Shown one piece after another: positions 1 through 64,000 of a stretch of 64,000 nucleotides of DNA; position 1 is the stretch's first letter; each line of letters opens with the position of its first letter. The notes under the pieces were generated by a model that did not search any database, had not been told where the DNA came from, and saw nothing but the letters and a program-made list of their open reading frames with translations. Source of the stretch: Mucilaginibacter myungsuensis (GTDB taxonomy: Bacteria > Bacteroidota > Bacteroidia > Sphingobacteriales > Sphingobacteriaceae); NCBI RefSeq assembly GCF_015222005.1, contig NZ_JADFFL010000002.1:186001-250000 (forward strand). Reading direction: 5' to 3'. Position numbers and translations under genes: made by a program.

Positions 1-542
1 CCCGGCAGGACAGGCGTTTCGATGTTATCGCCAATGGTCATTAACCGCGATGGCTGGTATTTCCTATCTACCAAAGTGTATTTTAAAAAGGTTTTATCCT
101 GCGGCGATATGATCCAATATTCCAGCACGCCCGACTCTTCATAAACCTCGTACTTATTCCGCAGTTCTTTCTGATTATTGCCGGGAGACAGGATCTCTAC
201 CACGATGTCGGGTGCGCCGGTACAGCCACGTTTATCTAACTTGCTGACATCGCATACCACACAAATATCAGGCTGTACTACAGTGAAGATCTGTTCATCG
301 ATATTACTTTTACGCGCTAAACGAACGTCAAAAGGAGCGGTATAAACCTTACAAGTTTTACCTTTTAAATAGTTAAATATCTCATTAGATACCACAGCCG
401 AGATATCTTGATGATACAAATTCGGCGCGGGTGTCATCTTAAAGATCTTCCCCTTGATCAGCTCGATGCGCTCCTCAAAGGTCCACTTTAGATAATCCGC
501 GTAGCTGTACGTTTTATTAAGATCCAGATCAGATAATTGCAT
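1..542 (-). CDS. Uma2 family (DUF820) restriction-endonuclease-like protein, 3' end cut by window edge
   Basis: The reverse strand reads open from an ATG at 542 to the window edge, about 180 residues without a stop. The protein begins MQLSDLDLNKTYSYADYLKW and carries the Uma2 pattern: an early WTFEERIELIKGKIFKM segment, then PDIVVEIL (PD-(D/E)xK-like Asp and Glu), then KYEVYEESGVLEYWII. The family has a nuclease-like fold, is common in multiple copies in some genomes, and has no settled biological role. The C-terminus lies outside the window. It points the same way as uvrB, which lies about 50 bp upstream of its start. Confidence 0.8.
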   Translation of the reverse strand, partial: MQLSDLDLNKTYSYADYLKWTFEERIELIKGKIFKMTPAPNLYHQDISAVVSNEIFNYLKGKTCKVYTAPFDVRLARKSNIDEQIFTVVQPDICVVCDVSKLDKRGCTGAPDIVVEILSPGNNQKELRNKYEVYEESGVLEYWIISPQDKTFLKYTLVDRKYQPSRLMTIGDNIETPVLP

Positions 543-594
543 AACATCCTGACTTTGTAACAAATATGGCGAATTTGTTTAAAACGCTTCGCAC

Positions 595-2628
595 TTAACT
601 AAATTTCTCCAACATCATTTTCTCCAACGCGAACATCTCGTCGCGCAGTTTGGCGGCCGATAAAAAGTCCATATCCTTGGCGGCGGCCATCATATCTTTT
701 TTGGTGTTGTCGATAGACTTTTGCAGGTCCTTTTTGCTCATGTACTGCACGATAGGGTCGGCGGCCAGGGCGTTGGTTACCGATTCTTCTTCTACGTAAG
801 CTTTCTGTACCCCACCAATGAAATCCATTACGGATGTCTGTTCGATGATGGCTTCCCGTGTTTTACCTACCGTGCGTGGCGTGATGCCATGCTCTGCATT
901 GTAAGCCATCTGTTTTTCGCGACGGCGGTTGGTCTCATCCATGGTGATCTGCATCGAATCGGTTATCTTATCTGCATACATGATCACCCGGCCACGGTCA
1001 TTACGGGCCGCACGACCAATGGTCTGTATCAACGAACGCTCTGACCGCAGGAAACCTTCTTTATCGGCATCCAAAATGGCCACCAGAGATACTTCGGGAA
1101 GGTCAAGCCCTTCGCGTAATAAGTTGATCCCGATCAGTACATCAAACTCTCCTAAACGCAGGCCGCGCAAGATCTCTACCCGCTGTAAGGTCTTCACCTC
1201 CGAGTGGATATAGCGGCACTTGATACCCAGGCGGTCCATGTATTTAGCTAACTCCTCGGCCATACGTTTGGTGAGGGTGGTCACCAGCACACGGTCGCCC
1301 ATTTTAATGGTATTGTCTACCTCTTCCAGCAGGTCATCAACCTGGTTGATCACCGGGCGTACATCGATCAGCGGATCTAATAGACCCGTTGGGCGGATAA
1401 CTTGCTCTACCACCACACCTTGCGATTTTTCCAATTCAAAATCGCCCGGAGTGGCGCTAACATATAGGGTCTGCGGGGCAAGGCGCTCAAATTCTTCGAA
1501 GTTTAGCGGGCGGTTATCCAAAGCCGCCGGTAAACGGAAACCGTGGTCGACCAATGATATCTTGCGCGAACGGTCACCACCGTACATGGCACGGATCTGC
1601 CCAACGGTCACGTGGCTCTCATCGATCACCATTAGGTAATCGTCCGGGAAATAATCCAGTAAACAGAACGGTCGACCGCCCGGTTGGCGGCCATCAAAAA
1701 AGCGCGAATAATTCTCTATGCCCGAGCAATAGCCCAACTCGCGGATCATCTCCAGATCGTAATTGGTCCGCTCTTCTAAACGCTTAGCTTCAAGGAATCG
1801 GCCGTCGGCAATAAATTGTTTTTTACGGGTCTCCAATTCTTCCTGTATCGCCCAAATAGATTTTAAGAACCTGTCGCGCGGGGCCACATAAAGGTTAGCG
1901 GGATAGACCACCATGTGGGTCATCTTCTCAACCGTTTTTCCGTTGGCCGGATCGAACATACTTAACTCTTCAATATCATCGCCAAAGAAAGATATGCGGT
2001 AAGCATAATCCAGGTAAGCCGGGAATATCTCCACATTATCACCCTTCACACGGAAAGTTCCGCGTTTAAAATCGGCAGTGGTGCGGGCGTACAATATCTC
2101 AACCAATCGGTGTAAGAAAGCATTACGGGTAATGCGCGTACCCACCGCGAATTTGAAAACCGAGTTAGCAAAATCCTCGGGGTTACCCATACCATAAATG
2201 CAGGATATGGACGACACCACGATCACATCCCTCCTACCCGACATGAGTGCCGATGTAGTACGCAGACGCAGTTTCTCGATCTCCTGATTGATCTGCAGGT
2301 CCTTTTCGATATAAGTATTGCTGCTCGGGATAAAAGCCTCGGGCTGGTAATAATCGTAGTAAGATACAAAGTAGTTCACCGCGTTCTCGGGGAAGAACTG
2401 TTTCATCTCGCCGTATAGCTGCGCGGCTAAGGTCTTGTTATGGCTCAGGATCAGCGTTGGCTTTTGCGTTTGCTGGATCACGTTTGCCACCGTAAAGGTT
2501 TTACCCGATCCTGTTACCCCCAAAAGGGTCTGGAACGGATCACCATTATTAACGCCCTCCACCAGTTGACGGATAGCCTCAGGCTGGTCGCCGCTGGGTA
2601 TATATTGAGATGTTAGCTTAAAATCCAT
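595..2628 (-). CDS. uvrB: UvrABC excinuclease subunit B
   Basis: UvrB is the damage-verifying helicase-like subunit of nucleotide excision repair; UvrA loads it and it recruits UvrC. The 677-residue protein is full length. It has Walker A GVTGSGKT at residues 37-44, the tyrosine-rich beta-hairpin (YYDYYQPEA near residue 90) that inserts between DNA strands, the VIDESH Walker B box, SF2 motifs ending in QTIGRAARN, and a C-terminal UVR motif (about 640-675) for UvrC contact. A -7-like box lies 11 bases before the ATG. uvrA is not in the window. The identification is secure. Confidence 0.97.
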   Translation of the reverse strand: MDFKLTSQYIPSGDQPEAIRQLVEGVNNGDPFQTLLGVTGSGKTFTVANVIQQTQKPTLILSHNKTLAAQLYGEMKQFFPENAVNYFVSYYDYYQPEAFIPSSNTYIEKDLQINQEIEKLRLRTTSALMSGRRDVIVVSSISCIYGMGNPEDFANSVFKFAVGTRITRNAFLHRLVEILYARTTADFKRGTFRVKGDNVEIFPAYLDYAYRISFFGDDIEELSMFDPANGKTVEKMTHMVVYPANLYVAPRDRFLKSIWAIQEELETRKKQFIADGRFLEAKRLEERTNYDLEMIRELGYCSGIENYSRFFDGRQPGGRPFCLLDYFPDDYLMVIDESHVTVGQIRAMYGGDRSRKISLVDHGFRLPAALDNRPLNFEEFERLAPQTLYVSATPGDFELEKSQGVVVEQVIRPTGLLDPLIDVRPVINQVDDLLEEVDNTIKMGDRVLVTTLTKRMAEELAKYMDRLGIKCRYIHSEVKTLQRVEILRGLRLGEFDVLIGINLLREGLDLPEVSLVAILDADKEGFLRSERSLIQTIGRAARNDRGRVIMYADKITDSMQITMDETNRRREKQMAYNAEHGITPRTVGKTREAIIEQTSVMDFIGGVQKAYVEEESVTNALAADPIVQYMSKKDLQKSIDNTKKDMMAAAKDMDFLSAAKLRDEMFALEKMMLEKFS

Positions 2629-2638
2629 GTGTCGTAAA

Positions 2639-2646
2639 CAAAAATA
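2639..2646 (-). promoter_or_regulatory. Bacteroidota -7 promoter box for uvrB
   Basis: On the reverse strand this reads TATTTTTG, matching TAnnTTTG. It lies 10 nt before the uvrB ATG, which implies a 5' leader of only a few nucleotides. No clear -33 element was picked out. Confidence 0.45.
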
Positions 2647-2811
2647 CGGTTTTAGAGATAAGAGGTTAGTTAATTAGATATTAGTTTACATTCTGACCAT
2701 CAAACGTCTTTCTTGATACAAATTAACCATTCGGTGTTGACAACCCTATGTCAGCATCAAAAAGCGTATAGAAATATTGAACATTCAATTAGCCGTAATG
2801 TTATATTTACT

Positions 2812-2861
2812 GACAAGACAAAAACTGTTTACCGATCACCGTTCACTGATTAACCGACCCC
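2812..2861 (+). promoter_or_regulatory. upp promoter region with a repeat-like leader
   Basis: TATATTTA at about 2812-2819 is one base from the TAnnTTTG box. The following 30 bases are built of ACCGATCACC and CACTGATTAACCGACCC units. They end directly at the upp ATG, and a similar run precedes the HIT gene at 9800. Confidence 0.35.
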
Positions 2862-3506
2862 ATGCTTTTCATCCTTAACAAGACCAACTCGATAGGCAAC
2901 CGTTTCCTGGCCGAAATGCGCGACGTAAATATCCAACAGGACAGGATGCGTTTCCGCCGGAATCAGGAACGTTTGGGCGAGATCCTGGCATACGAGATCA
3001 GCAAGAAGTCAAAGTACGAATTGTTAGAGGTGCAGACCCCGCTCGGCACCTGCAATGTTAACGTTCCTACAGACCAACCAGTAATAGCCACCATTTTGCG
3101 GGCAGGTCTGCCTTTGCAACAGGGCTTCCTAAACTTCTTCGACCAGTCGCAAGCAGCCTTTATTACCGCTTACCGAAAGGTAAAAAAGAGCGGTGATTTT
3201 ATCATCAAGATAGATCATATCAGTACGCCTAACCTTGACGGCGCTACAATCATTTTGTGCGATACCATGCTGGCCACCGGGCAAAGCATCGTACAGGTAT
3301 GTAAAGAATTGATAGCCACTTACGACATCAAAGCCATCCACATCGCGTCGGTAATTGCCAGTACCGAAGGCATCGACCATGTGCGTGCTAATTTACCCAA
3401 AGCCCACCTGTGGGTTTGCGCTGTTGACGAAGAAATGACCACTAAAGCTTACATTGTTCCCGGCTTAGGCGACGCGGGCGACTTGGCATTTGGCGAGAAG
3501 GTTTAG
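2862..3506 (+). CDS. upp: Uracil phosphoribosyltransferase
   Basis: This enzyme makes UMP from uracil and PRPP in pyrimidine salvage. The 214-residue protein has the usual length. It shows the flexible-loop region ATILRAGLPL, the PRPP-binding loop CDTMLATGQSI, and the C-terminal uracil-binding signature YIVPGLGDAGDLAFG. The ATG at 2862 is preceded by a repeat-like leader. Its stop codon overlaps the stop of the convergent gene at 3503-3790 by 4 bp. Confidence 0.96.
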   Translation: MLFILNKTNSIGNRFLAEMRDVNIQQDRMRFRRNQERLGEILAYEISKKSKYELLEVQTPLGTCNVNVPTDQPVIATILRAGLPLQQGFLNFFDQSQAAFITAYRKVKKSGDFIIKIDHISTPNLDGATIILCDTMLATGQSIVQVCKELIATYDIKAIHIASVIASTEGIDHVRANLPKAHLWVCAVDEEMTTKAYIVPGLGDAGDLAFGEKV

Positions 3507-3790
3507 TTATTATTGCGTAGTCGGATCGCTATTACGAACAGCGCTTCGATCAAACAGATCCAAAACGAACAGCCAAAGAACAGGCCAAGAAAAAACATCG
3601 CGAAACCATCAAGATCAAATACATCAACAGGGAACGATAATGCCTGAAATATGGCTATAAATATCGGTGCTATCACAGGTAATGCACCTGTCTCTTCATT
3701 TGCGCTGGTGATCCAGAACGAAATGATGGCCATTACAAAGACCATAATGGCGATAAATAATATTCGAACAGAACTGATCTTGCTTGACAA
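3503..3790 (-). CDS. Small integral membrane protein of unknown function
   Basis: This is a 95-residue ORF with three hydrophobic stretches: about residues 8-28 (ILFIAIMVFVMAIISFW), 36-52, and 60-88. A polytopic inner-membrane protein is likely. The only in-frame start near the 5' end is TTG at 3790; an internal ATG at residue 16 would cut into the first membrane segment. I recognise no family. The gene is convergent with upp, and the two stop codons share bases. Confidence 0.5.
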   Translation of the reverse strand: MSSKISSVRILFIAIMVFVMAIISFWITSANEETGALPVIAPIFIAIFQALSFPVDVFDLDGFAMFFLGLFFGCSFWICLIEALFVIAIRLRNNN

Positions 3791-3886
3791 CTCGTCTTAA
3801 ATATACCGCCTTGACTATCTTTTAGGCACCTACAAATATACTAATATTTTTAGTTATATCTGCAAATTAATTTGCTTTTTCCGAGT

Positions 3887-4405
3887 TTATTTGTCGGCAT
3901 TCAATAAGCCCTCTACCCTTTCAGCCGTCAAACTAACCCCCTCCGCAATAACATGCGCCCGGGTATAAAATGGCTCGCGCTCGGTAAGCTTTTCTTCTAT
4001 GAAAGCGATCAGTTCCGCACCTTGCTTATGCCGCAGTATCGGTCTGTCATCTTTATTATTCTCTAACCTGCTTGCCAGTACGCCGGCATTCAGTTTAATG
4101 TAGATCACCCGGCCATGCTGCTTCATCCAGTCCATATGATCGAAAAAGCAAGGCAGGCCACCTCCGGTAGATACTACGGCTGTTTCGGGATATGCGGTTT
4201 CCTTGAGTACCAATGATTCCAGCTGACGAAAATCATCCTCGCCATGATCGGCAAAATATTGGGCAATGGTTTTGCCGGCTTTGGCTTCCAACTCGTGGTC
4301 AAGGTCTATAAAAGCATAGCCCAGTCTGGCGGCCAGTTTTTTACCCAGCGTGGTCTTACCACAGCCCATATAGCCGATCAGGAAGATCAGATCTTTGTCG
4401 TTCAT
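3887..4405 (-). CDS. aroK: Shikimate kinase
   Basis: Shikimate kinase phosphorylates shikimate at the 3-hydroxyl with ATP in aromatic amino-acid synthesis. The 172-residue protein has the P-loop GYMGCGKTTLGKKLA at residues 11-25, a DLD acidic site for Mg and shikimate, VVSTGGGLPC (shikimate-binding GGG), and a lid region ENNKDDRPIL. It lies 6 bp after the DoxX gene on the same strand, so co-transcription with 4412-5587 and the DUF1599 gene is likely. Confidence 0.95.
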   Translation of the reverse strand: MNDKDLIFLIGYMGCGKTTLGKKLAARLGYAFIDLDHELEAKAGKTIAQYFADHGEDDFRQLESLVLKETAYPETAVVSTGGGLPCFFDHMDWMKQHGRVIYIKLNAGVLASRLENNKDDRPILRHKQGAELIAFIEEKLTEREPFYTRAHVIAEGVSLTAERVEGLLNADK

Positions 4406-4411
4406 TGATGC

Positions 4412-5587
4412 CTACTTCCTGAAATACGTTTTCACCAACTCATCATAGCTTGGCACATTGTGATAATGCCATTTGTTGATCACGAAACCATTTTTGATCA
4501 GCATAATTCCCGGATTAGCGCGCACCATGCTTTTCAGCGGAACACCATCGGCATAAAATATTTCAGGCACAAAACGGTTGGTTTTGGCAAAGGCTTCGGC
4601 ATCGGTCGGCGAGTTACCGGTCAGCATCAGGGTTCGGGTGTTGAAATTCTGCGCCAGGTTAACGGCTAAAGCGTTCAGCTTGCCGATGGCCTGGATGTCG
4701 GTATGTTTCAGATTATAAGCTACTATCCAAACCGAATAGAACGGGCTGCTCAACAACTCGCTGGTGTATTCGGTGCCGTTAGCATCTTTAATGATCAGAT
4801 CAGCGATCTTTGGGCGGAAACCTTCGCGGATCACCTTATTGATCGGCTCGCCAACAACTTCCCAGTTGCTGTCTTTCCAAATACCGGTGTCCATATATTC
4901 CTTTTGCGACATGTCTTTTTCTTCGCCGCTTTTCTTATGCTTCAGGTGGAAAGTGATCTGGTATTCGCCGGGATCAGCGCCTTCCGGGGTCTTCATTTGT
5001 TCGGGAATGCTGTTGCCGATCTTGTACGGTAGAAAATCTACGAAGGGCGAAAAGTTATAAGTAAATATCCCGAACCCGAACGAGAATACCACCGCAATGA
5101 TGAACGCCGTGCGACCAGCCTTTGGGCTAAGTATAGGCTTAATGGCTTGCATGTTAAAGAACAACACCAAAACCAGCGCCAGCAAGATCATGTCCTTGCC
5201 AAAAGATTGCCAAGGTGTCAACGGTATCGCGTCGCCAAAGCAGCCGCAAGTGCGCACTACTTCAAAGTAAGCCGAGTAGAACGTGAGAAAGCCGAAAAAG
5301 ACGATCAGCAGCAATAATCCCCATACCATCTGTTTAACTTTCCAACCCGTTAGCAAGGCAAAACCTAAGATCATCTCCAATGCGCATAGGAATATGGATA
5401 ACGCCAGCGCGTAGTCCATCAAAAACAGCTTGTGGAATACCTCAAAGTATTCCTCCAACTTGTACGAGAAACCCAGCGGGTCATTCGCCTTGATCAGTCC
5501 CGAAAAGATGAACAGCAGCCCCACCGCCAAACGGCAGAACCATACAATGCTTACAGGTAATGTGGACGAGGTTTTTCTTTTAGCCAT
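4412..5587 (-). CDS. DoxX-type membrane protein, BT_3928 family
   Basis: The 391-residue protein starts with four membrane helices (about 12-160) typical of DoxX/MauE proteins. They contain the motif RTCGCFGDAIPLTPW near residue 115, whose cysteines recur in the family. A fifth helix near 180 leads to a large soluble C-terminal half that looks thioredoxin-fold-like (FNTRTLMLTGNSPTDAEAF, VPLKSMVRANPGIMLI) but lacks a CxxC. In Bacteroidota this gene commonly sits beside DUF1599 and folP, as here. Its role is not established; a link to envelope redox chemistry is inference. Confidence 0.8.
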   Translation of the reverse strand: MAKRKTSSTLPVSIVWFCRLAVGLLFIFSGLIKANDPLGFSYKLEEYFEVFHKLFLMDYALALSIFLCALEMILGFALLTGWKVKQMVWGLLLLIVFFGFLTFYSAYFEVVRTCGCFGDAIPLTPWQSFGKDMILLALVLVLFFNMQAIKPILSPKAGRTAFIIAVVFSFGFGIFTYNFSPFVDFLPYKIGNSIPEQMKTPEGADPGEYQITFHLKHKKSGEEKDMSQKEYMDTGIWKDSNWEVVGEPINKVIREGFRPKIADLIIKDANGTEYTSELLSSPFYSVWIVAYNLKHTDIQAIGKLNALAVNLAQNFNTRTLMLTGNSPTDAEAFAKTNRFVPEIFYADGVPLKSMVRANPGIMLIKNGFVINKWHYHNVPSYDELVKTYFRK

Positions 5588-5614
5588 GGTATAATTGCTT
5601 TGGGAACTGCCCCT

Positions 5615-6163
5615 TTAGGGGGTTGGGGGGCTTAACTTGATCAGCGCGAACACCGCGTAATTCAGCATATCCTGATAATTGGCGGTCACACCTTCAGATA
5701 CCAAAGTCGCGCCCTGGTTATCTTCAATTTGTTTAACACGCAGCAATTTCATCAATATCAGATCCGTTAACGAGCTGATCCGCATATCGCGCCAGGCCTC
5801 GCCATAATCGTGGTTCTTGGCAAACATCAGATCCTTGGTCTCTTTTACTTTGGTGTCGAAACTGGTCTCGACGGCATCTACAGGCAGTTCCAGCGGGGTC
5901 TCTTCGGTGCTATCCAGTTGCATCATCGCTATCACGCAGTAATTCACAATGCCAATATATTCGCCGGTGGTATCATCGCCCACCATCGATACCTTTTTCT
6001 CTTCTAAGGTACGGATGCGCTGGGCTTTGATAAAGATCTGATCGGTGATAGACGCCGGGCGTAAAATGCGCCAGGCGGTACCGTAATCGCGTGTTTTTTT
6101 CAGGAACAGGCTTTTACAGGTGTTAATGACCGAATCGTATTCTGCTGATGTGTTGTTTGCCAA
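5615..6163 (-). CDS. DUF1599 protein with two tandem nucleotide-modification-associated repeats
   Basis: The protein contains two similar halves of about 80 residues. Each has a (K/H)DYG(T/E)AWR motif (KKTRDYGTAWRILR and AKNHDYGEAWRDMR) followed by (L/I)TD.I..K..R...(L/I)E and an NY(C/A)V.A...L end. I chose the TTG at 6163 (protein begins ANNTSAEYDSVI after the start), because the longer frame to 6238 would start on a TTG inside the -7 box TATCTTTG and has no family homology over the extra 25 residues. DUF1599 is a Bacteroidota family thought to relate to modified nucleotides; function unproven. It is probably the first gene of an operon with DoxX and aroK. Confidence 0.8.
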   Translation of the reverse strand: MANNTSAEYDSVINTCKSLFLKKTRDYGTAWRILRPASITDQIFIKAQRIRTLEEKKVSMVGDDTTGEYIGIVNYCVIAMMQLDSTEETPLELPVDAVETSFDTKVKETKDLMFAKNHDYGEAWRDMRISSLTDLILMKLLRVKQIEDNQGATLVSEGVTANYQDMLNYAVFALIKLSPPTP

Positions 6164-6235
6164 GGCCGTTGTAAAGTTTGAATGTTGCAAGGTTGCAATG
6201 TTGCCGGTTCGCGACAGAATTGAAGCCCATACTTG

Positions 6236-6243
6236 CAAAGATA
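6236..6243 (-). promoter_or_regulatory. -7 promoter box for the DUF1599-DoxX-aroK operon
   Basis: TATCTTTG on the reverse strand matches TAnnTTTG exactly. Transcription would start near 6230, so the longer TTG frame at 6238 cannot be the real start. Confidence 0.5.
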
Positions 6244-6290
6244 TAAAGTAACTTTACATCGGCTAATGTTTACGATATTCTTATACTGAA

Positions 6291-7175
6291 ATGACGGCGG
6301 GCAACTTCTTCCAAAAAAAACTAAGCATCAACGCGGGCGGTAAACTGATCGATCTGAGCAGCCCCAAAGTAATGGGGATCATCAACCTTACGCCCGATTC
6401 TTTTTTTGCGGCTAGCCGTAAACCAGCGATTGAAGATGCCCTACTGCAAGCAGAGAAAATGCTGAATGAAGGCGCGACTTTCCTTGATCTTGGCGCATAC
6501 TCCTCCCGTCCGGGAGCAGAAGATATCTCGGCGCAGGAAGAAGCTGACAGGCTGATACCTGTGGTAGAAGCCATCGCGCAAAATTTCAAGGATGCGATAT
6601 TGTCGATCGATACATTTCGTGCTTCTGTTGCTGAAGCGGCCATTGAGGCCGGTGCGCACCTCATCAATGATATTTCGGGTGGGCAACTGGATGAAGCGAT
6701 GTTCGCGACGGTAGCCCGTTTGCAAGTACCGTACATCCTGATGCACATGAAAGGCACGCCGCAAAACATGGTGCAGCATGCGCAATACGATGATATTTTT
6801 AACGACGTACTTCTGTATTTCGCCAAACGTTACGAAACCCTCCGTGCCATGAATGTTCACGATGTGATCATAGATCCCGGATTCGGCTTTGCTAAGACAG
6901 CCGAGCAGGGCTACGAGTTGATGAGCAAAATGCAAGGCTTTGATATGTTGGAACTGCCTGTACTGGTCGGCATATCACGCAAGCGGATGATCTACGGCTT
7001 GACGGGTGGCACATCTGCCGATGCGCTGAACGGAACGACGGCACTGAATACCATCGCTCTTACTAAGGGCGCAAATATCTTACGTGTACACGATGTAGAG
7101 GAAGCTGTTGAGGCGGTAAAGATCTGGGAAGCGTCTGTGCTCGGCCTTTCTAAAAGGGAGGAGCAGCCCTCTTAA
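6291..7175 (+). CDS. folP: Dihydropteroate synthase
   Basis: FolP condenses p-aminobenzoate with the pterin pyrophosphate in folate synthesis and is the sulfonamide target. The 294-residue TIM-barrel protein shows MGIINLTPDSFF, the DLGAYSSRPGAEDIS pterin loop, SIDTFRASVAEAAIEAGAHLIND, DPGFGFAKT and VGISRKRMI. The gene is divergent from the DUF1599 operon, an arrangement seen in related genomes. It begins at an ATG preceded by no clear Shine-Dalgarno sequence. Confidence 0.96.
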   Translation: MTAGNFFQKKLSINAGGKLIDLSSPKVMGIINLTPDSFFAASRKPAIEDALLQAEKMLNEGATFLDLGAYSSRPGAEDISAQEEADRLIPVVEAIAQNFKDAILSIDTFRASVAEAAIEAGAHLINDISGGQLDEAMFATVARLQVPYILMHMKGTPQNMVQHAQYDDIFNDVLLYFAKRYETLRAMNVHDVIIDPGFGFAKTAEQGYELMSKMQGFDMLELPVLVGISRKRMIYGLTGGTSADALNGTTALNTIALTKGANILRVHDVEEAVEAVKIWEASVLGLSKREEQPS

Positions 7176-7322
7176 AATCCCTATTTGGGGAGGGCGTGCT
7201 GTTGGCCATGTGTTGAAAAGGCAGGGACGGGTTGATCGGCTTTGCTCTTGGCTAACGCTTACCAGAACATAGCCGTCAAATTAACACCAATTGCCATACT
7301 TGACACCCATTTTGGAATTTGC

Positions 7323-7883
7323 CTACATCGCAATCAATACTCTACCCTCAAACTCTATCTCTTTAGCCCTTGCGGCTACACGTTTAATAAAAATATAATT
7401 GGTAGCACCACCGATCACCGCGCCTACGATCGGTACAAAACGGCGTGCGGCTTTTGAGCCTAACATCAGTAAAAGTCTTTCTGCAACGGTCTCTAACAGG
7501 TTTTTGGTGAGCGCCATGCCGGTCTCGATCTTTAACGATGTTGCTATCATCTGCATAAATTCCTCAAAACCGAAACGGTAATTGCCGCGACTGCTATACA
7601 TTACCGCCATGGTCACTCTAAATTGCTGCCCGACGAGATTGACCATATCTACAGGCACACCGATCAGCATGGTGAACATACCGCCACTGCCGGATACAGC
7701 ACCGGTGGTTGCTGCCAATACAGCACACTGCTCAATGTATTTATCCAGACCGTACTTATCAACGCCTTCTTTAATGCCGTGTTGGTCTATCTTATCAAAT
7801 ATCTGCTTAAAACCCTCGCCCGATAGGCCTGCTACTTGCGAGCGCAATGCCGCGCTGATGGTCCTGAATGCTAATTTTTTCAT
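7323..7883 (-). CDS. EcsC family protein
   Basis: The segment KLAFRTISAALRSQVAGLSG, a glycine-rich hydrophobic centre (LAATTGAVSGSGGMFTMLIG, VPVDMVNLVGQQFRV), and the C-terminal VPIVGAVIGGATNYIF match the EcsC family, a poorly understood membrane-associated group. The frame is open to 7976, but the first 31 codons of that longer form run through a hairpin repeat (7936-7959). I therefore prefer the ATG at 7883 (186 residues). It may be a gene whose 5' end was altered by the repeat. Function unknown. Confidence 0.7.
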   Translation of the reverse strand: MKKLAFRTISAALRSQVAGLSGEGFKQIFDKIDQHGIKEGVDKYGLDKYIEQCAVLAATTGAVSGSGGMFTMLIGVPVDMVNLVGQQFRVTMAVMYSSRGNYRFGFEEFMQMIATSLKIETGMALTKNLLETVAERLLLMLGSKAARRFVPIVGAVIGGATNYIFIKRVAARAKEIEFEGRVLIAM

Positions 7884-7935
7884 TGGATGGTTGATGTATG
7901 GGTCGTGTAGTGCTATTAGCGTGCCAAGATCTTCT

Positions 7936-8028
7936 GTAGAGACACGATATCTCGAGTCTGCCGTTTGCAATTTCAATATAGGATGATCGAACCTGCTTAG
8001 TTCAAGACACGTGGTATCGTGTCTCTAC
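7936..8028. repeat. Paired hairpin repeat (inverted arms)
   Basis: GTAGAGACACGATA at 7936-7949 is exactly inverted at 8015-8028. Each arm also folds alone: AGACACG/CGAGTCT around 7947-7952 and AGACACG/CGTGTCT around TGGTAT at 8011-8016. It resembles a REP-like intergenic element and reaches into the 5' end of the EcsC reading frame. Confidence 0.6.
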
Positions 8029-8065
8029 GATGACCGTGCCTCAGACAATCCACCTCACTTTTTCT

Positions 8066-8073
8066 TAACTTTG
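8066..8073 (+). promoter_or_regulatory. -7 promoter box for the hydroxyacid dehydrogenase gene
   Basis: TAACTTTG matches TAnnTTTG and lies 19 nt before the ATG at 8093, implying a leader of about 14 nt. Confidence 0.5.
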
Positions 8074-8092
8074 CCTAAACGCACAGTACTAA

Positions 8093-9025
8093 ATGAACAA
8101 CATCCTCATCGTAGACGATATACATACCATTTTTATTGAACAAGCCGAGGCCCTTGGCTACACCTGCGACTATCGCCCGGATATTAAACCCGATGAAGCG
8201 TTAGCCATCATTGATCAGTATGAGGGGCTGCTTATCCGTTCAAAATTTCAGGCAGATAAAACAGTATTGGACGCAGCTACAAACCTAAAATTTATTTCGA
8301 GGGCTGGTGCCGGGATGGATGGCATAGACGAGGCCTACGCCGTTAGCAAGGGCATCGTACTAATGAACGCCCCTGAAGGTAACCGCGACGCGGTTGGCGA
8401 ACACGCCATTGGTATGCTGCTCTCCCTAATGAACAACTTTAACCGTGCCGATACCGAAGTGCGCGCCGGCAGCTGGAAACGCGAGGCAAACCGTGGTTTT
8501 GAGTTGAAAGGAAAGACCGTTGGCATTATTGGCTACGGCCACATGGGGCAAAGCTTTGCCCGCAAGCTGAGTGGCTTTGATGTGAATGTGATCGCCTACG
8601 ATAAATATAAAACAGGCTTTAGCGACCAATATGTGCGCGAGGTAGCGATGGAAGAGATCGTTAAGCATAGCGATGTACTCAGTCTGCACATCCCGCTTAC
8701 CCGCGAGACCAAAGGGCTGGTTGATGATGAATACCTGTTCCATTTCCGCAAACCAATATTTTTTTTGAACACAGCCCGTGGCCCCGTAGTTAAAACGCAT
8801 GCCGTGCTTAACGCGATAAAGCAAGGCAAAATATTAGGTGCAGGACTTGACGTTTTGGAGGTAGAAAAATTCCCATCGTTGGGTGAGCAAGCCTGGTTCG
8901 ATGAGTTGAAACAAAGCGGTGAGGTTTTACTGACCCCCCATGTGGCCGGATGGACTTTCGATTCGTACCGCAGATTGAGCGAAGTATTAGCCGATAAGCT
9001 GGCTAAATACAAGGAGCAAGCATAA
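8093..9025 (+). CDS. D-isomer-specific 2-hydroxyacid dehydrogenase (SerA-like)
   Basis: The 310-residue protein is an NAD-dependent 2-hydroxyacid dehydrogenase. It has an N-terminal catalytic half (ISRAGAGMDGIDEAYAV), the Rossmann motif GIIGYGHMGQSFARKL, the arginine in LNTARGPVV, a glutamate in LDVLEVEKF, and the histidine in TPHVAGWTFDS. It lacks the ACT domain of long SerA proteins and may be 3-phosphoglycerate dehydrogenase or a related ketoacid reductase. The substrate cannot be read from sequence. Tandem terminator-like hairpins follow. Confidence 0.85.
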   Translation: MNNILIVDDIHTIFIEQAEALGYTCDYRPDIKPDEALAIIDQYEGLLIRSKFQADKTVLDAATNLKFISRAGAGMDGIDEAYAVSKGIVLMNAPEGNRDAVGEHAIGMLLSLMNNFNRADTEVRAGSWKREANRGFELKGKTVGIIGYGHMGQSFARKLSGFDVNVIAYDKYKTGFSDQYVREVAMEEIVKHSDVLSLHIPLTRETKGLVDDEYLFHFRKPIFFLNTARGPVVKTHAVLNAIKQGKILGAGLDVLEVEKFPSLGEQAWFDELKQSGEVLLTPHVAGWTFDSYRRLSEVLADKLAKYKEQA

Positions 9026-9083
9026 GCCCCTCAAAAAAATTTGGATATTAAAACTTAAATACCCTATCTTCGTTTTTACACCG

Positions 9084-9130
9084 AACAAGACTATGCGGGC
9101 TAAAGGCCAACGTAGTCTTGTTTGTTTTTT
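9084..9130 (+). terminator. Rho-independent terminator after the hydroxyacid dehydrogenase gene
   Basis: CAAGACTA (9086-9093) pairs with TAGTCTTG (9113-9120), extended by flanking A-T pairs, and is followed by TTTGTTTTTT. Confidence 0.75.
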
Positions 9131-9136
9131 AACAAC

Positions 9137-9178
9137 CCGCCATAGCGTCCTTCTTAAAAAGGGAGGGCGGTTTTTTTT
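9137..9178 (+). terminator. Second terminator-like hairpin before greA
   Basis: CCGCC (9137-9141) pairs with GGCGG (9166-9170), with further inner pairing, and eight T residues follow directly. It is in tandem with the previous hairpin. Confidence 0.55.
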
Positions 9179-9211
9179 GGCGATATTTAAGCATATTAAT
9201 ATTTGTGAGTT

Positions 9212-9685
9212 ATGGCAGACGTGACCTATTACACCAAAGAGGGGTTAGAGAAATTAAAAGAGGAAGTTCAGTTTTTAAAAACCGAAGGTCGTGCGCAAAT
9301 AGCTAAGGCCATTGCCGAAGCAAGGGATAAAGGAGACCTTTCTGAAAATGCCGAATATGATGCCGCTAAAGAGGCCCAGGGCCACCACGAGACCAAGATC
9401 GCTAAACTGAGCGATGTATTGGCCAACGCCCGCTTACTGGACGAAAGCAAACTGGATACATCAAAAGTGTTAGCCTTATCTATAGTAAAGATCAAAAACC
9501 TGAAGAACAACGCTACCATGAGCTACCAATTGGTATCCGAGACCGAAGCCGACCTTAAAGCAGGTAAACTATCGGTAAGCTCGCCAATAGCAAAAGGTCT
9601 GTTAGGCAAAAAGGTAGGGGATAAGACCGAGATACAAGTACCGGCCGGCAAGATAGAGTTTGAAATAATAGAGATATCGCGGTAA
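9212..9685 (+). CDS. greA: Transcription elongation factor GreA
   Basis: GreA binds RNA polymerase and stimulates cleavage of backtracked transcripts. The 157-residue protein has the N-terminal coiled coil with the conserved acidic tip (RDKGDLSENAEYDAAKEAQ) and a C-terminal FKBP-like domain (ISVSSPIAKGLLGKKVGD region). The start ATG lies 6 nt after TAATATTTG, so a very short leader is likely. The next gene (HIT) follows in the same direction across a repeat-like spacer. Confidence 0.97.
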   Translation: MADVTYYTKEGLEKLKEEVQFLKTEGRAQIAKAIAEARDKGDLSENAEYDAAKEAQGHHETKIAKLSDVLANARLLDESKLDTSKVLALSIVKIKNLKNNATMSYQLVSETEADLKAGKLSVSSPIAKGLLGKKVGDKTEIQVPAGKIEFEIIEISR

Positions 9686-9799
9686 GCGAATTTCAGTGAC
9701 CGGTTGATCGGTGATCAGTGACTGGTAAAACAAATCGTTATTAAAAGGCGTTGAATTCCAAAACTGATCACTAATTGACCGATCACTAATCACCGACCC
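9686..9799. repeat. GATCACTGATCACCG-type spacer repeat
   Basis: The spacer is built of CAGTGACCGG, GATCGGTGATCAGTGACTGG and, in the opposite sense, CTGATCACTAATTGACCGAT and CACTAATCACCGACCC. These can pair across a central A+T segment. The last unit abuts the HIT start codon and resembles the unit before upp. Confidence 0.45.
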
Positions 9800-10216
9800 A
9801 TGTCAAGCATCTTTTCAAAAATAGTAGCCGGGGATATCCCCGCGTATAAAGTAGCCGAGAGTAACGATTTTTTGGCATTCCTGGATATTAGCCCACTTAC
9901 CGAGGGGCATACACTGGTCATCCCTAAAAAAGAGGTTGACCAATTATTTGATCTGGATGACGAGACCTACACCGGTCTGCAATTGTTCGCCAAGATCGTA
10001 GCGACCGGCTTAAAAAAAGCAACAGATGTAAAGCGCATTGGCGTGGTAGTAATGGGACTGGAAGTGCCGCATGCGCATATCCACCTCATCCCAATGAATA
10101 AGGCTGATGACATCAATTTCAGTAACGACAAACTAAAATACACCCCCGAGGAATTTGAGACCATTGCCAACGCCATTAAGGATGCGTTGCGGGAAGAACG
10201 GGAAGAAGAAGTATAA
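9800..10216 (+). CDS. HIT family hydrolase
   Basis: The 138-residue protein belongs to the histidine triad superfamily of nucleotide hydrolases (HinT/Fhit-like). The triad HAHIHLIPM lies near residues 91-99, and the N-terminal half shows SIFSKIVAGDIPAYKV and FLDISPLTEGHTLVIPK, typical of HinT. Substrates are likely adenosine phosphoramidates or dinucleotides. It probably shares a transcript with greA, since no terminator separates them. Confidence 0.93.
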   Translation: MSSIFSKIVAGDIPAYKVAESNDFLAFLDISPLTEGHTLVIPKKEVDQLFDLDDETYTGLQLFAKIVATGLKKATDVKRIGVVVMGLEVPHAHIHLIPMNKADDINFSNDKLKYTPEEFETIANAIKDALREEREEEV

Positions 10217-10860
10217 GGGAAACAGGCGGATCAAAATGATTCGCCTGTTTTGTTTGTATCTGCGTTATCGCTTTTCACACGTCGTTCTTTTGTCTTGACA
10301 CTAAAGAACCAAAAGGTCAAGACAGCGAAAATGCTTCCTTGTCCGCACAGGCCTTTGCCCTGCATGCCCGACAGAACCACAGGGCTGTACCTTGACGCCC
10401 CGCTGCGCACCCACAGCCCCCGCTTCTGCGCCAAGCTAATGTCCTCTCCCGCGCACAGGCCATCAGTTCTGCCGCGCCTCACCCGGAAGCAGATCGCTGT
10501 CGGAAGAACCCTCTCCCTGCCCTCTCCGGAGGAGAGGGTTCTTAAAAGAACTACTCAGGCGAACCGAACGACACCTTTCTCCCTCCGGCATTGGAAATCG
10601 CCGGGAACTGCTGTCCCTGCCTAAGCACAGACCATTCGTAGGAGAGTTACACGGCCGGGAGCTTTTCTTTTTGGTTCTTTTTCTTTTCGCGGGGAAAAGA
10701 AAAAGAACATCCACTGACATTCATATCGCACACAACCTATCCTAATGAAATACGAACGTGACATACGCGACGAAGCAATGAAGACCAACAATCCCGTCAC
10801 CTTTGTTAAATAATTGTTCCCACCACCATCATCCCTTAAACTATTCGTAAATTGCGCCTG
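10217..10860. repeat. Gene-free spacer containing a multi-hairpin element (10291-10708)
   Basis: No convincing gene was seen. The spacer carries three strong hairpins: TGTCTTGAC/GTCAAGACA (10291-10299 with 10316-10324), AAGAACCCTCTCC/GGAGAGGGTTCTT (10504-10516 with 10531-10543), and GTTCTTTTTCTTTTC/GAAAAGAAAAAGAAC (10674-10688 with 10694-10708). The middle is clearly richer in G+C than its neighbours. ORFs here read through the repeats and look artefactual. It is probably a repetitive element present elsewhere in the genome. Confidence 0.6.
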
Positions 10861-12288
10861 ATGCAAAGAGAACAGATCTCGGTTTTTGATATGTTTAAGA
10901 TCGGTATCGGGCCGTCGAGCTCGCATACCCTTGGTCCCTGGCGTGCCGCGCAGGCATTTGTGCAAACCCTGCAACAGCGCGATGTACTGCCCCTAGTGAC
11001 CGAAGTGAAGATACTCCTTTACGGGTCTTTAGCCAAAACAGGCAAAGGCCACGGTACAGATATCGCTATCCTTTTAGGACTTAGCGGCGATGACCCGGTG
11101 ACGTTTGATGTTAATCATATTGACTTTAAGGTAGACAACATCAAGTCGACCCAAAAGATGCAATTGGGCGGCTTGCAGGATATCACTTTCTCTTATGACG
11201 ATGATCTGCTGTTCCTTTTTGCCGAGAGTTTGCCCTTTCACCCTAACGCGGTCACTTTTCAGGCTTTTTTAAGTAACGGCAAGGCCGTAAGCGAGACCTA
11301 TTACTCTATAGGCGGTGGCTTTGTGGTAAAGGAAGGCGACGATGGCCAAGGTAAAACTGAGGTTGATCTGCCATTCGCGATTGATACCGCCGGCGACCTG
11401 CTGCACTGGGTACGCAAGACCGGATTGAAAATATCCGACGTGGTAATGGAGAATGAACTGGCCTGGCGTAGCGAGCAAGAGACCTGCAGTGGGGTGCTTA
11501 ATATCTTCCGCGTGCTAAAGGAATGCATTTATCGCGGCAGCCATACCAAAGGCTTTTTACCGGGCGGGTTGAATGTGGCGCGTCGTGCTAATAACTTAAA
11601 TAAGCGCCTGATCGGTGATGCAGCCTATACCAATTTTGATGAGTGGATAGCGGCTATCCGCAACACCGGGAACGGCTTTAAGAATACACTGGATTGGGTA
11701 AGCTGTTTCGCATTGGCGGTCAATGAAGAGAACGCGTCGTTCGGGCGCGTGGTGACCGCGCCAACCAATGGAGCCGCAGGTGTGATCCCTGCCGTGCTGA
11801 TGTATCTTATCGTTTTTTGCGAGGGCTACACCGACGATCAGGTTATCAAATTTATGCTGACCGCATCTGAGATAGGCAGCATCTTTAAAAAGGGTGCAAC
11901 CATATCTGCCGCCATGGGTGGTTGTCAAGCTGAGATCGGCGTATCATCGGCCATGGCCGCAGCCGCGCTTACCGAAAGTTTAGGCGGATCGCAACGGCAG
12001 GTATTAATGGCTGCTGAGATAGCCATGGAACACCACCTGGGCATGACCTGCGACCCGATCGGCGGCTTGGTGCAGGTCCCTTGCATCGAACGTAATACCA
12101 TGGGTGCCATTAAAGCTATCACCGCATCGCAATTAGCATTGCAAACTAATCCGGAGAACGCCAAAGTAAGTTTGGATGCTGTGGTAAAAACTATGTGGCA
12201 AACCGCTCAAGATATGAACTCGAAGTATAAAGAGACGGCAGATGGGGGATTGGCTATCAATATCCCTATTAGTTTGCCGGAATGTTAG
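10861..12288 (+). CDS. sdaA: L-serine ammonia-lyase (single-chain, iron-sulfur type)
   Basis: The enzyme deaminates L-serine to pyruvate using a [4Fe-4S] cluster. The 475-residue protein has the beta-domain start [22 protein letters not shown] and alpha-domain motifs [33 protein letters not shown] and [18 protein letters not shown], with the cluster cysteines in the last two. I start at the ATG at 10861; the frame extends three codons upstream only through a TTG. A short hairpin follows the stop. Confidence 0.95.
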
Positions 12289-12299
12289 GCGACATGTTG

Positions 12300-12326
12300 G
12301 CTTCAATTTATGATTGAAGCTTTAAT
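12300..12326 (+). terminator. Hairpin after the serine ammonia-lyase gene
   Basis: GCTTCAAT (12300-12307) pairs with ATTGAAGC (12313-12320), followed by TTTAAT. The T-tract is weak. Confidence 0.45.
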
Positions 12327-12429
12327 GATCGGAACAAGTCTGCGACTTCGGAAAGTTCCAGCCATCTTAACCAAAAGAAAATCCGTCGTTGGGCGTGAAC
12401 TATTTTAAACCTATATATTGATCACTGAA

Positions 12430-13041
12430 ATGAAACCTTTTATCACAATTTTGACCGCAATGGTTATGCTGATGTCCTGCAAAGACAAAGAAGAAAAATT
12501 AAAAGACCAAATGATGCCCTTGTTAACAGACATCATTAAACAGGACAGTTTGGTAAGCAAAATAGATAGTCTTAGGATATTTAAAATAGATACGCTTACT
12601 GAATTAGATATTCAGGAAAGAATGATGCATCGTGTAAGAGCAAATATAGACCATTTTCAAAAACTATCGGATAATTCATTAGAGATCGCCAAGTTGAAAA
12701 TGTCGCAAGCGCAGAGCAGTATTTCATCTATGAAGTTGTCCCAAGCGATAGATGCCTATGACCTGGCCGATATCGAGAGAGACAACGCGGAAAAGTATGC
12801 AGAAGAGTCCAAGGATGAAGCGCAGCAAGCAAAGGCGTATAGCGACTCCAGTCAAAAATATATTAAGCTTTTGGAGGATCATGCTGCGCTAAGGAGAGCG
12901 CACCGTATAGACTCGGTAAAATTTAAAGGCTACATCGCCCGGTTCAAATTGTTAGGAGCCGACAAAGATAATGCTGCTGTTAAATTAGATTCGATGTACG
13001 TTTTTTTCAACGAAAATTTGAGAGTTATAAAAGGCTTTTAA
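12430..13041 (+). CDS. Coiled-coil lipoprotein of unknown function
   Basis: The ATG at 12430 gives a 203-residue protein with a short signal sequence ending in the lipobox LMSC (cysteine near residue 17), so it should be lipid-anchored. The rest is charged and helical, with heptad-like stretches (about 40-170) rich in Ala, Lys, Asp and Glu (AEKYAEESKDEAQQAKAY). No family was recognised. It stands alone between sdaA and the convergent Fe-S carrier gene, separated from the latter by a terminator hairpin. Confidence 0.65.
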   Translation: MKPFITILTAMVMLMSCKDKEEKLKDQMMPLLTDIIKQDSLVSKIDSLRIFKIDTLTELDIQERMMHRVRANIDHFQKLSDNSLEIAKLKMSQAQSSISSMKLSQAIDAYDLADIERDNAEKYAEESKDEAQQAKAYSDSSQKYIKLLEDHAALRRAHRIDSVKFKGYIARFKLLGADKDNAAVKLDSMYVFFNENLRVIKGF

Positions 13042-13055
13042 TTAAACCCTCAATG

Positions 13056-13096
13056 GAAACAAAAAACGGCCTCAAGTCTCCCTGAAGCCGTTTCCA
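13056..13096. terminator. Bidirectional terminator between convergent genes
   Basis: AAACGGC (13064-13070) pairs with GCCGTTT (13087-13093), with partial inner pairing. A-rich sequence lies on one side, as suits convergent genes. Confidence 0.65.
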
Positions 13097-13103
13097 AAAT
13101 ATC

Positions 13104-13457
13104 TTATACCGAGAACGATGTTCCGCAACCGCAGCTGCTGGCCGCATTAGGGTTGTTAAAGGTGAACCCGCGAGAGTTTAAGCCGTCTTGCCAATCTATT
13201 TGCATGCCGGCTAAATACATGCCGTGCGCTTTGTGCATATACACCTTAACACCTTGTATAAAGTAAATGGTGTCGCCGTCTTTTTGCTGGTCGAAACCTA
13301 ATACGTAGCTCATGCCCGAGCAGCCGCCACCTTCCACACCAACACGCAGACCGAACTCGTCGCCAAGGTCTTGCATATCTTTCAATTTATGTAACTCCTT
13401 AACCGCACCCTCGGTGAAGCTAACTGGCGCTATAGCAGTTTCAACAGCAGTACTCAT
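13104..13457 (-). CDS. A-type iron-sulfur carrier protein (HesB/IscA/SufA family)
   Basis: The 117-residue protein carries Fe-S clusters to apo-proteins. The three conserved cysteines are present: one in GGGCSGMSYVLGF and two in the C-terminal SSCGCGTSFSV. The N-terminus (TEGAVKELHKLKD) is also typical. Whether it acts as IscA, SufA or ErpA cannot be told. No suf or isc operon is beside it; Mrp and NifU-type partners lie about 21 kb away. Confidence 0.93.
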   Translation of the reverse strand: MSTAVETAIAPVSFTEGAVKELHKLKDMQDLGDEFGLRVGVEGGGCSGMSYVLGFDQQKDGDTIYFIQGVKVYMHKAHGMYLAGMQIDWQDGLNSRGFTFNNPNAASSCGCGTSFSV

Positions 13458-13550
13458 CTTAATTTTCCGTTTAAAGTGTTCAAATATAATGTTAAATGCT
13501 CAACTTTGTTCGGGCCGGCTTGTTAAATGACCTGTGCCTAACATTTGTAA

Positions 13551-14087
13551 ATGAACACTTCTTTAGTTGCCTTTTTATTCGAGATCCTTAAACTAACGAT
13601 AGCCGGTATTGGCGTGGTATGGGTTGCCATCTATTTAATAAAGCCATATCTGGACAAAAATGAGCGCCTGCAACTCATCGACCTAAAGAAAACCATCAGC
13701 GCACAAACGTTACCTTTACGCCTGCAAGCTTACGAGCGCGTGATATTATTGATCGACCGCATCAGTCCATCAACTTTATTAGTTCGTTTGAATGCGTCAG
13801 CCTATACCGCTGCTGAGTTGCATAGCATTGTAATCTCTGAAGTACGGAATGAGTTCCAACATAACGTTACCCAGCAATTGTATTTAAGCACTCGTGCATG
13901 GCAAATTACCCGAAAGATCAAGGACGACACCATCGCCTTATTTAATAATGTAGCCCGCTCTATTCCCGGCGACGCCAGCGGGTTAGAATATGGCAAAGCT
14001 ATCCTCGCCCATTTGAGCAACCTGGAGAATGACCCTTACGATGGCGCTATAGCCATCATTAAAACCGATCTGGAAGAACTCTTTTAA
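13551..14087 (+). CDS. Membrane-anchored protein of unknown function, upstream of the mutase gene
   Basis: This 178-residue protein has one N-terminal membrane helix (about residues 5-30, FLFEILKLTIAGIGVVWVAIYL) and a soluble remainder. The latter contains LPLRLQAYERVILLIDRISPS and EVRNEFQHNVTQQLYLSTRAWQ, the look of a conserved Bacteroidota family of unknown role. It ends 3 bp before the mutase ATG, so the two are surely co-transcribed. Any role in mutase function is inference from position only. Confidence 0.7.
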   Translation: MNTSLVAFLFEILKLTIAGIGVVWVAIYLIKPYLDKNERLQLIDLKKTISAQTLPLRLQAYERVILLIDRISPSTLLVRLNASAYTAAELHSIVISEVRNEFQHNVTQQLYLSTRAWQITRKIKDDTIALFNNVARSIPGDASGLEYGKAILAHLSNLENDPYDGAIAIIKTDLEELF

Positions 14088-14090
14088 ACC

Positions 14091-15641
14091 ATGGCCAACG
14101 AAAAGCATATCCAAACTACATCGGGCATACCTATTAAAGAGGTATACACCGAACCTTCGGATATGGCTGAACGCCCCGGCGAGTTCCCTTACACGCGCGG
14201 TATCCAGAAGGATATGTACCGTGGTAAGCTATGGACCATGCGGCAATATGCTGGTTTTAGCACCGCGGCCGAGTCTAATAAACGCTATCATTATTTATTA
14301 AGTCAGGGTACAATGGGCCTCTCCGTCGCCTTTGACCTGCCTACACAGATCGGATATGATTCGGACCATCCTATGTCAGAAGGAGAGGTCGGGAAGGTCG
14401 GTGTGGCGATAGATTCCTTAAAAGATATGGAGATACTGTTCGATGGTATTGAATTGCAAAAGATCACCACCAGCATGACCATCAATGCCACAGCGCCTAT
14501 TCTGCTGGCCATGTACATCGCTTTAGCCAAAAAACAAGGCGCAGACCTCGCTCAACTATCCGGCACCATCCAGAACGATATATTAAAGGAATATGCTGCG
14601 CGTGGCACCTATATCTACCCGCCTGCGCCGTCTATGCGGTTGATCACCGATGTTTTTGAGTATTGCGCTAAAGAAGTACCTAAATGGAATACGATATCTA
14701 TCTCCGGCTATCACATCCGCGAGGCGGGATCTACGGCGGTGCAGGAGCTGGCCTTTACCTTGGCTAACGGGAAAACCTATTTAAAGGCTGCTTTAGAAAA
14801 GGGACTGGATATAAACGTATTCGCTCGAAGATTATCCTTCTTCTTCAACTGCCATAATAACTTTTTTGAGGAGATAGCCAAGTTCCGCGCGGCAAGGCGC
14901 ATGTGGGCCAATATTACTAAAGAGTTGGGCGCAACCCATCCCGATGCGCAAAAGCTGCGTTTCCACTCGCAAACGGGCGGATCTACACTGACCGCGCAGC
15001 AACCCTATAATAATATAGTGCGGGTGAGTAACCAAGCCTTGGCGGCTGTTTTAGGTGGCACGCAGTCCTTACATACCAATGGCTTTGATGAAGCGCTCTC
15101 CCTACCTACCGAGGAAGCCGCTCGCATAGCCCTGCGTACCCAGCAGATCATCGCTTTTGAAAGCGGGGTGACCGATACGGTAGACCCGCTGGCCGGATCT
15201 TATTTTGTAGAGTTGCTGACGGACGAGATGGTAAAGGCCGCCCAGATCTACATTGATAAGATAGATGCCATGGGCGGATCTGTGAAAGCGATAGAGAACG
15301 ACTACATTCAGCAGCAGATCGGGGCCTCTGCTTATGAATATCAGCGGGCGGTAGAGTCGGGCGACAGGGTGATCATCGGCGTAAATAAGTACGTAGAAAA
15401 TGAGCCTGAACAAGGCGATATTTTCAGGGTAAATGATACCATCCGAACCCACCAGATCGACCAAATTTTAGCTTTAAAAAACACCCGAAATATGGCCGTT
15501 TTAGGCCCAATTTTGGCCGATTTGAAAGAGGCTGCAAAAGGGACAGAAAATGTGATGCCTTTTATCCTTCGCGCTGTCGAAAACTATTCCACACTGGGCG
15601 AGATCGCCGACATATTCCGTGAAGTTTTTGGCGAGTATTAA
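14091..15641 (+). CDS. Methylmalonyl-CoA mutase-family large subunit without B12 domain
   Basis: The 516-residue protein is the substrate-binding TIM-barrel part of an acyl-CoA mutase. Motifs include [13 protein letters not shown] (residues 51-63), [37 protein letters not shown] and [13 protein letters not shown]. Tyr53 in YAGFST and Arg183 in PSMRLIT match the residues that select methylmalonyl-CoA, whereas isobutyryl-CoA mutases have Phe and Gln at these places. The protein ends where the cobalamin-binding domain (DxHxxG) should begin, so a separate small subunit must exist elsewhere. No MeaB-like G protein is adjacent. Confidence 0.88.
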
Positions 15642-16056
15642 AAGACTGAATACTTGCACTTTACATTATTTTGCTAAAGACGCTGTATTTGCACAAATAG
15701 CTGAATATCATTAAATTAACATCACCTTACTGGTTTATCAACAAATAAATTAAAGTAAAATTAACTTCAATTTAATCAAACATTTATGCCACCTTTGGCG
15801 TATAATTGATTGTTAATAAAACTATCTGCCAAAATTTGCGCTTCTAAAAATTCCTCACAACACAACGTTGTATTTTTTAGTCAAAGTGGACAAAAAGTGG
15901 ACAAAAAAGCCCCCTTTCGGGTCGTTCGAGGCAATTATTTTTTATTTCAGTTTTTTAATTTTTTATTGAGGATTTTTTTGAATATTCGATGTTCCATAGG
16001 CGGCACATTTGGGTGTTCGAGTATGTGGTGTAAATCAAGATATTAAGAGTTACCGT
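15642..16056. other. A+T-rich dnaA upstream region with tandem AGTGGACAAAAA repeats
   Basis: No gene was seen. AGTGGACAAAAA occurs twice in immediate tandem (15885-15896 and 15896-15907). Its reverse complement TTTTTGTCCACT resembles a DnaA box with two mismatches. TTATCAACA near 15736 is one base from TTATCCACA. A long T-rich run precedes dnaA. This could be the dnaA promoter with autoregulatory sites, or part of an origin. Confidence 0.45.
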
Positions 16057-17484
16057 ATGGAAAAAACTTGTACCAACGTTTGGAATAATTGCCTTCAGAT
16101 CATTAAAGACAATATCCCGGCCCAGAGTTTTAAGACCTGGTTCGAGCCGATAAAGTCACTTAGATTGGAAGGGAGCATTCTTACGATACAGGTGCCGAGC
16201 TTGTTTTTTTATGAGTGGTTAGAAGAACACTATGTGGGTCTTTTGCGTAAAACCATCAAGAAACAACTTGGCGAGGACGGACGCTTAGAATACAATATCG
16301 TGGTTGAACAATCTTCATCAAGCAAACCATATACTACCAATATGCCATCAAATGGCAACGGGGCCGAAGGCAAGAACCAATCTATGCCTATCCCTATCGC
16401 CATTAATAAGGATATCAAAAACCCTTTTGTTATCCCAGGCTTAAAAAAGTTGAACGTTGACCCTCAGCTGAACCAGAATTACACTTTTGATAATTTTGTA
16501 GAGGGCGATTGTAACCGTTTGGCACGCTCTGCTGGTTATGCTGTAGCCGCGAAACCGGGTGGTACTTCGTTCAATCCTTTGATGATATACGGAGGTGTTG
16601 GTTTAGGCAAGACCCACCTGGTGCAAGCCATCGGTAACGAGATCAAGCGTACCCTGCCTGATAAGGTGGTGCTATATGTATCGTGCGAGAAATTTACCCA
16701 GCAATTTGTTGATGCGCTGAAACACAACAACATCAACGATTTTGTGAATTTCTATCAAGCGATAGATGTGCTGATCATGGACGATGTGCACAACTTTGCC
16801 GGTAAAGAAAAAACTCAGGATTTCTTCTTCCACATCTTCAACCACTTACACCAGACCGGTCGCCAGCTGATCATCACATCAGATAAAGCGCCTAAGGATC
16901 TGTCGGGTTTAGAAGAGCGTTTATTGTCCCGCTTTAAATGGGGCCTTTCAGCCGATCTGCAAGTGCCTGATCTGGAGACCCGTATGGCTATCCTGAAGAC
17001 CAAGGTATATCAGGATGGTATAGACCTGCCGCATGAGGTATTGGAGTATGTTGCTCACAACATCGACAATAACGTGCGTGAGTTGGAAGGTGCTATGGTA
17101 TCGTTATTGGCTCAATCTACACTGAACCGTAAAGAGATAGATCTGAACCTCGCCAAACAAATGCTGAAGAACTTCATCAAGAACTCTACTAAAGAGATAT
17201 CGATGGAGTACATCCAGAGTCTTGTTTGCGAGTACTTTGAGGTGCCTATCGAGATGGTTAAATCGCAGACCCGCAAGCGCGAGATCGTGCAGGCGCGTCA
17301 GATATCCATGTATCTGGCCAAGGCGCATACCAAGAGTTCACTGAAATCTATCGGGCATTTCTTTGGCGGTCGCGACCACTCTACCGTGATCTATGCTTGC
17401 CAAACTGTAGAGGATCTGATCGATACCGACAAGAAATTTAAAGGCTACGTGGCCGACATTCAGAAGAAATTAAAGATGTCGTAA
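16057..17484 (+). CDS. dnaA: Chromosomal replication initiator protein DnaA
   Basis: DnaA binds oriC and opens the duplex. The 475-residue protein has domain I (TNVWNNCLQIIKDNIPAQSFKTWFEP), a variable linker, the AAA+ domain with Walker A GGVGLGKT at 179-186 and Walker B VLIMDDVH near 238-245, and the domain IV DNA-binding signature GGRDHSTVIYA. I start at ATG 16057; the frame runs 16 codons further up only from a TTG, and those residues are not DnaA-like. A 15-bp terminator stem follows the gene. Confidence 0.97.
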   Translation: MEKTCTNVWNNCLQIIKDNIPAQSFKTWFEPIKSLRLEGSILTIQVPSLFFYEWLEEHYVGLLRKTIKKQLGEDGRLEYNIVVEQSSSSKPYTTNMPSNGNGAEGKNQSMPIPIAINKDIKNPFVIPGLKKLNVDPQLNQNYTFDNFVEGDCNRLARSAGYAVAAKPGGTSFNPLMIYGGVGLGKTHLVQAIGNEIKRTLPDKVVLYVSCEKFTQQFVDALKHNNINDFVNFYQAIDVLIMDDVHNFAGKEKTQDFFFHIFNHLHQTGRQLIITSDKAPKDLSGLEERLLSRFKWGLSADLQVPDLETRMAILKTKVYQDGIDLPHEVLEYVAHNIDNNVRELEGAMVSLLAQSTLNRKEIDLNLAKQMLKNFIKNSTKEISMEYIQSLVCEYFEVPIEMVKSQTRKREIVQARQISMYLAKAHTKSSLKSIGHFFGGRDHSTVIYACQTVEDLIDTDKKFKGYVADIQKKLKMS

Positions 17485-17504
17485 ACTGTGCGAAAAAAGC
17501 ATAA

Positions 17505-17539
17505 AAAAGGTGGATATTTTGATGAAATATCCACCTTTT
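17505..17539 (+). terminator. dnaA terminator
   Basis: A perfect 15-bp stem, AAAAGGTGGATATTT (17505-17519) with AAATATCCACCTTTT (17525-17539), and a 5-nt loop. It ends in TTTT. Confidence 0.85.
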
Positions 17540-17604
17540 GCATTTTACGGCAACGCCGGCAACCAAATGGTTGCGAATGGTCAACTCATTGCTCACGGTG
17601 TTCA

Positions 17605-17770
17605 TGTTCACGGTGAACACAAGGCACCCGATATGCGTAACCTACTGAATATCAGTATATATTTTTGACGTCGTGAACAAGGCGCTGATGAACGCGTTAA
17701 CTAAATCGTTGATAATTAACACCTTGACTAAATGCAGGCCAAAATTTGCCGTGAACGATCGTGAACAAGG
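17605..17770. repeat. CGTGAACAAGG repeat cluster downstream of dnaA
   Basis: In the gene-free stretch 17540-17914, TGTTCAC-G-GTGAACA (17605-17619) is a perfect palindrome. CGTGAACAAGG occurs exactly at 17672-17682 and 17760-17770, CGTGAAC also at 17750-17756, and GTGAACACAAGG at 17613-17624. The reverse complement TTGTTCACG has the TTnTnCAC pattern of DnaA boxes. Candidate origin-associated or DnaA-regulatory sites; unproven. Confidence 0.5.
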
Positions 17771-17914
17771 ATAGGAGGGTATCCCCCGCCTGTTGAAAGG
17801 CGAAGTAAGTGGACGGCATTACCGATCCGCATATTCGTCATTTGCATAGCGGCAACGCCCTCTCACTATGGGTCAACAGACCCTTAAACCCTATCAAACT
17901 TATTTAAAGACACA

Positions 17915-18463
17915 TTACACGTGCACCCCTTCAGCGATCTCCTCGATCATCTTTTTATTGAAGGCAGGCAGGTCATCGGGTTTGCGGCTGGTCACCAGGC
18001 CTTGGTCGGTCACTACTTCTTCATCGATCCAATGTGCGCCCGCGTTCTTCAGATCCGTTTGTAGCGATGGGTATGATGTTAGGGTGCGCCCGCCGATCAG
18101 TCCGGTCTCGATCAGCACTTGCGGACCGTGGCAGATGGCTGCAACAGGTTTGCCCTCATCTAAAAACGCTGATACAAATGCTACTGCCGATGCGCTTTGA
18201 CGCAACTTGTCCGGGTTCAACACGCCGCCCGGCAACATTAGTGCATCGTAATCATCCGGGCTAACATCACTCAAATTCTTGTCAACATCAACCTCAATAC
18301 CCCAATCGGTATGGTTCCAGGCTTTGATCTTGCCTGTTTTTGGCGATACGATGTGCACAGTTGCGCCGGCGGCCTCTAATGCCTCTTTAGGGCTGGTCAA
18401 TTCTATTTGCTCAAATCCTTCTTCCGTAAGGATGGCTACTTTTTTTCCACTTAAACTTGCCAT
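17915..18463 (-). CDS. DJ-1/PfpI family protein (type 1 glutamine amidotransferase-like)
   Basis: The 182-residue protein matches the PfpI/YhbO subgroup: KVAILTEEGFEQIELTSP (with the conserved acidic residue), DALMLPGGVLNPDKLR, and the nucleophile elbow VAAICHGPQVL with Cys111-His112. Members have been described as proteases, chaperones or protein/nucleotide deglycases; the exact activity is unsettled. The ATG at 18463 fits family length. It is a stand-alone gene between dnaA and a repeat. Confidence 0.9.
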   Translation of the reverse strand: MASLSGKKVAILTEEGFEQIELTSPKEALEAAGATVHIVSPKTGKIKAWNHTDWGIEVDVDKNLSDVSPDDYDALMLPGGVLNPDKLRQSASAVAFVSAFLDEGKPVAAICHGPQVLIETGLIGGRTLTSYPSLQTDLKNAGAHWIDEEVVTDQGLVTSRKPDDLPAFNKKMIEEIAEGVHV

Positions 18464-18545
18464 AATTTATTTTTCATTTAGATGTACATTAACTACATCG
18501 TAAATAAATTATAGTTTAAGGAAAGTTAAAATGAGCTTGCTTAAG

Positions 18546-18630
18546 TTTTACCACAAAGGGCACAAAGGCTGTGGTCCATTAAGGCTTTGTGCCCTTTGTG
18601 TTTCCTTCCGCAGTGCCCTTTGTGGTTAAA
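18546..18630. repeat. CACAAAGGGCACAAAG inverted repeat
   Basis: TTTTACCACAAAGGGCACAAAGGC (18546-18569, split here as TTTTACCACAAAGGG and CACAAAGGC) is inverted as GGCTTTGTGCCCTTTGTG (18583-18600) and again as GTGCCCTTTGTGGTTAAA (18613-18630). Such elements are widespread intergenic repeats in Bacteroidota. It may end transcripts of the LysR gene. Confidence 0.65.
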
Positions 18631-18635
18631 TGACA

Positions 18636-19547
18636 CTAAACATATCTTAAAGCATGCCCGATAAAATTATTGGTCAAACCAAAGTCCTCGGTGCCTTTGC
18701 GGCGGATAAAGAAGAAATCGCGGGTGATCTTCAGGCCTTCGATCGGCACTTCCACCAGATCGCCCTCGGCTAATTGGCGCACGATGGACGGGCGGGGCAT
18801 GAAGCCCAGGCACTGGTCGGCCAGCAGGAAATTCTTTAGAGCCTCGGTACCGCCCAGTCGTATCTTCACCGATAGGTCGGCCGGTTTGATATGATGGGTA
18901 GACAACTCTTTTAACAACGCATTAAGTGTACCCGAACCACGTTCACGCAAAGCGACAGGCGTTTTCAGGAGCTGTTTTAGCGTAAGCGACCTCCCCGCCA
19001 ACGGACTATTGGCCGAGCATACCGGGATCACCTCGTCGCTCATAAAAGGCTTGTAGGATACGGTGGTGAGTTTATTATCTACTTCGATGATGCCAAGGTC
19101 CACCTCATGGTTAAGCAGCGCGTTCAGGATGTACTCCGAGTTACGGTTAACCAATTGGATATCCACATTGGTGTACTCTTTTTGAAAACCCGACAATATC
19201 GACGGCAAAATATACAGCGCGATAGTGGTGCTTGCCCCCAAGCGCAAATGCCCCGCCGCGTTGGACAGGTTGCTCAGGACAGACAGATCGTACTCTATCT
19301 TGCGCTCTATCTCGGTAGCTTGCAGCAAGTATTCATTTAACTTTTTGCCGGCTTCGGTAAGCAGAATACTATTGCCCTTACGTTCAAAAAAAGCCACTTT
19401 GTATTGATCCTCCAGCGCCTTAATGTGCTTGCTGATCGCCGGCTGGGTAACAAATAGCACCTGGGCAGCCTTAGAGAAACTCATGTTGGCGGCAACCTCC
19501 ATAAACACACGATGGGCGAAGGATATCATGGCATACAAGGTAAGCAT
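18636..19547 (-). CDS. LysR family transcriptional regulator
   Basis: The 303-residue protein has an N-terminal winged helix-turn-helix (FSKAAQVLFVTQPAISKHIKALEDQYKVAFFERKGN, about residues 24-60; shown here as overlapping family motif) and a C-terminal effector domain (HLRLGASTTIALYILPSIL, NLLNHEVDLGIIEVD-type region). The start could be ATG 19547 or the ATG six codons later (MISFAHRVF). It is divergent from an MBL-fold hydrolase gene, and the shared 156-bp spacer holds nested inverted repeats, so autoregulation and control of the neighbour are plausible. The inducer is unknown. Confidence 0.92.
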   Translation of the reverse strand: MLTLYAMISFAHRVFMEVAANMSFSKAAQVLFVTQPAISKHIKALEDQYKVAFFERKGNSILLTEAGKKLNEYLLQATEIERKIEYDLSVLSNLSNAAGHLRLGASTTIALYILPSILSGFQKEYTNVDIQLVNRNSEYILNALLNHEVDLGIIEVDNKLTTVSYKPFMSDEVIPVCSANSPLAGRSLTLKQLLKTPVALRERGSGTLNALLKELSTHHIKPADLSVKIRLGGTEALKNFLLADQCLGFMPRPSIVRQLAEGDLVEVPIEGLKITRDFFFIRRKGTEDFGLTNNFIGHALRYV

Positions 19548-19566
19548 TATAAACTAAAGTTATAAT

Positions 19567-19692
19567 GACACTAATGCCTTTGGACTGACCACAATTAAAA
19601 CGAATTTCACCAACTGGTGTTCAATAACAACCCGTACTGATCCCAAATTCGTTTTAATTCGAACAAATTAGTGCTACTCTTAAATTAGTGTC
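19567..19692. promoter_or_regulatory. Nested inverted repeats in the LysR/MBL divergent promoter
   Basis: Outer arms GACACTAAT (19567-19575) and ATTAGTGTC (19684-19692) are perfect inverses. Inner arms ATTAAAACGAATTT (19594-19607) and AAATTCGTTTTAAT (19645-19658) are a perfect 14-bp inverse. AAATTAGTG is also directly repeated at 19665-19673 and 19682-19690. Likely LysR operators. Confidence 0.6.
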
Positions 19693-19703
19693 GAAATTCA
19701 ATT

Positions 19704-20354
19704 ATGAAGATATCTAAATACCTCCATTCCTGCCTTGTTTTTGAAAATGACGGCTTTAAACTGCTGATCGATCCGGGCAACATCAGCTTTGCCGAGGGTT
19801 TCATAGGGCCTGATGAATTTGGCGACGTGGATGCTATTATTATCACCCATATCCACCCCGACCATTTTGACATGGAGCAACTGCCAAAGATCATGGAACT
19901 AAGCGGCGCCCCTGTGTACACCGTACAGCAGGTCATCAATGAAATGGCAAAGGCGGGTTTACAAGCTGAGTTTATCCCAAATAAGGTAGGACCCTTCGTT
20001 ATCGAGTCGTTCGCGGCGCAACATGAGTTGATCATGGATAATCCGCTACCCGAGATGGCGGCACTGGTGATCGACGGTAAGGTATTGCATCCGGTAGATT
20101 CATTAGCTGCTGAATTATTAAAATACCAGGGAATCGAGCTGGTGTTGCTGCCCATAATGGCACCTTTTACTAACGAGCCGACCGTGGCTAAATTTGCCGA
20201 CGCGCTGGCCGCCAAACAGGTATTGCCCGTGCACGATGGTTTTGCCAAACCCTTCTTTTTAAAACAGCGGTATGCCGCTTATAAAAAGCACTTTGACAGG
20301 CTGGGTATCGTCTTTCACGACTCTATGGTGCTTGGGCATACGGTAGAAGTGTAA
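19704..20354 (+). CDS. MBL-fold metal-dependent hydrolase (UlaG-like)
   Basis: The 216-residue protein has the metallo-beta-lactamase metal motif HIHPDHFD (His49, His51, Asp53, His54), later ligands in FAAQHELI and VLPVHDGFAKP, and a starting SCLVFENDGFKLLIDPG strand pair typical of the YtkL/UlaG-like group. The substrate is unknown; a small phosphoester, lactone or similar compound is possible. Divergent from the LysR gene, which probably controls it. Confidence 0.85.
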   Translation: MKISKYLHSCLVFENDGFKLLIDPGNISFAEGFIGPDEFGDVDAIIITHIHPDHFDMEQLPKIMELSGAPVYTVQQVINEMAKAGLQAEFIPNKVGPFVIESFAAQHELIMDNPLPEMAALVIDGKVLHPVDSLAAELLKYQGIELVLLPIMAPFTNEPTVAKFADALAAKQVLPVHDGFAKPFFLKQRYAAYKKHFDRLGIVFHDSMVLGHTVEV

Positions 20355-20373
20355 AAGGCTATGATCGGATGGG

Positions 20374-20600
20374 GTGTGGACACATCTTTTTAAATGATGC
20401 AAATTTCTATGTCCCAGCGGGACTACCTGTTTGTAGCCGTGTAAAACCAGCTTGAAAATCCCTTGTAGAGGCTACCTTATTCCGATTGCATGTCCGATCT
20501 GAATAGCGTAGGAGGGTAGCGCCTACGGCCCAATAATTATTTATTCAGGTTCCTCCTACAAACAGGTAGCCCTTAAAGGGCAAAAAAAATGTGTCCACAC
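20374..20600. repeat. 227-bp element with terminal inverted repeats (MITE-like)
   Basis: The ends GTGTGGACACAT (20374-20385) and ATGTGTCCACAC (20589-20600) are perfect inverses. A second internal pair, CTACCTGTTTGTAG (20423-20436) and CTACAAACAGGTAG (20556-20569), is also perfect. No ORF is inside, and no clear target duplication was seen. The gene-free stretch 20355-20731 is otherwise explained by this element and the marR promoter. Confidence 0.65.
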
Positions 20601-20669
20601 GATAACCCTCCACGGGATCTTGCCAAGATCGCCATCCCCCCCTGACCGCTTCGTCAGTATGCCCGTAAA

Positions 20670-20690
20670 ATAGTTGATACATCAAACTAT
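20670..20690. promoter_or_regulatory. Palindromic operator candidate upstream of the MarR-RND operon
   Basis: ATAGTTGAT and ATCAAACTAT form an imperfect palindrome just upstream of a TATATTTA -7-like box (20709-20716). MarR proteins bind such palindromes, often at their own promoter. Confidence 0.5.
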
Positions 20691-20731
20691 TTAAGATGTT
20701 GGCGTTGTTATATTTACTGTCCGATCTATCC

Positions 20732-21196
20732 ATGGAAATTATTGAACCTATTTCGCGCAAGCTCATTCATTTGGCTAAAATTTACCTCAACGTATTGTCG
20801 GGGCGGTTGGCGCATTTGGGGATCAACCGGTATTACTACGTAATGTCGCTCATCCATGCCGAAAACGGTAAGCTGACCCAAAAAGCCCTTGGCGAAAAAT
20901 TGGGTATGGATAAATCGGCCATTGTAGGTATTATCGACTATCTGACCGATAAAGGTTATGTGTACCGGGAGGTAAACCCCGCCGACCGACGCCAGCATCT
21001 TTTGCGCACTACCCCTAAAGCCGTAAAAGCCGTGCCGGATATCATGGCCAAATTTAACGAGATGAACGATACCGTAGCAACGGATATATCGCCGAAGGAA
21101 ATGGAGATCTTTTACAAAGTGCTGCACCAAATGGAAGAGAACCTGAAACCCTATGCGACCAAAGAAATGGACCTTGACCTGAACTTTAATAAATAG
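20732..21196 (+). CDS. MarR family transcriptional regulator
   Basis: The 154-residue protein (from ATG 20732) has the MarR winged helix: LTQKALGEKLGMDKSAIVGIIDYLTDKGYVYREVNPADRR region, about residues 48-88. The frame is open from 20696, but that would place the -7-like box inside the coding region, and the added 12 residues are not family-like. It heads an efflux operon (adaptor, RND pump, TolC) with a palindrome upstream, so it is probably its local repressor. Confidence 0.9.
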   Translation: MEIIEPISRKLIHLAKIYLNVLSGRLAHLGINRYYYVMSLIHAENGKLTQKALGEKLGMDKSAIVGIIDYLTDKGYVYREVNPADRRQHLLRTTPKAVKAVPDIMAKFNEMNDTVATDISPKEMEIFYKVLHQMEENLKPYATKEMDLDLNFNK

Positions 21197-21214
21197 ACCT
21201 GATCAAATAAATAT

Positions 21215-22333
21215 ATGAAACTAAGATATATCGTATATATCATTATTGCCCTGGTGGTGGGCTACCTGGTGTTCAACAAAATATGGGGTGGCAACTCCAA
21301 AGAGGCGGCCGGCGGTAAAGACGGCGGTGGCGCTGGTGGCGGTAAAGAAGCCAAAGGCGGCAAGGGCGGGGCCGGTAAAAAAGGCGGCCCTGTAAGCGTT
21401 AAGGTGATGATCGTGAAGGACACCACGGTGATCAACAATATCGATGTGACCGGAACTATCGACGCTAACGAACGCGTTAACCTGACCAGTCAGACAGCGG
21501 GTAATATCACCGCTATATACTTTAAAGAGGGCCAGCGTGTAAGCAAAGGCCAGCTATTGGTAAAAGTGTACGATCAGGATCTGCTGGCATCGGCACAGCA
21601 ACTCACCTATCAGGCCAAGTTGGCTAAACAGGTAGAGACCCGCAACAAGGCCCTGTACGAGAAAGAAGCCATCAGTTTGGAAGAATACGAGACATCTCAA
21701 ACCGGCGTGAACACCTTAAAAGCACAAGCCGACCTAATAAAAGCCCAGGTGGCCCGTACCGAGATCCGTGCACCATTTTCGGGCGTGATCGGGTTGAGGA
21801 ATGTTAGTCCGGGTGGTTATTTGTCGCCTCAAACTTCGATAGCTACGCTGGTAAATATGGATCCTGCCAAAGTTACCTTCTCTGTTCCGGAGCGTTATCT
21901 GTCGCTGATCAAACCGGGCAGCAAGATCACCTTTACGGTAGCAGCATCGGGCAAGCAATACCCGGCAACGGTTTACGCTATCGAGCCGGCTATTGATGCA
22001 GCATCCCGCAGCGCGGTGATCCGTGCCGAAGCACCGAACCCTAAGAACGAACTGACCGCCGGCAGCTTTGCCAAGATCAACCTGACTTTAGATCAGATCC
22101 CTAAGACCATTATGGTACCGACCGAAGTAGTGGTGCCAGATCTGAAAAGCAGTATTGTTTATTTGGTTAAGAATGGCTTGGCTACGCCGACACCGGTAAA
22201 GACAGACCTGCGTACCGATACCAAGATCCAGATCACCGAGGGGTTAAAACCCGGCGACAGTTTGATCGTATCGGCCATTATCCAAATGCGGGCTAAGGTG
22301 CCGGTAGTAGTTAAAGGAAAAAACAAAAAGTAA
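21215..22333 (+). CDS. RND efflux periplasmic adaptor (HlyD/MFP family)
   Basis: The 372-residue adaptor links the inner-membrane pump to TolC. An N-terminal membrane anchor (YIVYIIIALVVGYLVFN) is followed by an unusual Gly/Lys-rich linker (about 28-62), then the lipoyl/barrel-sandwich halves (TSQTAGNITAIYFKEGQRVSKGQLLV and RTEIRAPFSGVIGL type motifs), an alpha-hairpin (about 125-170) and a beta-barrel. It lies 18 bp after marR and 12 bp before the pump gene. Confidence 0.94.
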   Translation: MKLRYIVYIIIALVVGYLVFNKIWGGNSKEAAGGKDGGGAGGGKEAKGGKGGAGKKGGPVSVKVMIVKDTTVINNIDVTGTIDANERVNLTSQTAGNITAIYFKEGQRVSKGQLLVKVYDQDLLASAQQLTYQAKLAKQVETRNKALYEKEAISLEEYETSQTGVNTLKAQADLIKAQVARTEIRAPFSGVIGLRNVSPGGYLSPQTSIATLVNMDPAKVTFSVPERYLSLIKPGSKITFTVAASGKQYPATVYAIEPAIDAASRSAVIRAEAPNPKNELTAGSFAKINLTLDQIPKTIMVPTEVVVPDLKSSIVYLVKNGLATPTPVKTDLRTDTKIQITEGLKPGDSLIVSAIIQMRAKVPVVVKGKNKK

Positions 22334-22345
22334 GTATCAGCAATT

Positions 22346-25300
22346 ATGAGTTTATCCTCAGTCAGTATAAAACGGCCGGTACTTGCAACGGTACTCTCCG
22401 TCGTCATTGTGGTCTTCGGGGTTATCGGCTACTCGTTTTTGGGTATCCGCGATTTCCCCTCGGTAGATCCGCCCATAATATCAGTAAGCTGTAGCTACGC
22501 CGGTGCCAACTCCGACGTTATCGAGTCGCAGATCACCGAGCCTTTAGAGAAAGCCATTAACGGCGTGCAGGGTATCCGTAATATCTCGTCCACCAGTTCG
22601 GTAGGTAGCAGCAACATCACTGTGGAGTTTGACCTTGATGCCGATCTGGAGACCGCTGCTAACGACGTGCGCGACAAGGTATCACAAGCCCAGCGCCAGT
22701 TACCGCAGGATATTGACGCCCCGCCGGTAGTGACCAAGGCCGATGCCAGCGCCGAGCAGATCCTGACCGTTACCGTGAGCAGTAACACCCGTAACATTAA
22801 CCAGGTGAACGATTATGCCGAGAACGTTTTGCAGGAAGGTTTGCAAACCATCCCCGGTGTATCAGCTATCAACATCCAAGGCCAGCGCCAATACGCCATG
22901 CGCCTTTGGATAGACCCTAATAAGCTAACCTCGTTGGGTTTAGCCGCTACCGACATCCGCGATGCTTTAGCCAAGGAGAATGTGGAGCTACCGGCCGGTA
23001 AGATAGAAGGTAACAATACCGAGCTGGCCGTGCGTGCCTTGGGTAAATTGCATACTGTAAAAGATTTTAATGATCTGATCATCCGTGCCGATAGCAATAA
23101 GGTGATACACTTTAGTGATGTGGGTTATGCGGTTTTAGGCTCGGCTAACGAGCAAACATCGCTGAAAGAATCAGGCATACCGATGGTGGGCCTGGCTATC
23201 GTTCCGCAGCCGGGTGCCAATTATGTGCAGATCGCTAAGGATTTTTACAAGCGTCTGGAAGAGATCAAGAAAGACCTGCCCGAAGATATTTCCGTTGACG
23301 TGGCGCTGGATAATACCCGTTTCATCAACCAATCCATCAAAGAGGTTGAGGAGACATTGCTGATATCGTTTATCCTGGTGGTGATCATCATTTACCTGTT
23401 CTTCAGGGACTGGCTCATTGCGTTCCGCCCGTTAATCGATATCCCGGTATCGCTGATCGGTGCGTTCTTTTTGATGTACATCTTTGGGTTCTCTATCAAC
23501 ATCCTTACGCTGTTGGCTATCGTCCTCGCGACGGGTTTGGTGGTGGATGATGGTATCGTTGTGACGGAGAATATCTACAAAAAAGTAGAGCAAGGTATGG
23601 ACATCCGCAAGGCTGCCTTTGAAGGCTCGGCAGAGATCTTTTTCGCGGTGGTTTCTACCTCGGTTACGTTGGCAGCTGTGTTCTTGCCCATCATTTTCTT
23701 ACAGGGTTTTACGGGTCGGTTGTTCCGCGAGTTCGCGGTCGTCGTCGCGGGGGCGGTGTTGATATCGGCTTTTGTGTCGTTGTCGCTTACGCCGATGCTA
23801 AACGTTAAATTGATCCGCAAGGACCAAAAGAAATCTAAATTTTACGAGCGTACCGAGCCATTCTTCCAACGAATGACGGCGGCTTATACCGAGACGCTGG
23901 TAGCTGCCATGAAATGGCGATGGACATCGTGGCCGATCATTGGCGTTTGTTTGATCGGCGCGTATATATTAGTGAAAGTGATCCCGTCGGAATTAGCCCC
24001 GCTGGATGACCGCAGCATGTTACGTTACCAGGTTACAGCGCCCGAAGGATCATCTTACGAGTACACGGCCAAATACATGGATAAAGTATCGCAACTGATC
24101 GAGGACTCTATCCCCGAAAAGCGTATCAATATCTCCATCACAGCCGCAGGGCGCGGTGGCGCCGGTGCGGTGAATAGCGGTTTTGGCCGTATCGGCCTGA
24201 CCGAGCCGGGCGAGCGTACCCGCACTCAAGCAGAGATAGCGGCTTATCTGACCAAAAACCTGCAAAAATTTAACGACGGGCGGGCTATTGTGGTGCAAGA
24301 GCAAACCATCAGCGGTGGGGGTAGCGGCGCACGTACATCGTTACCGATACAGTTCGTGCTGCAAAATCAAAACTTCGAGAAGATCCGCAAGATCCTACCC
24401 GAGTTTATGGCCGAAGTGCAAAAAAGCCCCGTGTTTATGACGCCCGATGTCAACCTGAAATTTACTAAACCCGAGCTTACGGTAATTACCGACCGCGACC
24501 GTGCGCGAGACCTTGGCATTTCGGTTGCTGATATTGCATCTACCCTGCAATTGTATTATAGTGCCGGTCGGGTAGATTACTTTATCATCAACGGTAAACA
24601 ATACCAGGTGGTGGCCCAGGTAGATAGGGCTAACCGCGATCAGCCGCTGGATCTTAAATCGGTTTACGTGCGTGGCTCACGTGGCAATCTGGTACAGCTG
24701 GATAACGTGGTGAAGGTTTCCGAAGATGCTATCCCGCCATCGATATTCCACTTTAACCGTTTTAAATCAGCCACGGTACAGGCCGGATTAGCGCCGGGTT
24801 ACAGCATGGGCGATGGCATTGCCGAAATGCAGCGCATCGCCAAAGAAAAGTTGGACCCGACGTTTAGTTCGGACCTGAGCGGCCCATCGCGGGATTATTC
24901 AGAGTCATCATCTAATATATTATTCGCCTTCGCTTTCGCGCTGTTGCTCATCTACTTGGTATTGGCGGCGCAGTTCGAGAGCTTTATCGACCCTTTCATT
25001 GTAATGATGACCGTGCCTTTGGCTATCGCAGGGGCGTTCCTATCGTTGTGGTTGTTCAACCAAACGCTGAATATCTTTAGCGAGATCGGTATGATCACAT
25101 TGGTAGGTTTGGTAACTAAGAATGGTATCCTGATCGTAGAGTTCGCTAATCAACGCATGGAGCATGGTGTTAGTAAAGCCGAGGCTATTATAGAGGCCGC
25201 AACAGCCCGCCTGCGACCGATCTTGATGACCAGTTTGGCGGTGGTACTGGGTTCGGTACCGATCGCATTGGCCTTGGGCGCTGGTGCAAAAAGCCGGGTG

Positions 25301-25489
25301 TCGCTGGGTATCGTGATCATCGGCGGGATGTTGTTCTCGTTGATACTGACCCTGTACATCATCCCGATGATCTACCAAATGATCGCCGCCAAGGAGCGCC
25401 ACGATCCGGATGAAGAGGACGAGACTGGAACGATCGAAAAACCACGCAGACTGAACCCTAAGCAACCTAAACTGATAGAAAATCTGTGA
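22346..25489 (+). CDS. RND efflux pump, hydrophobe/amphiphile type (AcrB-like)
   Basis: The 1047-residue inner-membrane transporter has the expected 12 helices and two large periplasmic loops. Signatures include SIKRPVLATVLSVVIVVFGV at the N-terminus, the paired aspartates of helix 4 in GLVVDDGIVVTENI (proton relay), and FSEIGMITLVGLVTKNGILI in the second half. It exports drugs or lipophilic compounds by proton antiport. The substrate range cannot be predicted. Its stop TGA lies 5 bp before the TolC start. Confidence 0.96.
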   Translation: MSLSSVSIKRPVLATVLSVVIVVFGVIGYSFLGIRDFPSVDPPIISVSCSYAGANSDVIESQITEPLEKAINGVQGIRNISSTSSVGSSNITVEFDLDADLETAANDVRDKVSQAQRQLPQDIDAPPVVTKADASAEQILTVTVSSNTRNINQVNDYAENVLQEGLQTIPGVSAINIQGQRQYAMRLWIDPNKLTSLGLAATDIRDALAKENVELPAGKIEGNNTELAVRALGKLHTVKDFNDLIIRADSNKVIHFSDVGYAVLGSANEQTSLKESGIPMVGLAIVPQPGANYVQIAKDFYKRLEEIKKDLPEDISVDVALDNTRFINQSIKEVEETLLISFILVVIIIYLFFRDWLIAFRPLIDIPVSLIGAFFLMYIFGFSINILTLLAIVLATGLVVDDGIVVTENIYKKVEQGMDIRKAAFEGSAEIFFAVVSTSVTLAAVFLPIIFLQGFTGRLFREFAVVVAGAVLISAFVSLSLTPMLNVKLIRKDQKKSKFYERTEPFFQRMTAAYTETLVAAMKWRWTSWPIIGVCLIGAYILVKVIPSELAPLDDRSMLRYQVTAPEGSSYEYTAKYMDKVSQLIEDSIPEKRINISITAAGRGGAGAVNSGFGRIGLTEPGERTRTQAEIAAYLTKNLQKFNDGRAIVVQEQTISGGGSGARTSLPIQFVLQNQNFEKIRKILPEFMAEVQKSPVFMTPDVNLKFTKPELTVITDRDRARDLGISVADIASTLQLYYSAGRVDYFIINGKQYQVVAQVDRANRDQPLDLKSVYVRGSRGNLVQLDNVVKVSEDAIPPSIFHFNRFKSATVQAGLAPGYSMGDGIAEMQRIAKEKLDPTFSSDLSGPSRDYSESSSNILFAFAFALLLIYLVLAAQFESFIDPFIVMMTVPLAIAGAFLSLWLFNQTLNIFSEIGMITLVGLVTKNGILIVEFANQRMEHGVSKAEAIIEAATARLRPILMTSLAVVLGSVPIALALGAGAKSRVSLGIVIIGGMLFSLILTLYIIPMIYQMIAAKERHDPDEEDETGTIEKPRRLNPKQPKLIENL

Positions 25490-25494
25490 GAGAC

Positions 25495-26811
25495 ATGAAA
25501 CATATTAAGATAGTTTGCTTGTTAGCCTTGCTTGCTGTATCACAGATGGGCCTGGCACAGAACGCGCCGCGCCTAACGCTGAAAGAGGCGGTAGAGATAG
25601 CTTTAAAGAACAACTATAACATACGCCTGGCGCAAAACAATAACACCATTGCCAAAAATAATGTAACGATAGGTAATGCAGGCATGCTGCCCCAAGTGAC
25701 CGGCGACTTGACCACCAATGCCAGCCGGCAAACCGTACAACAGACCCGGTCGGATGGTACGGTGAACAACCTTAACGGCATCCGTAACAGCAATAACAGC
25801 TACGGCCCCAGTTTGAATTGGACCATATTTGACGGCCTGGCCATGTTTGCCAATTATGACCTGCTGAAACAACAGAATCAACTGAGCGATCTTAGGCTGC
25901 GGGACACCATCCAAAGCACCATGGCCGATGTGATAGCCACCTATTACAATCTGATCAATCAGAACGCGCAGCTGCGTGCCCAAAAGGGTGTGATAGAAAT
26001 ATCGCGTACGCAGGTACGTATCGCCAATGATAAATTTACCGTTGGTCGTGCAGCAAAGCTGGAATTATTGAACGCCCAGGTTAACCTGAACACGGACACT
26101 GCCGCGCTGATCACCTTAGAACAACAATACAGAAGCACCAAGATACGCCTGAACCAGTTGTTGATCCGCGATCTGCAGAGTGATTTTTCTGTCGCTGATA
26201 CCATTATTGTGGATGATAAACTGAAACTGGCCGATGTGATAAACAATGCCCAAACGCAAAACCCGGCCATCCTATCAGCCGAGATCAATAAGCGTGTAGC
26301 GGATATATCGCTGAAACAGATCAGGTCTACCCGCTATCCCGTACTCAGCGTCGGTACGGGCTACACCTGGACCAACAGCGCAACCCCGGCAGGTTTCACC
26401 CGTACACAGAACGCCCACGGGTTTAACTACGGGCTAACGGCATCGGTAAACATCTTTGACGGTTTTAACCAATGGCGACGCGAGCGCAATGCCAAGATCC
26501 AAATAGATAATGCCGGCATCAGCGCCAAGCAGGTGCGGTTGGATGTGGAAGCCCAGATCAGCGACCTGTTCATGAGTTATCTGGCGGGTTTGCAACTGAT
26601 CAAGATCGGCGATGCTAATGTGGCCTTAGCCAAACGTAATCTGGAGATCACTTTGGATAAGTATAAGCTTGGGAACATAACCCCTTTAGAAGTAAGAGAG
26701 GCGCAACGGAACTATCTGACGGCCACATCTACCTTTTTTTCGGCCGAATATCAGAGCAAACTGGCAGAAATTACCTTAAAGCAGATCACCAACAGCATCA
26801 ATATCGAATAA
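25495..26811 (+). CDS. TolC family outer membrane efflux protein
   Basis: The 438-residue protein starts at ATG 25495 with a signal peptide (MKHIKIVCLLALLAVSQMGLAQ). It then shows two OEP repeats: LTLKEAVEIALKNNYNIRLAQ at the start and TVGRAAKLELLNAQVNLNTD / LGNITPLEVREAQRNYLTA in the coiled-coil hairpins. It forms the outer-membrane channel for the pump encoded just upstream. An overlapping GTG at 25486 is possible, but the ATG better fits the signal sequence. Confidence 0.95.
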   Translation: MKHIKIVCLLALLAVSQMGLAQNAPRLTLKEAVEIALKNNYNIRLAQNNNTIAKNNVTIGNAGMLPQVTGDLTTNASRQTVQQTRSDGTVNNLNGIRNSNNSYGPSLNWTIFDGLAMFANYDLLKQQNQLSDLRLRDTIQSTMADVIATYYNLINQNAQLRAQKGVIEISRTQVRIANDKFTVGRAAKLELLNAQVNLNTDTAALITLEQQYRSTKIRLNQLLIRDLQSDFSVADTIIVDDKLKLADVINNAQTQNPAILSAEINKRVADISLKQIRSTRYPVLSVGTGYTWTNSATPAGFTRTQNAHGFNYGLTASVNIFDGFNQWRRERNAKIQIDNAGISAKQVRLDVEAQISDLFMSYLAGLQLIKIGDANVALAKRNLEITLDKYKLGNITPLEVREAQRNYLTATSTFFSAEYQSKLAEITLKQITNSINIE

Positions 26812-26871
26812 ATTGTCGAACAAATATTTTTTTTTTCCGTAAAATACTATTTTTGAGGATCATAAAAATTT

Positions 26872-27252
26872 ATGGCAGTTCCCTACAAAATATGTTTGCT
26901 GATCGATGACAATTATATAGATAATTTTGTCACGCGCAGGATATTGGAAAGCGGGAACTTTGCCGAAGAAATTATTGTGCGGCAATCCCCTGCCGAAGCT
27001 ATCGAATCCCTTAGGGATGGTTCGGTTAAGCCCGATGTGATCTTTTTAGACATCAGGATGCCGATGATGAGTGGCTTTGAATTTTTGCAGGAGTACGATA
27101 AATTGGACGAGGACGTGAAACGCGCCAAGCTTTTCATGCTGTCGTCGTCGCTTGATCCTACCGATCTTAAACGCTCGTCAGAGAACAAGTACGTTACCCA
27201 ATTTATCCACAAGCCGCTTACCCACAAAATGTTGGAAGAGCTTAGTGCATGA
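26872..27252 (+). CDS. Single-domain response regulator
   Basis: The 126-residue receiver protein has acidic residues Asp12-Asp13, phospho-acceptor Asp60 in VIFLDIRMPMMSG, a conserved LSSS segment, and the HKP lysine near the C-terminus. There is no output domain, so it acts through protein contacts or as a phosphate sink. No histidine kinase is adjacent. A TACTATTTTTG box lies about 30 nt upstream. It overlaps the next gene by 4 bp (ATGA). Confidence 0.93.
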   Translation: MAVPYKICLLIDDNYIDNFVTRRILESGNFAEEIIVRQSPAEAIESLRDGSVKPDVIFLDIRMPMMSGFEFLQEYDKLDEDVKRAKLFMLSSSLDPTDLKRSSENKYVTQFIHKPLTHKMLEELSA

Positions 27253-28106
27253 TATTAGTTGCCGATAGTGGTTCATCAAAGACCGACTGGCTGCTGGATA
27301 ACCCCGGCGGCGAACCTTCGGCCTACAGTACAGATGGCCTTAACCCCTACTTTTTAACCGAAAAAGAAATTATCAAAAAGCTGCAGGATCAGCTTCAAGG
27401 CTTGCTTGATGTGGCACACAAGGTGACCGAGATCTATTTCTTCGGCGCCGGTTGCTCCAGTCCGGACAGGCACGAGGTGGTTTCTAATGCCCTCAGCTCG
27501 GTCTTTCCAAAAGCATACATTAGTGTAGATAGTGACCTTTTGGGTTGTGCTTACGCCACTTGCGGCCACGAGAAAGGCATTTGCTGTATCCTGGGCACAG
27601 GTTCTAACATCTCCTTTTTTGATGGCGAAGAGGTCGCCGAAGGCAAACACGGCCTTGGCTTTGTACTGGGCGACGAAGGTGCAGGCACCTGGCTTGGCAA
27701 ATCTTTAGTGACCGACTACCTTTACGGCAATATGCCGGCCGATATAGCCAAACAGTTCGGCGATGCTTATCAACTGGATAAAGAGACCGTGATCAGCAAG
27801 GTGTATATGCAGGCCGGTGGTAATGCTTACCTGGCATCATTCACCCGCTTTTTAAGCAAGATCCGCGAGACGGAATACGCGCAGCAAGTATTGAGCAACT
27901 CGTTCACCGAGTTTATAGAGACCAATATTAAAAGCTACCCCGAATACCGTCGTTACAAATGCCACTTTGTAGGCTCCATCGCCTACCACTTTGCCGACGA
28001 GCTAAAAGCCCATTGTGCTACCCACCATATCCAGGTAGGTAAGATCATCCCCAAACCCATTCACGAGTTACTGAAATTTATTTTAGTGAGGAATCTGGCA
28101 GTGTAA
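27249..28106 (+). CDS. BadF/BadG-type ATPase, N-acetylglucosamine kinase-like
   Basis: The 285-residue protein has the ASKHA nucleotide fold: phosphate-1 motif VADSGSSKTDWLL, CCILGTGSNISFF, and the adenosine/phosphate-2 region LGDEGAGTWLGKSLV. Bacteroidota homologues are usually annotated as N-acetylglucosamine or related sugar kinases; the substrate is not proven. It is translationally coupled to the response regulator. Its final 53 bp are duplicated 186 bp downstream. Confidence 0.85.
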   Translation: MILVADSGSSKTDWLLDNPGGEPSAYSTDGLNPYFLTEKEIIKKLQDQLQGLLDVAHKVTEIYFFGAGCSSPDRHEVVSNALSSVFPKAYISVDSDLLGCAYATCGHEKGICCILGTGSNISFFDGEEVAEGKHGLGFVLGDEGAGTWLGKSLVTDYLYGNMPADIAKQFGDAYQLDKETVISKVYMQAGGNAYLASFTRFLSKIRETEYAQQVLSNSFTEFIETNIKSYPEYRRYKCHFVGSIAYHFADELKAHCATHHIQVGKIIPKPIHELLKFILVRNLAV

Positions 28107-28132
28107 ACAGCTTTTTAAAACTGTCACCGCAA

Positions 28133-28225
28133 GGTCTCTCGCGAGAGGACCCTGGGAGGTTAGCAGGTCAATCATGCAAATATCAAGACCTTGCAAGCTT
28201 GCGCAGGGTCCTCTCGCGAGAGACC
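28133..28225. repeat. 21-bp perfect inverted repeat (CTCTCGCGAGAG hairpins)
   Basis: The 21 bases at 28133-28153 are the exact reverse complement of 28205-28225, and both contain the palindrome CTCTCGCGAGAG. The right arm also forms its own stem, CGCAGGGTC/GACCCTGCG. It sits between the kinase gene and the duplicated kinase tail. Confidence 0.75.
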
Positions 28226-28238
28226 CTGCGACGACAAA

Positions 28239-28291
28239 AAACCCATCCACGAGTTACTGAAATTTATTTTGGTGAGGAATCTGGCGGGGTA
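28239..28291 (+). pseudogene. Duplicated 3' tail of the kinase gene
   Basis: This 53-bp stretch repeats 28053-28105 with about four mismatches. It still reads PIHELLKFILVRNLAG-stop, while the real gene ends NLAV-stop. The offset is 186 bp, with the hairpin repeat between the copies. It has no start and is not a gene by itself. Confidence 0.8.
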
Positions 28292-28333
28292 GGCTACTTT
28301 CGGGGATCCATAAACCATATCCCCGTAAAACCC

Positions 28334-28341
28334 TACCTTTG
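28334..28341 (+). promoter_or_regulatory. -7 box directly before the RlmI-like gene
   Basis: TACCTTTG, then only CACCC, then the ATG at 28347. This implies a leaderless or nearly leaderless transcript. Confidence 0.55.
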
Positions 28342-28346
28342 CACCC

Positions 28347-29534
28347 ATGATCGAGGTAATTCTAAAAAAAGGTAAAGAGAAAGCTGTACTGCAACGCCAC
28401 CCCTGGGTATTTTCGGGCGCTATCGAAAAAGTAAAAGGCAAACCCGCCAACGGCGAGGTGATCCGTTTGATAGATGCTAAAGGCGCTTTCCTGGCTTACG
28501 GATTTTACAACGATCAGTCGCGCGTAGCGGTGAGGTTGCTGGAATGGAACGAAGAGAACCCTACCGACGATAATTGGTTCCGTGCCCGTATTGCCCAGGC
28601 TGTTAAAAGTCGCGCGGAGTTGTTGTCGAGTGGTGATACCGATACTTGCCGCCTGATCTTCAGCGAGGCTGATTACCTGCCGGGATTGATCGTAGATAAA
28701 TACGCCGACTACCTTTCGGTACAGGTACTTACCTCTGGCATCGAATCCGTAATGCCGGTCATCATCGATGAGTTAAAAAAACAACTGACCCCCAAAGGTA
28801 TCTTTGATAAAAGTGACACCTCATCCCGCGCACACGAGGGTTTGGGCGAATCGTTCGGTGTATTGGCCGGCTCGCCACCACCGGAGTTGGTGCATGTAAA
28901 AGAGAACGGCATCACCTATGGCATTAACATTGCCGAAGGCCAAAAATCAGGCTTCTATTGCGACCAACGCGACAACCGTAGGATATTGGCCGGCTACGTA
29001 AAAGGCAAGTCGGTGTTGGATTGTTTTTGCTATACCGGCGGCTTTACGCTGAACAGCTTAAAACATGGTGCCGCATCGGTGACCAGTGTAGATAGTTCAG
29101 CCCTGGCGATAGAGACCCTTGCTCAAAACATCACCCTTAATAATTTAGATGCGGCCAAACAAGCATCAGTTAAGTCGGACGTAAATAATCAACTACGGAA
29201 ATTCCGCGACGAAGGGCAGAAGTTTGATGTGATCGTATTGGATCCCCCAAAATACGCACCGTCACGCTCGGCATTGGACAGGGCATCACGCGCTTATAAA
29301 GACCTCAACCGCTTAGGCATGCTCTTGCTGAACGAGGGCGGTTTATTAGCCACCTTCTCCTGCTCGGGCGCCATGGATCTGGAAACGTTTAAACAAGTGT
29401 TGGCCTGGGCCGCTTTAGACGCAGGTAAGCAAGTTCAATTCATCAATCAATTTTGCCAGCCTGAGGATCACCCGCTAAGGTCATCATTCCCGGAGGGGGA
29501 ATATTTGAAGGGTTTGTTGTGCCGGGTGTATTAA
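28347..29534 (+). CDS. RlmI-like class I rRNA (cytosine-C5) methyltransferase
   Basis: The 395-residue protein has an N-terminal PUA domain (about 1-75; HPWVFSGAIEKVKGKPANGE) and a C-terminal SAM methyltransferase: SVLDCFCYTGGFTLN (SAM motif I), VTSVDSSALAIE (ribose-binding Asp), VIVLDPPKYAPS (motif IV) and TFSCSGAMD with the catalytic-type cysteine. RlmI in E. coli methylates C1962 of 23S rRNA. The same target here is likely but inferred. Confidence 0.92.
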   Translation: MIEVILKKGKEKAVLQRHPWVFSGAIEKVKGKPANGEVIRLIDAKGAFLAYGFYNDQSRVAVRLLEWNEENPTDDNWFRARIAQAVKSRAELLSSGDTDTCRLIFSEADYLPGLIVDKYADYLSVQVLTSGIESVMPVIIDELKKQLTPKGIFDKSDTSSRAHEGLGESFGVLAGSPPPELVHVKENGITYGINIAEGQKSGFYCDQRDNRRILAGYVKGKSVLDCFCYTGGFTLNSLKHGAASVTSVDSSALAIETLAQNITLNNLDAAKQASVKSDVNNQLRKFRDEGQKFDVIVLDPPKYAPSRSALDRASRAYKDLNRLGMLLLNEGGLLATFSCSGAMDLETFKQVLAWAALDAGKQVQFINQFCQPEDHPLRSSFPEGEYLKGLLCRVY

Positions 29535-29612
29535 ATAATTGACATAGATCATCTGATCCACCTCTTCGGAGGAGGACGACCATCAACTTGGCAAAAAGCG
29601 TAAAAAAGTTTG

Positions 29613-29706
29613 TCATCCTAAGTAACGAAGTACCTTCGCTACAGTGCGATGCGGCCGTGCAAGCACGATATGCTTAATGGTGAAGGTCCTTCGTTCCTCA
29701 GGATCG
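29613..29706. repeat. GTCATCCT...AGGAT inverted repeat
   Basis: CATCCTAAGTAACGAAGTACC at the left is inverted as GGTCCTTCGTTCCTCAGGAT at the right, with a few mismatches. It belongs to the GTCATCCTGAGC-type intergenic repeats and lies between convergent rlmI-like and rsmA genes, where it may end both transcripts. Confidence 0.55.
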
Positions 29707-29803
29707 AGCTTGCCGAAGGGCGCGCGGCAGGTTTGCCACCAAGTATATCCGAAATGCATTGCAGCCAATGGTTCGACAGGCCCACCACGACATCGTTATC
29801 GAA

Positions 29804-30583
29804 CTATCTCGCTGCCGATATCTTATTCGTCAACACTACAAAATCGGCCACACTTAAGCGCTCGGCACGCAAGTCCAGCATAGGCTCGTCAGTCATTTTT
29901 TCTTTGTTGATGAGGGATGATACCGCGTTGCGCAATGTTTTACGGCGCTGATTAAACCCAGCCTTTACTACCTGCCAAAATAATTTCTCGTCGCAATCCA
30001 AAGCTTTGGTCTCGTTACGGGTGAGGCGGATCACTGCCGACAACACCTTAGGCGGTGGATTAAATACCCCGGCCTTAACGGTGAACAGATATTCTACTTG
30101 ATAATAGGCCTGTAAGAAAACGCTCAGAATGCCGTACTCTTTACTGCCCGGCTTTACGGCGCAACGTTCGGCCACTTCTTTTTGGAACATGCCGACCACC
30201 TCTACCACCCTGTCGCGATTGTCCAGTACTTTAAAAAGTATTTGGGAGGATATATTGTACGGGAAGTTGCCTATGATGCCGAACGGCTCTGTCGATACCT
30301 TATCAAAGTCCATCTCCAAAAAATCATCATTGATCAGTCGGTCGCCTAATTGGGGATATTTTTTTTTAAGGAAATGGTACGATTCGGTGTCGATATCGAT
30401 CAGGTGTGTATTCAGCCCTTCTTTTTGCAGCAGAAAATCGGACAAAACACCCATGCCGGGTCCAACTTCTAACACGGTAGTGTATCTGCCCTGATACTTA
30501 AGGCTGTCCACTATCTTCGACGCGATATTTTTATCCGTCAAAAAATGCTGACCTAAGTGTTTTTTTGCGCTGACCAATGACAT
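29804..30583 (-). CDS. rsmA: 16S rRNA (adenine1518/1519-N6) dimethyltransferase
   Basis: RsmA (KsgA) dimethylates two adjacent adenines near the 3' end of 16S rRNA during late 30S assembly. The 259-residue protein begins with KKHLGQHFLTDKNIASKIV and has the SAM motif VLEVGPGMGVLSDFLL, the catalytic motif IGNFPYNIS (NxPY type), and a C-terminal helical domain with FNQRRKTLRNAV. A TACTTTTG box lies only 4 nt before the ATG. Confidence 0.96.
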   Translation of the reverse strand: MSLVSAKKHLGQHFLTDKNIASKIVDSLKYQGRYTTVLEVGPGMGVLSDFLLQKEGLNTHLIDIDTESYHFLKKKYPQLGDRLINDDFLEMDFDKVSTEPFGIIGNFPYNISSQILFKVLDNRDRVVEVVGMFQKEVAERCAVKPGSKEYGILSVFLQAYYQVEYLFTVKAGVFNPPPKVLSAVIRLTRNETKALDCDEKLFWQVVKAGFNQRRKTLRNAVSSLINKEKMTDEPMLDLRAERLSVADFVVLTNKISAAR

Positions 30584-30587
30584 GGTG

Positions 30588-30595
30588 CAAAAGTA
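30588..30595 (-). promoter_or_regulatory. -7 box directly before rsmA
   Basis: TACTTTTG on the reverse strand, then CACC, then the ATG. Suggests a leaderless mRNA. Confidence 0.5.
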
Positions 30596-30653
30596 AGCCT
30601 TTTAAGGTGAAAGGTAAGAGGTGAAAGGCGAAAGGTTTTTATCGGCTGATACT

Positions 30654-30687
30654 TGACGATGAAAAACCATCTAAAGTTTTAGCTTTG
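30654..30687 (+). promoter_or_regulatory. pdxA promoter
   Basis: TTG at 30654-30656 and TAGCTTTG at 30680-30687, spaced 23 bp, fit the Bacteroidota -33/-7 pattern. The leader of about 95 nt contains repeat-like CTTTCAGC units. Confidence 0.5.
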
Positions 30688-30789
30688 CATAATTGTAGCC
30701 TTTGCATTGCGGAGGCTTATGCTTAAGAAAACAAAAGTCGGGCAGATCAGCTTTATGCTTTCAGCCTTACGCTTTCAGCTCATAACGCC

Positions 30790-31842
30790 ATGGAAAAAAT
30801 TAAAGTAGGGATAAGTATCGGTGATATTAACGGCATCGGTCCGGAGATAGTGATCAAAACTTTGTCCGACGCAGCTATACTCAATTACTGTACGCCGATC
30901 ATTTACGCGCAAGCCAAAGTAATATCGTTCTACAAACGTGGCGTGGGCGCACATGACTTTAATTTTAACGTAACCGACTCGGCTGCTGATGCCGCCCCGC
31001 GCAAGGCCAACGTGATCAATTGCTGGGAAGAAGAAGTAAAGATAGAACCCGGCCAAAATAACGAGGTGGGCGGCAAATACGCTTTCCTTTCGTTAGAACG
31101 CGCCACAAGCGATCTGCTTGCCGGGCAGATCGATGCTCTGGTTACCGCACCTATTAACAAAGAGAACATCCAGAACGAGGATTTTAAATTCCCCGGCCAT
31201 ACCGAATATTTACAAGAGCGCGATGGCGCGGCTAACTCGCTGATGTTTTTAGTGAGCGAAAAGATGCGTGTTGGCGTGGTAACAGGTCACATCCCGGTTT
31301 CGCAAATATCGCAAGCCATTACTACCGAAAAGATATTAGCCAAGATAAAACTGATGGCCGCCAGCCTGAAGAACGACTTTTGGATACGCAAACCTAAGGT
31401 AGCCGTATTGGGCTTGAACCCACACGCCGGCGATAACGGCCTGATCGGCGAAGAGGAGCAACACATCATCACCCCGGCAATTGAAGAAGCCCGCGCTTTA
31501 GGTATCCTGGCGATGGGTCCGTACCCAGCCGACGGTTTCTTTGCTAACGGTGCTTACACCAAGTTTGATGCGGTGTTGGCCATGTATCACGATCAGGGGC
31601 TGATCCCGTTTAAACAAGTAGCATTTGAGTCGGGTGTTAACTTCACCGCCGGGTTAAGTTTTGTACGTACATCGCCGGATCACGGTACTGCCTATGACAT
31701 TGCAGGGAAAAATGAGGCTTCTGAGGCATCATTCCGTGAGGCTTTGTTCTCGGCCATACACATTGTTAAGAATCGCAGGGAAAATGCGGTATTGAACGAG
31801 AACCCGCTGCAATTCTCTAAGTTAAGCAGGGACAGGGACTAA
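30790..31842 (+). CDS. pdxA: 4-hydroxythreonine-4-phosphate dehydrogenase
   Basis: PdxA is an NAD-dependent, metal-requiring enzyme of the DXP-dependent pyridoxal phosphate pathway. The 350-residue protein shows GISIGDINGIGPEIVIKTL, TAPINKENIQ, FPGHTEYLQ (metal-binding His), VAVLGLNPHAGDNGLIG, and MYHDQGLIPFKQ with FVRTSPDHGTAYD. It is convergent with the GT51 gene, and a hairpin with an A/T-rich flank separates them. Confidence 0.96.
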   Translation: MEKIKVGISIGDINGIGPEIVIKTLSDAAILNYCTPIIYAQAKVISFYKRGVGAHDFNFNVTDSAADAAPRKANVINCWEEEVKIEPGQNNEVGGKYAFLSLERATSDLLAGQIDALVTAPINKENIQNEDFKFPGHTEYLQERDGAANSLMFLVSEKMRVGVVTGHIPVSQISQAITTEKILAKIKLMAASLKNDFWIRKPKVAVLGLNPHAGDNGLIGEEEQHIITPAIEEARALGILAMGPYPADGFFANGAYTKFDAVLAMYHDQGLIPFKQVAFESGVNFTAGLSFVRTSPDHGTAYDIAGKNEASEASFREALFSAIHIVKNRRENAVLNENPLQFSKLSRDRD

Positions 31843-31862
31843 CCTCTATCGCCTTAAAATAT

Positions 31863-31893
31863 AAAAGGGGTTGCTATTACAGCTGCCCCTTTT
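31863..31893. terminator. Bidirectional terminator between pdxA and the GT51 gene
   Basis: AAAAGGGG (31863-31870) pairs with CCCCTTTT (31886-31893), with inner GC/GC pairing. The stop codon of the reverse-strand gene lies in the loop. Confidence 0.75.
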
Positions 31894-34072
31894 CTTTTAA
31901 AGCTTTTTCGCGTTCTTTTTGTAAACGTTTCAACTCGCGTTTTTCCTGGCGGATCTGCTTGGGTGTTTTGCCGGCGGTGTCCACCTTCGGGTCATCGGTC
32001 GTGTCTTTTTTGAAAACGCTTAATATCCGTTTAAACAGCCCCGGCTTTTTTTCCGGCTCGGCATCCTGTTGCGGGGGCGCTGCCGGGTTGATCAGGACAG
32101 GCCCTTCATCATCGTCCTCATCATCGGTGCCCGGTCTTAACAAACGGCCAACGTTGGCACTATCATCCGGATGGATCTGGCGGCGCAAACTCTCCTTCAA
32201 CTGCACCGAATACATGCCGTAATAACTGCTATCGCGATGCGCGGTCAATCCGTGACCTTCCATCAGGTTACCGATCAGGTTAAAGTAATAGCCTAAGCGC
32301 GGATTTAATGAACCATCGGGCAGGAATGCATACAATCCTGACTTTGGTTTAGGAACTATACTGGCCAAATAGATACTTTCGCCCAAACTCAACTCGGCAG
32401 GTGTTTTTCCAAAATAATAGCGCGATGCCTCGCCTATCCCATACACGTTACGCCCCCATTCAATAATGTTGAAATAAACCTCCAACATACGGCTTTTGGT
32501 CATGATGCGGTTATTCTCTAACAGCCATACGATCAGCATCTCCTCCATCTTTCGCGATATGGTCTTATTGCGACTCAGGAAAGCGTTCTTTACCAGCTGC
32601 ATAGATATGGTACTTCCGCCCCGTTTAAATTTCTTTTCGATATAATCGGTCGCCAGTGACTTACGGAAAGCTTCTTCCACAAAGCCGTTATGGCGATAAA
32701 ATGTCGGGTCTTCTGCGGTCAGCACCGCGTTGCGCAGGTCGGGCGCGATCTGGTCTATCGGGGTGTAATTAGGGTTCTTCGGACTGATATCCCTTGCCGG
32801 CATGGGTTTGCCCTTCTCGTAAGGGATGTAAATAAATGGTTTATTCAAGCGGCTAAAGTCGGTCTTTCCGTAACCAACTACCTTAAAGCCATCCTTATCC
32901 AAACGTGAATCGAACTGAACATCTTTAGGGTTGGATGCATCAAGATAAAAGTTCAGTTTGTAATTCAGTTTGCCGACTACCTTGATGCCTTGCAAGGTCT
33001 CGAAGGTACCACCCGGGAAGCAGTCGAAAAGATCTTGTGCGTTCTGCCAGCCGGTGTTCACCTTCATCTCATAAATTTTGACGGGATTAAGGGTGTACTT
33101 GATATACGGGTTGGCCGTCATGTTCTTCAACCGGATAACCGACGAACTATCTACCGATACATAATTAGGGCCGACAAAGATATTGGCCTCGATAGCCCCG
33201 CTCGGGATCACAATATCAGTAGTAGACAAAGCCGCATGGTTCACTACTAAATTACGGGCTGATAGCGTGCTATAGATCTTGGTCTCGCCGCCGCCGTTGT
33301 CAACCTTGTTCAGTTTGGTGGTGATGGTATCGAAACTTACCCGGGCTTTAAATCTTTTCTCAACGAATGGCAGCGTGATCTTGCCCTTATCAGCAAACAG
33401 ACTAATGTCTATATTCTTATCCGAGGGGTGCATCGTCCCCGCAAAATGCCAAATGGTATCGCTGTTGTTTACTTTAATGTTAGAGGTCAGTCTACCGTCT
33501 TTGATCAGTGCGGTCACGCCAATGGTCACCTTGCTTGAATCATTGGTGTAGATCGTCCTAAAGCTTTTCATATCCAGGTTATCCGGAATCTTATATAGCA
33601 CTTGTTTGATCAGATTATCGGCCACTTCGCCAAGATCCACCTTGCTTTTAGTGGCAGTAGAGTCTTTCTTTTTGCGGAATAGGAAATCAAAGTTTTTAAC
33701 GCCTTTAAGGTCGGTCAGGTTCAGCCAACCGTCCTGCATGTCTACCTCGGCCAGTTTTACATTGCCAAATATCAGCGGGAATAATTTAACGCCCACTACA
33801 AAGTTATTGATCTTAAGCAGGCTATCACGACCCTGCGGAACGATGGTAATGGCATCAAAAGCAACGGTAGCGAGACCCGTGAAATGCTCGCCTTCTATTT
33901 TTACATCTAAATTATGATCCTTCTTAGCTTTAGCCTTAACTTTGGCGATAACTTTTTGCAACATCACCTCGCGCTTAGAATAGGCCACGAAACCGCCTAT
34001 CAGTAACACCACGATCAGAATGGAAACGGCTATAAGGGCAATACGGATGTATTTGGGGTTAAGGCGTTGCAT
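31877..34072 (-). CDS. Peptidoglycan transglycosylase (GT51) with AsmA-like N-terminal region
   Basis: The 731-residue protein has a membrane anchor (about 10-31) and a long beta-rich region (about 55-410) with AsmA-like phrases (LLKINNFVVGVKLFPLIFG, VKLAEVDMQDGWLNL). A GT51 domain follows: TAEDPTFYRHNGF with catalytic Glu454, RGGSTISMQLVKNAFLSR, and EVYFNIIEWGRNVYGI with Glu531. There is no transpeptidase domain, so it polymerises glycan from lipid II only. The last 130 residues are charged and probably disordered (KPGLFKRILSVFKKD). It stands alone, divergent from mrp. Confidence 0.88.
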   Translation of the reverse strand: MQRLNPKYIRIALIAVSILIVVLLIGGFVAYSKREVMLQKVIAKVKAKAKKDHNLDVKIEGEHFTGLATVAFDAITIVPQGRDSLLKINNFVVGVKLFPLIFGNVKLAEVDMQDGWLNLTDLKGVKNFDFLFRKKKDSTATKSKVDLGEVADNLIKQVLYKIPDNLDMKSFRTIYTNDSSKVTIGVTALIKDGRLTSNIKVNNSDTIWHFAGTMHPSDKNIDISLFADKGKITLPFVEKRFKARVSFDTITTKLNKVDNGGGETKIYSTLSARNLVVNHAALSTTDIVIPSGAIEANIFVGPNYVSVDSSSVIRLKNMTANPYIKYTLNPVKIYEMKVNTGWQNAQDLFDCFPGGTFETLQGIKVVGKLNYKLNFYLDASNPKDVQFDSRLDKDGFKVVGYGKTDFSRLNKPFIYIPYEKGKPMPARDISPKNPNYTPIDQIAPDLRNAVLTAEDPTFYRHNGFVEEAFRKSLATDYIEKKFKRGGSTISMQLVKNAFLSRNKTISRKMEEMLIVWLLENNRIMTKSRMLEVYFNIIEWGRNVYGIGEASRYYFGKTPAELSLGESIYLASIVPKPKSGLYAFLPDGSLNPRLGYYFNLIGNLMEGHGLTAHRDSSYYGMYSVQLKESLRRQIHPDDSANVGRLLRPGTDDEDDDEGPVLINPAAPPQQDAEPEKKPGLFKRILSVFKKDTTDDPKVDTAGKTPKQIRQEKRELKRLQKEREKALKEKGQL

Positions 34073-34173
34073 CAGGTAAATTTTGTCAAAGCTAATTAAA
34101 TATGTACCGATACAAAACGCAAGTTATCGGGCAATTATTTCAAGTAACAAAAAGCAAAGCGGCTCTGTTTTCG

Positions 34174-34181
34174 TAAATTTG
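34174..34181 (+). promoter_or_regulatory. -7 box for mrp
   Basis: TAAATTTG matches TAnnTTTG and lies 19 nt before ATG 34201. Confidence 0.45.
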
Positions 34182-34200
34182 GCCTATCTTAACTAACGTG

Positions 34201-35280
34201 ATGTTTACAAAAGAACGAGTATTACAAGCCCTGGGCAATGTAGAGGAGCCGGATCTGAAGAAAGACCTGGTGACCCTGAATATGATACAGGACATCCATA
34301 TAGAAGGCGATAGCCTTAGCTTTTCGGTGATATTGACCACCCCGGCATGCCCATTAAAGGCCATGATAGAAAATGCCTGCCGCAACGCCATAGCGCATTT
34401 TATCAGCAAGGATATTAAGGTGGATATCAATATGACATCGCGCGTGACCACGCAAAAAAACACCGGTGTGCCGGGCGTTAAGAATATTATCGCGGTAGCA
34501 TCGGGTAAAGGTGGCGTAGGTAAATCTACCGTAGCGGCTAACCTTGCACTGGCTTTAGCGAAAAGTGGCGCACAAGTAGGTTTGATCGATGCGGATATTT
34601 ACGGACCATCGGTACCGATCATGTTCGGTTTAGAGGGGGCACGCCCGCAAGCCGGCAAGGTTGACGGCAAGACCCGTATCGAACCGATCGAGAAATATGG
34701 TATCAAATTACTATCGATAGGTTTCTTTACCGACCCTAACCAGCCGGTACCATGGCGCGGACCAATGGTATCGACAGCCGTAAAACAGCTATTTAACGAT
34801 GCCGATTGGGGCGAGCTGGATTATCTAATAGTCGACCTGCCACCGGGCACCGGCGATATCCATATCACAGTAACACAAAGCTTCCCGGTAACAGGCGCGG
34901 TTATCGTGACCACTCCGCAGAACGTGGCTTTGGCCGACGCAAGAAAAGGCGTAGGCATGTTCATGATGGATGCTATTAATGTGCCGATCTTAGGTGTGAT
35001 CGAGAATATGGCTTACTTTACCCCGGCCGAATTGCCCGAGAATAAGTATTACATTTTCGGTCAGGATGGTGGTAAAAAGTTAGCAGCCCAGATCGGTTCG
35101 CCATTTTTAGGCGAGATACCTCTGGTAAAAAGCATCAGCGAAAGCGGTGATGCCGGCGAGCCGGTAGTACTGCAAGGCGGTGTAATGGCTGATGCCTTTA
35201 GTAATATCGCTGAGCGGGTTGCGCAACAAGTGGCCATTGCCAATGCAAAAGCGAACGCTAAGGTAGTAGCAGCGATCTAA
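34201..35280 (+). CDS. Mrp/NBP35-type P-loop iron-sulfur carrier ATPase
   Basis: The 359-residue protein has an N-terminal MIP18/DUF59 domain (about 1-85) and a P-loop ATPase with the deviant Walker A SGKGGVGKST at 101-110, DADIYGPSVP, and VDLPPGTGD. Mrp proteins hold and transfer [4Fe-4S] clusters. The C-terminal CxxC found in E. coli Mrp after ENMxYF is replaced here by TPAE (residues 274-277), and only Cys50 and Cys60 remain. I start at ATG 34201 rather than the GTG just before. A NifU-type gene follows. Confidence 0.92.
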   Translation: MFTKERVLQALGNVEEPDLKKDLVTLNMIQDIHIEGDSLSFSVILTTPACPLKAMIENACRNAIAHFISKDIKVDINMTSRVTTQKNTGVPGVKNIIAVASGKGGVGKSTVAANLALALAKSGAQVGLIDADIYGPSVPIMFGLEGARPQAGKVDGKTRIEPIEKYGIKLLSIGFFTDPNQPVPWRGPMVSTAVKQLFNDADWGELDYLIVDLPPGTGDIHITVTQSFPVTGAVIVTTPQNVALADARKGVGMFMMDAINVPILGVIENMAYFTPAELPENKYYIFGQDGGKKLAAQIGSPFLGEIPLVKSISESGDAGEPVVLQGGVMADAFSNIAERVAQQVAIANAKANAKVVAAI

Positions 35281-35316
35281 AAAATTATTAATACCTTTAT
35301 ACATAATTATATAACC

Positions 35317-35595
35317 ATGAGTTTAATAGCACAGGTAGAGTCGGCGTTGGATAGTATCCGCCCTTATTTAGAGGCAGATGGTGGGAACGTGGCTGTTGAA
35401 GAGATCACTCCGGATAACGTGGTTAGATTAAAGTTGCTTGGCTCGTGCGGATCTTGCCCGATGAGCATCATGACGCTGAAAGCCGGCATTGAGCAGGCTA
35501 TTATGAAAGCCGTACCTGGTATTAAAGGCGTTGAAGCCATCAACCTGACCGATATTGACGACCCTAACGCCGTATTGCCCGAGAACCTGAGGTAA
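35317..35595 (+). CDS. NifU-like C-terminal domain protein (Fe-S scaffold/carrier)
   Basis: The 92-residue protein is a stand-alone Nfu domain with the cluster-binding CxxC in LLGSCGSCPMSIMTLKAGIE and the preceding IRPYLEADGGNVAVEEI. It probably passes [4Fe-4S] clusters to targets together with the Mrp protein encoded 36 bp upstream, with which it forms an operon. Confidence 0.94.
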   Translation: MSLIAQVESALDSIRPYLEADGGNVAVEEITPDNVVRLKLLGSCGSCPMSIMTLKAGIEQAIMKAVPGIKGVEAINLTDIDDPNAVLPENLR

Positions 35596-35646
35596 TACCA
35601 CACTGTTAAGAATTGTTAAATTGGCATCGGCTTTGTTGCAATAATT

Positions 35647-35654
35647 TATATTTG
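35647..35654 (+). promoter_or_regulatory. -7 box for the carboxypeptidase-like-domain gene
   Basis: TATATTTG is an exact match to TAnnTTTG. TTG at 35621-35623 lies 23 bp before it. The leader is about 35 nt. Confidence 0.55.
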
Positions 35655-35694
35655 CTATCCGTTAAACCTATCCGGCAAATCAAAGGGCTAATTT

Positions 35695-36333
35695 ATGACT
35701 ATGAGGTATCTGTACACTTTTTTATTGATGATCTTTTCGGCCGCCGCGTTCGCGCAGCAGGCTGATAGGCCGTTGATACAGTTGACAGGGGTGGTGGTCA
35801 ATGCGGATAGTACCGATGTGATCGTGCCTTATGTGACCGTCACCAACCTTTCTAACAATAACCAAGCTAACGTAGCCAACTACAAAGGCTATTTCTCTTT
35901 CGTTGTGCACGAGGGCGATTCGCTCCGCTTTACTTGCGTAGGTTACACGCCCCAGGTGGTGGTGCTACCCAAAGAGATACCTACTAAAAGCCATACACTT
36001 AAAGTTTTAATGAAGTCGCAGATCATCAACCTGCCTACTTTTCACGTGTTCCCATGGGCTACTACAGAGGAGTTCAGGAAGGACTTTTTAACGATGAAGG
36101 TGGCCGACGATGACCTGGAGATAGCCCGCAAGAACCTGAGCAAAGGCTCACTGGCCGAACTATCAAAAGTATTGGCCCGCGATGCACACGAGATACAATC
36201 TGCCTACGCGCAGAACCAGCATCGCAACATCATGAATCAACAATCGCTGATGCCTAATCCGCTGTTGAATCCGATAGCCTGGGGAACACTGATCAATAAT
36301 ATCATCCAGGGAGATAAGAGCAGAGGGAAATAG
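35695..36333 (+). CDS. Secreted protein with carboxypeptidase-like regulatory domain
   Basis: The 212-residue protein has a signal peptide (YTFLLMIFSAAAFAQ) and then a beta-sandwich of the CarboxypepD_reg type: LTGVVVNADS...VPYVTVTNLSNN and GYFSFVVHEGDSLRFTCVGY. The C-terminal half is helical and of unknown function. Such modules often occur at the N-terminus of TonB-dependent receptors; here it stands alone, so it may be a small envelope protein. Start could be either of two ATGs six bases apart. Confidence 0.75.
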   Translation: MTMRYLYTFLLMIFSAAAFAQQADRPLIQLTGVVVNADSTDVIVPYVTVTNLSNNNQANVANYKGYFSFVVHEGDSLRFTCVGYTPQVVVLPKEIPTKSHTLKVLMKSQIINLPTFHVFPWATTEEFRKDFLTMKVADDDLEIARKNLSKGSLAELSKVLARDAHEIQSAYAQNQHRNIMNQQSLMPNPLLNPIAWGTLINNIIQGDKSRGK

Positions 36334-36336
36334 GTT

Positions 36337-36480
36337 TAAGTCTGAAGTTCTAAGTTTTGGGTCTTAAGTCATCTTCAATTCGCGGTTTATGCAAATAGCA
36401 AAGTCCTAAGGGAGGGTCAAAGTCTTTTTAGACTTTGACCCTCCCTTAGGACTTCTGACTTAGAACTTAAGACTTCCGAC
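36337..36480. repeat. Long hairpin element with a 24-bp perfect stem
   Basis: Bases 36401-36424 are the exact reverse complement of 36431-36454 around the loop TTTTTA. Outside this stem, TAAGTCTGAAGTTCTAAG and GTCTTAAGTC units on the left partly pair with TTAGAACTTAAGAC and GACTTA units on the right. It ends beside the def stop and probably terminates both convergent genes. Confidence 0.8.
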
Positions 36481-37053
36481 TTACCTCCCTTTCTTAACTG
36501 CCGGGAATTTCATTTTATAATCCACGCTAACCATTCCGCGCGAGATATCGTTCAGTTTTTTCTCGATCATTCGCTTGCGCAACGGACTTAGTTTATCGGT
36601 GAATAATTTACCCTCTATGTGGTCATATTCGTGCTGGATCACGCGGGCGGCTAAACCCTTAAAGGTCTCTTCGTGGTGTTTCCAGTTCTCGTCGTAGTAG
36701 GACATGCGGATAACCGGTTTGCGGTAAACATCCTCGCGGATATCGGGGATGCTCAGGCAGCCTTCGTTAAAGCCCCACTCTTCGCCGGTCTCTTCTTCGA
36801 TGCAGGCGTTAATGAATACCTTTTTAAAATCGGCCAGTTCGGGCTCGTCATCCGCAAAAGGCGAACAATCCACCACGAACAAGCGTGTAGCATGACCGAC
36901 CTGCGGGGCAGCCAATCCAACACCACGGGCGTTGTACATCGTCTCGAACATGTCCTCCACAAATGCTTTGATGTTCGGGTTCTCTTCGGGCGATATATTG
37001 ATGGCTTTCTTGCGTAATACCGGGTCTCCGTATGCTACAATAGGTAATTTCAT
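36481..37053 (-). CDS. def: Peptide deformylase
   Basis: Def removes the formyl group from nascent N-terminal methionine. The 190-residue metalloenzyme has all three motifs: GVGLAAPQVG, EGCLSIP (Cys metal ligand) and QHEYDHIEGK (HExxH ligands and catalytic Glu). A TATTTTTG box lies 4 nt from the ATG, so the mRNA may be leaderless. Confidence 0.97.
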   Translation of the reverse strand: MKLPIVAYGDPVLRKKAINISPEENPNIKAFVEDMFETMYNARGVGLAAPQVGHATRLFVVDCSPFADDEPELADFKKVFINACIEEETGEEWGFNEGCLSIPDIREDVYRKPVIRMSYYDENWKHHEETFKGLAARVIQHEYDHIEGKLFTDKLSPLRKRMIEKKLNDISRGMVSVDYKMKFPAVKKGR

Positions 37054-37057
37054 GATG

Positions 37058-37065
37058 CAAAAATA
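37058..37065 (-). promoter_or_regulatory. -7 box directly before def
   Basis: TATTTTTG on the reverse strand, followed by CATC and the ATG. Confidence 0.5.
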
Positions 37066-37144
37066 CAGGTTTTTATTTGTTGCGACAAAAGGGGGATGTT
37101 GAGCCTATGTAATAAACTATATCATTTTCCCTTGTCACGATGGA

Positions 37145-37300
37145 TGACAAAAAAGACTATTAAAAGTTTGTTGTTGGAGCGTAGCGCAGCGATCTCAGAG
37201 GGCGAACAACGCGGACCTGCCTATAAGATCGCTTCGTCGCCCCTACCACACACCTTTCCAGCCGCTCCTCGCAATTGTAAGTGGCTGAGGATCGCGGGTC
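37145..37300. repeat. Degenerate GAGATCGC-type spacer repeat
   Basis: GGAGCGTAGCGCAGCGATCTC and GATCGCTTCGTCGCCCCTACC lie in opposite sense in the spacer after the M16 gene. It looks like a decayed intergenic repeat. No gene was seen between def and the peptidase gene. Confidence 0.35.
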
Positions 37301-37302
37301 TT

Positions 37303-38535
37303 TTACTCCTCAGGCTCGAACATCAGCGTACACATGGCCGCCGGGTCAAACACCTCGTTACTGATCTGTAATAGTTGTTCTGCCGTTACGGCGTTCACTT
37401 TGCCAAATACTTCCTCTAAAGAATCCACCCGGTCAAAATCCATCAGGCTTTTGCACATGGACAGGATGAGGCTTAGGCGGTTCTCTTCGGCCAGGGCTAT
37501 TTGCCCGGTAAATTTTTGTTTGGCTTGATGCAACTGCAAAGTACCGAGTGGTTTATCGCGTAGTTTTTTTAGTTCCTTATGCGTCAGGCGCAGGGCTTTG
37601 GCCGCTTTCTCGGCATCGGTTCCAAAATAAATGCTGAACAGACCCGTATCGGTGAAAGAAGTATAGCTGGAATCGATGGTATAAGCGATGCCATGTTTCT
37701 CGCGGATCTCCAGATTCAGACGGCTGCTCATGCCCATGCCGCCTAACAGGTTGTTCAGCAAAAGCAGGCCGTATTTTTCGGGGTGGTTAGATGGGTAAGC
37801 CCTATTGCCGATCACGCAGTGTGTTTGCGATATCGGTCGTTTTAAAGACAACTCGGCGCCCTGGATGGTTACAGGGGCTATCCTGTTCTTCGGTTGTTCG
37901 TTCGCTTTTACTCCCTCAAAATACTTGCTGAACATTTTGATGACGGCGTTAAAGTCGTGATCGCCAAATACGCCGAACACCATTTGGTGCGTGTTGTAAT
38001 TAGTGGCAATGAAGTCGTCGATATCATCCTTGCTTAAAGCATTAACCGATTCGGGCGCGCCCAAGATATTATTGCCGAATGCATGACCTTTAAATAGCAG
38101 CCCCTCAAAGTCATCCTGTATGGCCTCTTCGGGCTGATCAAGGTACGAGGCTATCTCATCCAGTATCACACCGCGTTCTTTCTCCAGTTCATCCTGCGGG
38201 AAGGTGGAGTGAAAGATCAGATCCTCAAAAAGGTCTACCGCTTTGCTTAAATGTTGCTTTAACAGCGAGGCATGCAGGCAGGTGTACTCTTTGGTGGTAT
38301 AAGCGTTCAGATCGGCGCCTACCAGTTCCAGATGGTTCAGGATCTGGGTGGTGCTGCGGCGTTCGGTCTCTTTAAACAGCAGGTGCTCTATAAAATGAGC
38401 TAATCCGTCCTTGCCGGGCTTTTCGTCGCGTGCGCCGGCGTTCACCATCATGCAGCAATGGGTAATGGCGGATGGGGAATGTTTAAATAACAGCTTGATG
38501 CCGTTGGGCAAGGTATGTACCTGATAGTCTAACAT
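37303..38535 (-). CDS. M16 family zinc metallopeptidase
   Basis: The 410-residue protein has the inverted zinc motif HFIEH (His47, Glu50, His51) with a distal acidic ligand in ERGVILDEIASY. A second M16 half follows with ISQTHCVIGNRAYP and LNLEIREKHGIAYTID. It resembles the single-copy M16B processing-peptidase-like proteins of Bacteroidota. The absence of a signal peptide suggests a cytoplasmic role. The natural substrate is unknown. Confidence 0.93.
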   Translation of the reverse strand: MLDYQVHTLPNGIKLLFKHSPSAITHCCMMVNAGARDEKPGKDGLAHFIEHLLFKETERRSTTQILNHLELVGADLNAYTTKEYTCLHASLLKQHLSKAVDLFEDLIFHSTFPQDELEKERGVILDEIASYLDQPEEAIQDDFEGLLFKGHAFGNNILGAPESVNALSKDDIDDFIATNYNTHQMVFGVFGDHDFNAVIKMFSKYFEGVKANEQPKNRIAPVTIQGAELSLKRPISQTHCVIGNRAYPSNHPEKYGLLLLNNLLGGMGMSSRLNLEIREKHGIAYTIDSSYTSFTDTGLFSIYFGTDAEKAAKALRLTHKELKKLRDKPLGTLQLHQAKQKFTGQIALAEENRLSLILSMCKSLMDFDRVDSLEEVFGKVNAVTAEQLLQISNEVFDPAAMCTLMFEPEE

Positions 38536-38608
38536 GCGGCGGTAAAGATACTGTTATCTATACGATAAAATTTTACTCCATTAAGGGATAAATTCCTACT
38601 TTAGTTGC

Positions 38609-39145
38609 ATGAAAATTAAGGTTGCCGATCTTGAGTTTGAAAAGCTGATCAGTCAGGAAGTTATCCAGAAACGTATTACCGAAATTGCCGAACATCTTAA
38701 CGAAGATTACGCCGGCAAAAGCCCCATCTTTATTGGCGTACTCAATGGCAGCTTCCTTTTCATAGCCGATCTGGTTAAACAGATCACCGTACCTTGCGAG
38801 GTTACTTTTACCAAACTGGCATCCTACTACGGCGGCACCGCCAGCAGCGGTAAGATCCGCGAGGATATTGACCTGGTAGTGGAGATCAAAGACCGCGATG
38901 TGATCATCATTGAAGATATTGTTGACAGCGGCAACACCCTTAATTACCTGGTGGAGAAATTGTACCTGCGAAAGCCGGCCTCTATTAAAGTTTGCTCGCT
39001 GCTATTAAAGCCCGAGTCGATGGAGATATCGGTCGAGGAGCTGGAATACGTAGGCTTCCATATCGCTAACGAGTTTGTGCTTGGCTACGGGCTTGATTAT
39101 AAAGAGCAGGGCCGTAACCTGCTGGATATTTATAGGAAAGCTTAA
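38609..39145 (+). CDS. hpt: Hypoxanthine phosphoribosyltransferase
   Basis: Hpt makes IMP (and often GMP) from the purine base and PRPP. The 178-residue protein contains ITEIAEHLNEDYAGKSPIFIGVLNGS at the start (read as two motifs), the PRPP loop VIIIEDIVDSGNTL and the C-terminal FVLGYGLDYKEQGRNLLDI. Length and motifs are typical. Divergent from the M16 peptidase gene. Confidence 0.95.
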   Translation: MKIKVADLEFEKLISQEVIQKRITEIAEHLNEDYAGKSPIFIGVLNGSFLFIADLVKQITVPCEVTFTKLASYYGGTASSGKIREDIDLVVEIKDRDVIIIEDIVDSGNTLNYLVEKLYLRKPASIKVCSLLLKPESMEISVEELEYVGFHIANEFVLGYGLDYKEQGRNLLDIYRKA

Positions 39146-39369
39146 GCTACCCACCTCCACCGACCATTCAGTCTAAACCCGATAGGAACGGAAAACCCGA
39201 AGCGTGGGTGGGATAAAGCACTTGGTATGGCGAGGCTTTGGAGTGGATAGCGGGACTGAAGCCCGCCATGTAACCCGGCCTTTCGTTTTCTAAAACTGTT
39301 TTTCCTTTCCGCTGTAACTTAACGGCACCCTTTCATTCAAAATTCATATAATATTTGCATTTTGCGGTA
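39146..39369. other. Spacer with degenerate inverted units and an MFS-gene promoter
   Basis: CCCACC near 39151 and GGTGGG near 39216 are complementary. GCGGG/CCCGC (39250-39254, 39262-39266) forms a small stem. TAATATTTG at 39349-39357 lies 12 nt before the MFS ATG. No gene was seen. Confidence 0.35.
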
Positions 39370-40719
39370 ATGCCGGCCCTTAAACTCCCTTTCGGAAAAC
39401 AGATAGCCTATGCCAGCGGCATGATAGGTTGGAGCATCATGACCAATATTATCATTGTGATGTTGCCCTACTTTTACCTGCCGCCATCGAACGCGGGGTT
39501 GGTGCCGTTGCTACCGCAGATCATGCTGTTAGGTGTGCTAAATCTACTGCCGGTGATAGCCGCAGCGGGCCGGGTTGTTGATGCCGTGTTCGACCCCTTT
39601 ATTGCCTCTGTTAGCGATAAAAGCACAAACCCGGGTGGCAGGCGCATCCCATTTATGAAGTGGGCTATCCTGCCATCGGTGTTCTTTTGCTGTTTGGTGT
39701 TTTTCCCTGTGGTTAAAGGCGAGAGTATGTATAATGCCTACGCGCTCACCATTGGTTTGATGCTCTTTTTTATGAGCCTGACCACTTACATTATCCCATA
39801 CAATGCGCTGTTACCTACGCTGACCGATACATCTGCCGAGAAAGTAAAGCTGTCGTCATACCAACAGGTCGGTTTTATTCTCGGGATGATCATTGCCGGC
39901 CTGGTGAACAATTATGCCAAGGCCCTGCAAAATAAGTTAGGTTTTATTGGCGCCGAAGAGGCCGTGCAATACACCATTTGGGCGCTATGCGTATTCGCCG
40001 GTATTATGATGCTGATCCCGGTGTTGGCTATCGACGAGCGCAAATACTCGAACGATAAGCCTACCCACCTGCCCTTGTTGCCAGCCATCCGTAAAACATT
40101 CAGCAATCCTAATTTTAAGTATTACCTGATATCCGATTTCTCGTTCTATATGGCGCTCAGCATCATCTCAAGCGGGTTGATGTACTTTGTGACCGTACTG
40201 CTGGATCTGCCCGCCACACAAGGCGGCGTAATGATGGGCGTAATGGTAGGTACTTCATTACTGTTCTACCCTGCAGTGATCTATCTATCTAAAAAGTTCG
40301 GGAAGAAACCACTGGTGATATTCTCTTTCGCGTTGCTGAGTTTGATCTTTGTGGCCATATACTTTTTGGGCGAATTACCTTTTGCCCCTAAAGTGCAGCT
40401 ATATGCCATGGGCGTGGCGGCGGCTTGTCCGCTGGCGGCTTTGGGGATCCTGCCTAACGCCATACTGGCCGAGATAGCCGAACGCGATGCTGAAGAGACC
40501 GGAGAGAACAGTGAAGGGATGTTCTTTGCGGTGAAATATTTGTTTGTTAAGCTGGGACAGTCCTTAGGTATTGCCCTCTTCGCGTTCCTCACCATTTACG
40601 GTAAAGACCCCGGCAACGACTACGGCCTTCGCATGAACGGCATTTGCGGATTTATGTTATGCGTGGTAGCGCTATTGGTGTTCACCAGGTTCAAAGAACC
40701 GAAAGAGCAGGGAAAATAG
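39370..40719 (+). CDS. MFS transporter, GPH (glycoside-pentoside-hexuronide) type
   Basis: The 449-residue protein has about 12 membrane helices and the GPH/MFS_2 signature in loop 2-3: DAVFDPFIASVSDKS followed by GGRRIPFMKWA. It probably brings in a sugar or glycoside with a cation. The substrate is unknown and no sugar-processing genes are adjacent. I start at ATG 39370; the extra five codons to a TTG overlap the promoter box. Confidence 0.87.
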   Translation: MPALKLPFGKQIAYASGMIGWSIMTNIIIVMLPYFYLPPSNAGLVPLLPQIMLLGVLNLLPVIAAAGRVVDAVFDPFIASVSDKSTNPGGRRIPFMKWAILPSVFFCCLVFFPVVKGESMYNAYALTIGLMLFFMSLTTYIIPYNALLPTLTDTSAEKVKLSSYQQVGFILGMIIAGLVNNYAKALQNKLGFIGAEEAVQYTIWALCVFAGIMMLIPVLAIDERKYSNDKPTHLPLLPAIRKTFSNPNFKYYLISDFSFYMALSIISSGLMYFVTVLLDLPATQGGVMMGVMVGTSLLFYPAVIYLSKKFGKKPLVIFSFALLSLIFVAIYFLGELPFAPKVQLYAMGVAAACPLAALGILPNAILAEIAERDAEETGENSEGMFFAVKYLFVKLGQSLGIALFAFLTIYGKDPGNDYGLRMNGICGFMLCVVALLVFTRFKEPKEQGK

Positions 40720-40754
40720 CAGGTACATACCTTGGAGCCTCGCCAAAAATTCCC

Positions 40755-42062
40755 CTACATCAACTCCACCAATCGTTCTAACGCCATACCGCGTGAGCCT
40801 TTAATGAGGACTGTGGCGTTACGGATGGGTTTGGCTTTTAGGGCGTCGATAGCGTCTTGAGCGGTGCGGTAAAAGTCGGCATTGATCAATTCGCTTTGTT
40901 GATAGAAAGCTTCGCCGATGAAGATGCGTTGCGTAACGTTGGCATCCATCGCTTTTTGGATCACGCCCGCATGTTCGGCGGCCGAATCGTCGCCCAGTTC
41001 GAACATGTCGCCCAGGATCAATACTTTTTTATCGGCCGCTAACTTGCTGATGTTGTCTATCGCTACGGCCATACTGCTTGGGTTGGCGTTGTAATAATCG
41101 CACACCAGGGTGTTGGTGGCGGTGGTCATCAATTGCGAACGGTTGTTTTTAGGCTGATAGTTGGCAATGCCGGCATTTACCTCATCAGGCGTTAGATTAA
41201 AATAAGTGCCGATGCTGATGGCGATCAGGATATTGTCCAGATTGTATTCGCCTGTTAGTTGAGAACTTACCTCATGACTTTGCTTTTCGGCATTATTGGT
41301 CCAGCTTAGCGAGAGGAACGGCGCGTTAGCGATCAGCTTGCCGCTGATCAGCGCGTCCTCGCGATCGCCAAAGTAAATGATGTTCTTAATGTCGCGCTTG
41401 GCCTGCATTTCCATCAGCGTAGCATCGTTGCTGTTGATGAAAGCTACGCCGTTGTGGTTTTGCAGATGATCGTACATCTCACCTTTGCCGATCTTCACCC
41501 CCTCGACCCCGCCGAAACCTTCCAGATGGGCGCGGCCAACGTTGGTGATCAGTCCGTGACTGGGTTGGGCAATGCTGCACAGCAATTCGATCTCGCGTTG
41601 GTGGTTGGCTCCCATTTCTATTACAGCCATTTCGTGCGTATTGTTAATGCCCAAAATAGTCAGCGGGACACCGATATGATTATTGAGATTACCTTGCGTT
41701 GCCAACGTATTAAAACGTTGCGATAGCACAGCGTTAATGAGTTCTTTAGTAGTGGTCTTACCGTTGGTGCCGGTCAGGCCGATCACCGGGATATCGAGAT
41801 GTTTGCGGTGCAGGCGGGCAACATCTTGCAAGGTCTCTAACACATCATCAACCAAAATAAATTGTTCGCTAACGCGATATTGGGCATTGTCGATTATCGC
41901 GAAGGCCGCACCCTGCTCCACAGCTTGCGGGGCAAATGTATTGGCATCGAACTTATCCCCCTTCAGGGCAAAGAAGATACAGCCCGGCGTGATCTTGCGG
42001 GTATCGGTGCTGATGACAGGGTTTTGTTGGTAATGCTGGTATATCTGTTCGGTAGTGGTCAT
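40755..42062 (-). CDS. murF: UDP-N-acetylmuramoyl-tripeptide-D-alanyl-D-alanine ligase
   Basis: MurF adds D-Ala-D-Ala to the UDP-MurNAc-tripeptide, the last cytoplasmic peptide step. The 435-residue protein has the N-terminal substrate domain (NPVISTDTRKITPGCIFFAL), the ATP loop GLTGTNGKTTTKELI, EMGANHQREIELL, and the C-terminal ligase domain (YNANPSSMAVAI, LGDMFELGD, KGSRGMALE). I place the start at ATG 42062 because the 87 extra residues of the longer frame translate an intergenic repeat. Other mur genes are not in the window. Confidence 0.95.
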   Translation of the reverse strand: MTTTEQIYQHYQQNPVISTDTRKITPGCIFFALKGDKFDANTFAPQAVEQGAAFAIIDNAQYRVSEQFILVDDVLETLQDVARLHRKHLDIPVIGLTGTNGKTTTKELINAVLSQRFNTLATQGNLNNHIGVPLTILGINNTHEMAVIEMGANHQREIELLCSIAQPSHGLITNVGRAHLEGFGGVEGVKIGKGEMYDHLQNHNGVAFINSNDATLMEMQAKRDIKNIIYFGDREDALISGKLIANAPFLSLSWTNNAEKQSHEVSSQLTGEYNLDNILIAISIGTYFNLTPDEVNAGIANYQPKNNRSQLMTTATNTLVCDYYNANPSSMAVAIDNISKLAADKKVLILGDMFELGDDSAAEHAGVIQKAMDANVTQRIFIGEAFYQQSELINADFYRTAQDAIDALKAKPIRNATVLIKGSRGMALERLVELM

Positions 42063-42159
42063 GGCGTTGGGCCGTAAATGTCGGCAAGACCGAAAGTCCG
42101 AAAGTTTTTTTGAGTGCGCAAGTTTAATGGTAAAAGATGCGTAATAAGCCTCTTGCAAA

Positions 42160-42320
42160 TACTTTGCTCCCTCTTTGCGCTTTAGCGCAGAAAGTGTCGC
42201 GCACGAAGTGCCGCGGGGGTGAGTCACAGATAAGCAGAGCAGTGATACACAGCCGCCGAGTTTACTCACCCGCCCATCGCTGCGCTGGGGCACCCTCTCT
42301 TCGCCTTCGGCGGAAAGAGG
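42160..42320. repeat. Multi-hairpin intergenic element between murF and hemH
   Basis: TTTGCGC-TTTA-GCGCAGA at about 42174-42191 forms one stem and CCTCTCTTCGCC/GGCGGAAAGAGG (42294-42305 with 42309-42320) another. GGGTGAGT near 42213 and ACTCACCC near 42264 are inverses. It belongs to the pyrimidine-rich hairpin class also seen at 10504-10543. Confidence 0.5.
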
Positions 42321-42328
42321 CATACAAA

Positions 42329-43348
42329 CTACCGCTCCTTCACCATCCGCTCCAATGACTCGATAAATAAGGGATGATCGTTCAAGCTCTCTACCAACTG
42401 CACGTGTTCGCCGCCTTTTTCTTTAAACTCGTCGTTATACTCTACCGATACTTCGTAAACGGTCTCTAAACAATCGGCCACAAATGCCGGGCAAAATACC
42501 AGCAGTCGTTTTTTGCCTTGTTTGGCCAATTCTTCTATCACCACGCTGGTGTATGGCTGAACCCATGGGTCGCTACCCAGGCGCGATTGGAAACAAACGG
42601 TGTATTGGTCTTTGCTCAGGCCCATTTTTGCGGCAATGAGTTTGGCCGTATCATGTGATTGTGCCGAGTAGCAAAATTTATTGGTGTCGTTAAGTGTGCT
42701 GCAGCAATCGTCTTTTTTAAGGCAGTAGGCGCCCGTATGATCGCATTTGATCAGCTGGCGTTGCGGCAGACCGTGGAAACTGAACAGTACATGGTCGTAA
42801 TTCTCGTGACCGTGTTTTGCGGCGTTGGCCACAAAGGTGTCGATCATCAGGTCATCATTGTGGAACGAGTTTACGAACGATATATGCGGGATGGTTTGCC
42901 ATTGGCCAACCAGCGTCATCACCTTTTCCATCACAGAACCGGTACTGGCCGATGCATATTGCGGGAACAGCGGGATCACGCGGATCTCGGTTACCAAAGC
43001 GTCCTTTAATCGCTGCAAGGCCGACTCGATAGACGGGCTTTGGTAGCGCATGGCTAACTCTACCATGTATTCGTCGCCAAGTTTTTCTTGAAGTAATTGC
43101 TGTTGTTTGATGCTGTAGTAAAGCAGCGGCGAACCATCCTGATCGGACCAGATCTCGCGATACAACTGGGCCGACTTTGGCGCACGGAAAGGGACGATGA
43201 TACCCCTTACCAACAAAGCGCGCGATATTACATTGATGTCTATCACGCGTCCATCCATCAAAAACTCGTTCAGGTACTTGCGCACGTCAGGTGTCGACGG
43301 GCTGTCAGGCGTACCTAAATTGACTAATAAAACTCCTTTTTTGCTCAT
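42329..43348 (-). CDS. hemH: Ferrochelatase
   Basis: HemH inserts iron into the porphyrin at the end of heme synthesis. The 339-residue protein shows VLLVNLGTPDSP, the catalytic-type histidine in FSFHGLPQRQ (His192), and the C-terminal VCFQSRLGSDPWVQPYT and CPAFVADCLETVYE. A cysteine-rich stretch follows the histidine: Cys202, Cys209, Cys215, Cys216, Cys226. I start at ATG 43348; the longer frame uses a TTG inside the promoter box. Confidence 0.95.
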   Translation of the reverse strand: MSKKGVLLVNLGTPDSPSTPDVRKYLNEFLMDGRVIDINVISRALLVRGIIVPFRAPKSAQLYREIWSDQDGSPLLYYSIKQQQLLQEKLGDEYMVELAMRYQSPSIESALQRLKDALVTEIRVIPLFPQYASASTGSVMEKVMTLVGQWQTIPHISFVNSFHNDDLMIDTFVANAAKHGHENYDHVLFSFHGLPQRQLIKCDHTGAYCLKKDDCCSTLNDTNKFCYSAQSHDTAKLIAAKMGLSKDQYTVCFQSRLGSDPWVQPYTSVVIEELAKQGKKRLLVFCPAFVADCLETVYEVSVEYNDEFKEKGGEHVQLVESLNDHPLFIESLERMVKER

Positions 43349-43363
43349 TCCAGAATAATCGGA

Positions 43364-43371
43364 CAAAGGTA
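43364..43371 (-). promoter_or_regulatory. -7 box for hemH
   Basis: TACCTTTG on the reverse strand matches TAnnTTTG, 15 nt before the ATG at 43348. Confidence 0.5.
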
Positions 43372-43609
43372 AGATTATTTTGTTTGCGTAAAGTGACCGT
43401 CATCATGGCATTGGGTGGGTGGCGGTCATTATCTTGTCATTTCAAGGCGCCCGATCTAACTCATTCCCTCCCGAGGAACTTCAATGAATATCAAGGCAGG
43501 CCTTAACCATCTACAAAAACCTAACGATAAGATCACACAAAAACTCCCGCAGATCCAAACAAAATTATATTTTTGCACAAAAAGACATTTACATTAACAA
43601 TACTGATAT

Positions 43610-44038
43610 ATGAAACCATTTATCTCGACCACATTCTTCGGTTATACAACTTACCTGTTGGCCCTTGTGTCTATGACATCGCCATGGTTATTTGGCTTTG
43701 TTCATCCGGGTGGCGCGGCATTATTTTTCCCGCTGATCTTTGGTTGGTTCTGCTTAATAATGGCCATTTTCAGCAAGTCTAAAGCCGGCATGGTAGGTGT
43801 GTTCCCTATCCAGATGCACTGCGCTTTGTTAAGCATTGTTGGTTTTGTGATCATGATGTCGCCATTCCTTTACGATTTTGAAGGCCGCGTGTTCATCCCA
43901 CATGTGATCATTGGTGCAACCACGCTGTTCTTTGCTTTGTTCACCAAAACATCACCAATGACCTGCCCTCCAAGTGAAATGTTCACGGCGGGTTCTTTGC
44001 AATCAAAAGACTCTTTAGAGACCCGTTTGACACACTAA
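43610..44038 (+). CDS. SPW-repeat membrane protein
   Basis: The 142-residue protein has four membrane helices arranged as two repeats, each with an SP(W/F) motif: MTSPWLFGFVHPGGAA and MMSPFLYDFEG. This is the mark of the SPW repeat family (PF03779), whose function is unknown. The last 30 residues are polar. A perfect 14-bp terminator stem follows. The preceding 261 bp hold a TATATTTTTG box and no gene. Confidence 0.8.
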   Translation: MKPFISTTFFGYTTYLLALVSMTSPWLFGFVHPGGAALFFPLIFGWFCLIMAIFSKSKAGMVGVFPIQMHCALLSIVGFVIMMSPFLYDFEGRVFIPHVIIGATTLFFALFTKTSPMTCPPSEMFTAGSLQSKDSLETRLTH

Positions 44039-44069
44039 TTTTAGGCAAGAAACTTTTTGCACGATATTG

Positions 44070-44101
44070 AAAAGCAGGAATGGTTAGCCATTCCTGCTTT
44101 T
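44070..44101. terminator. Bidirectional terminator
   Basis: AAAAGCAGGAATGG (44070-44083) and CCATTCCTGCTTTT (44088-44101) form a perfect 14-bp stem with a 4-nt loop, then TTTTATTT. Between convergent genes. Confidence 0.9.
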
Positions 44102-44110
44102 TTATTTGGC

Positions 44111-44902
44111 CTACTTAACCAGCGTATATTTCCCTGAGCAATTGGTAGGGTAACGCATAAACTGCATATCGGCCATGGGGACCAGCTTGCCGCTGATACC
44201 ATTTACGCGGGTACCGCCTTCTATATCTTCGATCGTGTTCCCCTCGGCAAAGCTCGACCCATTAAGTTGCAGCGTGTAGGTAAAAGCATTGCCGTGCAGA
44301 TCCAGGTACTTTAGTGGTATAGCTAATTCATACGTGTAATTAAGTTTCTGATCAAATTCGGCCGCTACCTTGATGCCCTCATCGTTATAAACAGATAGCA
44401 ACGAATCGCTCAAGCCTTTTCCGCCTGTTATTTTTATCTCTTTAGACCGCAGGCTAAATTGTTGGTTGGCCGCTAATTTAAATGAATCTATACGGGCGGC
44501 GTTCTTAGCCGGCTCTTTCAATAGGTCGGCTTTGTCCCTTAAACCAATAACCGGCCAATTTTTGCTGCTGAACAATGGGTAGGTCACCAAAATTGTACCC
44601 TTATCGGCGGTTAATATCTTAAAGGTAATCCCCCCGGCAATTATCTTGCGACCGACCATTTGGTCGGTCGCCTGTACTACAAGGTATAGGTTATCTTTAT
44701 CGTTAGCCAGAGTGTAAAATACCTGTGTGCTATTATTGTACGCCTGGAATTTGTCGCCCCATTCGGTAGCTCTGCCGTCTATCTTGATGTTGGCCGGGGC
44801 GCGCAAGCCGGTCTCCTGGATCTTTGGAAGTCTTTGGGCAACTGATAAAAGCGGTAAAAGCACAGTGCCGATCAGTAAGGTTTGGGTGGTGATGATCTTC
44901 AT
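44111..44902 (-). CDS. Secreted protein with CBM9/DOMON-like domain
   Basis: From ATG 44902 the 263-residue protein has a signal peptide (TQTLLIGTVLLPLLSVAQ) and then NIKIDGRATEWGDKFQAY and TLANDKDNLYLVVQATD. These are typical openings of CBM9-like/DOMON sandwich domains that bind sugars or cofactors. The rest is beta-rich. The longer frame to 44953 adds 17 residues before the signal peptide and is unlikely. Function unknown; envelope location likely. Confidence 0.7.
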   Translation of the reverse strand: MKIITTQTLLIGTVLLPLLSVAQRLPKIQETGLRAPANIKIDGRATEWGDKFQAYNNSTQVFYTLANDKDNLYLVVQATDQMVGRKIIAGGITFKILTADKGTILVTYPLFSSKNWPVIGLRDKADLLKEPAKNAARIDSFKLAANQQFSLRSKEIKITGGKGLSDSLLSVYNDEGIKVAAEFDQKLNYTYELAIPLKYLDLHGNAFTYTLQLNGSSFAEGNTIEDIEGGTRVNGISGKLVPMADMQFMRYPTNCSGKYTLVK

Positions 44903-45024
44903 TTTTATTTGTGTAAGGGAGACGCGGTTCAAGGTAACATTAATTCGCAACAATTTTTGTTGTTCGCGCTTTGTTAATGAAAGCGCCGTGACACAAACAT
45001 CGGTGCCCTTTCGCCCAAAACATT

Positions 45025-45032
45025 TATATTTG
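45025..45032 (+). promoter_or_regulatory. -7 box directly before mfd
   Basis: TATATTTG matches TAnnTTTG and ends 7 nt before the TTG start of mfd. Confidence 0.5.
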
Positions 45033-45039
45033 CATCAGT

Positions 45040-48000
45040 TTGAATATCCGCGATATTTTAGAGCATTACAAAGCCGACGATCGGGTTAAGCAATTGGCCA
45101 CCGCGCTAAATGCAAGCAAGAACACCCGCGTGGCTTTACGAGGTTTAGTTGGATCCAGCGATGCGACCGTGGCCGTGGCATTGTATTTTTTACAGCATAA
45201 GCCCATGCTGTTCGTGCTGCCCGACCGTGAAGAGGCTGGCTTTTTCCAAGCCGACCTGGAAAGCCTCACCGGTAAAGAGGTGATGCTCTTCCCTTCATCT
45301 TACCGCAAACCTTTCGAGTTTACCCAACCCGACAGCAGCAATGTACTTGCCCGTGCCGAGGTGCTGAACGAGTTAACTCACGCTACAGATTACGGTCAGC
45401 TGATCGTGACTTACCCTGAAGCCATGGCCGAGAAGGTGATCGACCGCACCGCGTTGGAAAAGAACACGCTGGAGATATCCGTAAGCAATAAACTCAGTAT
45501 CGATTTCATCAACGAGTTTTTGGTGGATTATGATTTTGACCGTACTGAGTTTGTTTACGAGCCGGGGCAGTTCTCTGTTCGCGGGGGTATCGTAGATATC
45601 TTTTCTTTCTCTCATGATCTGCCTTATCGGGTAGAGTTCTTTGGCGACGAGATAGAATCCATTCGCACCTTCGAGATAGAGAGCCAATTGTCTGTACAAC
45701 AGGTTAAGAGCATCACCATTGTGCCTAACGTGCAATCGAAGTTTTTAACAGAGAGCAATATCTCGCTCTTGGAGTTTATCGACCCAAGCACCAACATCTG
45801 GATAAAAGATGTGCAGTTCACGTTTGATATCATTAAGGATGGCTATAAAAAAGCGACCAACTTATGGCGCGCTTTATCTGCCGACGAAAAGAACAACAAC
45901 CCCGATTGGATAGACCCTAAATTCAACTTTACGGATGAGAAACTGATCGGTGATCAGTTAGCTGATTTTGGTATCGTGGAGTTCGGGAAGCAATTCTTAT
46001 ATAACGCGCCGACTACGATCCAATTCGACATCCGTCCGCAGCCATCATTCAATAAAGATTTTACGCTGCTGATCCATAATTTTAAGAATAACGTAGCGGA
46101 TGGGATCACCAATTATATCCTAACGGATTCTGCCCGGCAGATAGAACGTCTGTATGCCATTTTGGATGACCTGGATAAGGATGTAAAATTCACACCACTG
46201 ACTATCTCCGTTCGTGAAGGCTTTGTGGACCGCGAGCAAAAGATAGCCTGTTATACAGACCATCAGATATTTGATCGTTACTATAAATACAAACTCAAGA
46301 AAGGTTACCAAAAATCGCAAGCGATCACGTTAAAAGAACTGCGCGACCTAAAACCCGGCGATTACGTAACCCACATTGATCACGGCATTGGTAAATACGC
46401 CGGTTTAGAAAAGGTAGAGGTAAGCGGCAAAATGCAGGAGATGATCCGCTTGGTTTATGCTGATAATGACCTGCTGTATGTAAACATCAATTCGCTTAAC
46501 CGCATATCTAAATATAGCGGCAAAGAGGGCACCGTACCTAAGATGAATAAGTTGGGTACCGATACCTGGGAGCGGCTAAAGAAAACCACAAAAAAAAAAG
46601 TTAAGGACATTGCCCGTGATCTGATCAAGCTTTATGCTGTGCGTAAGGCCCAAAGCGGTAATGCTTTTTCGCCCGATAGTTACTTGCAAACCGAGTTAGA
46701 GGCCAGTTTTATTTACGAAGACACTCCCGATCAGGAAAAAGCCACAGCCGATTTCAAGAAAGACATGGAGTCGCCCCACCCGATGGATCGCCTAATATGC
46801 GGTGACGTTGGTTTCGGCAAGACCGAAGTGGCCATCCGTGCCGCATTTAAAGCCGTTGCCGATAGCAAACAAGTGGCTGTATTGGTACCGACCACCATCC
46901 TGGCCGCTCAACATCATAAGACCTTTACAGACCGCCTGAAGGGCTTCCCAGTCAATATAGATTATGTTAACCGTTTTAAAACGGCCAAGCAGATCAAAGA
47001 AACGATGGAGAAACTAAAGTCGGGCAAGGTAGATATCATCATAGGCACACACCGTTTGGTAAGCAAGGACGTGAAGTTTAAGGACCTTGGCCTGATGATC
47101 ATTGATGAGGAGCAAAAGTTCGGCGTTTCTACTAAGGAGAAACTGAAACAGATGCGCGCCAATGTGGATACACTCACGCTGACGGCGACCCCGATTCCGC
47201 GTACGCTGCACTTCTCGCTGATGGGAGCGCGCGATCTTTCCATTATATCTACCCCGCCGCCTAACCGCCAACCGGTGGTGACGGAGTTGCACGTTTTTAA
47301 CGACAAGCTGATCAAAGAAGCCGTAGAGTTTGAACTTGACCGTAACGGGCAGGTATTCTTTATCCATAACCGCGTGGCCGACCTGCCGCAACTGGGCGCT
47401 ATGATCCATAAGTTGGTGCCTAAAGCCCGCATCGGTATAGCCCACGGTCAGTTAGAGGGCGACGCCCTGGAAGATGTGATGCTGAAGTTTGTGAGCCACG
47501 AGTATGATGTGCTGGTGGCTACTACCATTATCGAGGCAGGTTTGGATATCCCTAACGCCAATACCATCATTATCAATTACGCCCACATGTTTGGTCTGAG
47601 TGATCTGCACCAGATGCGCGGGCGTGTAGGCCGTAGCAATAAAAAGGCGTTCTGTTATTTGCTGAGTCCGCCGCTGTCTACCCTCACCAGCGAAGCACGC
47701 AAGCGTTTGAGCGCGATAGAAGAGTTCAGCGATCTGGGGAGCGGCTTTAACGTGGCTATGCGCGATCTGGACATCCGCGGCAGCGGTAACCTATTGGGTG
47801 CCGAGCAAAGCGGCTTTATTGCCGAGATAGGCTTTGAGATGTACCACAAGATACTGGACGAAGCCATCCAGGAACTGAAAGAGGACGAATTTAAAGGTGT
47901 ATTCCCTGATGATAAGCCACGCCCGTTCGTAAGCTTCACCCAAATAGATACCGACCTGGAGATCCTGATCCCCGATGAATACGTGACCAACATTGGCGAG

Positions 48001-48390
48001 CGCTATAACCTCTATACAGAACTATCCAAGTTAGAGAACGAGGCCCAACTGCAAGCCTTTAAGCAACAACTACACGATCGCTTCGGCCCCGTTCCCCGTC
48101 AGGTGAACGACCTGCTGAACACCATGCGTATGCAATGGCTGGGCAGGGCCGTAGGCTTCGAAAAGATATCCCTCAAAAAGAACATCCTGCGCGGCTACTT
48201 CATCGCCAACCAGCAGTCACCCTACTTTGAGACCGACGCTTTCAAGAATGTATTGACCTATCTGCAATTCAATCACCGCCGGGCTAACCTAAAAGAGATC
48301 AAAAACTCTTTGCGTTTAAGCGTGGATCAGGTGAATAGTATTGACGATGCGGTGGCGATATTGGATGAGTTGGTGAACCCGGGGGAGTAG
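45040..48390 (+). CDS. mfd: Transcription-repair coupling factor
   Basis: Mfd removes RNA polymerase stalled at lesions and recruits UvrA. The 1116-residue protein has a UvrB-like N-terminal module, the RNA-polymerase-interacting CarD-like domain (LKPGDYVTHIDHGIGKYAGL), the helicase with Walker A GDVGFGKTEVA and Walker B IIDEEQKFGV, TATPIPRTLHFSL, and a C-terminal TRCF domain. The only fitting start is the TTG at 45040 (MNIRDILEHYKAD); the next in-frame ATG is over 50 codons later. It pairs functionally with uvrB in this window. Confidence 0.96.
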   Translation: MNIRDILEHYKADDRVKQLATALNASKNTRVALRGLVGSSDATVAVALYFLQHKPMLFVLPDREEAGFFQADLESLTGKEVMLFPSSYRKPFEFTQPDSSNVLARAEVLNELTHATDYGQLIVTYPEAMAEKVIDRTALEKNTLEISVSNKLSIDFINEFLVDYDFDRTEFVYEPGQFSVRGGIVDIFSFSHDLPYRVEFFGDEIESIRTFEIESQLSVQQVKSITIVPNVQSKFLTESNISLLEFIDPSTNIWIKDVQFTFDIIKDGYKKATNLWRALSADEKNNNPDWIDPKFNFTDEKLIGDQLADFGIVEFGKQFLYNAPTTIQFDIRPQPSFNKDFTLLIHNFKNNVADGITNYILTDSARQIERLYAILDDLDKDVKFTPLTISVREGFVDREQKIACYTDHQIFDRYYKYKLKKGYQKSQAITLKELRDLKPGDYVTHIDHGIGKYAGLEKVEVSGKMQEMIRLVYADNDLLYVNINSLNRISKYSGKEGTVPKMNKLGTDTWERLKKTTKKKVKDIARDLIKLYAVRKAQSGNAFSPDSYLQTELEASFIYEDTPDQEKATADFKKDMESPHPMDRLICGDVGFGKTEVAIRAAFKAVADSKQVAVLVPTTILAAQHHKTFTDRLKGFPVNIDYVNRFKTAKQIKETMEKLKSGKVDIIIGTHRLVSKDVKFKDLGLMIIDEEQKFGVSTKEKLKQMRANVDTLTLTATPIPRTLHFSLMGARDLSIISTPPPNRQPVVTELHVFNDKLIKEAVEFELDRNGQVFFIHNRVADLPQLGAMIHKLVPKARIGIAHGQLEGDALEDVMLKFVSHEYDVLVATTIIEAGLDIPNANTIIINYAHMFGLSDLHQMRGRVGRSNKKAFCYLLSPPLSTLTSEARKRLSAIEEFSDLGSGFNVAMRDLDIRGSGNLLGAEQSGFIAEIGFEMYHKILDEAIQELKEDEFKGVFPDDKPRPFVSFTQIDTDLEILIPDEYVTNIGERYNLYTELSKLENEAQLQAFKQQLHDRFGPVPRQVNDLLNTMRMQWLGRAVGFEKISLKKNILRGYFIANQQSPYFETDAFKNVLTYLQFNHRRANLKEIKNSLRLSVDQVNSIDDAVAILDELVNPGE

Positions 48391-48451
48391 CGCCTATTTT
48401 CTCAAATAATTTCTAAGGATTTTAATATCTTGCCTTAAAATCCTTATTGCA

Positions 48452-49195
48452 ATGCATCTCATGTATGTCGACGAGAGTGGTGATCCGGGAATCAGCCAAC
48501 ATTCGTCTCCTCATTTTATTCTGACCGGACTGATCGTTTCTCAAACGGATTGGGATAAGTATTTGCAACGATTAAAGGCCTTCAGAAAACATCTTAAAAG
48601 CACATATGGTCTTAATCAACGAACAGAAATACACACATCCGAACTTATAAGGATAAAGAAAATAGAAGAGTACAAATTGATAAAAAAGTATGACCGGATC
48701 AACATAATAAAAGACTATTGCACGGAGATTCCCGCAATATTTGATACAGCGCAATGCATTAATATATGTATCAAAAAAGACGAACACCTCGGTCAAGACA
48801 TATTTGAATTAGCATGGGGAAGATTGCTTCAACGTTTTGACACTTTTTTAAAAAAGACCGCAAACGATAAGGGAATTGTTGTAGCTGATGACACCGATAG
48901 TTTAAAACTCATGAATCTTCAACGGAAAATGAGGGTTTATAATTTCGTTCCTTCGCGTTTTACAGGGTCATATAACGTTCCTATTGATAGTATCCTTGAA
49001 GATACATTTTCACGAGCATCACATCATTCCTATTTTTTGCAAACTGTAGATGTTATTGCATATTGTCTTTACAGGAGGGAATACCCTAAGGGCAGTCAAA
49101 AGAAATATGGATTAGAATTTCAGTTTGACAAGATCGAACCGATCTTATTAAAAAAGGCAAGCAGTACAGACCCTCTTGGAATTGTACGGGCATAA
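48452..49195 (+). CDS. DUF3800 domain protein
   Basis: The 247-residue protein has the DUF3800 opening MYVDESGDPG (acidic pair near residues 7-8), then SPHFILTGLIV, IVVADDTDS and a C-terminal LQTVDVIAYCLYRR. The family has an RNase H-like fold with acidic residues and often occurs in mobile or defence contexts; its biochemistry is largely unknown. The gene is more A+T rich than mfd beside it, which suggests transfer. It stands alone on the plus strand. Confidence 0.85.
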   Translation: MHLMYVDESGDPGISQHSSPHFILTGLIVSQTDWDKYLQRLKAFRKHLKSTYGLNQRTEIHTSELIRIKKIEEYKLIKKYDRINIIKDYCTEIPAIFDTAQCINICIKKDEHLGQDIFELAWGRLLQRFDTFLKKTANDKGIVVADDTDSLKLMNLQRKMRVYNFVPSRFTGSYNVPIDSILEDTFSRASHHSYFLQTVDVIAYCLYRREYPKGSQKKYGLEFQFDKIEPILLKKASSTDPLGIVRA

Positions 49196-49422
49196 GAAAA
49201 CCCCGGTTCAAAAACCGAGGTTCAAGTAATTTCTTGATTTTCGCGGCCCGATAAGAACAAACGGTCTAACCGAGTCGACTTATAACGAAGTTACAAATTA
49301 TATAGCAATTTTCCAAAAAGCATGCAACCGATGCCCCACAGAACATTGCCCGTCCTTGCAAAATAACCTATTTATCACTACGTTTACCTATCAACAAACC
49401 TTAAACAGACCGTCATCAAAAA

Positions 49423-50973
49423 ATGAAGACCTTTCTTAGCCTCATATTCCTCGCTGCCGGGGTCACCGCTTACGCGCAAAAAATGCCGGTCAAGTCCGAT
49501 AAAGGCGCTGTCCCGAAGTTAAAACAAAAAGCGCCGGAGAATGCGAAAGTACTAAAGACCGATACGGTCTACATCACCGGCAAGGTAGCCAACTTTGCCA
49601 AGTATAAAGATTCGGCCAATTCGGTACAGGTGATCATTAATGACCTGGCTTTCGGACAGCAACTCACCTACCGGGCCAAGATCAAAAATGATGGTACTTA
49701 TCGTTTGGCGTTCCTTAAGACCGGGCCGCAGGATGTGATGTTCCAATATCATGAGGATCTGGAGAATATCCTGGTCAACCCCGGCGACCATCTACAGATC
49801 GATTTCGACGCGGCAGGGATGGAAAAGTCATTGTCGTTCAGTGGTGCAGGTGCAACTATGAACAAAGACAGATATGACTTTCAAAAGGCTATGGTGAACG
49901 ATCCGGGTTTGGGTTACAAAGGCAATAATTTTGCACGGTTCATGCAAGCCAGCAAATCTGAAGAAAAGAACGGCCCCGAAGAGCATAAAAAGTTCCTTGC
50001 CGACCGTTATGCAAGGGAGACCGTCTTCCTGAACGATTATATCAAAAAGCACAAACTCGATCCCATATTTATTGGCTGGGCAAAGGCCGATCTTAAGTAT
50101 GACTACTTTGACCAGCTGTTGCGTTACGTTTGGATGCACCCGAGCAAGACAGGCCAAAGCAGTAAAGACTTTAAGATCCCGGCCAGCTATTACAGCGCTA
50201 TCGACTCGGCTAATATTAATGAATTGAGCGGTTCCATCTCGTCTAACTACGGTTCTTTTTTACACGAGTATCAGCGCTATTTTTATAAAAAATATCTGGG
50301 CGAAAAGTGGGGAAATGGCGACGACCGCATGGCATTGCTTTTTAAACAGCAAGCCGGCCTGTCTAAAGATGTGATCTTAAGCCACACCCTGCATGACTGG
50401 GTGCAGAACAGACGATTTGACCAGGTGAAGGCCATTATCGATAAATATAAAGAGAATACAGTACAGCCGACCTTTAAGGCGCGGCTGGCCAGAATGTATC
50501 AGGACGAGGTTGACAAGCTGAATAACTATAACGCAGCTACCGTCGCACAGTCGGCCACCATCCTTAAAACGGATGCTGATAGTATCTTTAACAACATCAT
50601 TACCAAATACAAAGGCAAGGCCGTCTACATAGATCTTTGGGCTACCTGGTGCGGCCCATGTATTGGTGAAATGCCGGGTTCTAAAGAGCTGGCCGGTAAG
50701 CTTAAGGGTAAGGATATCGTATTCCTATACGTCTGTGTCGAATCTGAAGAGAAGAAATGGAAAACCATGGTCAAAGAACTGGGGATCGATGGCGGAGAGA
50801 ACCTCCTGTTGACCAATAATGATTACAAAGCCCTTTGCGAGAAATTCCAGATCAGCGGAATCCCGCGCTACTTATTGGTAGACAAGGGCGGCCGGGTATT
50901 TAATGAGAACGCCCAACGCCCCAGTGAATCCGGGCTGATGGAGGATATTGAAAAATTATTGGCGGCAAGGTGA
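49423..50973 (+). CDS. Secreted TlpA-like thiol-disulfide oxidoreductase with long N-terminal region
   Basis: The 516-residue protein has a signal peptide (FLSLIFLAAGVTAYAQ), a beta-rich N-terminal domain (about 45-140, reminiscent of DUF4369), a helical middle, and a C-terminal thioredoxin domain with the active site WATWCGPC (Cys410, Cys413), followed by ISGIPRYLLVDKGG with the cis-proline. It is probably exported or lipid-free periplasmic and reduces protein disulfides. Such proteins are common in Bacteroidota; the partner is unknown. Confidence 0.88.
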   Translation: MKTFLSLIFLAAGVTAYAQKMPVKSDKGAVPKLKQKAPENAKVLKTDTVYITGKVANFAKYKDSANSVQVIINDLAFGQQLTYRAKIKNDGTYRLAFLKTGPQDVMFQYHEDLENILVNPGDHLQIDFDAAGMEKSLSFSGAGATMNKDRYDFQKAMVNDPGLGYKGNNFARFMQASKSEEKNGPEEHKKFLADRYARETVFLNDYIKKHKLDPIFIGWAKADLKYDYFDQLLRYVWMHPSKTGQSSKDFKIPASYYSAIDSANINELSGSISSNYGSFLHEYQRYFYKKYLGEKWGNGDDRMALLFKQQAGLSKDVILSHTLHDWVQNRRFDQVKAIIDKYKENTVQPTFKARLARMYQDEVDKLNNYNAATVAQSATILKTDADSIFNNIITKYKGKAVYIDLWATWCGPCIGEMPGSKELAGKLKGKDIVFLYVCVESEEKKWKTMVKELGIDGGENLLLTNNDYKALCEKFQISGIPRYLLVDKGGRVFNENAQRPSESGLMEDIEKLLAAR

Positions 50974-51021
50974 TAGCGGTCGCATAGAAAACAAGAGCGG
51001 TCCACACTGATCCTAACGCAA

Positions 51022-51053
51022 AAAGGCGCTATCTTTTTCAAGATAGCGCCTTT
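51022..51053. terminator. Bidirectional terminator between the TlpA-like gene and rplS
   Basis: AAAGGCGCTATCTT (51022-51035) and AAGATAGCGCCTTT (51040-51053) form a perfect 14-bp stem with the loop TTTC. Confidence 0.9.
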
Positions 51054-51080
51054 ACTATTTAGAGCCCTTGGGGGCTAAAA

Positions 51081-51428
51081 TTAAACGCGTTTAGCTTTGA
51101 TACGGGCAGCTTTACCGGTCAATGCACGTAGATAGTACAATTTACTACGACGTACTTTACCAACACTGTTCACGTCGATCTTATCGATGTTTGGCGAGTT
51201 GATCGGGAAGATACGCTCTACACCGATACCGTTAGATACTTTACGTACGGTAAACGTTTCGCTAACACCAGCGCTGTTGCGTTGGATGCACACACCTTGG
51301 TAGATCTGGATACGCTCCTTGTTACCTTCTCTGATCTTGTAGTGTACGCTTACTGTATCACCTGCCTTAAAGGTTGGTACACTCTTTATTGTTACTGATT
51401 GTTCTTCAACAAATTTTACTAAATCCAT
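51081..51428 (-). CDS. rplS: 50S ribosomal protein L19
   Basis: L19 lies at the 30S-50S interface of the ribosome. The 115-residue protein matches the family throughout: [54 protein letters not shown] and [19 protein letters not shown]. It is a single gene here, without the usual rpsP-rimM-trmD partners. The upstream 297 bp are A+T rich. Confidence 0.97.
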
Positions 51429-51725
51429 GATTTTTAGCTCTTAATAGCGATTTTTAGCCCGTAAAAATCGGATTGCAATATTAGACATTATTTTTGGAAA
51501 TAAAAAACCATTTTTAAAATTTTCCACAATTGGTTCTATTGTCCACATTTTTATACTTGATCCGCTGAACATGTGGGATTTAAGTAAAGCGCCATTGCAT
51601 CAAATAATTGAAGAATCCGGCTGTTTTGTTGCAACCTTATAACCACTTAACAATACATCAATAACACCTATATTTGCCTGTCGGCCCTGGGAGGGGCTTA
51701 GCCTACAAAGGCTGAATTTTTAACA
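51429..51725. other. A+T-rich rplS/SprT spacer with two DnaA-box-like sites
   Basis: TTTTCCACA (51520-51528) fits the TTWTNCACA consensus and TTGTCCACA (51539-51547) differs at one base. The spacer must hold the promoters of both divergent genes. No gene was seen. Confidence 0.35.
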
Positions 51726-52337
51726 TTGGATAAAATACAAGTATTAGCACGCTATATGCCGCCCGAAGCTGCCCCGCTGATCGGCCGGTGGATAGACCAT
51801 TTTAAATGCGATTTTAAAATATCGCGCACCCGCGGCACCAAGTTTGGCGACTATCGTGCCCCATTCGACGGCAAGGGGCACCGTATCTCTGTCAATTATG
51901 ATCTTAACGCTTATGCTTTTTTGGTGACCACCGTGCACGAGTTTGCCCACCTGTACACCTGGAACCAGCATCAGCATAAGGTAAAACCCCACGGCACCGA
52001 ATGGAAAGAAAATTTTAAGAAGATGATGCAGCCTTTTTTTGAGAAGGATGTTTTCCCGGCGGATATCAAGTTGGCCATCACTAAATATCTGAATAACCCG
52101 GCAGCATCCAGTTGTTCGGACCTTAATTTGTACCGGTCTCTGCGCAAGTACGACGCGCCAAAAGAGAATATCATCACGGTAGAGAAACTGCCCATGCAAT
52201 CTCTATTTAAAATGAAGGACGGTAGGGTATTTCGTAAGGATGAGAAATTGCGCAAGCGGTATAAATGTACCGAGGTGGCTACGCGGCGGGTATATCTGTT
52301 CAGCCCCGTGGCCGAGGTTGAAGTAGTGGAGCAATAA
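51726..52337 (+). CDS. SprT-like zinc metallopeptidase domain protein
   Basis: The 203-residue protein has HEFAHLYTW (His71, Glu72, His75) and the downstream HGTEWKENF (third ligand His89), the SprT/Spartan-like arrangement. The C-terminal part has LRKRYKCTEVATRRVYLF, where a zinc ribbon would sit, but only one cysteine is present. The best start is TTG at 51726; an ATG 10 codons later is an alternative. Eukaryotic Spartan cleaves DNA-protein crosslinks; the bacterial role is open. Confidence 0.8.
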   Translation: MDKIQVLARYMPPEAAPLIGRWIDHFKCDFKISRTRGTKFGDYRAPFDGKGHRISVNYDLNAYAFLVTTVHEFAHLYTWNQHQHKVKPHGTEWKENFKKMMQPFFEKDVFPADIKLAITKYLNNPAASSCSDLNLYRSLRKYDAPKENIITVEKLPMQSLFKMKDGRVFRKDEKLRKRYKCTEVATRRVYLFSPVAEVEVVEQ

Positions 52338-52408
52338 ACGGTCTGGTGATATCTGCCTATCCCCGCAATTGTAAATAACCACGCGATCGCCTACCTTCAT
52401 AGGCGATT

Positions 52409-53581
52409 ATGGAAACTCCGGCCTTACCCGTTCAAACCTCGCGCATCCACTCTATCGATATCCTTCGGGGCATCATTATGGTGATCATGGCGCTGGATCA
52501 CGTGCGCGATTTTTACTCCAACGCCACTTTCGATCCGCTCGATCTTAGCAAAACATCGGTCATCTTTTTCATGACGCGCTTCATCACGCACTTTTGCGCG
52601 CCGACGTTCATTTTTCTCTCAGGCACCAGCGCATTCCTGTCGTTATCCAAAAAGAAAACCAAGAAAGAGGCATCGCTATTTATGCTGAGCCGCGGCCTGT
52701 GGTTACTGTTTTTAGAGATGACCATCATTAGCTTTGGCTGGCAGGTAGACACGGGCTTCCACACCATATTTGCACAAGTGATCTGGGCCATCGGTTGGAG
52801 TATGGTCATCATGTCGGTACTGATATTTTTGGAGCCGATCTATGTGGGAATAATTGGTTTGATACTGATCTTTGGTCATAACGCATTCGATGGGATCAAG
52901 TCGGCAAGCTTTGGCGAGGGCAAGTTTTTGTGGATGTTCTTACACGAACAGAACTTTTACCAGATCAGCAGCGACAGGGGCATATTTTTCCTTTATCCGC
53001 TGATACCATGGGTTGGGGTAATGGCTGCAGGCTATGCATTTGGCACGCTGTTTAAATTTGGGCCGGATAAACGGCAGGCGCTCTTCATCAAGATCGGCCT
53101 GGCATCAATATTACTTTTCCTGATCTTACGCGGGCTGAATATTTACGGCGATCCGTTCCCATGGCAGCACCAATCCGTTTGGTGGAAGAATATCTTAGCG
53201 GTGCTACGGGTGCAAAAATATCCCCCATCGTTGGCTTACCTTCTTATAACGCTGGGGGTATCCATTACTGCATTAGGTTTATTAGAGCGTACCGACAATA
53301 AAGTAAGCCGCATTTTTACGGTATTTGGCCGTGTGCCCATGTTCTATTACATCCTGCATATCTATCTGATCCATGGTTCGCAAATTATTGGTGCTTTGTT
53401 AAGCGGTGTTACTAAACAGCAATTAGAGCAAGGAGGGCCGGGCAAACCAAATCCTTTTGGTTTTGACCTTTGGGCGGTTTACCTGATATGGTTCACAGTT
53501 GTGTTTATCCTTTATTGGCCTTGCCGCTGGTTTATGAAGGTGAAACAACGCCGTAAGGAATGGTGGCTAAGTTATTTGTAA
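52409..53581 (+). CDS. DUF1624/HGSNAT-type membrane acyltransferase-like protein
   Basis: The 390-residue protein opens with RIHSIDILRGIIMVIMALDHVRDFY, the signature of the DUF1624 family related to heparan-alpha-glucosaminide N-acetyltransferase, and has about ten membrane helices. HVRDFY supplies the conserved histidine and aspartate. It may acetylate an envelope sugar across the membrane. The substrate is unknown. The PhnA-like gene follows 13 bp later. Confidence 0.85.
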   Translation: METPALPVQTSRIHSIDILRGIIMVIMALDHVRDFYSNATFDPLDLSKTSVIFFMTRFITHFCAPTFIFLSGTSAFLSLSKKKTKKEASLFMLSRGLWLLFLEMTIISFGWQVDTGFHTIFAQVIWAIGWSMVIMSVLIFLEPIYVGIIGLILIFGHNAFDGIKSASFGEGKFLWMFLHEQNFYQISSDRGIFFLYPLIPWVGVMAAGYAFGTLFKFGPDKRQALFIKIGLASILLFLILRGLNIYGDPFPWQHQSVWWKNILAVLRVQKYPPSLAYLLITLGVSITALGLLERTDNKVSRIFTVFGRVPMFYYILHIYLIHGSQIIGALLSGVTKQQLEQGGPGKPNPFGFDLWAVYLIWFTVVFILYWPCRWFMKVKQRRKEWWLSYL

Positions 53582-53589
53582 TACCTTTG
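53582..53589 (+). promoter_or_regulatory. -7 box directly before the PhnA-domain gene
   Basis: TACCTTTG, then CCCCC, then the ATG at 53595. It overlaps the DUF1624 stop codon and has the same spacing as at 28334. Confidence 0.55.
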
Positions 53590-53594
53590 CCCCC

Positions 53595-53813
53595 ATGGAC
53601 GAATTGATAGTAAAAGACTGCAACGGCAATATCTTAAAAGATGGCGACTCGGTATCGGTGATCAAAAGCCTGAAGGTGAAGGGCGGCGGCACTACCATTA
53701 AGCAAGGCACCACCGTAAAAAAGATCCGCCTGACGGATGATCCCGCCGAGGTAGACTGCAAAATAGACGGCATGAGCATTGTACTCCGCACCGAGTTTTT
53801 GCGCAAAAAGTAA
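53595..53813 (+). CDS. PhnA/YjdM C-terminal domain protein
   Basis: The 72-residue protein is the PhnA beta-barrel domain alone: VKDCNGNILKDGDSVSVIKSLKVKG is split across the first 30 residues, then GTTVKKIRLTD and VDCKIDGMSIVL. The N-terminal zinc ribbon of full YjdM is missing. Despite its name, the family is not shown to act in phosphonate use. Its own -7 box suggests independent transcription. Confidence 0.85.
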   Translation: MDELIVKDCNGNILKDGDSVSVIKSLKVKGGGTTIKQGTTVKKIRLTDDPAEVDCKIDGMSIVLRTEFLRKK

Positions 53814-53852
53814 AACGGGCGTAAACCTTTAGCGTCAGTTAACCGTCATAGC

Positions 53853-53910
53853 TATGGATATATTGTAAAAGTTACACAACTTAAGCTTGTTAATCTCGTT
53901 AATATCCATA
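53853..53910. promoter_or_regulatory. Inverted repeat upstream of a small membrane protein gene
   Basis: TATGGATAT (53853-53861) and ATATCCATA (53902-53910) are perfect inverses 40 bp apart, about 30 bp before the ATG at 53939. Candidate operator pair. Confidence 0.35.
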
Positions 53911-53938
53911 ACTTACATCAAATTAAATAGTTCGTCTT

Positions 53939-54148
53939 ATGACCAGCAGATCCTTAACCCCATTCGTAGCCGGTATCGTTTGTTTGATAATCGGCGTTTT
54001 CGAGATCTTGCACGGCTTTTTTAAAGAGAGCATCATGACCATCGCTACCGGCATTGCCTTCTTAGTAGCCGGTGTACTTTTCCTGAACAACGACAATGAC
54101 CACGGCAAAAAACAACTGATCCCTGCCCGGGTACGTGCAAGGAATTAA
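53939..54148 (+). CDS. Small two-helix membrane protein of unknown function
   Basis: The 69-residue protein has two hydrophobic helices (about 8-27, FVAGIVCLIIGVFEILHGFF, and 33-50, IMTIATGIAFLVAGVLFL) and a basic, polar C-terminus (KKQLIPARVRARN). No family was recognised. A clear terminator hairpin follows and an inverted repeat precedes it, which supports a real independent gene. Confidence 0.6.
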   Translation: MTSRSLTPFVAGIVCLIIGVFEILHGFFKESIMTIATGIAFLVAGVLFLNNDNDHGKKQLIPARVRARN

Positions 54149-54183
54149 TTGTTAGCATTAAAAGAGTTAAAAAAGATATCAGG

Positions 54184-54214
54184 AGCCTGTCGAGATGATC
54201 GACAGGCTTTTTTT
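54184..54214 (+). terminator. Rho-independent terminator
   Basis: AGCCTGTCGA (54184-54193) pairs with TCGACAGGCT (54199-54208), followed by TTTTTT. It serves the small membrane gene and faces the end of the ComM-like gene. Confidence 0.9.
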
Positions 54215-54222
54215 GTGGGCTT

Positions 54223-55764
54223 TTACCCCGCCCAACCCTCTCTATCTAAACTCCTAAAATGTATCGCCTCGGCCAGGTGTTCTAACAGGATCTCTTCAGA
54301 CCCGGCCAGGTCGGCTATGGTGCGGGATACTTTCAGGATACGGTCGTAAGCGCGGGCGCTGAGGCCGAGTTTCTCCATGGCTTTTTTAAGCAGGGTTTGC
54401 CCGGCGGTGTTGATCTTGCAGACCTCGCGTACCATTTGGGGACTCATCTGCGCATTAGCGTGAAGCTCGGGTTTGCTACTGAAACGCTCTGTCTGGACCT
54501 CGCGGGCCTTAATCACACGTTCGCGGATCTGGTCGCTTTTTTCGGACAGGCGGTCTGATGCAAGCTCGTTAAAGTTTACCGGGGTAACTTCTACGTGCAG
54601 GTCTATGCGATCCAGCAATGGACCAGAAATTTTACTCAGATATTTTTGGACGGTCCCCGGTGGGCAGATGCATTCCTTCTCGGGGTGATTATAATATCCG
54701 CAAGGGCAGGGGTTCATACTGGCGATCAACATAAAACTGCTTGGATAATCTACCGTGAACTTGGCGCGGGATATGGTTACCCGGCGTTCCTCTAAAGGTT
54801 GGCGCATTACCTCTAAGGCAGTCCGTTTAAACTCGGGCAACTCATCCAGGAACAGTACTCCGTTGTGAGCCAGCGATATCTCGCCCGGCTGAGGGTTGCT
54901 CCCGCCACCGACGAGGGCTACGTCCGACACCGTATGGTGTGGGCTACGGAATGGCCTGGTGGTCACCAGCGCATCAGCGGCGGCCAGCTTGCCTGCTACC
55001 GAATGTATCTTGGTGGTCTCCAACGATTCATGCAGACTCAAGGGTGGCAATATCGACGGTAAGCGCTTGGCCAGCATGGTCTTACCCGCTCCCGGCGGAC
55101 CGATCAGTATCACGTTATGACCACCGGCCGCGGCTATTTCTAAAGCGCGTTTGATGTTCTCCTGACCGCGGACATCGCTAAAGTCGCTGTCGTAATTGCT
55201 TAGGCTATCATAAAACTCCTCGCGGGTGTTGACGATGGTGGGCTGCAATTTTTTATCGCCGTTGAAAAACTCGGCAACCTGGGTGATGTTCTCGACGCCG
55301 TAAACAGCAAGGTCATTCACAATTGCAGCTTCGCGGGCGTTCTGTATGGGTAGGATGAATCCTTTAAAACCCTCTTTACGAGCTTGGATAGCAATGGATA
55401 AAGCACCTTTGATGGGTTGCAGGCTGCCGTCTAAAGAAAGCTCGCCCATGATCAGGTATTTATCCAGCTCATCAGCTTCGATCTGTCCGGATGCGGCTAA
55501 GATGGCGGTGGCAATAGTAAGGTCATACGCCGAACCTTCTTTTTTGATATCGGCAGGGGCCATGTTCACCAGTATGCGCTGGCGGGGCATGCGTAAGTCG
55601 TTGGTTTGCAGGGCGGCCTCTACGCGCGACATTGATTCGCGAACGGCACTATCAGGCAGGCCCACTATAAAGTAATTTGGATTGCCGCCCGTAATATTTA
55701 CCTCGATGGTGATGGTTATAGCCTCTATCCCGTAAACGGCGCTCCCGAAAGTTTTAACTAACAA
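54223..55764 (-). CDS. YifB/ComM family Mg-chelatase-like AAA+ ATPase
   Basis: The 513-residue protein has an N-terminal Lon-protease-like ChlI domain ([20 protein letters not shown]), the AAA+ Walker [24 protein letters not shown] (Walker B), and a small cysteine cluster in [20 protein letters not shown]. In competent bacteria ComM is a branch-migration helicase that aids integration of foreign DNA. The same role here is inferred. No other competence genes lie beside it. Confidence 0.94.
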
Positions 55765-56184
55765 TGTAATAAAGATTGATCAACGAAAGATAGACCCATT
55801 TTTGCAATTGCACAAACAAATAGCAAATTGGTTGCGAATTACACCACCGGCACCACCCCCGACCGGCCCCCTTAAACTCCCAAATTTACTGTGCGGAATT
55901 AATGCGCTAAATGCACGGTTTTGATCAAAAAAGTATGCATTTTTTGCGTTTTGTAAATTTTTTACAAAACGCGCAACCGATGGGTTGCGGGTGGGGTTTT
56001 TGGACGACCGAACGACCTCTGACCGGGCTGTCATGGTGAGCGTGTCGAACCATGGTGCGAAGGGGCTTGCCACCCTGCCAGGTCGCGACTGTGCATAGCG
56101 GTGAGCCCCCCACGTCACCCTTCGACAGGCTCAGGATGACCTGCCGCATGTTTACTTTTATTTGCTAAAATAATTAGAGATAAA
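55765..56184. repeat. Gene-free spacer with a GTCAT...ATGAC inverted repeat (56030-56140)
   Basis: GTCATGGTGAGCGTGTCGAA on the left is inverted as TTCGACAGGCTCAGGATGAC on the right, with mismatches. It is a typical Bacteroidota intergenic repeat. It lies at the border between the core gene comM and the A+T-rich accessory pair. Nothing else was recognised in the spacer. Confidence 0.6.
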
Positions 56185-56216
56185 TTTGCGGATGCCAAAT
56201 TCTTTTGTTATATTTG
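56185..56216 (+). promoter_or_regulatory. Strong Bacteroidota promoter upstream of the MazG/helicase module
   Basis: TTTG at 56185-56188 and TATATTTG at 56209-56216 with a 20-bp spacer match the -33/-7 consensus, the best promoter match I noted in the window. Transcription should begin near 56222, about 180 nt before the first start codon. Confidence 0.65.
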
Positions 56217-56217
56217 T

Positions 56218-56402
56218 ACGTGCCTCGAGGCCTTCGATGGCACGTGCCTGTTGCCCGGTTCCGGGGAGTGGGTGGTAAACTGGAAAATTTTCTTTATGTG
56301 ATTTAACCAGTCATCTATGATAGGATGTTTGAATCTGTAAATAACCTCCAGAAGGTCTCGTAATTTAATAAGTTGTTTACTTTTACATAGATTTATAAGT
56401 GT
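56218..56402 (+). ncRNA. Candidate structured leader or small RNA
   Basis: The transcript from the preceding promoter would begin within or next to a stable stem: ACGTGCC-TCGA with TCGA-T-GGCACGT (56218-56245). A CCCGG/CCGGG stem (56254-56265), ACTGG/CCAGT (56279-56311) and CATC-TAT/ATA-GGATG (about 56312-56327) follow. I cannot match it to SRP, 6S, tmRNA or RNase P RNA. It may be an untranslated leader of the operon or a separate RNA. The first stem partly overlaps the predicted transcription start, so its exact 5' end is uncertain. Confidence 0.35.
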
Positions 56403-56732
56403 ATGAGTGAACTCCGCGATCTTCAAAAAATATTAATTGACTTCCGAGATGAACGCGATTGGGCGCAATTTCATAACGCTAAAGATTTAGCTCTTGCTTT
56501 ATCTATCGAGGCGTCTGAGTTGAACGAGTTATTTCTTTGGAAAAAAGCTGAAGAAGCAAATATAGAAAAGGTTAAAGACGAGCTGGCCGATGTGATTGGC
56601 TATGCACTATTACTGGCTGAAAAGTACGACATAGATATCAGACAAATAGTTGTAGATAAAGTAAAAAAGAACGGTGAAAAGTACCCTGTGAATAAAGCCA
56701 AAGGAAACGCTAAAAAATATAACGAGTTATGA
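56403..56732 (+). CDS. MazG-like nucleotide pyrophosphohydrolase
   Basis: The 109-residue all-alpha NTP pyrophosphatase has the metal-binding pattern ExxE...ExxD: Glu36-Glu39 (IEASELNE) and Glu60-Asp63 (DELADVIGYALLLAEKY). It should hydrolyse a (d)NTP to the monophosphate and pyrophosphate. It resembles the small RS21-C6/dCTPase-like group. Its TGA overlaps the ATG of the next gene (ATGA), so the two are translationally coupled and probably work together. The gene is A+T rich compared with flanking core genes, a sign of transfer. Confidence 0.9.
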   Translation: MSELRDLQKILIDFRDERDWAQFHNAKDLALALSIEASELNELFLWKKAEEANIEKVKDELADVIGYALLLAEKYDIDIRQIVVDKVKKNGEKYPVNKAKGNAKKYNEL

Positions 56733-58921
56733 CAAATGATAATTCGTTTCAAGTTAGAAAGTATGATTTTGGACCTGGCTTATTTAACGATTTCCAAAAC
56801 GTTCATTATGCCAAAGACCTTTGGCCGATCGTATACATACTGAGTGATGGTAAAGTAAAAGAAGCTTACGTTGGTGAAACAACTGATACTTACGCTCGTA
56901 TGAGTACTCACCTAAATAGTCCAACGAAAAAGCTTCTATCTACTGTCCATTTGATCAGCAGTGATAAATTTAATAAGTCCGCAACACTCGATATCGAATC
57001 AAATCTAATTAAGTACATATCCGGGGATGGGCAATATCAATTATTAAACGGCAATGTTGGTTTAGCGAATCACAATTATTATCAAAAGAAAGAGGTTTAC
57101 TGGGATATCTTTAAATCCATCTGGAATAAACTTAGGGCCGAAGGAATTACTAAACATTCCATCGAACACATTGATAATTCAGACCTATTTAAGTATTCGC
57201 CGTATAAAAGTCTGACCGTAGAGCAAAGAGAAGGTCTGTTGATCATCCTTAAAGGTCTGTTAAGTACGAGCATCAAAAATATCGTTGTGAACGGCGGCGC
57301 CGGTACCGGAAAAACGATCTTAGCGGTATTTCTTTTTAAACTGCTAAATACTAACAACGAAGATTTCAATTTTAAAGAGTTTGGGGATGATGAAACGGAA
57401 TTTATTCAAACTGTCCTTGAGTTAAAGAAAAGATACCCCGCTCCTCGGATGGCTTTGGTAGTCCCAATGGCTTCATTTAGAAAAACTTTGCAGAAAGTCT
57501 TTAAAAACATAAAAGGGCTTAAGTCAAGCATGGTTATAGGGCCCGCCGATCTGGCAAAGAATAATTTTGATATCGTTTTGGTGGACGAGTCGCATCGTTT
57601 AAGAAGAAGGACTAACCTGGGTGCGTATTTTGGGGCCTTCGATATAGTTAATCAAAGATTAAGTTTAGACAAATATGATTCTACGGAATTAGATTGGGTC
57701 ATAAAACAGTCCGACAAAGCGATACTGTTTTACGATGAACGTCAGTCCGTATCGCCCTCCGACGTTAGGAAAAACGAATTTGACAAGTTAAGGCTGCTGC
57801 CTTCAACTAAAGTCGAGTACCTAAAATCACAGTTCAGGGTAAAAGGTGGTAATGGTTATGTGGATTATATCGACAAGTTACTAAAGAGCCAGCTAAAGAG
57901 ATCCGACAAAATTTATAACTCTAAAGATTATGAATTTGTCCTGTTTGATTCTATCGAAGATATGTTAAAAGAGATCAAACTTAGGGACGCTGAAAATGGG
58001 TTATCGCGAATGGTGGCCGGTTATTCTTGGGAATGGAAATCGAAAAACGACAAGACAGTAAAAGATATACATATTGGCAATGTAAGTCTGCAGTGGAATA
58101 GCGTTTCTGAAGACTATATAAATTCTCCGAATGCGTTAAATGAAGTTGGATGTATACATACTACTCAAGGTTATGATCTTAACTACACAGGTGTGATATT
58201 AGGGAATGAGATCACGTACAATAAGGCAACCGGAGAGATAGAGGTTTTAAGGGAAAATTATTTCGACAAAAGAGGTACCCCGTCGAAAAACGACCCTTCC
58301 AATTTAAAAGATTTCATTATAAATATCTACAAGACCATCATGCTACGGGGCATTAAAGGGACATATGTTTATGTGTGTGATAAAAATTTAAGAGAATATT
58401 TTGCCGAGCATATCGAGAAATACGCTACAGTAAAGGCAGTTACTTATATTGATTATCAGAGCGTCATCCCATTTGTGAACGCTATACCTGTTTATGATCT
58501 TAAAGCAGCAGCGGGTGGTTTTAGTGAACTACAAATGATCGACGAGGAAGATCTGGATTGGATCGAAATACCTGCACGGTATAAACCGTCTAATGATCTT
58601 TTTGCATGTATCGTTGTTGGCGAGTCAATGAATAAAATCATTCCAAATGGGTCTGTTTGCCTATTCAGAAAAGATAATGGCGGTTCTCGCAATGGCAAGA
58701 TAGTGTTAGTTGAGTCGAGCAGCATTCGAGATAAAGAATTTGGATCAGGGTTTACCGTTAAAGAATATTTCAGTACTAAAAAGGTGGAAGATGATCAATG
58801 GGAGCATCAATCGATAATCTTAAAACCCAGATCTCACGACAGCAAATACCGTGATATTGTATTATCGGATGAAGAACTAACGGACTTTAAGGTTAGAGGC
58901 ATTTTTGAATGTGTGCTATAG
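56729..58921 (+). CDS. GIY-YIG nuclease - Schlafen-group-3/DUF2075 helicase - S24 peptidase fusion protein
   Basis: The 730-residue protein has three parts. Residues 30-115 look like a GIY-YIG nuclease: VYI (35-37), AYVG (46-49), Arg57, His61 and Glu90 in TLDIESNLI. Residues 165-590 form a P-loop helicase of the DUF2075 type: Walker A GGAGTGKT (189-196), Walker B VLVDESH (283-289), HTTQGYDLNYTGVILG (477-492), and MLRGIKGTYVYVCD (538-551), an SF1 motif VI. Residues 590-730 resemble a LexA/CI-type S24 peptidase: a possible Ala595-Gly596 cleavage site in AAAGGFSEL, the serine in GESM (Ser633), NGKIVLVE, and Lys678 in FTVKEY. No HTH DNA-binding domain was seen. The gene is A+T rich and coupled to the MazG-like gene. 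I infer a damage- or phage-responsive function; nothing here proves it. Confidence 0.85.
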   Translation: MTNDNSFQVRKYDFGPGLFNDFQNVHYAKDLWPIVYILSDGKVKEAYVGETTDTYARMSTHLNSPTKKLLSTVHLISSDKFNKSATLDIESNLIKYISGDGQYQLLNGNVGLANHNYYQKKEVYWDIFKSIWNKLRAEGITKHSIEHIDNSDLFKYSPYKSLTVEQREGLLIILKGLLSTSIKNIVVNGGAGTGKTILAVFLFKLLNTNNEDFNFKEFGDDETEFIQTVLELKKRYPAPRMALVVPMASFRKTLQKVFKNIKGLKSSMVIGPADLAKNNFDIVLVDESHRLRRRTNLGAYFGAFDIVNQRLSLDKYDSTELDWVIKQSDKAILFYDERQSVSPSDVRKNEFDKLRLLPSTKVEYLKSQFRVKGGNGYVDYIDKLLKSQLKRSDKIYNSKDYEFVLFDSIEDMLKEIKLRDAENGLSRMVAGYSWEWKSKNDKTVKDIHIGNVSLQWNSVSEDYINSPNALNEVGCIHTTQGYDLNYTGVILGNEITYNKATGEIEVLRENYFDKRGTPSKNDPSNLKDFIINIYKTIMLRGIKGTYVYVCDKNLREYFAEHIEKYATVKAVTYIDYQSVIPFVNAIPVYDLKAAAGGFSELQMIDEEDLDWIEIPARYKPSNDLFACIVVGESMNKIIPNGSVCLFRKDNGGSRNGKIVLVESSSIRDKEFGSGFTVKEYFSTKKVEDDQWEHQSIILKPRSHDSKYRDIVLSDEELTDFKVRGIFECVL

Positions 58922-59005
58922 TTTTTCTCTAAACAATGTTCCCATTTTGGCATGAATAAATAGCATTGAGCAAAGAGATAGCGTTCACCTGACTAAATAA
59001 CCTAC

Positions 59006-59488
59006 TCAACTCACTGAGATGAAATATCGTTTCCTGATCATCCACTTTTTTCCGTTTCGTTCTAAAAGGACGATATGCTCTGATAAGCCACCCTTAGAAC
59101 TAAATTTAAGAGTCCCGCATACAGCTTTATCCCCAGAGCGAGAAAAGATCACCGGCGAAAAAATTAGACTTCTGACATTTCCCCCTTTTTGACCGGAATG
59201 CTTTTTCACAAAAACGGGATCAAGTTCGCCGACAACGATATTGGCCGTATCTATGGAAGTTAAGAACTCCATCCATTCCAAGTCCAGAGAATCGCGAACT
59301 CTCAATTCCATCCCGTGAGGGTGCTGAAAATCAAATTTGTTCATCGAGGCTTTAGATAACTTGCTAACTACATTTATTTTCTGATCAAGATCCTTAAGAA
59401 TAGCGTCGTAAACTTTAACGTCCTCTGTTTGGCAAAAAGCATTAGTGCTTAGTATTATGAATGTAAGGAATATTATAGCCCGGCCCAT
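59006..59488 (-). CDS. Small secreted protein of unknown function
   Basis: From ATG 59488 the 160-residue protein has a signal peptide (RAIIFLTFIILSTNAFCQ) and a mixed soluble domain with FSPVIFSRSGDKAVCGTLKFS and IVLLERNGKKWMIRKRYF. The latter resembles the strand pattern of small NTF2-like or lipocalin-like proteins but matches no family I can name. It is convergent with the helicase fusion gene and equally A+T rich, so it may belong to the same transferred patch. The longer frame to 59536 precedes the signal peptide and is unlikely. Confidence 0.6.
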   Translation of the reverse strand: MGRAIIFLTFIILSTNAFCQTEDVKVYDAILKDLDQKINVVSKLSKASMNKFDFQHPHGMELRVRDSLDLEWMEFLTSIDTANIVVGELDPVFVKKHSGQKGGNVRSLIFSPVIFSRSGDKAVCGTLKFSSKGGLSEHIVLLERNGKKWMIRKRYFISVS

Positions 59489-59642
59489 TTGTGTTTGCAA
59501 ACTTTTATTTGAAGATAGTTCATTCCTTTCGAGCATTCAACACAGTACTACATACATTCTCCCAAAACAAATTTTGCTAAATCATTTCAGCAAGCTAAAT
59601 TTATTTTATAAGTTAGCGGCACCGATACATTAAACCTACAGC

Positions 59643-61907
59643 ATGAAGAAAATTTTTATAGCCTTACTGACCCTTTGCGCGGTGTCCCGAACGCAGGCGC
59701 AAGACTTGGTGAAATATGTGAACACCCTGCAGGGAACGGATTCTAACTTCGGCCTGTCTTACGGCAGTACTTACCCTACCGTTGGTCTGCCGTTCGGCGA
59801 GCACTTTTATTCGCCGCAGACCGGCAAGAACGGCGACGGCTGGAAATATCAGTACACGGCCAAAACTATCCGTGGTTTTCAGCAGGTGCATCAGTGCAGC
59901 CCGTGGATGGGCGATTACAACGTTTTCTCGCTGATGCCGATCGAGGGTGAGTTGCGCGTGAACGAGGATAAACGCGCGTCGGCCTTTAAGCACGAGAACG
60001 AGATAGCCAAACCATCGTACTATAAAGTGAAGTTCGATAACGGCATTACTACCGAGATATCGCCGGTGGAGCGTGGTTCGCACATGCGTTTCACGTTCAG
60101 CGGAGCGGGCGATGCTTATTTGGTGTTCGATGGTTTTTTAAAAGAGTGCGATCTGCAGATCATCCCCGAGCAGCGTAAGATAGTCGGCTATGTTAAGAAC
60201 GGTACTTTTATCCCCGGCACTTTCAAGGGGCATTTTGTGATCCAGTTCGATAAACCGTTTGTTAGATACGGCACGTATGCGGGTAAAGATCAGGCGATCA
60301 CTAAAGACAGCAAGACCAGCAAAGGCACGGGCGTTGGTGCGTATCTGCAATTTAAGAAAGGGTCGGTAGTGCAGGCCAAAATGGCATCGTCGTATATCTC
60401 GCCCGAGCAAGCGCAACTTAACCTGGATACCGAGCTGGGCAAATACACCAAGCTGGACGATACCAAAAAAGCTGCCGATGCCGTGTGGAATAAACTGTTA
60501 GGCCGCATTGCGGTAGAAGGCGGCACCGAAGAAGAAAAGGCTACGTTCTATTCCTGCTTCTTCCGCTCTAACCTGTTCTCGCGCAAGTTTTACGATATCA
60601 ACAAAGAGGGCAAGCCATATTATTATAGTCCGTATGACGAGAAGATCCACGAGGGCTATATGTACACCGACAATGGCTTTTGGGATACCTTCCGCACGCA
60701 ATTCCCGCTGGATAATATCATCCACCCCGAGCAGCAGGGTCGCTACATGCAAAGTCTGTTAGATGCGCAAAAGCAAGCCGGCTTTTTCCCTACCTGGTCT
60801 AACCCGGGTATGTCGGGCGTGATGTTGGGTAACCATGCTATCTCTTTATTAACTGACGCCTGGGCAAAGGGCGTCCGCAACTTCGACCCGAAACAAGCTT
60901 TAGAAGCCTACTATCACGAAACCACCAACAAAGGCTGGTGGGGCGGTTCTAACGGCCGCGAAGGTTGGAAAGAATATTTTGCCTTAGGCTTTGTGCCCGT
61001 TGGCGAGGTTTACGAGAGTGCCGCCAAAACCCTGGAGTATGCTTACGACGATTTTTGCGCCTACAACCTGGCCAAAATGACGGGTAACGACTTTTACATG
61101 AATATCTACGCCCGCCAAATGTATAACTACCGCAATATGTTCGACCCCCAAGTAGGCTTTATGCGCGGCCGCCTGCCGGATGGCACTTGGCGCCCCGATT
61201 TTGACCCGATCGAGTGGGGTGGTCCGTTCACCGAGGGCAACTCGTGGCAGTACTCGTGGTCGGTGTTTCAGGATGTGGCCGGTTTGGCTAACCTAATGGG
61301 CGGCGAAAAGAAATTTGCCGAAAAGCTGGATACCTTCTTCAGCATGCCAAGCAGCTTTAAAGTAGGCAGCTACAAGCAAGAGATACACGAGATGAAGGAG
61401 ATGGTGATCGCCAACATGGGCCAATACGCGCATGGCAACCAGCCTTGTATGCACGTGGCTTACCTGTATAACTATGCCCGCCAACCGTGGAAAAGCCAGG
61501 CTAAAGCCCGCGAGGTGATGGAAAAACTATACAACGCCACTCCAAAAGGTTTCCCGGGTGATGAGGACCAAGGCGCCATGTCATCATGGTATGTGATCAG
61601 TGCCATGGGTCTGTACAGCGTTTGCCCGGGTACGGATCAGTACGTGCTGGGCAGCCCTATATTTAATAAAACCACCATCACTTTAGAGAACGGTAAAAAG
61701 TTCACCATTGTGGCTAATAACAACAGCAAAAAGAATGTCTACATCAAGTCGGCCACGCTGAATGGCAAGCCGTTGAACCATAACTTTATCACCCACGCCG
61801 ATCTGATCAACGGTGGCGAAATGGTGTTCGAGATGAGCAATACGCCAAACACATCACGCGGTATCGCGGATGAGGATAAGCCGTTCTCGTTATCGAAAGC
61901 TAATTAG
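59643..61907 (+). CDS. GH92 family glycoside hydrolase (alpha-mannosidase type)
   Basis: The 754-residue exported enzyme starts with a signal peptide (IFIALLTLCAVSRTQAQ). It then has the GH92 N-terminal sandwich (LVKYVNTLQGTDSNFGLSYG, YPTVGLPFG) and an (alpha/alpha)6 barrel: YTDNGFWDTFRTQFPL, GGSNGREGWKEYFALGFVP, EWGGPFTEGNSWQYSW, and the acidic active-site loop GDEDQGAMSSWYVISAMGLY. Known members are calcium-dependent exo-alpha-mannosidases acting on N-glycans or yeast mannan. Linkage specificity cannot be read. No SusCD pair is adjacent. Confidence 0.94.
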   Translation: MKKIFIALLTLCAVSRTQAQDLVKYVNTLQGTDSNFGLSYGSTYPTVGLPFGEHFYSPQTGKNGDGWKYQYTAKTIRGFQQVHQCSPWMGDYNVFSLMPIEGELRVNEDKRASAFKHENEIAKPSYYKVKFDNGITTEISPVERGSHMRFTFSGAGDAYLVFDGFLKECDLQIIPEQRKIVGYVKNGTFIPGTFKGHFVIQFDKPFVRYGTYAGKDQAITKDSKTSKGTGVGAYLQFKKGSVVQAKMASSYISPEQAQLNLDTELGKYTKLDDTKKAADAVWNKLLGRIAVEGGTEEEKATFYSCFFRSNLFSRKFYDINKEGKPYYYSPYDEKIHEGYMYTDNGFWDTFRTQFPLDNIIHPEQQGRYMQSLLDAQKQAGFFPTWSNPGMSGVMLGNHAISLLTDAWAKGVRNFDPKQALEAYYHETTNKGWWGGSNGREGWKEYFALGFVPVGEVYESAAKTLEYAYDDFCAYNLAKMTGNDFYMNIYARQMYNYRNMFDPQVGFMRGRLPDGTWRPDFDPIEWGGPFTEGNSWQYSWSVFQDVAGLANLMGGEKKFAEKLDTFFSMPSSFKVGSYKQEIHEMKEMVIANMGQYAHGNQPCMHVAYLYNYARQPWKSQAKAREVMEKLYNATPKGFPGDEDQGAMSSWYVISAMGLYSVCPGTDQYVLGSPIFNKTTITLENGKKFTIVANNNSKKNVYIKSATLNGKPLNHNFITHADLINGGEMVFEMSNTPNTSRGIADEDKPFSLSKAN

Positions 61908-61957
61908 TCCTACGTGCAGATTTAACATTCTCTTGATCTGAATGATGTATTTTTACG

Positions 61958-61986
61958 TCAGCGCAAAGCCCAATACTTTGCGCTGA
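61958..61986 (+). terminator. Hairpin between the GH92 and phosphatase genes, abutting the next start codon
   Basis: TCAGCGCAAAG (61958-61968) and CTTTGCGCTGA (61976-61986) form a perfect 11-bp stem, followed by TGTTTTC and the ATG at 61994. It could end GH92 transcription or control translation of the phosphatase gene. Confidence 0.6.
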
Positions 61987-61993
61987 TGTTTTC

Positions 61994-63838
61994 ATGTTCA
62001 AACGGACCATCCTTACTGCCTTGGCGACCATCTTCGTCGCCATCAGTGCGAACGCACAATCCCTTCGTATTAACCAAGGGCATAGCCATAACGATTACCA
62101 CCAAAACATTCCCCTGCTGCAAAGCTATTACGCGGGTATGGGTTCTATCGAGGCTGATGTTTTTTTACAGGATGGCAAGCTATATGTAGCGCACGATAAA
62201 AAAGAGATCGAGGTCGACAAAACTTTAGACCGCTGTTATCTGAAACCGCTGGCCGAGCTTTTTAAAAAGAATGGCAACCGCGCCTATGCAGATCCAAAAT
62301 ACAGCTTACAGCTGATCGTAGATATTAAGGAGAACCACATAGGCGTGATCGCCGAGCTGATCAAAGAGTTGGCTCCGTATCCGGGCGTTTTTGATGGTAC
62401 CGCTCGGGGGGGCATTAAGCTGGTTTTGAGCGGCGATATGCCTGTGCCGGCCAACTTCAACAATTTTCCGGCGTATATTTATTACGATGGTAGGCCATAC
62501 ACTACCTATACTGCCGATCAGTTAAAGCGTGTGGCCATGATCAGCGATGCCCTACCTAATTACACCAAGTGGAATGGCAAGGGAACACCAACACCTACCG
62601 ACCTGGTTAAGTTAAAGGACATTGTCATGGCGGCACATAAAAAAGGTAAACCGTTCCGCTTTTGGGCCACGCAGGATAGCCCCAATACCTGGATCGAGCT
62701 GGAAAAGATCGGGGTGGACTGGATCAACACCGACCATCCGCAAGACCTTACAAACTTTTTAAAGAACCGTGCCAAACTTGAATACGTTAACCCTACACCT
62801 TACGCGCTTTACACGCCAACATATAAAAGCGATGGCGCTAATAAAAAAGTCAAGAACGTTATTTTATTGATAGGTGATGGGATGGGTTTGGCGCAGATCC
62901 AGGCCGGGCTGACCGCTAACCATGGGCAGTTGAATATTTATCAATGCCGCAATATCGGCTTTTCGCAAACACGCGCCGCCAATTCAGACAATACCGATTC
63001 GGCTGCCGGGGCTACAGCTATGGCAACGGGTCAAAAAACCAATAACCGCTATATCGGGATGGATCCGCAGGGTAGGCCTTTAACTAACCTGCCCGATATT
63101 TTGGCTAAGGATGGCATTAAAAGCGGTATCATCAGTGCAGGCAATATTACAGACGCTACCCCTGCTTGCTTTTACGCCCACGTTACCGAGCGCGATTCGA
63201 TGCAAATGATCGCCCGGGATCTGTTAAACAGCAAGATCGATCTACTGATCGGCTCCGGCGCGAAATACTTCCAAAACAATAAGGATAAAGCGCTGGTGCA
63301 AAAGCTGGCAGATAAACAATTCCGCTCGTTTACTTCTTTGGCCGATGCAGAAAGCGTGAAGACGGGCAAACAACTGATCTTGCTGCCGGATGCTGATACC
63401 CGCCGCATGTTGGATGGCCGTGGCGATATGCTTGGCCGCTCGCTAAAACACGGTATCGAAGTACTATCTAAAAACAAAAAGGGTTTCTTTGTGATGGCTG
63501 AGGGCGCGCAGATAGATCACGGCGGCCACGCTAACGATCTGCCATTTGTAATAACCGAACTGCACGATTTTGACAAGACCGTTGCCGAGGCCTTAAAATT
63601 TGCCGATCAGGATGGCGAGACTTTGGTGATCATCACTGCCGATCATGAGACCGGCGGATTGACCCTGTTAGATGCTTCAACAGAAAAGGGCAGCGTACTG
63701 ACATCGTTCAGCACCAACGATCACACCAGTATCAACGTACCGGTTTTTGCTTACGGCCCGCACTCGCAGGACTTTACGGGAACTTATCAAAACACCGAAA
63801 TCTTTAAAAAAATATTGGCTCTGATAACCGGAAAATAA
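61994..63838 (+). CDS. Exported fusion of an AIM6/PI-PLC-like phosphodiesterase domain and alkaline phosphatase
   Basis: The 614-residue protein has a signal peptide (LTALATIFVAISANAQ). A TIM-barrel-like domain (about 27-256) begins GHSHNDYHQNIPLLQSYYAG, contains SIEADVFLQDGKLYVAHD, and resembles AIM6/PI-PLC-like phosphodiesterases. A full alkaline phosphatase domain (about 285-614) follows: LLIGDGMGLAQ with Asp295, nucleophile Ser336 in TDSAAGATAMATG, EGAQIDHGGHAND and ITADHETGG. The two could act in turn, releasing a phosphomonoester and then phosphate. It follows GH92 in the same direction. Confidence 0.9.
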   Translation: MFKRTILTALATIFVAISANAQSLRINQGHSHNDYHQNIPLLQSYYAGMGSIEADVFLQDGKLYVAHDKKEIEVDKTLDRCYLKPLAELFKKNGNRAYADPKYSLQLIVDIKENHIGVIAELIKELAPYPGVFDGTARGGIKLVLSGDMPVPANFNNFPAYIYYDGRPYTTYTADQLKRVAMISDALPNYTKWNGKGTPTPTDLVKLKDIVMAAHKKGKPFRFWATQDSPNTWIELEKIGVDWINTDHPQDLTNFLKNRAKLEYVNPTPYALYTPTYKSDGANKKVKNVILLIGDGMGLAQIQAGLTANHGQLNIYQCRNIGFSQTRAANSDNTDSAAGATAMATGQKTNNRYIGMDPQGRPLTNLPDILAKDGIKSGIISAGNITDATPACFYAHVTERDSMQMIARDLLNSKIDLLIGSGAKYFQNNKDKALVQKLADKQFRSFTSLADAESVKTGKQLILLPDADTRRMLDGRGDMLGRSLKHGIEVLSKNKKGFFVMAEGAQIDHGGHANDLPFVITELHDFDKTVAEALKFADQDGETLVIITADHETGGLTLLDASTEKGSVLTSFSTNDHTSINVPVFAYGPHSQDFTGTYQNTEIFKKILALITGK

Positions 63839-63870
63839 CGACAGTAGATTTTTCTGCAAATTTTGCGTTT

Positions 63871-63891
63871 AACTTACATTAATTGTAGGTT
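63871..63891. promoter_or_regulatory. Palindromic operator candidate before the NUDIX gene
   Basis: AACTTACA-TTAAT-TGTAGGTT is a palindrome with one mismatch per arm, ending 5 nt before the ATG at 63897. NUDIX-type regulators (NrtR/AraR-like) bind such sites near their own genes. Confidence 0.5.
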
Positions 63892-63896
63892 TGGGT

Positions 63897-64000
63897 ATGG
63901 CTGCTATCCAAAATATCAAGGTCTCTGTTGATGCTGTAGTGTTTGGTTACACTTCTAAAGAGGGCCTGTCGGTATTGTTGATCAAACGCAAAATAGAACC
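63897..64000 (+). CDS. NUDIX hydrolase-type protein, N-terminus only
   Basis: The open frame runs 34 residues to the window edge: it begins MAAIQNIKVSVDAVVFGY and reaches SVLLIKRKIEP. This is the typical opening of NUDIX domains in NrtR/AraR-type regulators of Bacteroidota, which carry a winged helix at the C-terminus. The NUDIX box itself lies beyond the window. The palindrome directly upstream supports a regulator, but this remains inference. Confidence 0.65.
   Translation, partial: MAAIQNIKVSVDAVVFGYTSKEGLSVLLIKRKIE

What the first reader, a model, noticed from the sequence alone, without database searches (positions are those of the whole stretch)
56403..58921. Two-gene module: MazG-like pyrophosphohydrolase coupled to a GIY-YIG / Schlafen-like helicase / S24 peptidase fusion
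Seen: a 109-residue protein with the MazG ExxE/ExxD pattern overlaps by ATGA a 730-residue protein. The latter carries GIY-YIG residues (VYI, AYVG, R57, H61, E90), SF1 helicase motifs of the DUF2075/SLFN-g3 group, and an S24 peptidase-like C-terminus. The pair is A+T rich, stands alone between core genes and borders intergenic repeats. Known: GIY-YIG, Schlafen-type helicase and NTP-degrading enzymes each recur in antiviral systems, and S24 peptidases sense DNA damage through RecA. Inference: a self-contained defence or stress system in which self-cleavage switches a nuclease-helicase and the partner drains a nucleotide pool. I do not know a described system with this exact architecture.
Basis: partly seen in the sequence, partly recalled or inferred. 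Interest (0 to 1): 0.9.

Follow-up and report, generated by a model that had tools for sequence, protein, structure and literature searches.

The report
Restriction nuclease with self-cleaving off-switch
Two overlapping bacterial genes encode a predicted nucleotide-cleaning enzyme and a predicted nuclease-helicase that ends in a domain of the LexA self-cutting family; relatives of that same domain sit on several unrelated restriction enzymes, where it likely lets DNA damage switch the DNA-cutting defence off.

Summary
56403-56732 encodes a dCTPP1-type MazG protein; it overlaps (ATGA) 56729-58921, a GIY-YIG / SLFN-g3 helicase / S24 fusion. MazG lies upstream in 69 of 71 distinct related loci.

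The new point is the S24 domain. Among 395 Bacteroidota genomes, 18 held S24 domains of this kind: 10 on this protein, 5 on SauUSI-like type IV enzymes, 2 on type I HsdR, 1 cut by a contig end. A database search adds type ISP enzymes. All 57 capped domains sampled group apart from 10 free S24 domains (98/96). A LexA-like site, [AVI]-A-A^G, is present in 348 of 360 capped proteins.

Best reading (inferred): RecA filaments trigger self-cleavage, leaving an Ala-Ala tail that marks the nuclease for ClpXP: built-in restriction alleviation. In some HsdRs the cap sits between nuclease and motor, which favours off over on.

The partners (MazG here, NUDIX beside the SauUSI-like enzyme) resemble modified-dCTP-destroying enzymes, but carriers do not avoid C5-methyltransferases (22 of 36 against 180 of 395), and neighbours show no clear defence enrichment. 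Nothing was tested at the bench.

The parts
56403..56732 (+). 109-aa all-alpha NTP pyrophosphohydrolase, MazG-like, dCTPP1 (RS21-C6) type; E36xxE39, E60xxD63, W20, H24, W46
   Evidence: those residues invariant in 72 of 72 aligned partners
56729..56732 (+). ATGA overlap of the two genes
   Evidence: sequence; a -4 overlap is the commonest spacing, 44 of 69 distinct loci with MazG
56729..58921 (+). 730-aa GIY-YIG / SLFN-g3 helicase / S24 fusion
   Evidence: the 120 relatives listed are 66-75% identical (self apart) and carry PF09848 and PF00717
56816..57064 (+). GIY-YIG nuclease-like domain (residues about 30-112)
   Evidence: Pfam 21.1 bits here, over cut-off in homologues; Y36, Y47, G49, R57, H61, E90, N107 in 49 of 49
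57278..58381 (+). Superfamily 1 helicase of the SLFN-g3 / DUF2075 group (residues 184-551)
58481..58918 (+). S24 (LexA-type) domain (residues 585-730)
58511..58516 (+). predicted self-cleavage site A595^G596 (K-A-A-A^G-G)
   Evidence: [AVI]AA^G in 111 of 120 relatives of this protein
58625..58627 (+). predicted catalytic Ser633
   Evidence: Ser in 132 of 132
58760..58762 (+). predicted catalytic Lys678
   Evidence: Lys in 132 of 132

Best explanation
The locus encodes a predicted restriction-type nuclease-helicase with a predicted nucleotide-cleaning partner, and its LexA-family tail likely cuts itself off when RecA filaments form, which would remove the enzyme after DNA damage. Steps. Shown by sequence: the GIY-YIG, SF1 helicase and S24 domains, an intact Ser/Lys dyad, a LexA-like A^G site, the conserved MazG partner, and the same S24 subfamily on type I, type ISP and SauUSI-like restriction enzymes. 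Inferred: the helicase tracks along invading DNA and the GIY-YIG domain nicks or cuts it. When the host's own DNA is damaged, RecA on single-stranded DNA stimulates S24 self-cleavage after Ala595. The nuclease-helicase fragment then ends in -AAA, like the LexA fragment (-VAA, recalled) and the host's ssrA tag (-LAA), and ClpXP would destroy it: restriction alleviation built into the enzyme. The MazG protein would clear modified dCTP from the pool so that host DNA does not come to look foreign, or otherwise protect the host; this step is the weakest.
For: Domain and residue evidence. S24 fold. S24 restricted to motor-driven restriction-type enzymes: 18 genomes of 395, namely 10 this family, 5 DUF3427/SauUSI-like, 2 HsdR, 1 cut by a contig end with an AAAG site; type ISP and 80 HsdR among the best 120 of 1145 hits; the best 120 of 1346 hits of the second search are DUF3427-type. 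One cap clade, 57 capped against 10 free domains, 98/96; HsdR and ISP caps interleave, so the cap has been exchanged. Ala at P2, which 11 of 13 free S24 sites in the same genomes lack (read by eye), is present in nearly every capped protein, as a degron but not mere cleavage would need. In P0128 and P0180 the cap sits between HSDR_N (4-213) and the SWI2/SNF2 motor (from 461), so cleavage would part nuclease from motor. Host tmRNA tag is GENNYALAA. EcoKI restriction alleviation works by ClpXP destroying HsdR (PMC11109961, passages). Physical linkage with SauUSI-like enzymes: L024, L012, and a four-gene array NUDIX / SauUSI-like / MazG / GIY-YIG-SLFN on a Lactiplantibacillus plasmid, L128.
Against: No cleavage, nuclease or anti-phage activity was measured. 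Homologues without S24 end near residue 564-568, so the cleaved product resembles a natural complete enzyme, which also fits activation. EcoKI alleviation is not an SOS function (a lexA1 strain keeps it). Neighbouring genes show no clear enrichment of defence models over controls. Two free S24 proteins also have AA at P2-P1. Three HsdR exceptions place the cap internally, so a tail-degron model does not fit the motor half there. Nine of 120 relatives of this protein and 3 of 120 SauUSI-like ones depart from the [AVI]AAG site.
Confidence: 0.48

Rival explanations
1. On-switch: the S24 tail inhibits the nuclease-helicase, and RecA-driven self-cleavage during infection or DNA damage releases an active enzyme that destroys phage or host DNA.
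For: S24-free homologues end near residues 564-568 and keep all nuclease and helicase residues, so the fragment left by cleavage should be a complete enzyme. Phage infection can raise RecA activity (established knowledge).
Against: Ala at P2 is kept although most free S24 sites do without it. In P0128 and P0180 cleavage would separate nuclease from motor. Type I, ISP and SauUSI-like enzymes work without a cap elsewhere: three of eight Bacteroidota DUF3427 proteins lack it.
Confidence: 0.25
2. One reading: an abortive or stress system in which the MazG enzyme drains a nucleotide pool when the nuclease-helicase is triggered.
For: MazG is tightly coupled: 69 of 71 distinct loci; partner distances correlate, r = 0.49, 0 of 1000 permutations as high, 60 pairs. 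Related dCTPP1 takes dCTP as well as 5-modified dCTP (PMC7162842, abstract).
Against: The analogous partner of the SauUSI-like enzyme is a MutT/NudG-type NUDIX protein, a type known for cleaning abnormal nucleotides, which points to pool cleaning rather than draining.
Confidence: 0.12
3. A DNA-repair or replication-fork module: an SOS-controlled structure-specific GIY-YIG nuclease-helicase with a pool-sanitising partner, not a defence system.
For: S24 and dNTP sanitation are classical repair themes; helicase matches include UvrD, Dda and fork helicases; no defence-island enrichment.
Against: Patchy: 9 of 149 genomes of the genus carry this type. The cap's other carriers are restriction enzymes. 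Tandem arrays with SauUSI-like genes.
Confidence: 0.1
4. The S24 domain no longer cleaves and serves only as a dimerisation or RecA-binding part.
For: No cleavage assay exists for it.
Against: Ser and Lys are kept in 132 of 132, and the A^G pair in most; loss of cleavage would let them drift.
Confidence: 0.05

Closest known systems
SauUSI-type type IV restriction enzyme (PLD - SF2 helicase - DUF3427)
   Same: One-chain nuclease-helicase; paired with a small nucleotide pyrophosphohydrolase (NUDIX upstream in 8 of 8 Bacteroidota genomes); often the same S24 cap (5 of 8); found in tandem with this system (L024, L012, L128). SauUSI cuts m5C and hm5C DNA (PMC3874153, passages).
   Different: No sequence relation outside the cap: GIY-YIG instead of PLD, SF1 SLFN-g3 instead of SF2, no DUF3427, MazG instead of NUDIX.
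Type I restriction HsdR, and EcoKI restriction alleviation by ClpXP
   Same: HsdR proteins with the same S24 cap and cleavage site; alleviation by removing the motor-nuclease subunit is the process proposed here.
   Different: EcoKI itself has no such cap as far as I recall, and its alleviation does not need LexA cleavage (PMC11109961, passages).
LexA / UmuD / phage repressor (peptidase S24)
   Same: Fold, Ser-Lys dyad, A^G site.
   Different: Fused to a DNA-cutting motor enzyme, not to a DNA-binding repressor domain; separate clade from free S24 domains of the same genomes.
Schlafen proteins (SLFN11/13/14)
   Different: No Schlafen RNase core was found by Pfam; the effector end is GIY-YIG-like.
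dCTPP1 / RS21-C6 (human and mouse dCTP pyrophosphatase)
   Same: 1.5e-18 by sequence; aligned pocket and metal-site residues.
   Different: Encoded in an operon with a nuclease-helicase; substrate not tested.

Membership tests
Peptidase S24 (LexA/UmuD) | Pfam profile over its cut-off, Ser/Lys dyad, A-G cleavage site, LexA fold | tested here: met
Peptidase S24 (LexA/UmuD) | RecA-stimulated self-cleavage | not testable with these tools
   needs an assay
GIY-YIG nucleases | profile match and catalytic Tyr, Arg, Glu, Asn | tested here: met
   21.1 bits against cut-off 22.6 in this protein, over cut-off in L047, L080, L082, L124, L128; residues in 49 of 49
GIY-YIG nucleases | GIY-YIG fold | tested here: inconclusive
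SLFN-g3 / DUF2075 helicases | PF09848 over its cut-off, invariant Walker A Lys195 and Walker B Asp286-Glu287 | tested here: met
Schlafen RNases | Schlafen RNase core domain | tested here: not met
   absent from the Pfam matches up to E 1
MazG / dCTPP1 NTP pyrophosphohydrolases | ExxE...ExxD metal site and dCTPP1-type pocket (Trp, His, Trp; pocket roles recalled) | tested here: met
   72 of 72; alignment to dCTPP1
MazG / dCTPP1 NTP pyrophosphohydrolases | hydrolysis of (5-modified) dCTP | not testable with these tools
   needs an assay
SauUSI-type type IV restriction enzymes | PLD nuclease, SF2 helicase, DUF3427 | tested here: not met
   none of these in the window protein
Modification-dependent (type IV) restriction in general | cuts only modified DNA; expected to avoid C5-methyltransferases if m5C is the target | tested here: inconclusive
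   PF00145 in 22 of 36 carrier genomes against 180 of 395 of the phylum: no avoidance; site-specific or other modification not excluded
Catalogued defence systems (PADLOC 2.0.0) | full-length match to a system protein | tested here: not met
   only partial matches: Nhi 8.2e-10, AbiO 6.5e-9, PDC-S14 9.6e-7

The most novel reading that the evidence does not exclude
A portable, RecA-read self-destruct cap: one dedicated S24 lineage has been exchanged among unrelated motor-driven restriction enzymes (type I HsdR, type ISP, SauUSI-like type IV, MazG-linked GIY-YIG or other SLFN-g3 nuclease-helicases). DNA damage makes each enzyme cut itself, baring an Ala-Ala tail for ClpXP or parting nuclease from motor, so that restriction is switched off exactly when host DNA is being repaired; the paired MazG or NUDIX enzyme keeps modified dCTP out of host DNA.
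Probability: 0.38. Interest if true: 0.92.

Novelty: new variant of a known kind. Interest (0 to 1): 0.8.

Why it matters
How bacteria keep restriction enzymes from killing them during DNA repair is understood mainly for EcoKI. A LexA-type self-cleaving cap on several enzyme classes would be a general, enzyme-borne answer, testable by changing one serine. It would also tie the SOS signal directly to defence, and give a reason why small nucleotide-cleaning enzymes travel with restriction nucleases.

Tried and rejected
Rejected or unsupported. (1) Defence-island test: 144 of 164 neighbours (within 7 kb, 12 loci; a 13th locus and 3 long or distant proteins were left out to fit the limits) against 144 of 292 control ORFs from other parts of carrier genomes. 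At E <= 1e-25 the neighbours matched 31 PADLOC families (25 shown, at most 2 members each), the controls 9 (1 member each). The matches are few and overlap (PDC-S05 and SoFic on both sides), so I claim no enrichment. (2) Avoidance of C5-methyltransferases: not seen. (3) Empty site: upstream of ComM, 29 relatives of the genus lack the module but differ from each other, so insertion could not be shown; the GH92-like neighbour did not help. (4) Phage origin: 28 of 50,697 phage records match, none over 80% of the protein; no relative among viral contigs. Plasmids: 38 of 72,556, none over 80%. (5) RNA families: none over threshold at 50000-64000. (6) The N-terminal fold comparison was inconclusive. 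(7) I first took the S24-bearing 1194 and 1217-aa hits (G446, G378) for the DUF3427 type; they are HsdR. The 'free' 143-aa S24 of G505 lies at a contig end and has the AAAG site. (8) The NUDIX partner matches E. coli MutT (5.3e-16) slightly better than NudG (1e-13), and its best match, 3gwy, is of undetermined function, so its 5-methyl-dCTP preference is a guess.

Literature. Full-text searches that found no description: (DUF2075, COG3410, DUF3427, GIY-YIG, MazG, Schlafen, S24, SauUSI, Nudix in combinations). The library lacks most subscription journals and bioRxiv; three papers that I sought by id were not held. So 'undescribed' is limited to these searches. I saw passages only of PMC12839542, PMC3874153, PMC7159879, PMC7641849, PMC10742078, PMC5389931, PMC7162842 and PMC11109961. 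That the LexA fragment ends in -VAA and is a ClpXP substrate is recalled.
Full report

2. Conservation. A protein search gave 6675 relatives at E <= 1e-3 among 7998 scored; the 120 listed (66-75% identical, self apart) all carry PF09848 and PF00717. In 77 loci with a good match, 71 distinct, MazG lies directly upstream in 69; the two others are L047 (Lachnospiraceae, none) and L067 (cut by a contig end); the commonest spacing is -4 (44 of 69). MazG metal-site and pocket residues W20, H24, E36, E39, W46, E60, D63 are invariant in 72 of 72 loci, duplicates included. The best PDB relative is dCTPP1 / RS21-C6. Distances of the two partners correlate (r = 0.49, 60 pairs, 0 of 1000 permutations as high). 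Distribution is patchy: 14 of 149 genomes of the genus have a match, 9 of them (one partial) of this type; 22 of 395 in the phylum have some match, other types included. Actinobacterial (L048-L053, L055), Firmicutes (L047, L123, L124, L128) and one flavobacterial (L081) relative lack S24 and end near residue 564-568 of the window protein or a little beyond. On plasmids of Paenibacillus and Enterococcus no MazG was seen beside them; the Paenibacillus one lies next to an MrcB_N-HNH protein.

3. A parallel module. Searching for the S24 domain led to a second two-gene module: a NUDIX protein overlapping or abutting a PLD / SF2 helicase / DUF3427 protein with the same S24 cap. PADLOC calls the large protein mREase_IV (2.4e-234) and the NUDIX PDC-S07 (1.1e-46). 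The domain layout is that of SauUSI, an m5C/hm5C-dependent enzyme (PMC3874153, passages). In 395 Bacteroidota genomes 8 have it at E <= 1e-100; NUDIX is directly upstream in 8 of 8, and 5 of 8 have the cap. Outside Bacteroidota or without the cap, NUDIX precedes it in 3 of 4 plasmid records that I opened (not). MutT homologues beside SauUSI homologues of Streptococcus are mentioned in a figure legend of PMC7641849. The two modules lie side by side in Arenibacter (L024) and, the second broken, in a Flavobacterium MAG (L012), and form a four-gene array on a Lactiplantibacillus plasmid (L128).

4. The cap. The S24 domain alone found 18 of 395 genomes at E <= 1e-10: 10 on this protein (one copy, G461, is broken by a stop), 5 on the SauUSI-like protein, 2 on type I HsdR inside operons with HsdM and HsdS (G378, G446), and one at a contig end (G505). 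With the HsdR cap as query, 1145 proteins matched; the best 120 comprise 80 HsdR, 39 type ISP and one SLFN-g3 protein by their Pfam labels. With the SauUSI-like cap, 1346 matched; the best 120 are DUF3427 proteins. A tree of 57 capped and 10 free S24 domains sets all capped ones on one side (98/96); caps of HsdR, ISP and SLFN-g3 P0139 are mixed (99/97), and those of the two Bacteroidota modules lie together (95/85). The program warns of long branches and an unsettled bootstrap, and one origin is not proved. The simplest reading is a dedicated cap that has moved between enzymes.

5. The cleavage site. In the 360 proteins listed by the three searches, [AVI]AA^G is present in 111 of 120 (this family), 117 of 120 (SauUSI-like), 80 of 80 HsdR, 39 of 39 ISP and 1 of 1 SLFN-g3; 348 of 360 in all, close relatives included. 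Ser and Lys are in 132 of 132 of this family. Among free S24 proteins of the same genomes, P2 is Ala in 2 of the 13 whose site I could read by eye; three more had no A-G site and one no S24 that I could place. P2 is thus not fixed by the cleavage chemistry. Cleavage would leave the capped enzymes with -AAA or -VAA at the end. The host's own tmRNA tag ends in -LAA, and the LexA fragment ends in -VAA and goes to ClpXP (recalled). In P0128 and P0180 the cap lies at 323-462, between the HSDR_N nuclease (to 213) and the motor (from 461); P0219 has its site at a like place. There, cleavage would part nuclease from motor.

6. Mechanism. I commit to an off-switch: RecA filaments trigger self-cleavage and so remove the nuclease when host DNA is damaged. 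EcoKI is held in check in such a way, by ClpXP destruction of HsdR, though not through SOS (PMC11109961, passages). The opposite polarity stays open, since natural S24-free enzymes look like the cleaved product.

7. The partner. MazG of the dCTPP1 type and NUDIX of the MutT/NudG type are unrelated folds (established knowledge) that meet in one activity: Orf135 (NudG), RS21-C6 and DCTPP1 hydrolyse 5-methyl-dCTP (PMC10742078, passage). A modification-dependent nuclease would profit from a partner that keeps modified dCTP out of host DNA. Against this: the NUDIX protein is as near to MutT as to NudG; carriers of this system have C5-methyltransferase genes at least as often as others (22 of 36, against 180 of 395; the 36 are those I submitted of 58 loci); and the window's own genome has three PF00145 matches. 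I hold the sanitiser step at about one in three.

8. Defence or not. No catalogued system covers the pair, and neighbouring genes are not clearly enriched in defence models. The case for restriction rests on the company that the cap keeps, the tandem arrays, the patchy spread and the domain make-up.

9. Verdict. The locus is a real, widespread two-gene module. The pair by itself is a new variant of the nuclease-helicase kind. The wider finding, a self-cleaving LexA-type cap shared by several classes of restriction enzyme, is what deserves a bench test.

Noticed in passing
L128:3559-8954: Four-gene array on a Lactiplantibacillus plantarum plasmid: NUDIX, SauUSI-like PLD-helicase-DUF3427, MazG, GIY-YIG-SLFN-g3, without S24 caps.
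   Followed up: partly
P0128, P0180, P0219: HsdR proteins with the S24 domain (or its cleavage site) near residue 325, between nuclease and motor domains in the two scanned by Pfam.
   Followed up: partly
P0134: 1827-aa type ISP restriction-modification protein (Mrr_cat_2, helicase, ISP coupler, methylase, specificity domain) ending in the same S24 cap.
   Followed up: partly
L057, L068-L072, L087-L090, L095: A third MazG-linked type: about 620-aa SLFN-g3 helicase with another N-terminus that by eye has a PD-(D/E)XK-like motif (NERD hit 0.014 in L057); MazG in 11 of 12 loci looked at, not in L093. P0139 is a capped form.
   Followed up: partly
L123:2564-3841: MrcB_N-HNH protein directly upstream of a GIY-YIG-SLFN-g3 gene on a Paenibacillus plasmid; it resembles modification-dependent endonucleases.
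   Followed up: no
L122:3131-5601: Halomonas plasmid: SLFN-g3 helicase and an S24 domain with an IAAG site in overlapping, different frames; a broken or frameshifted fusion.
   Followed up: no
L103:7164-9128: In the S24-free flavobacterial copy a 654-aa TPR protein gene abuts MazG on the upstream side.
   Followed up: no
L138:6758-7987: An AAA_21/AAA_15 ATPase gene lies between HsdS and the capped HsdR in a type I operon.
   Followed up: no
window:56119-56141: A stretch that looks like a dispersed intergenic repeat; single copy in the window; the whole genome was not searched for it.
   Followed up: no
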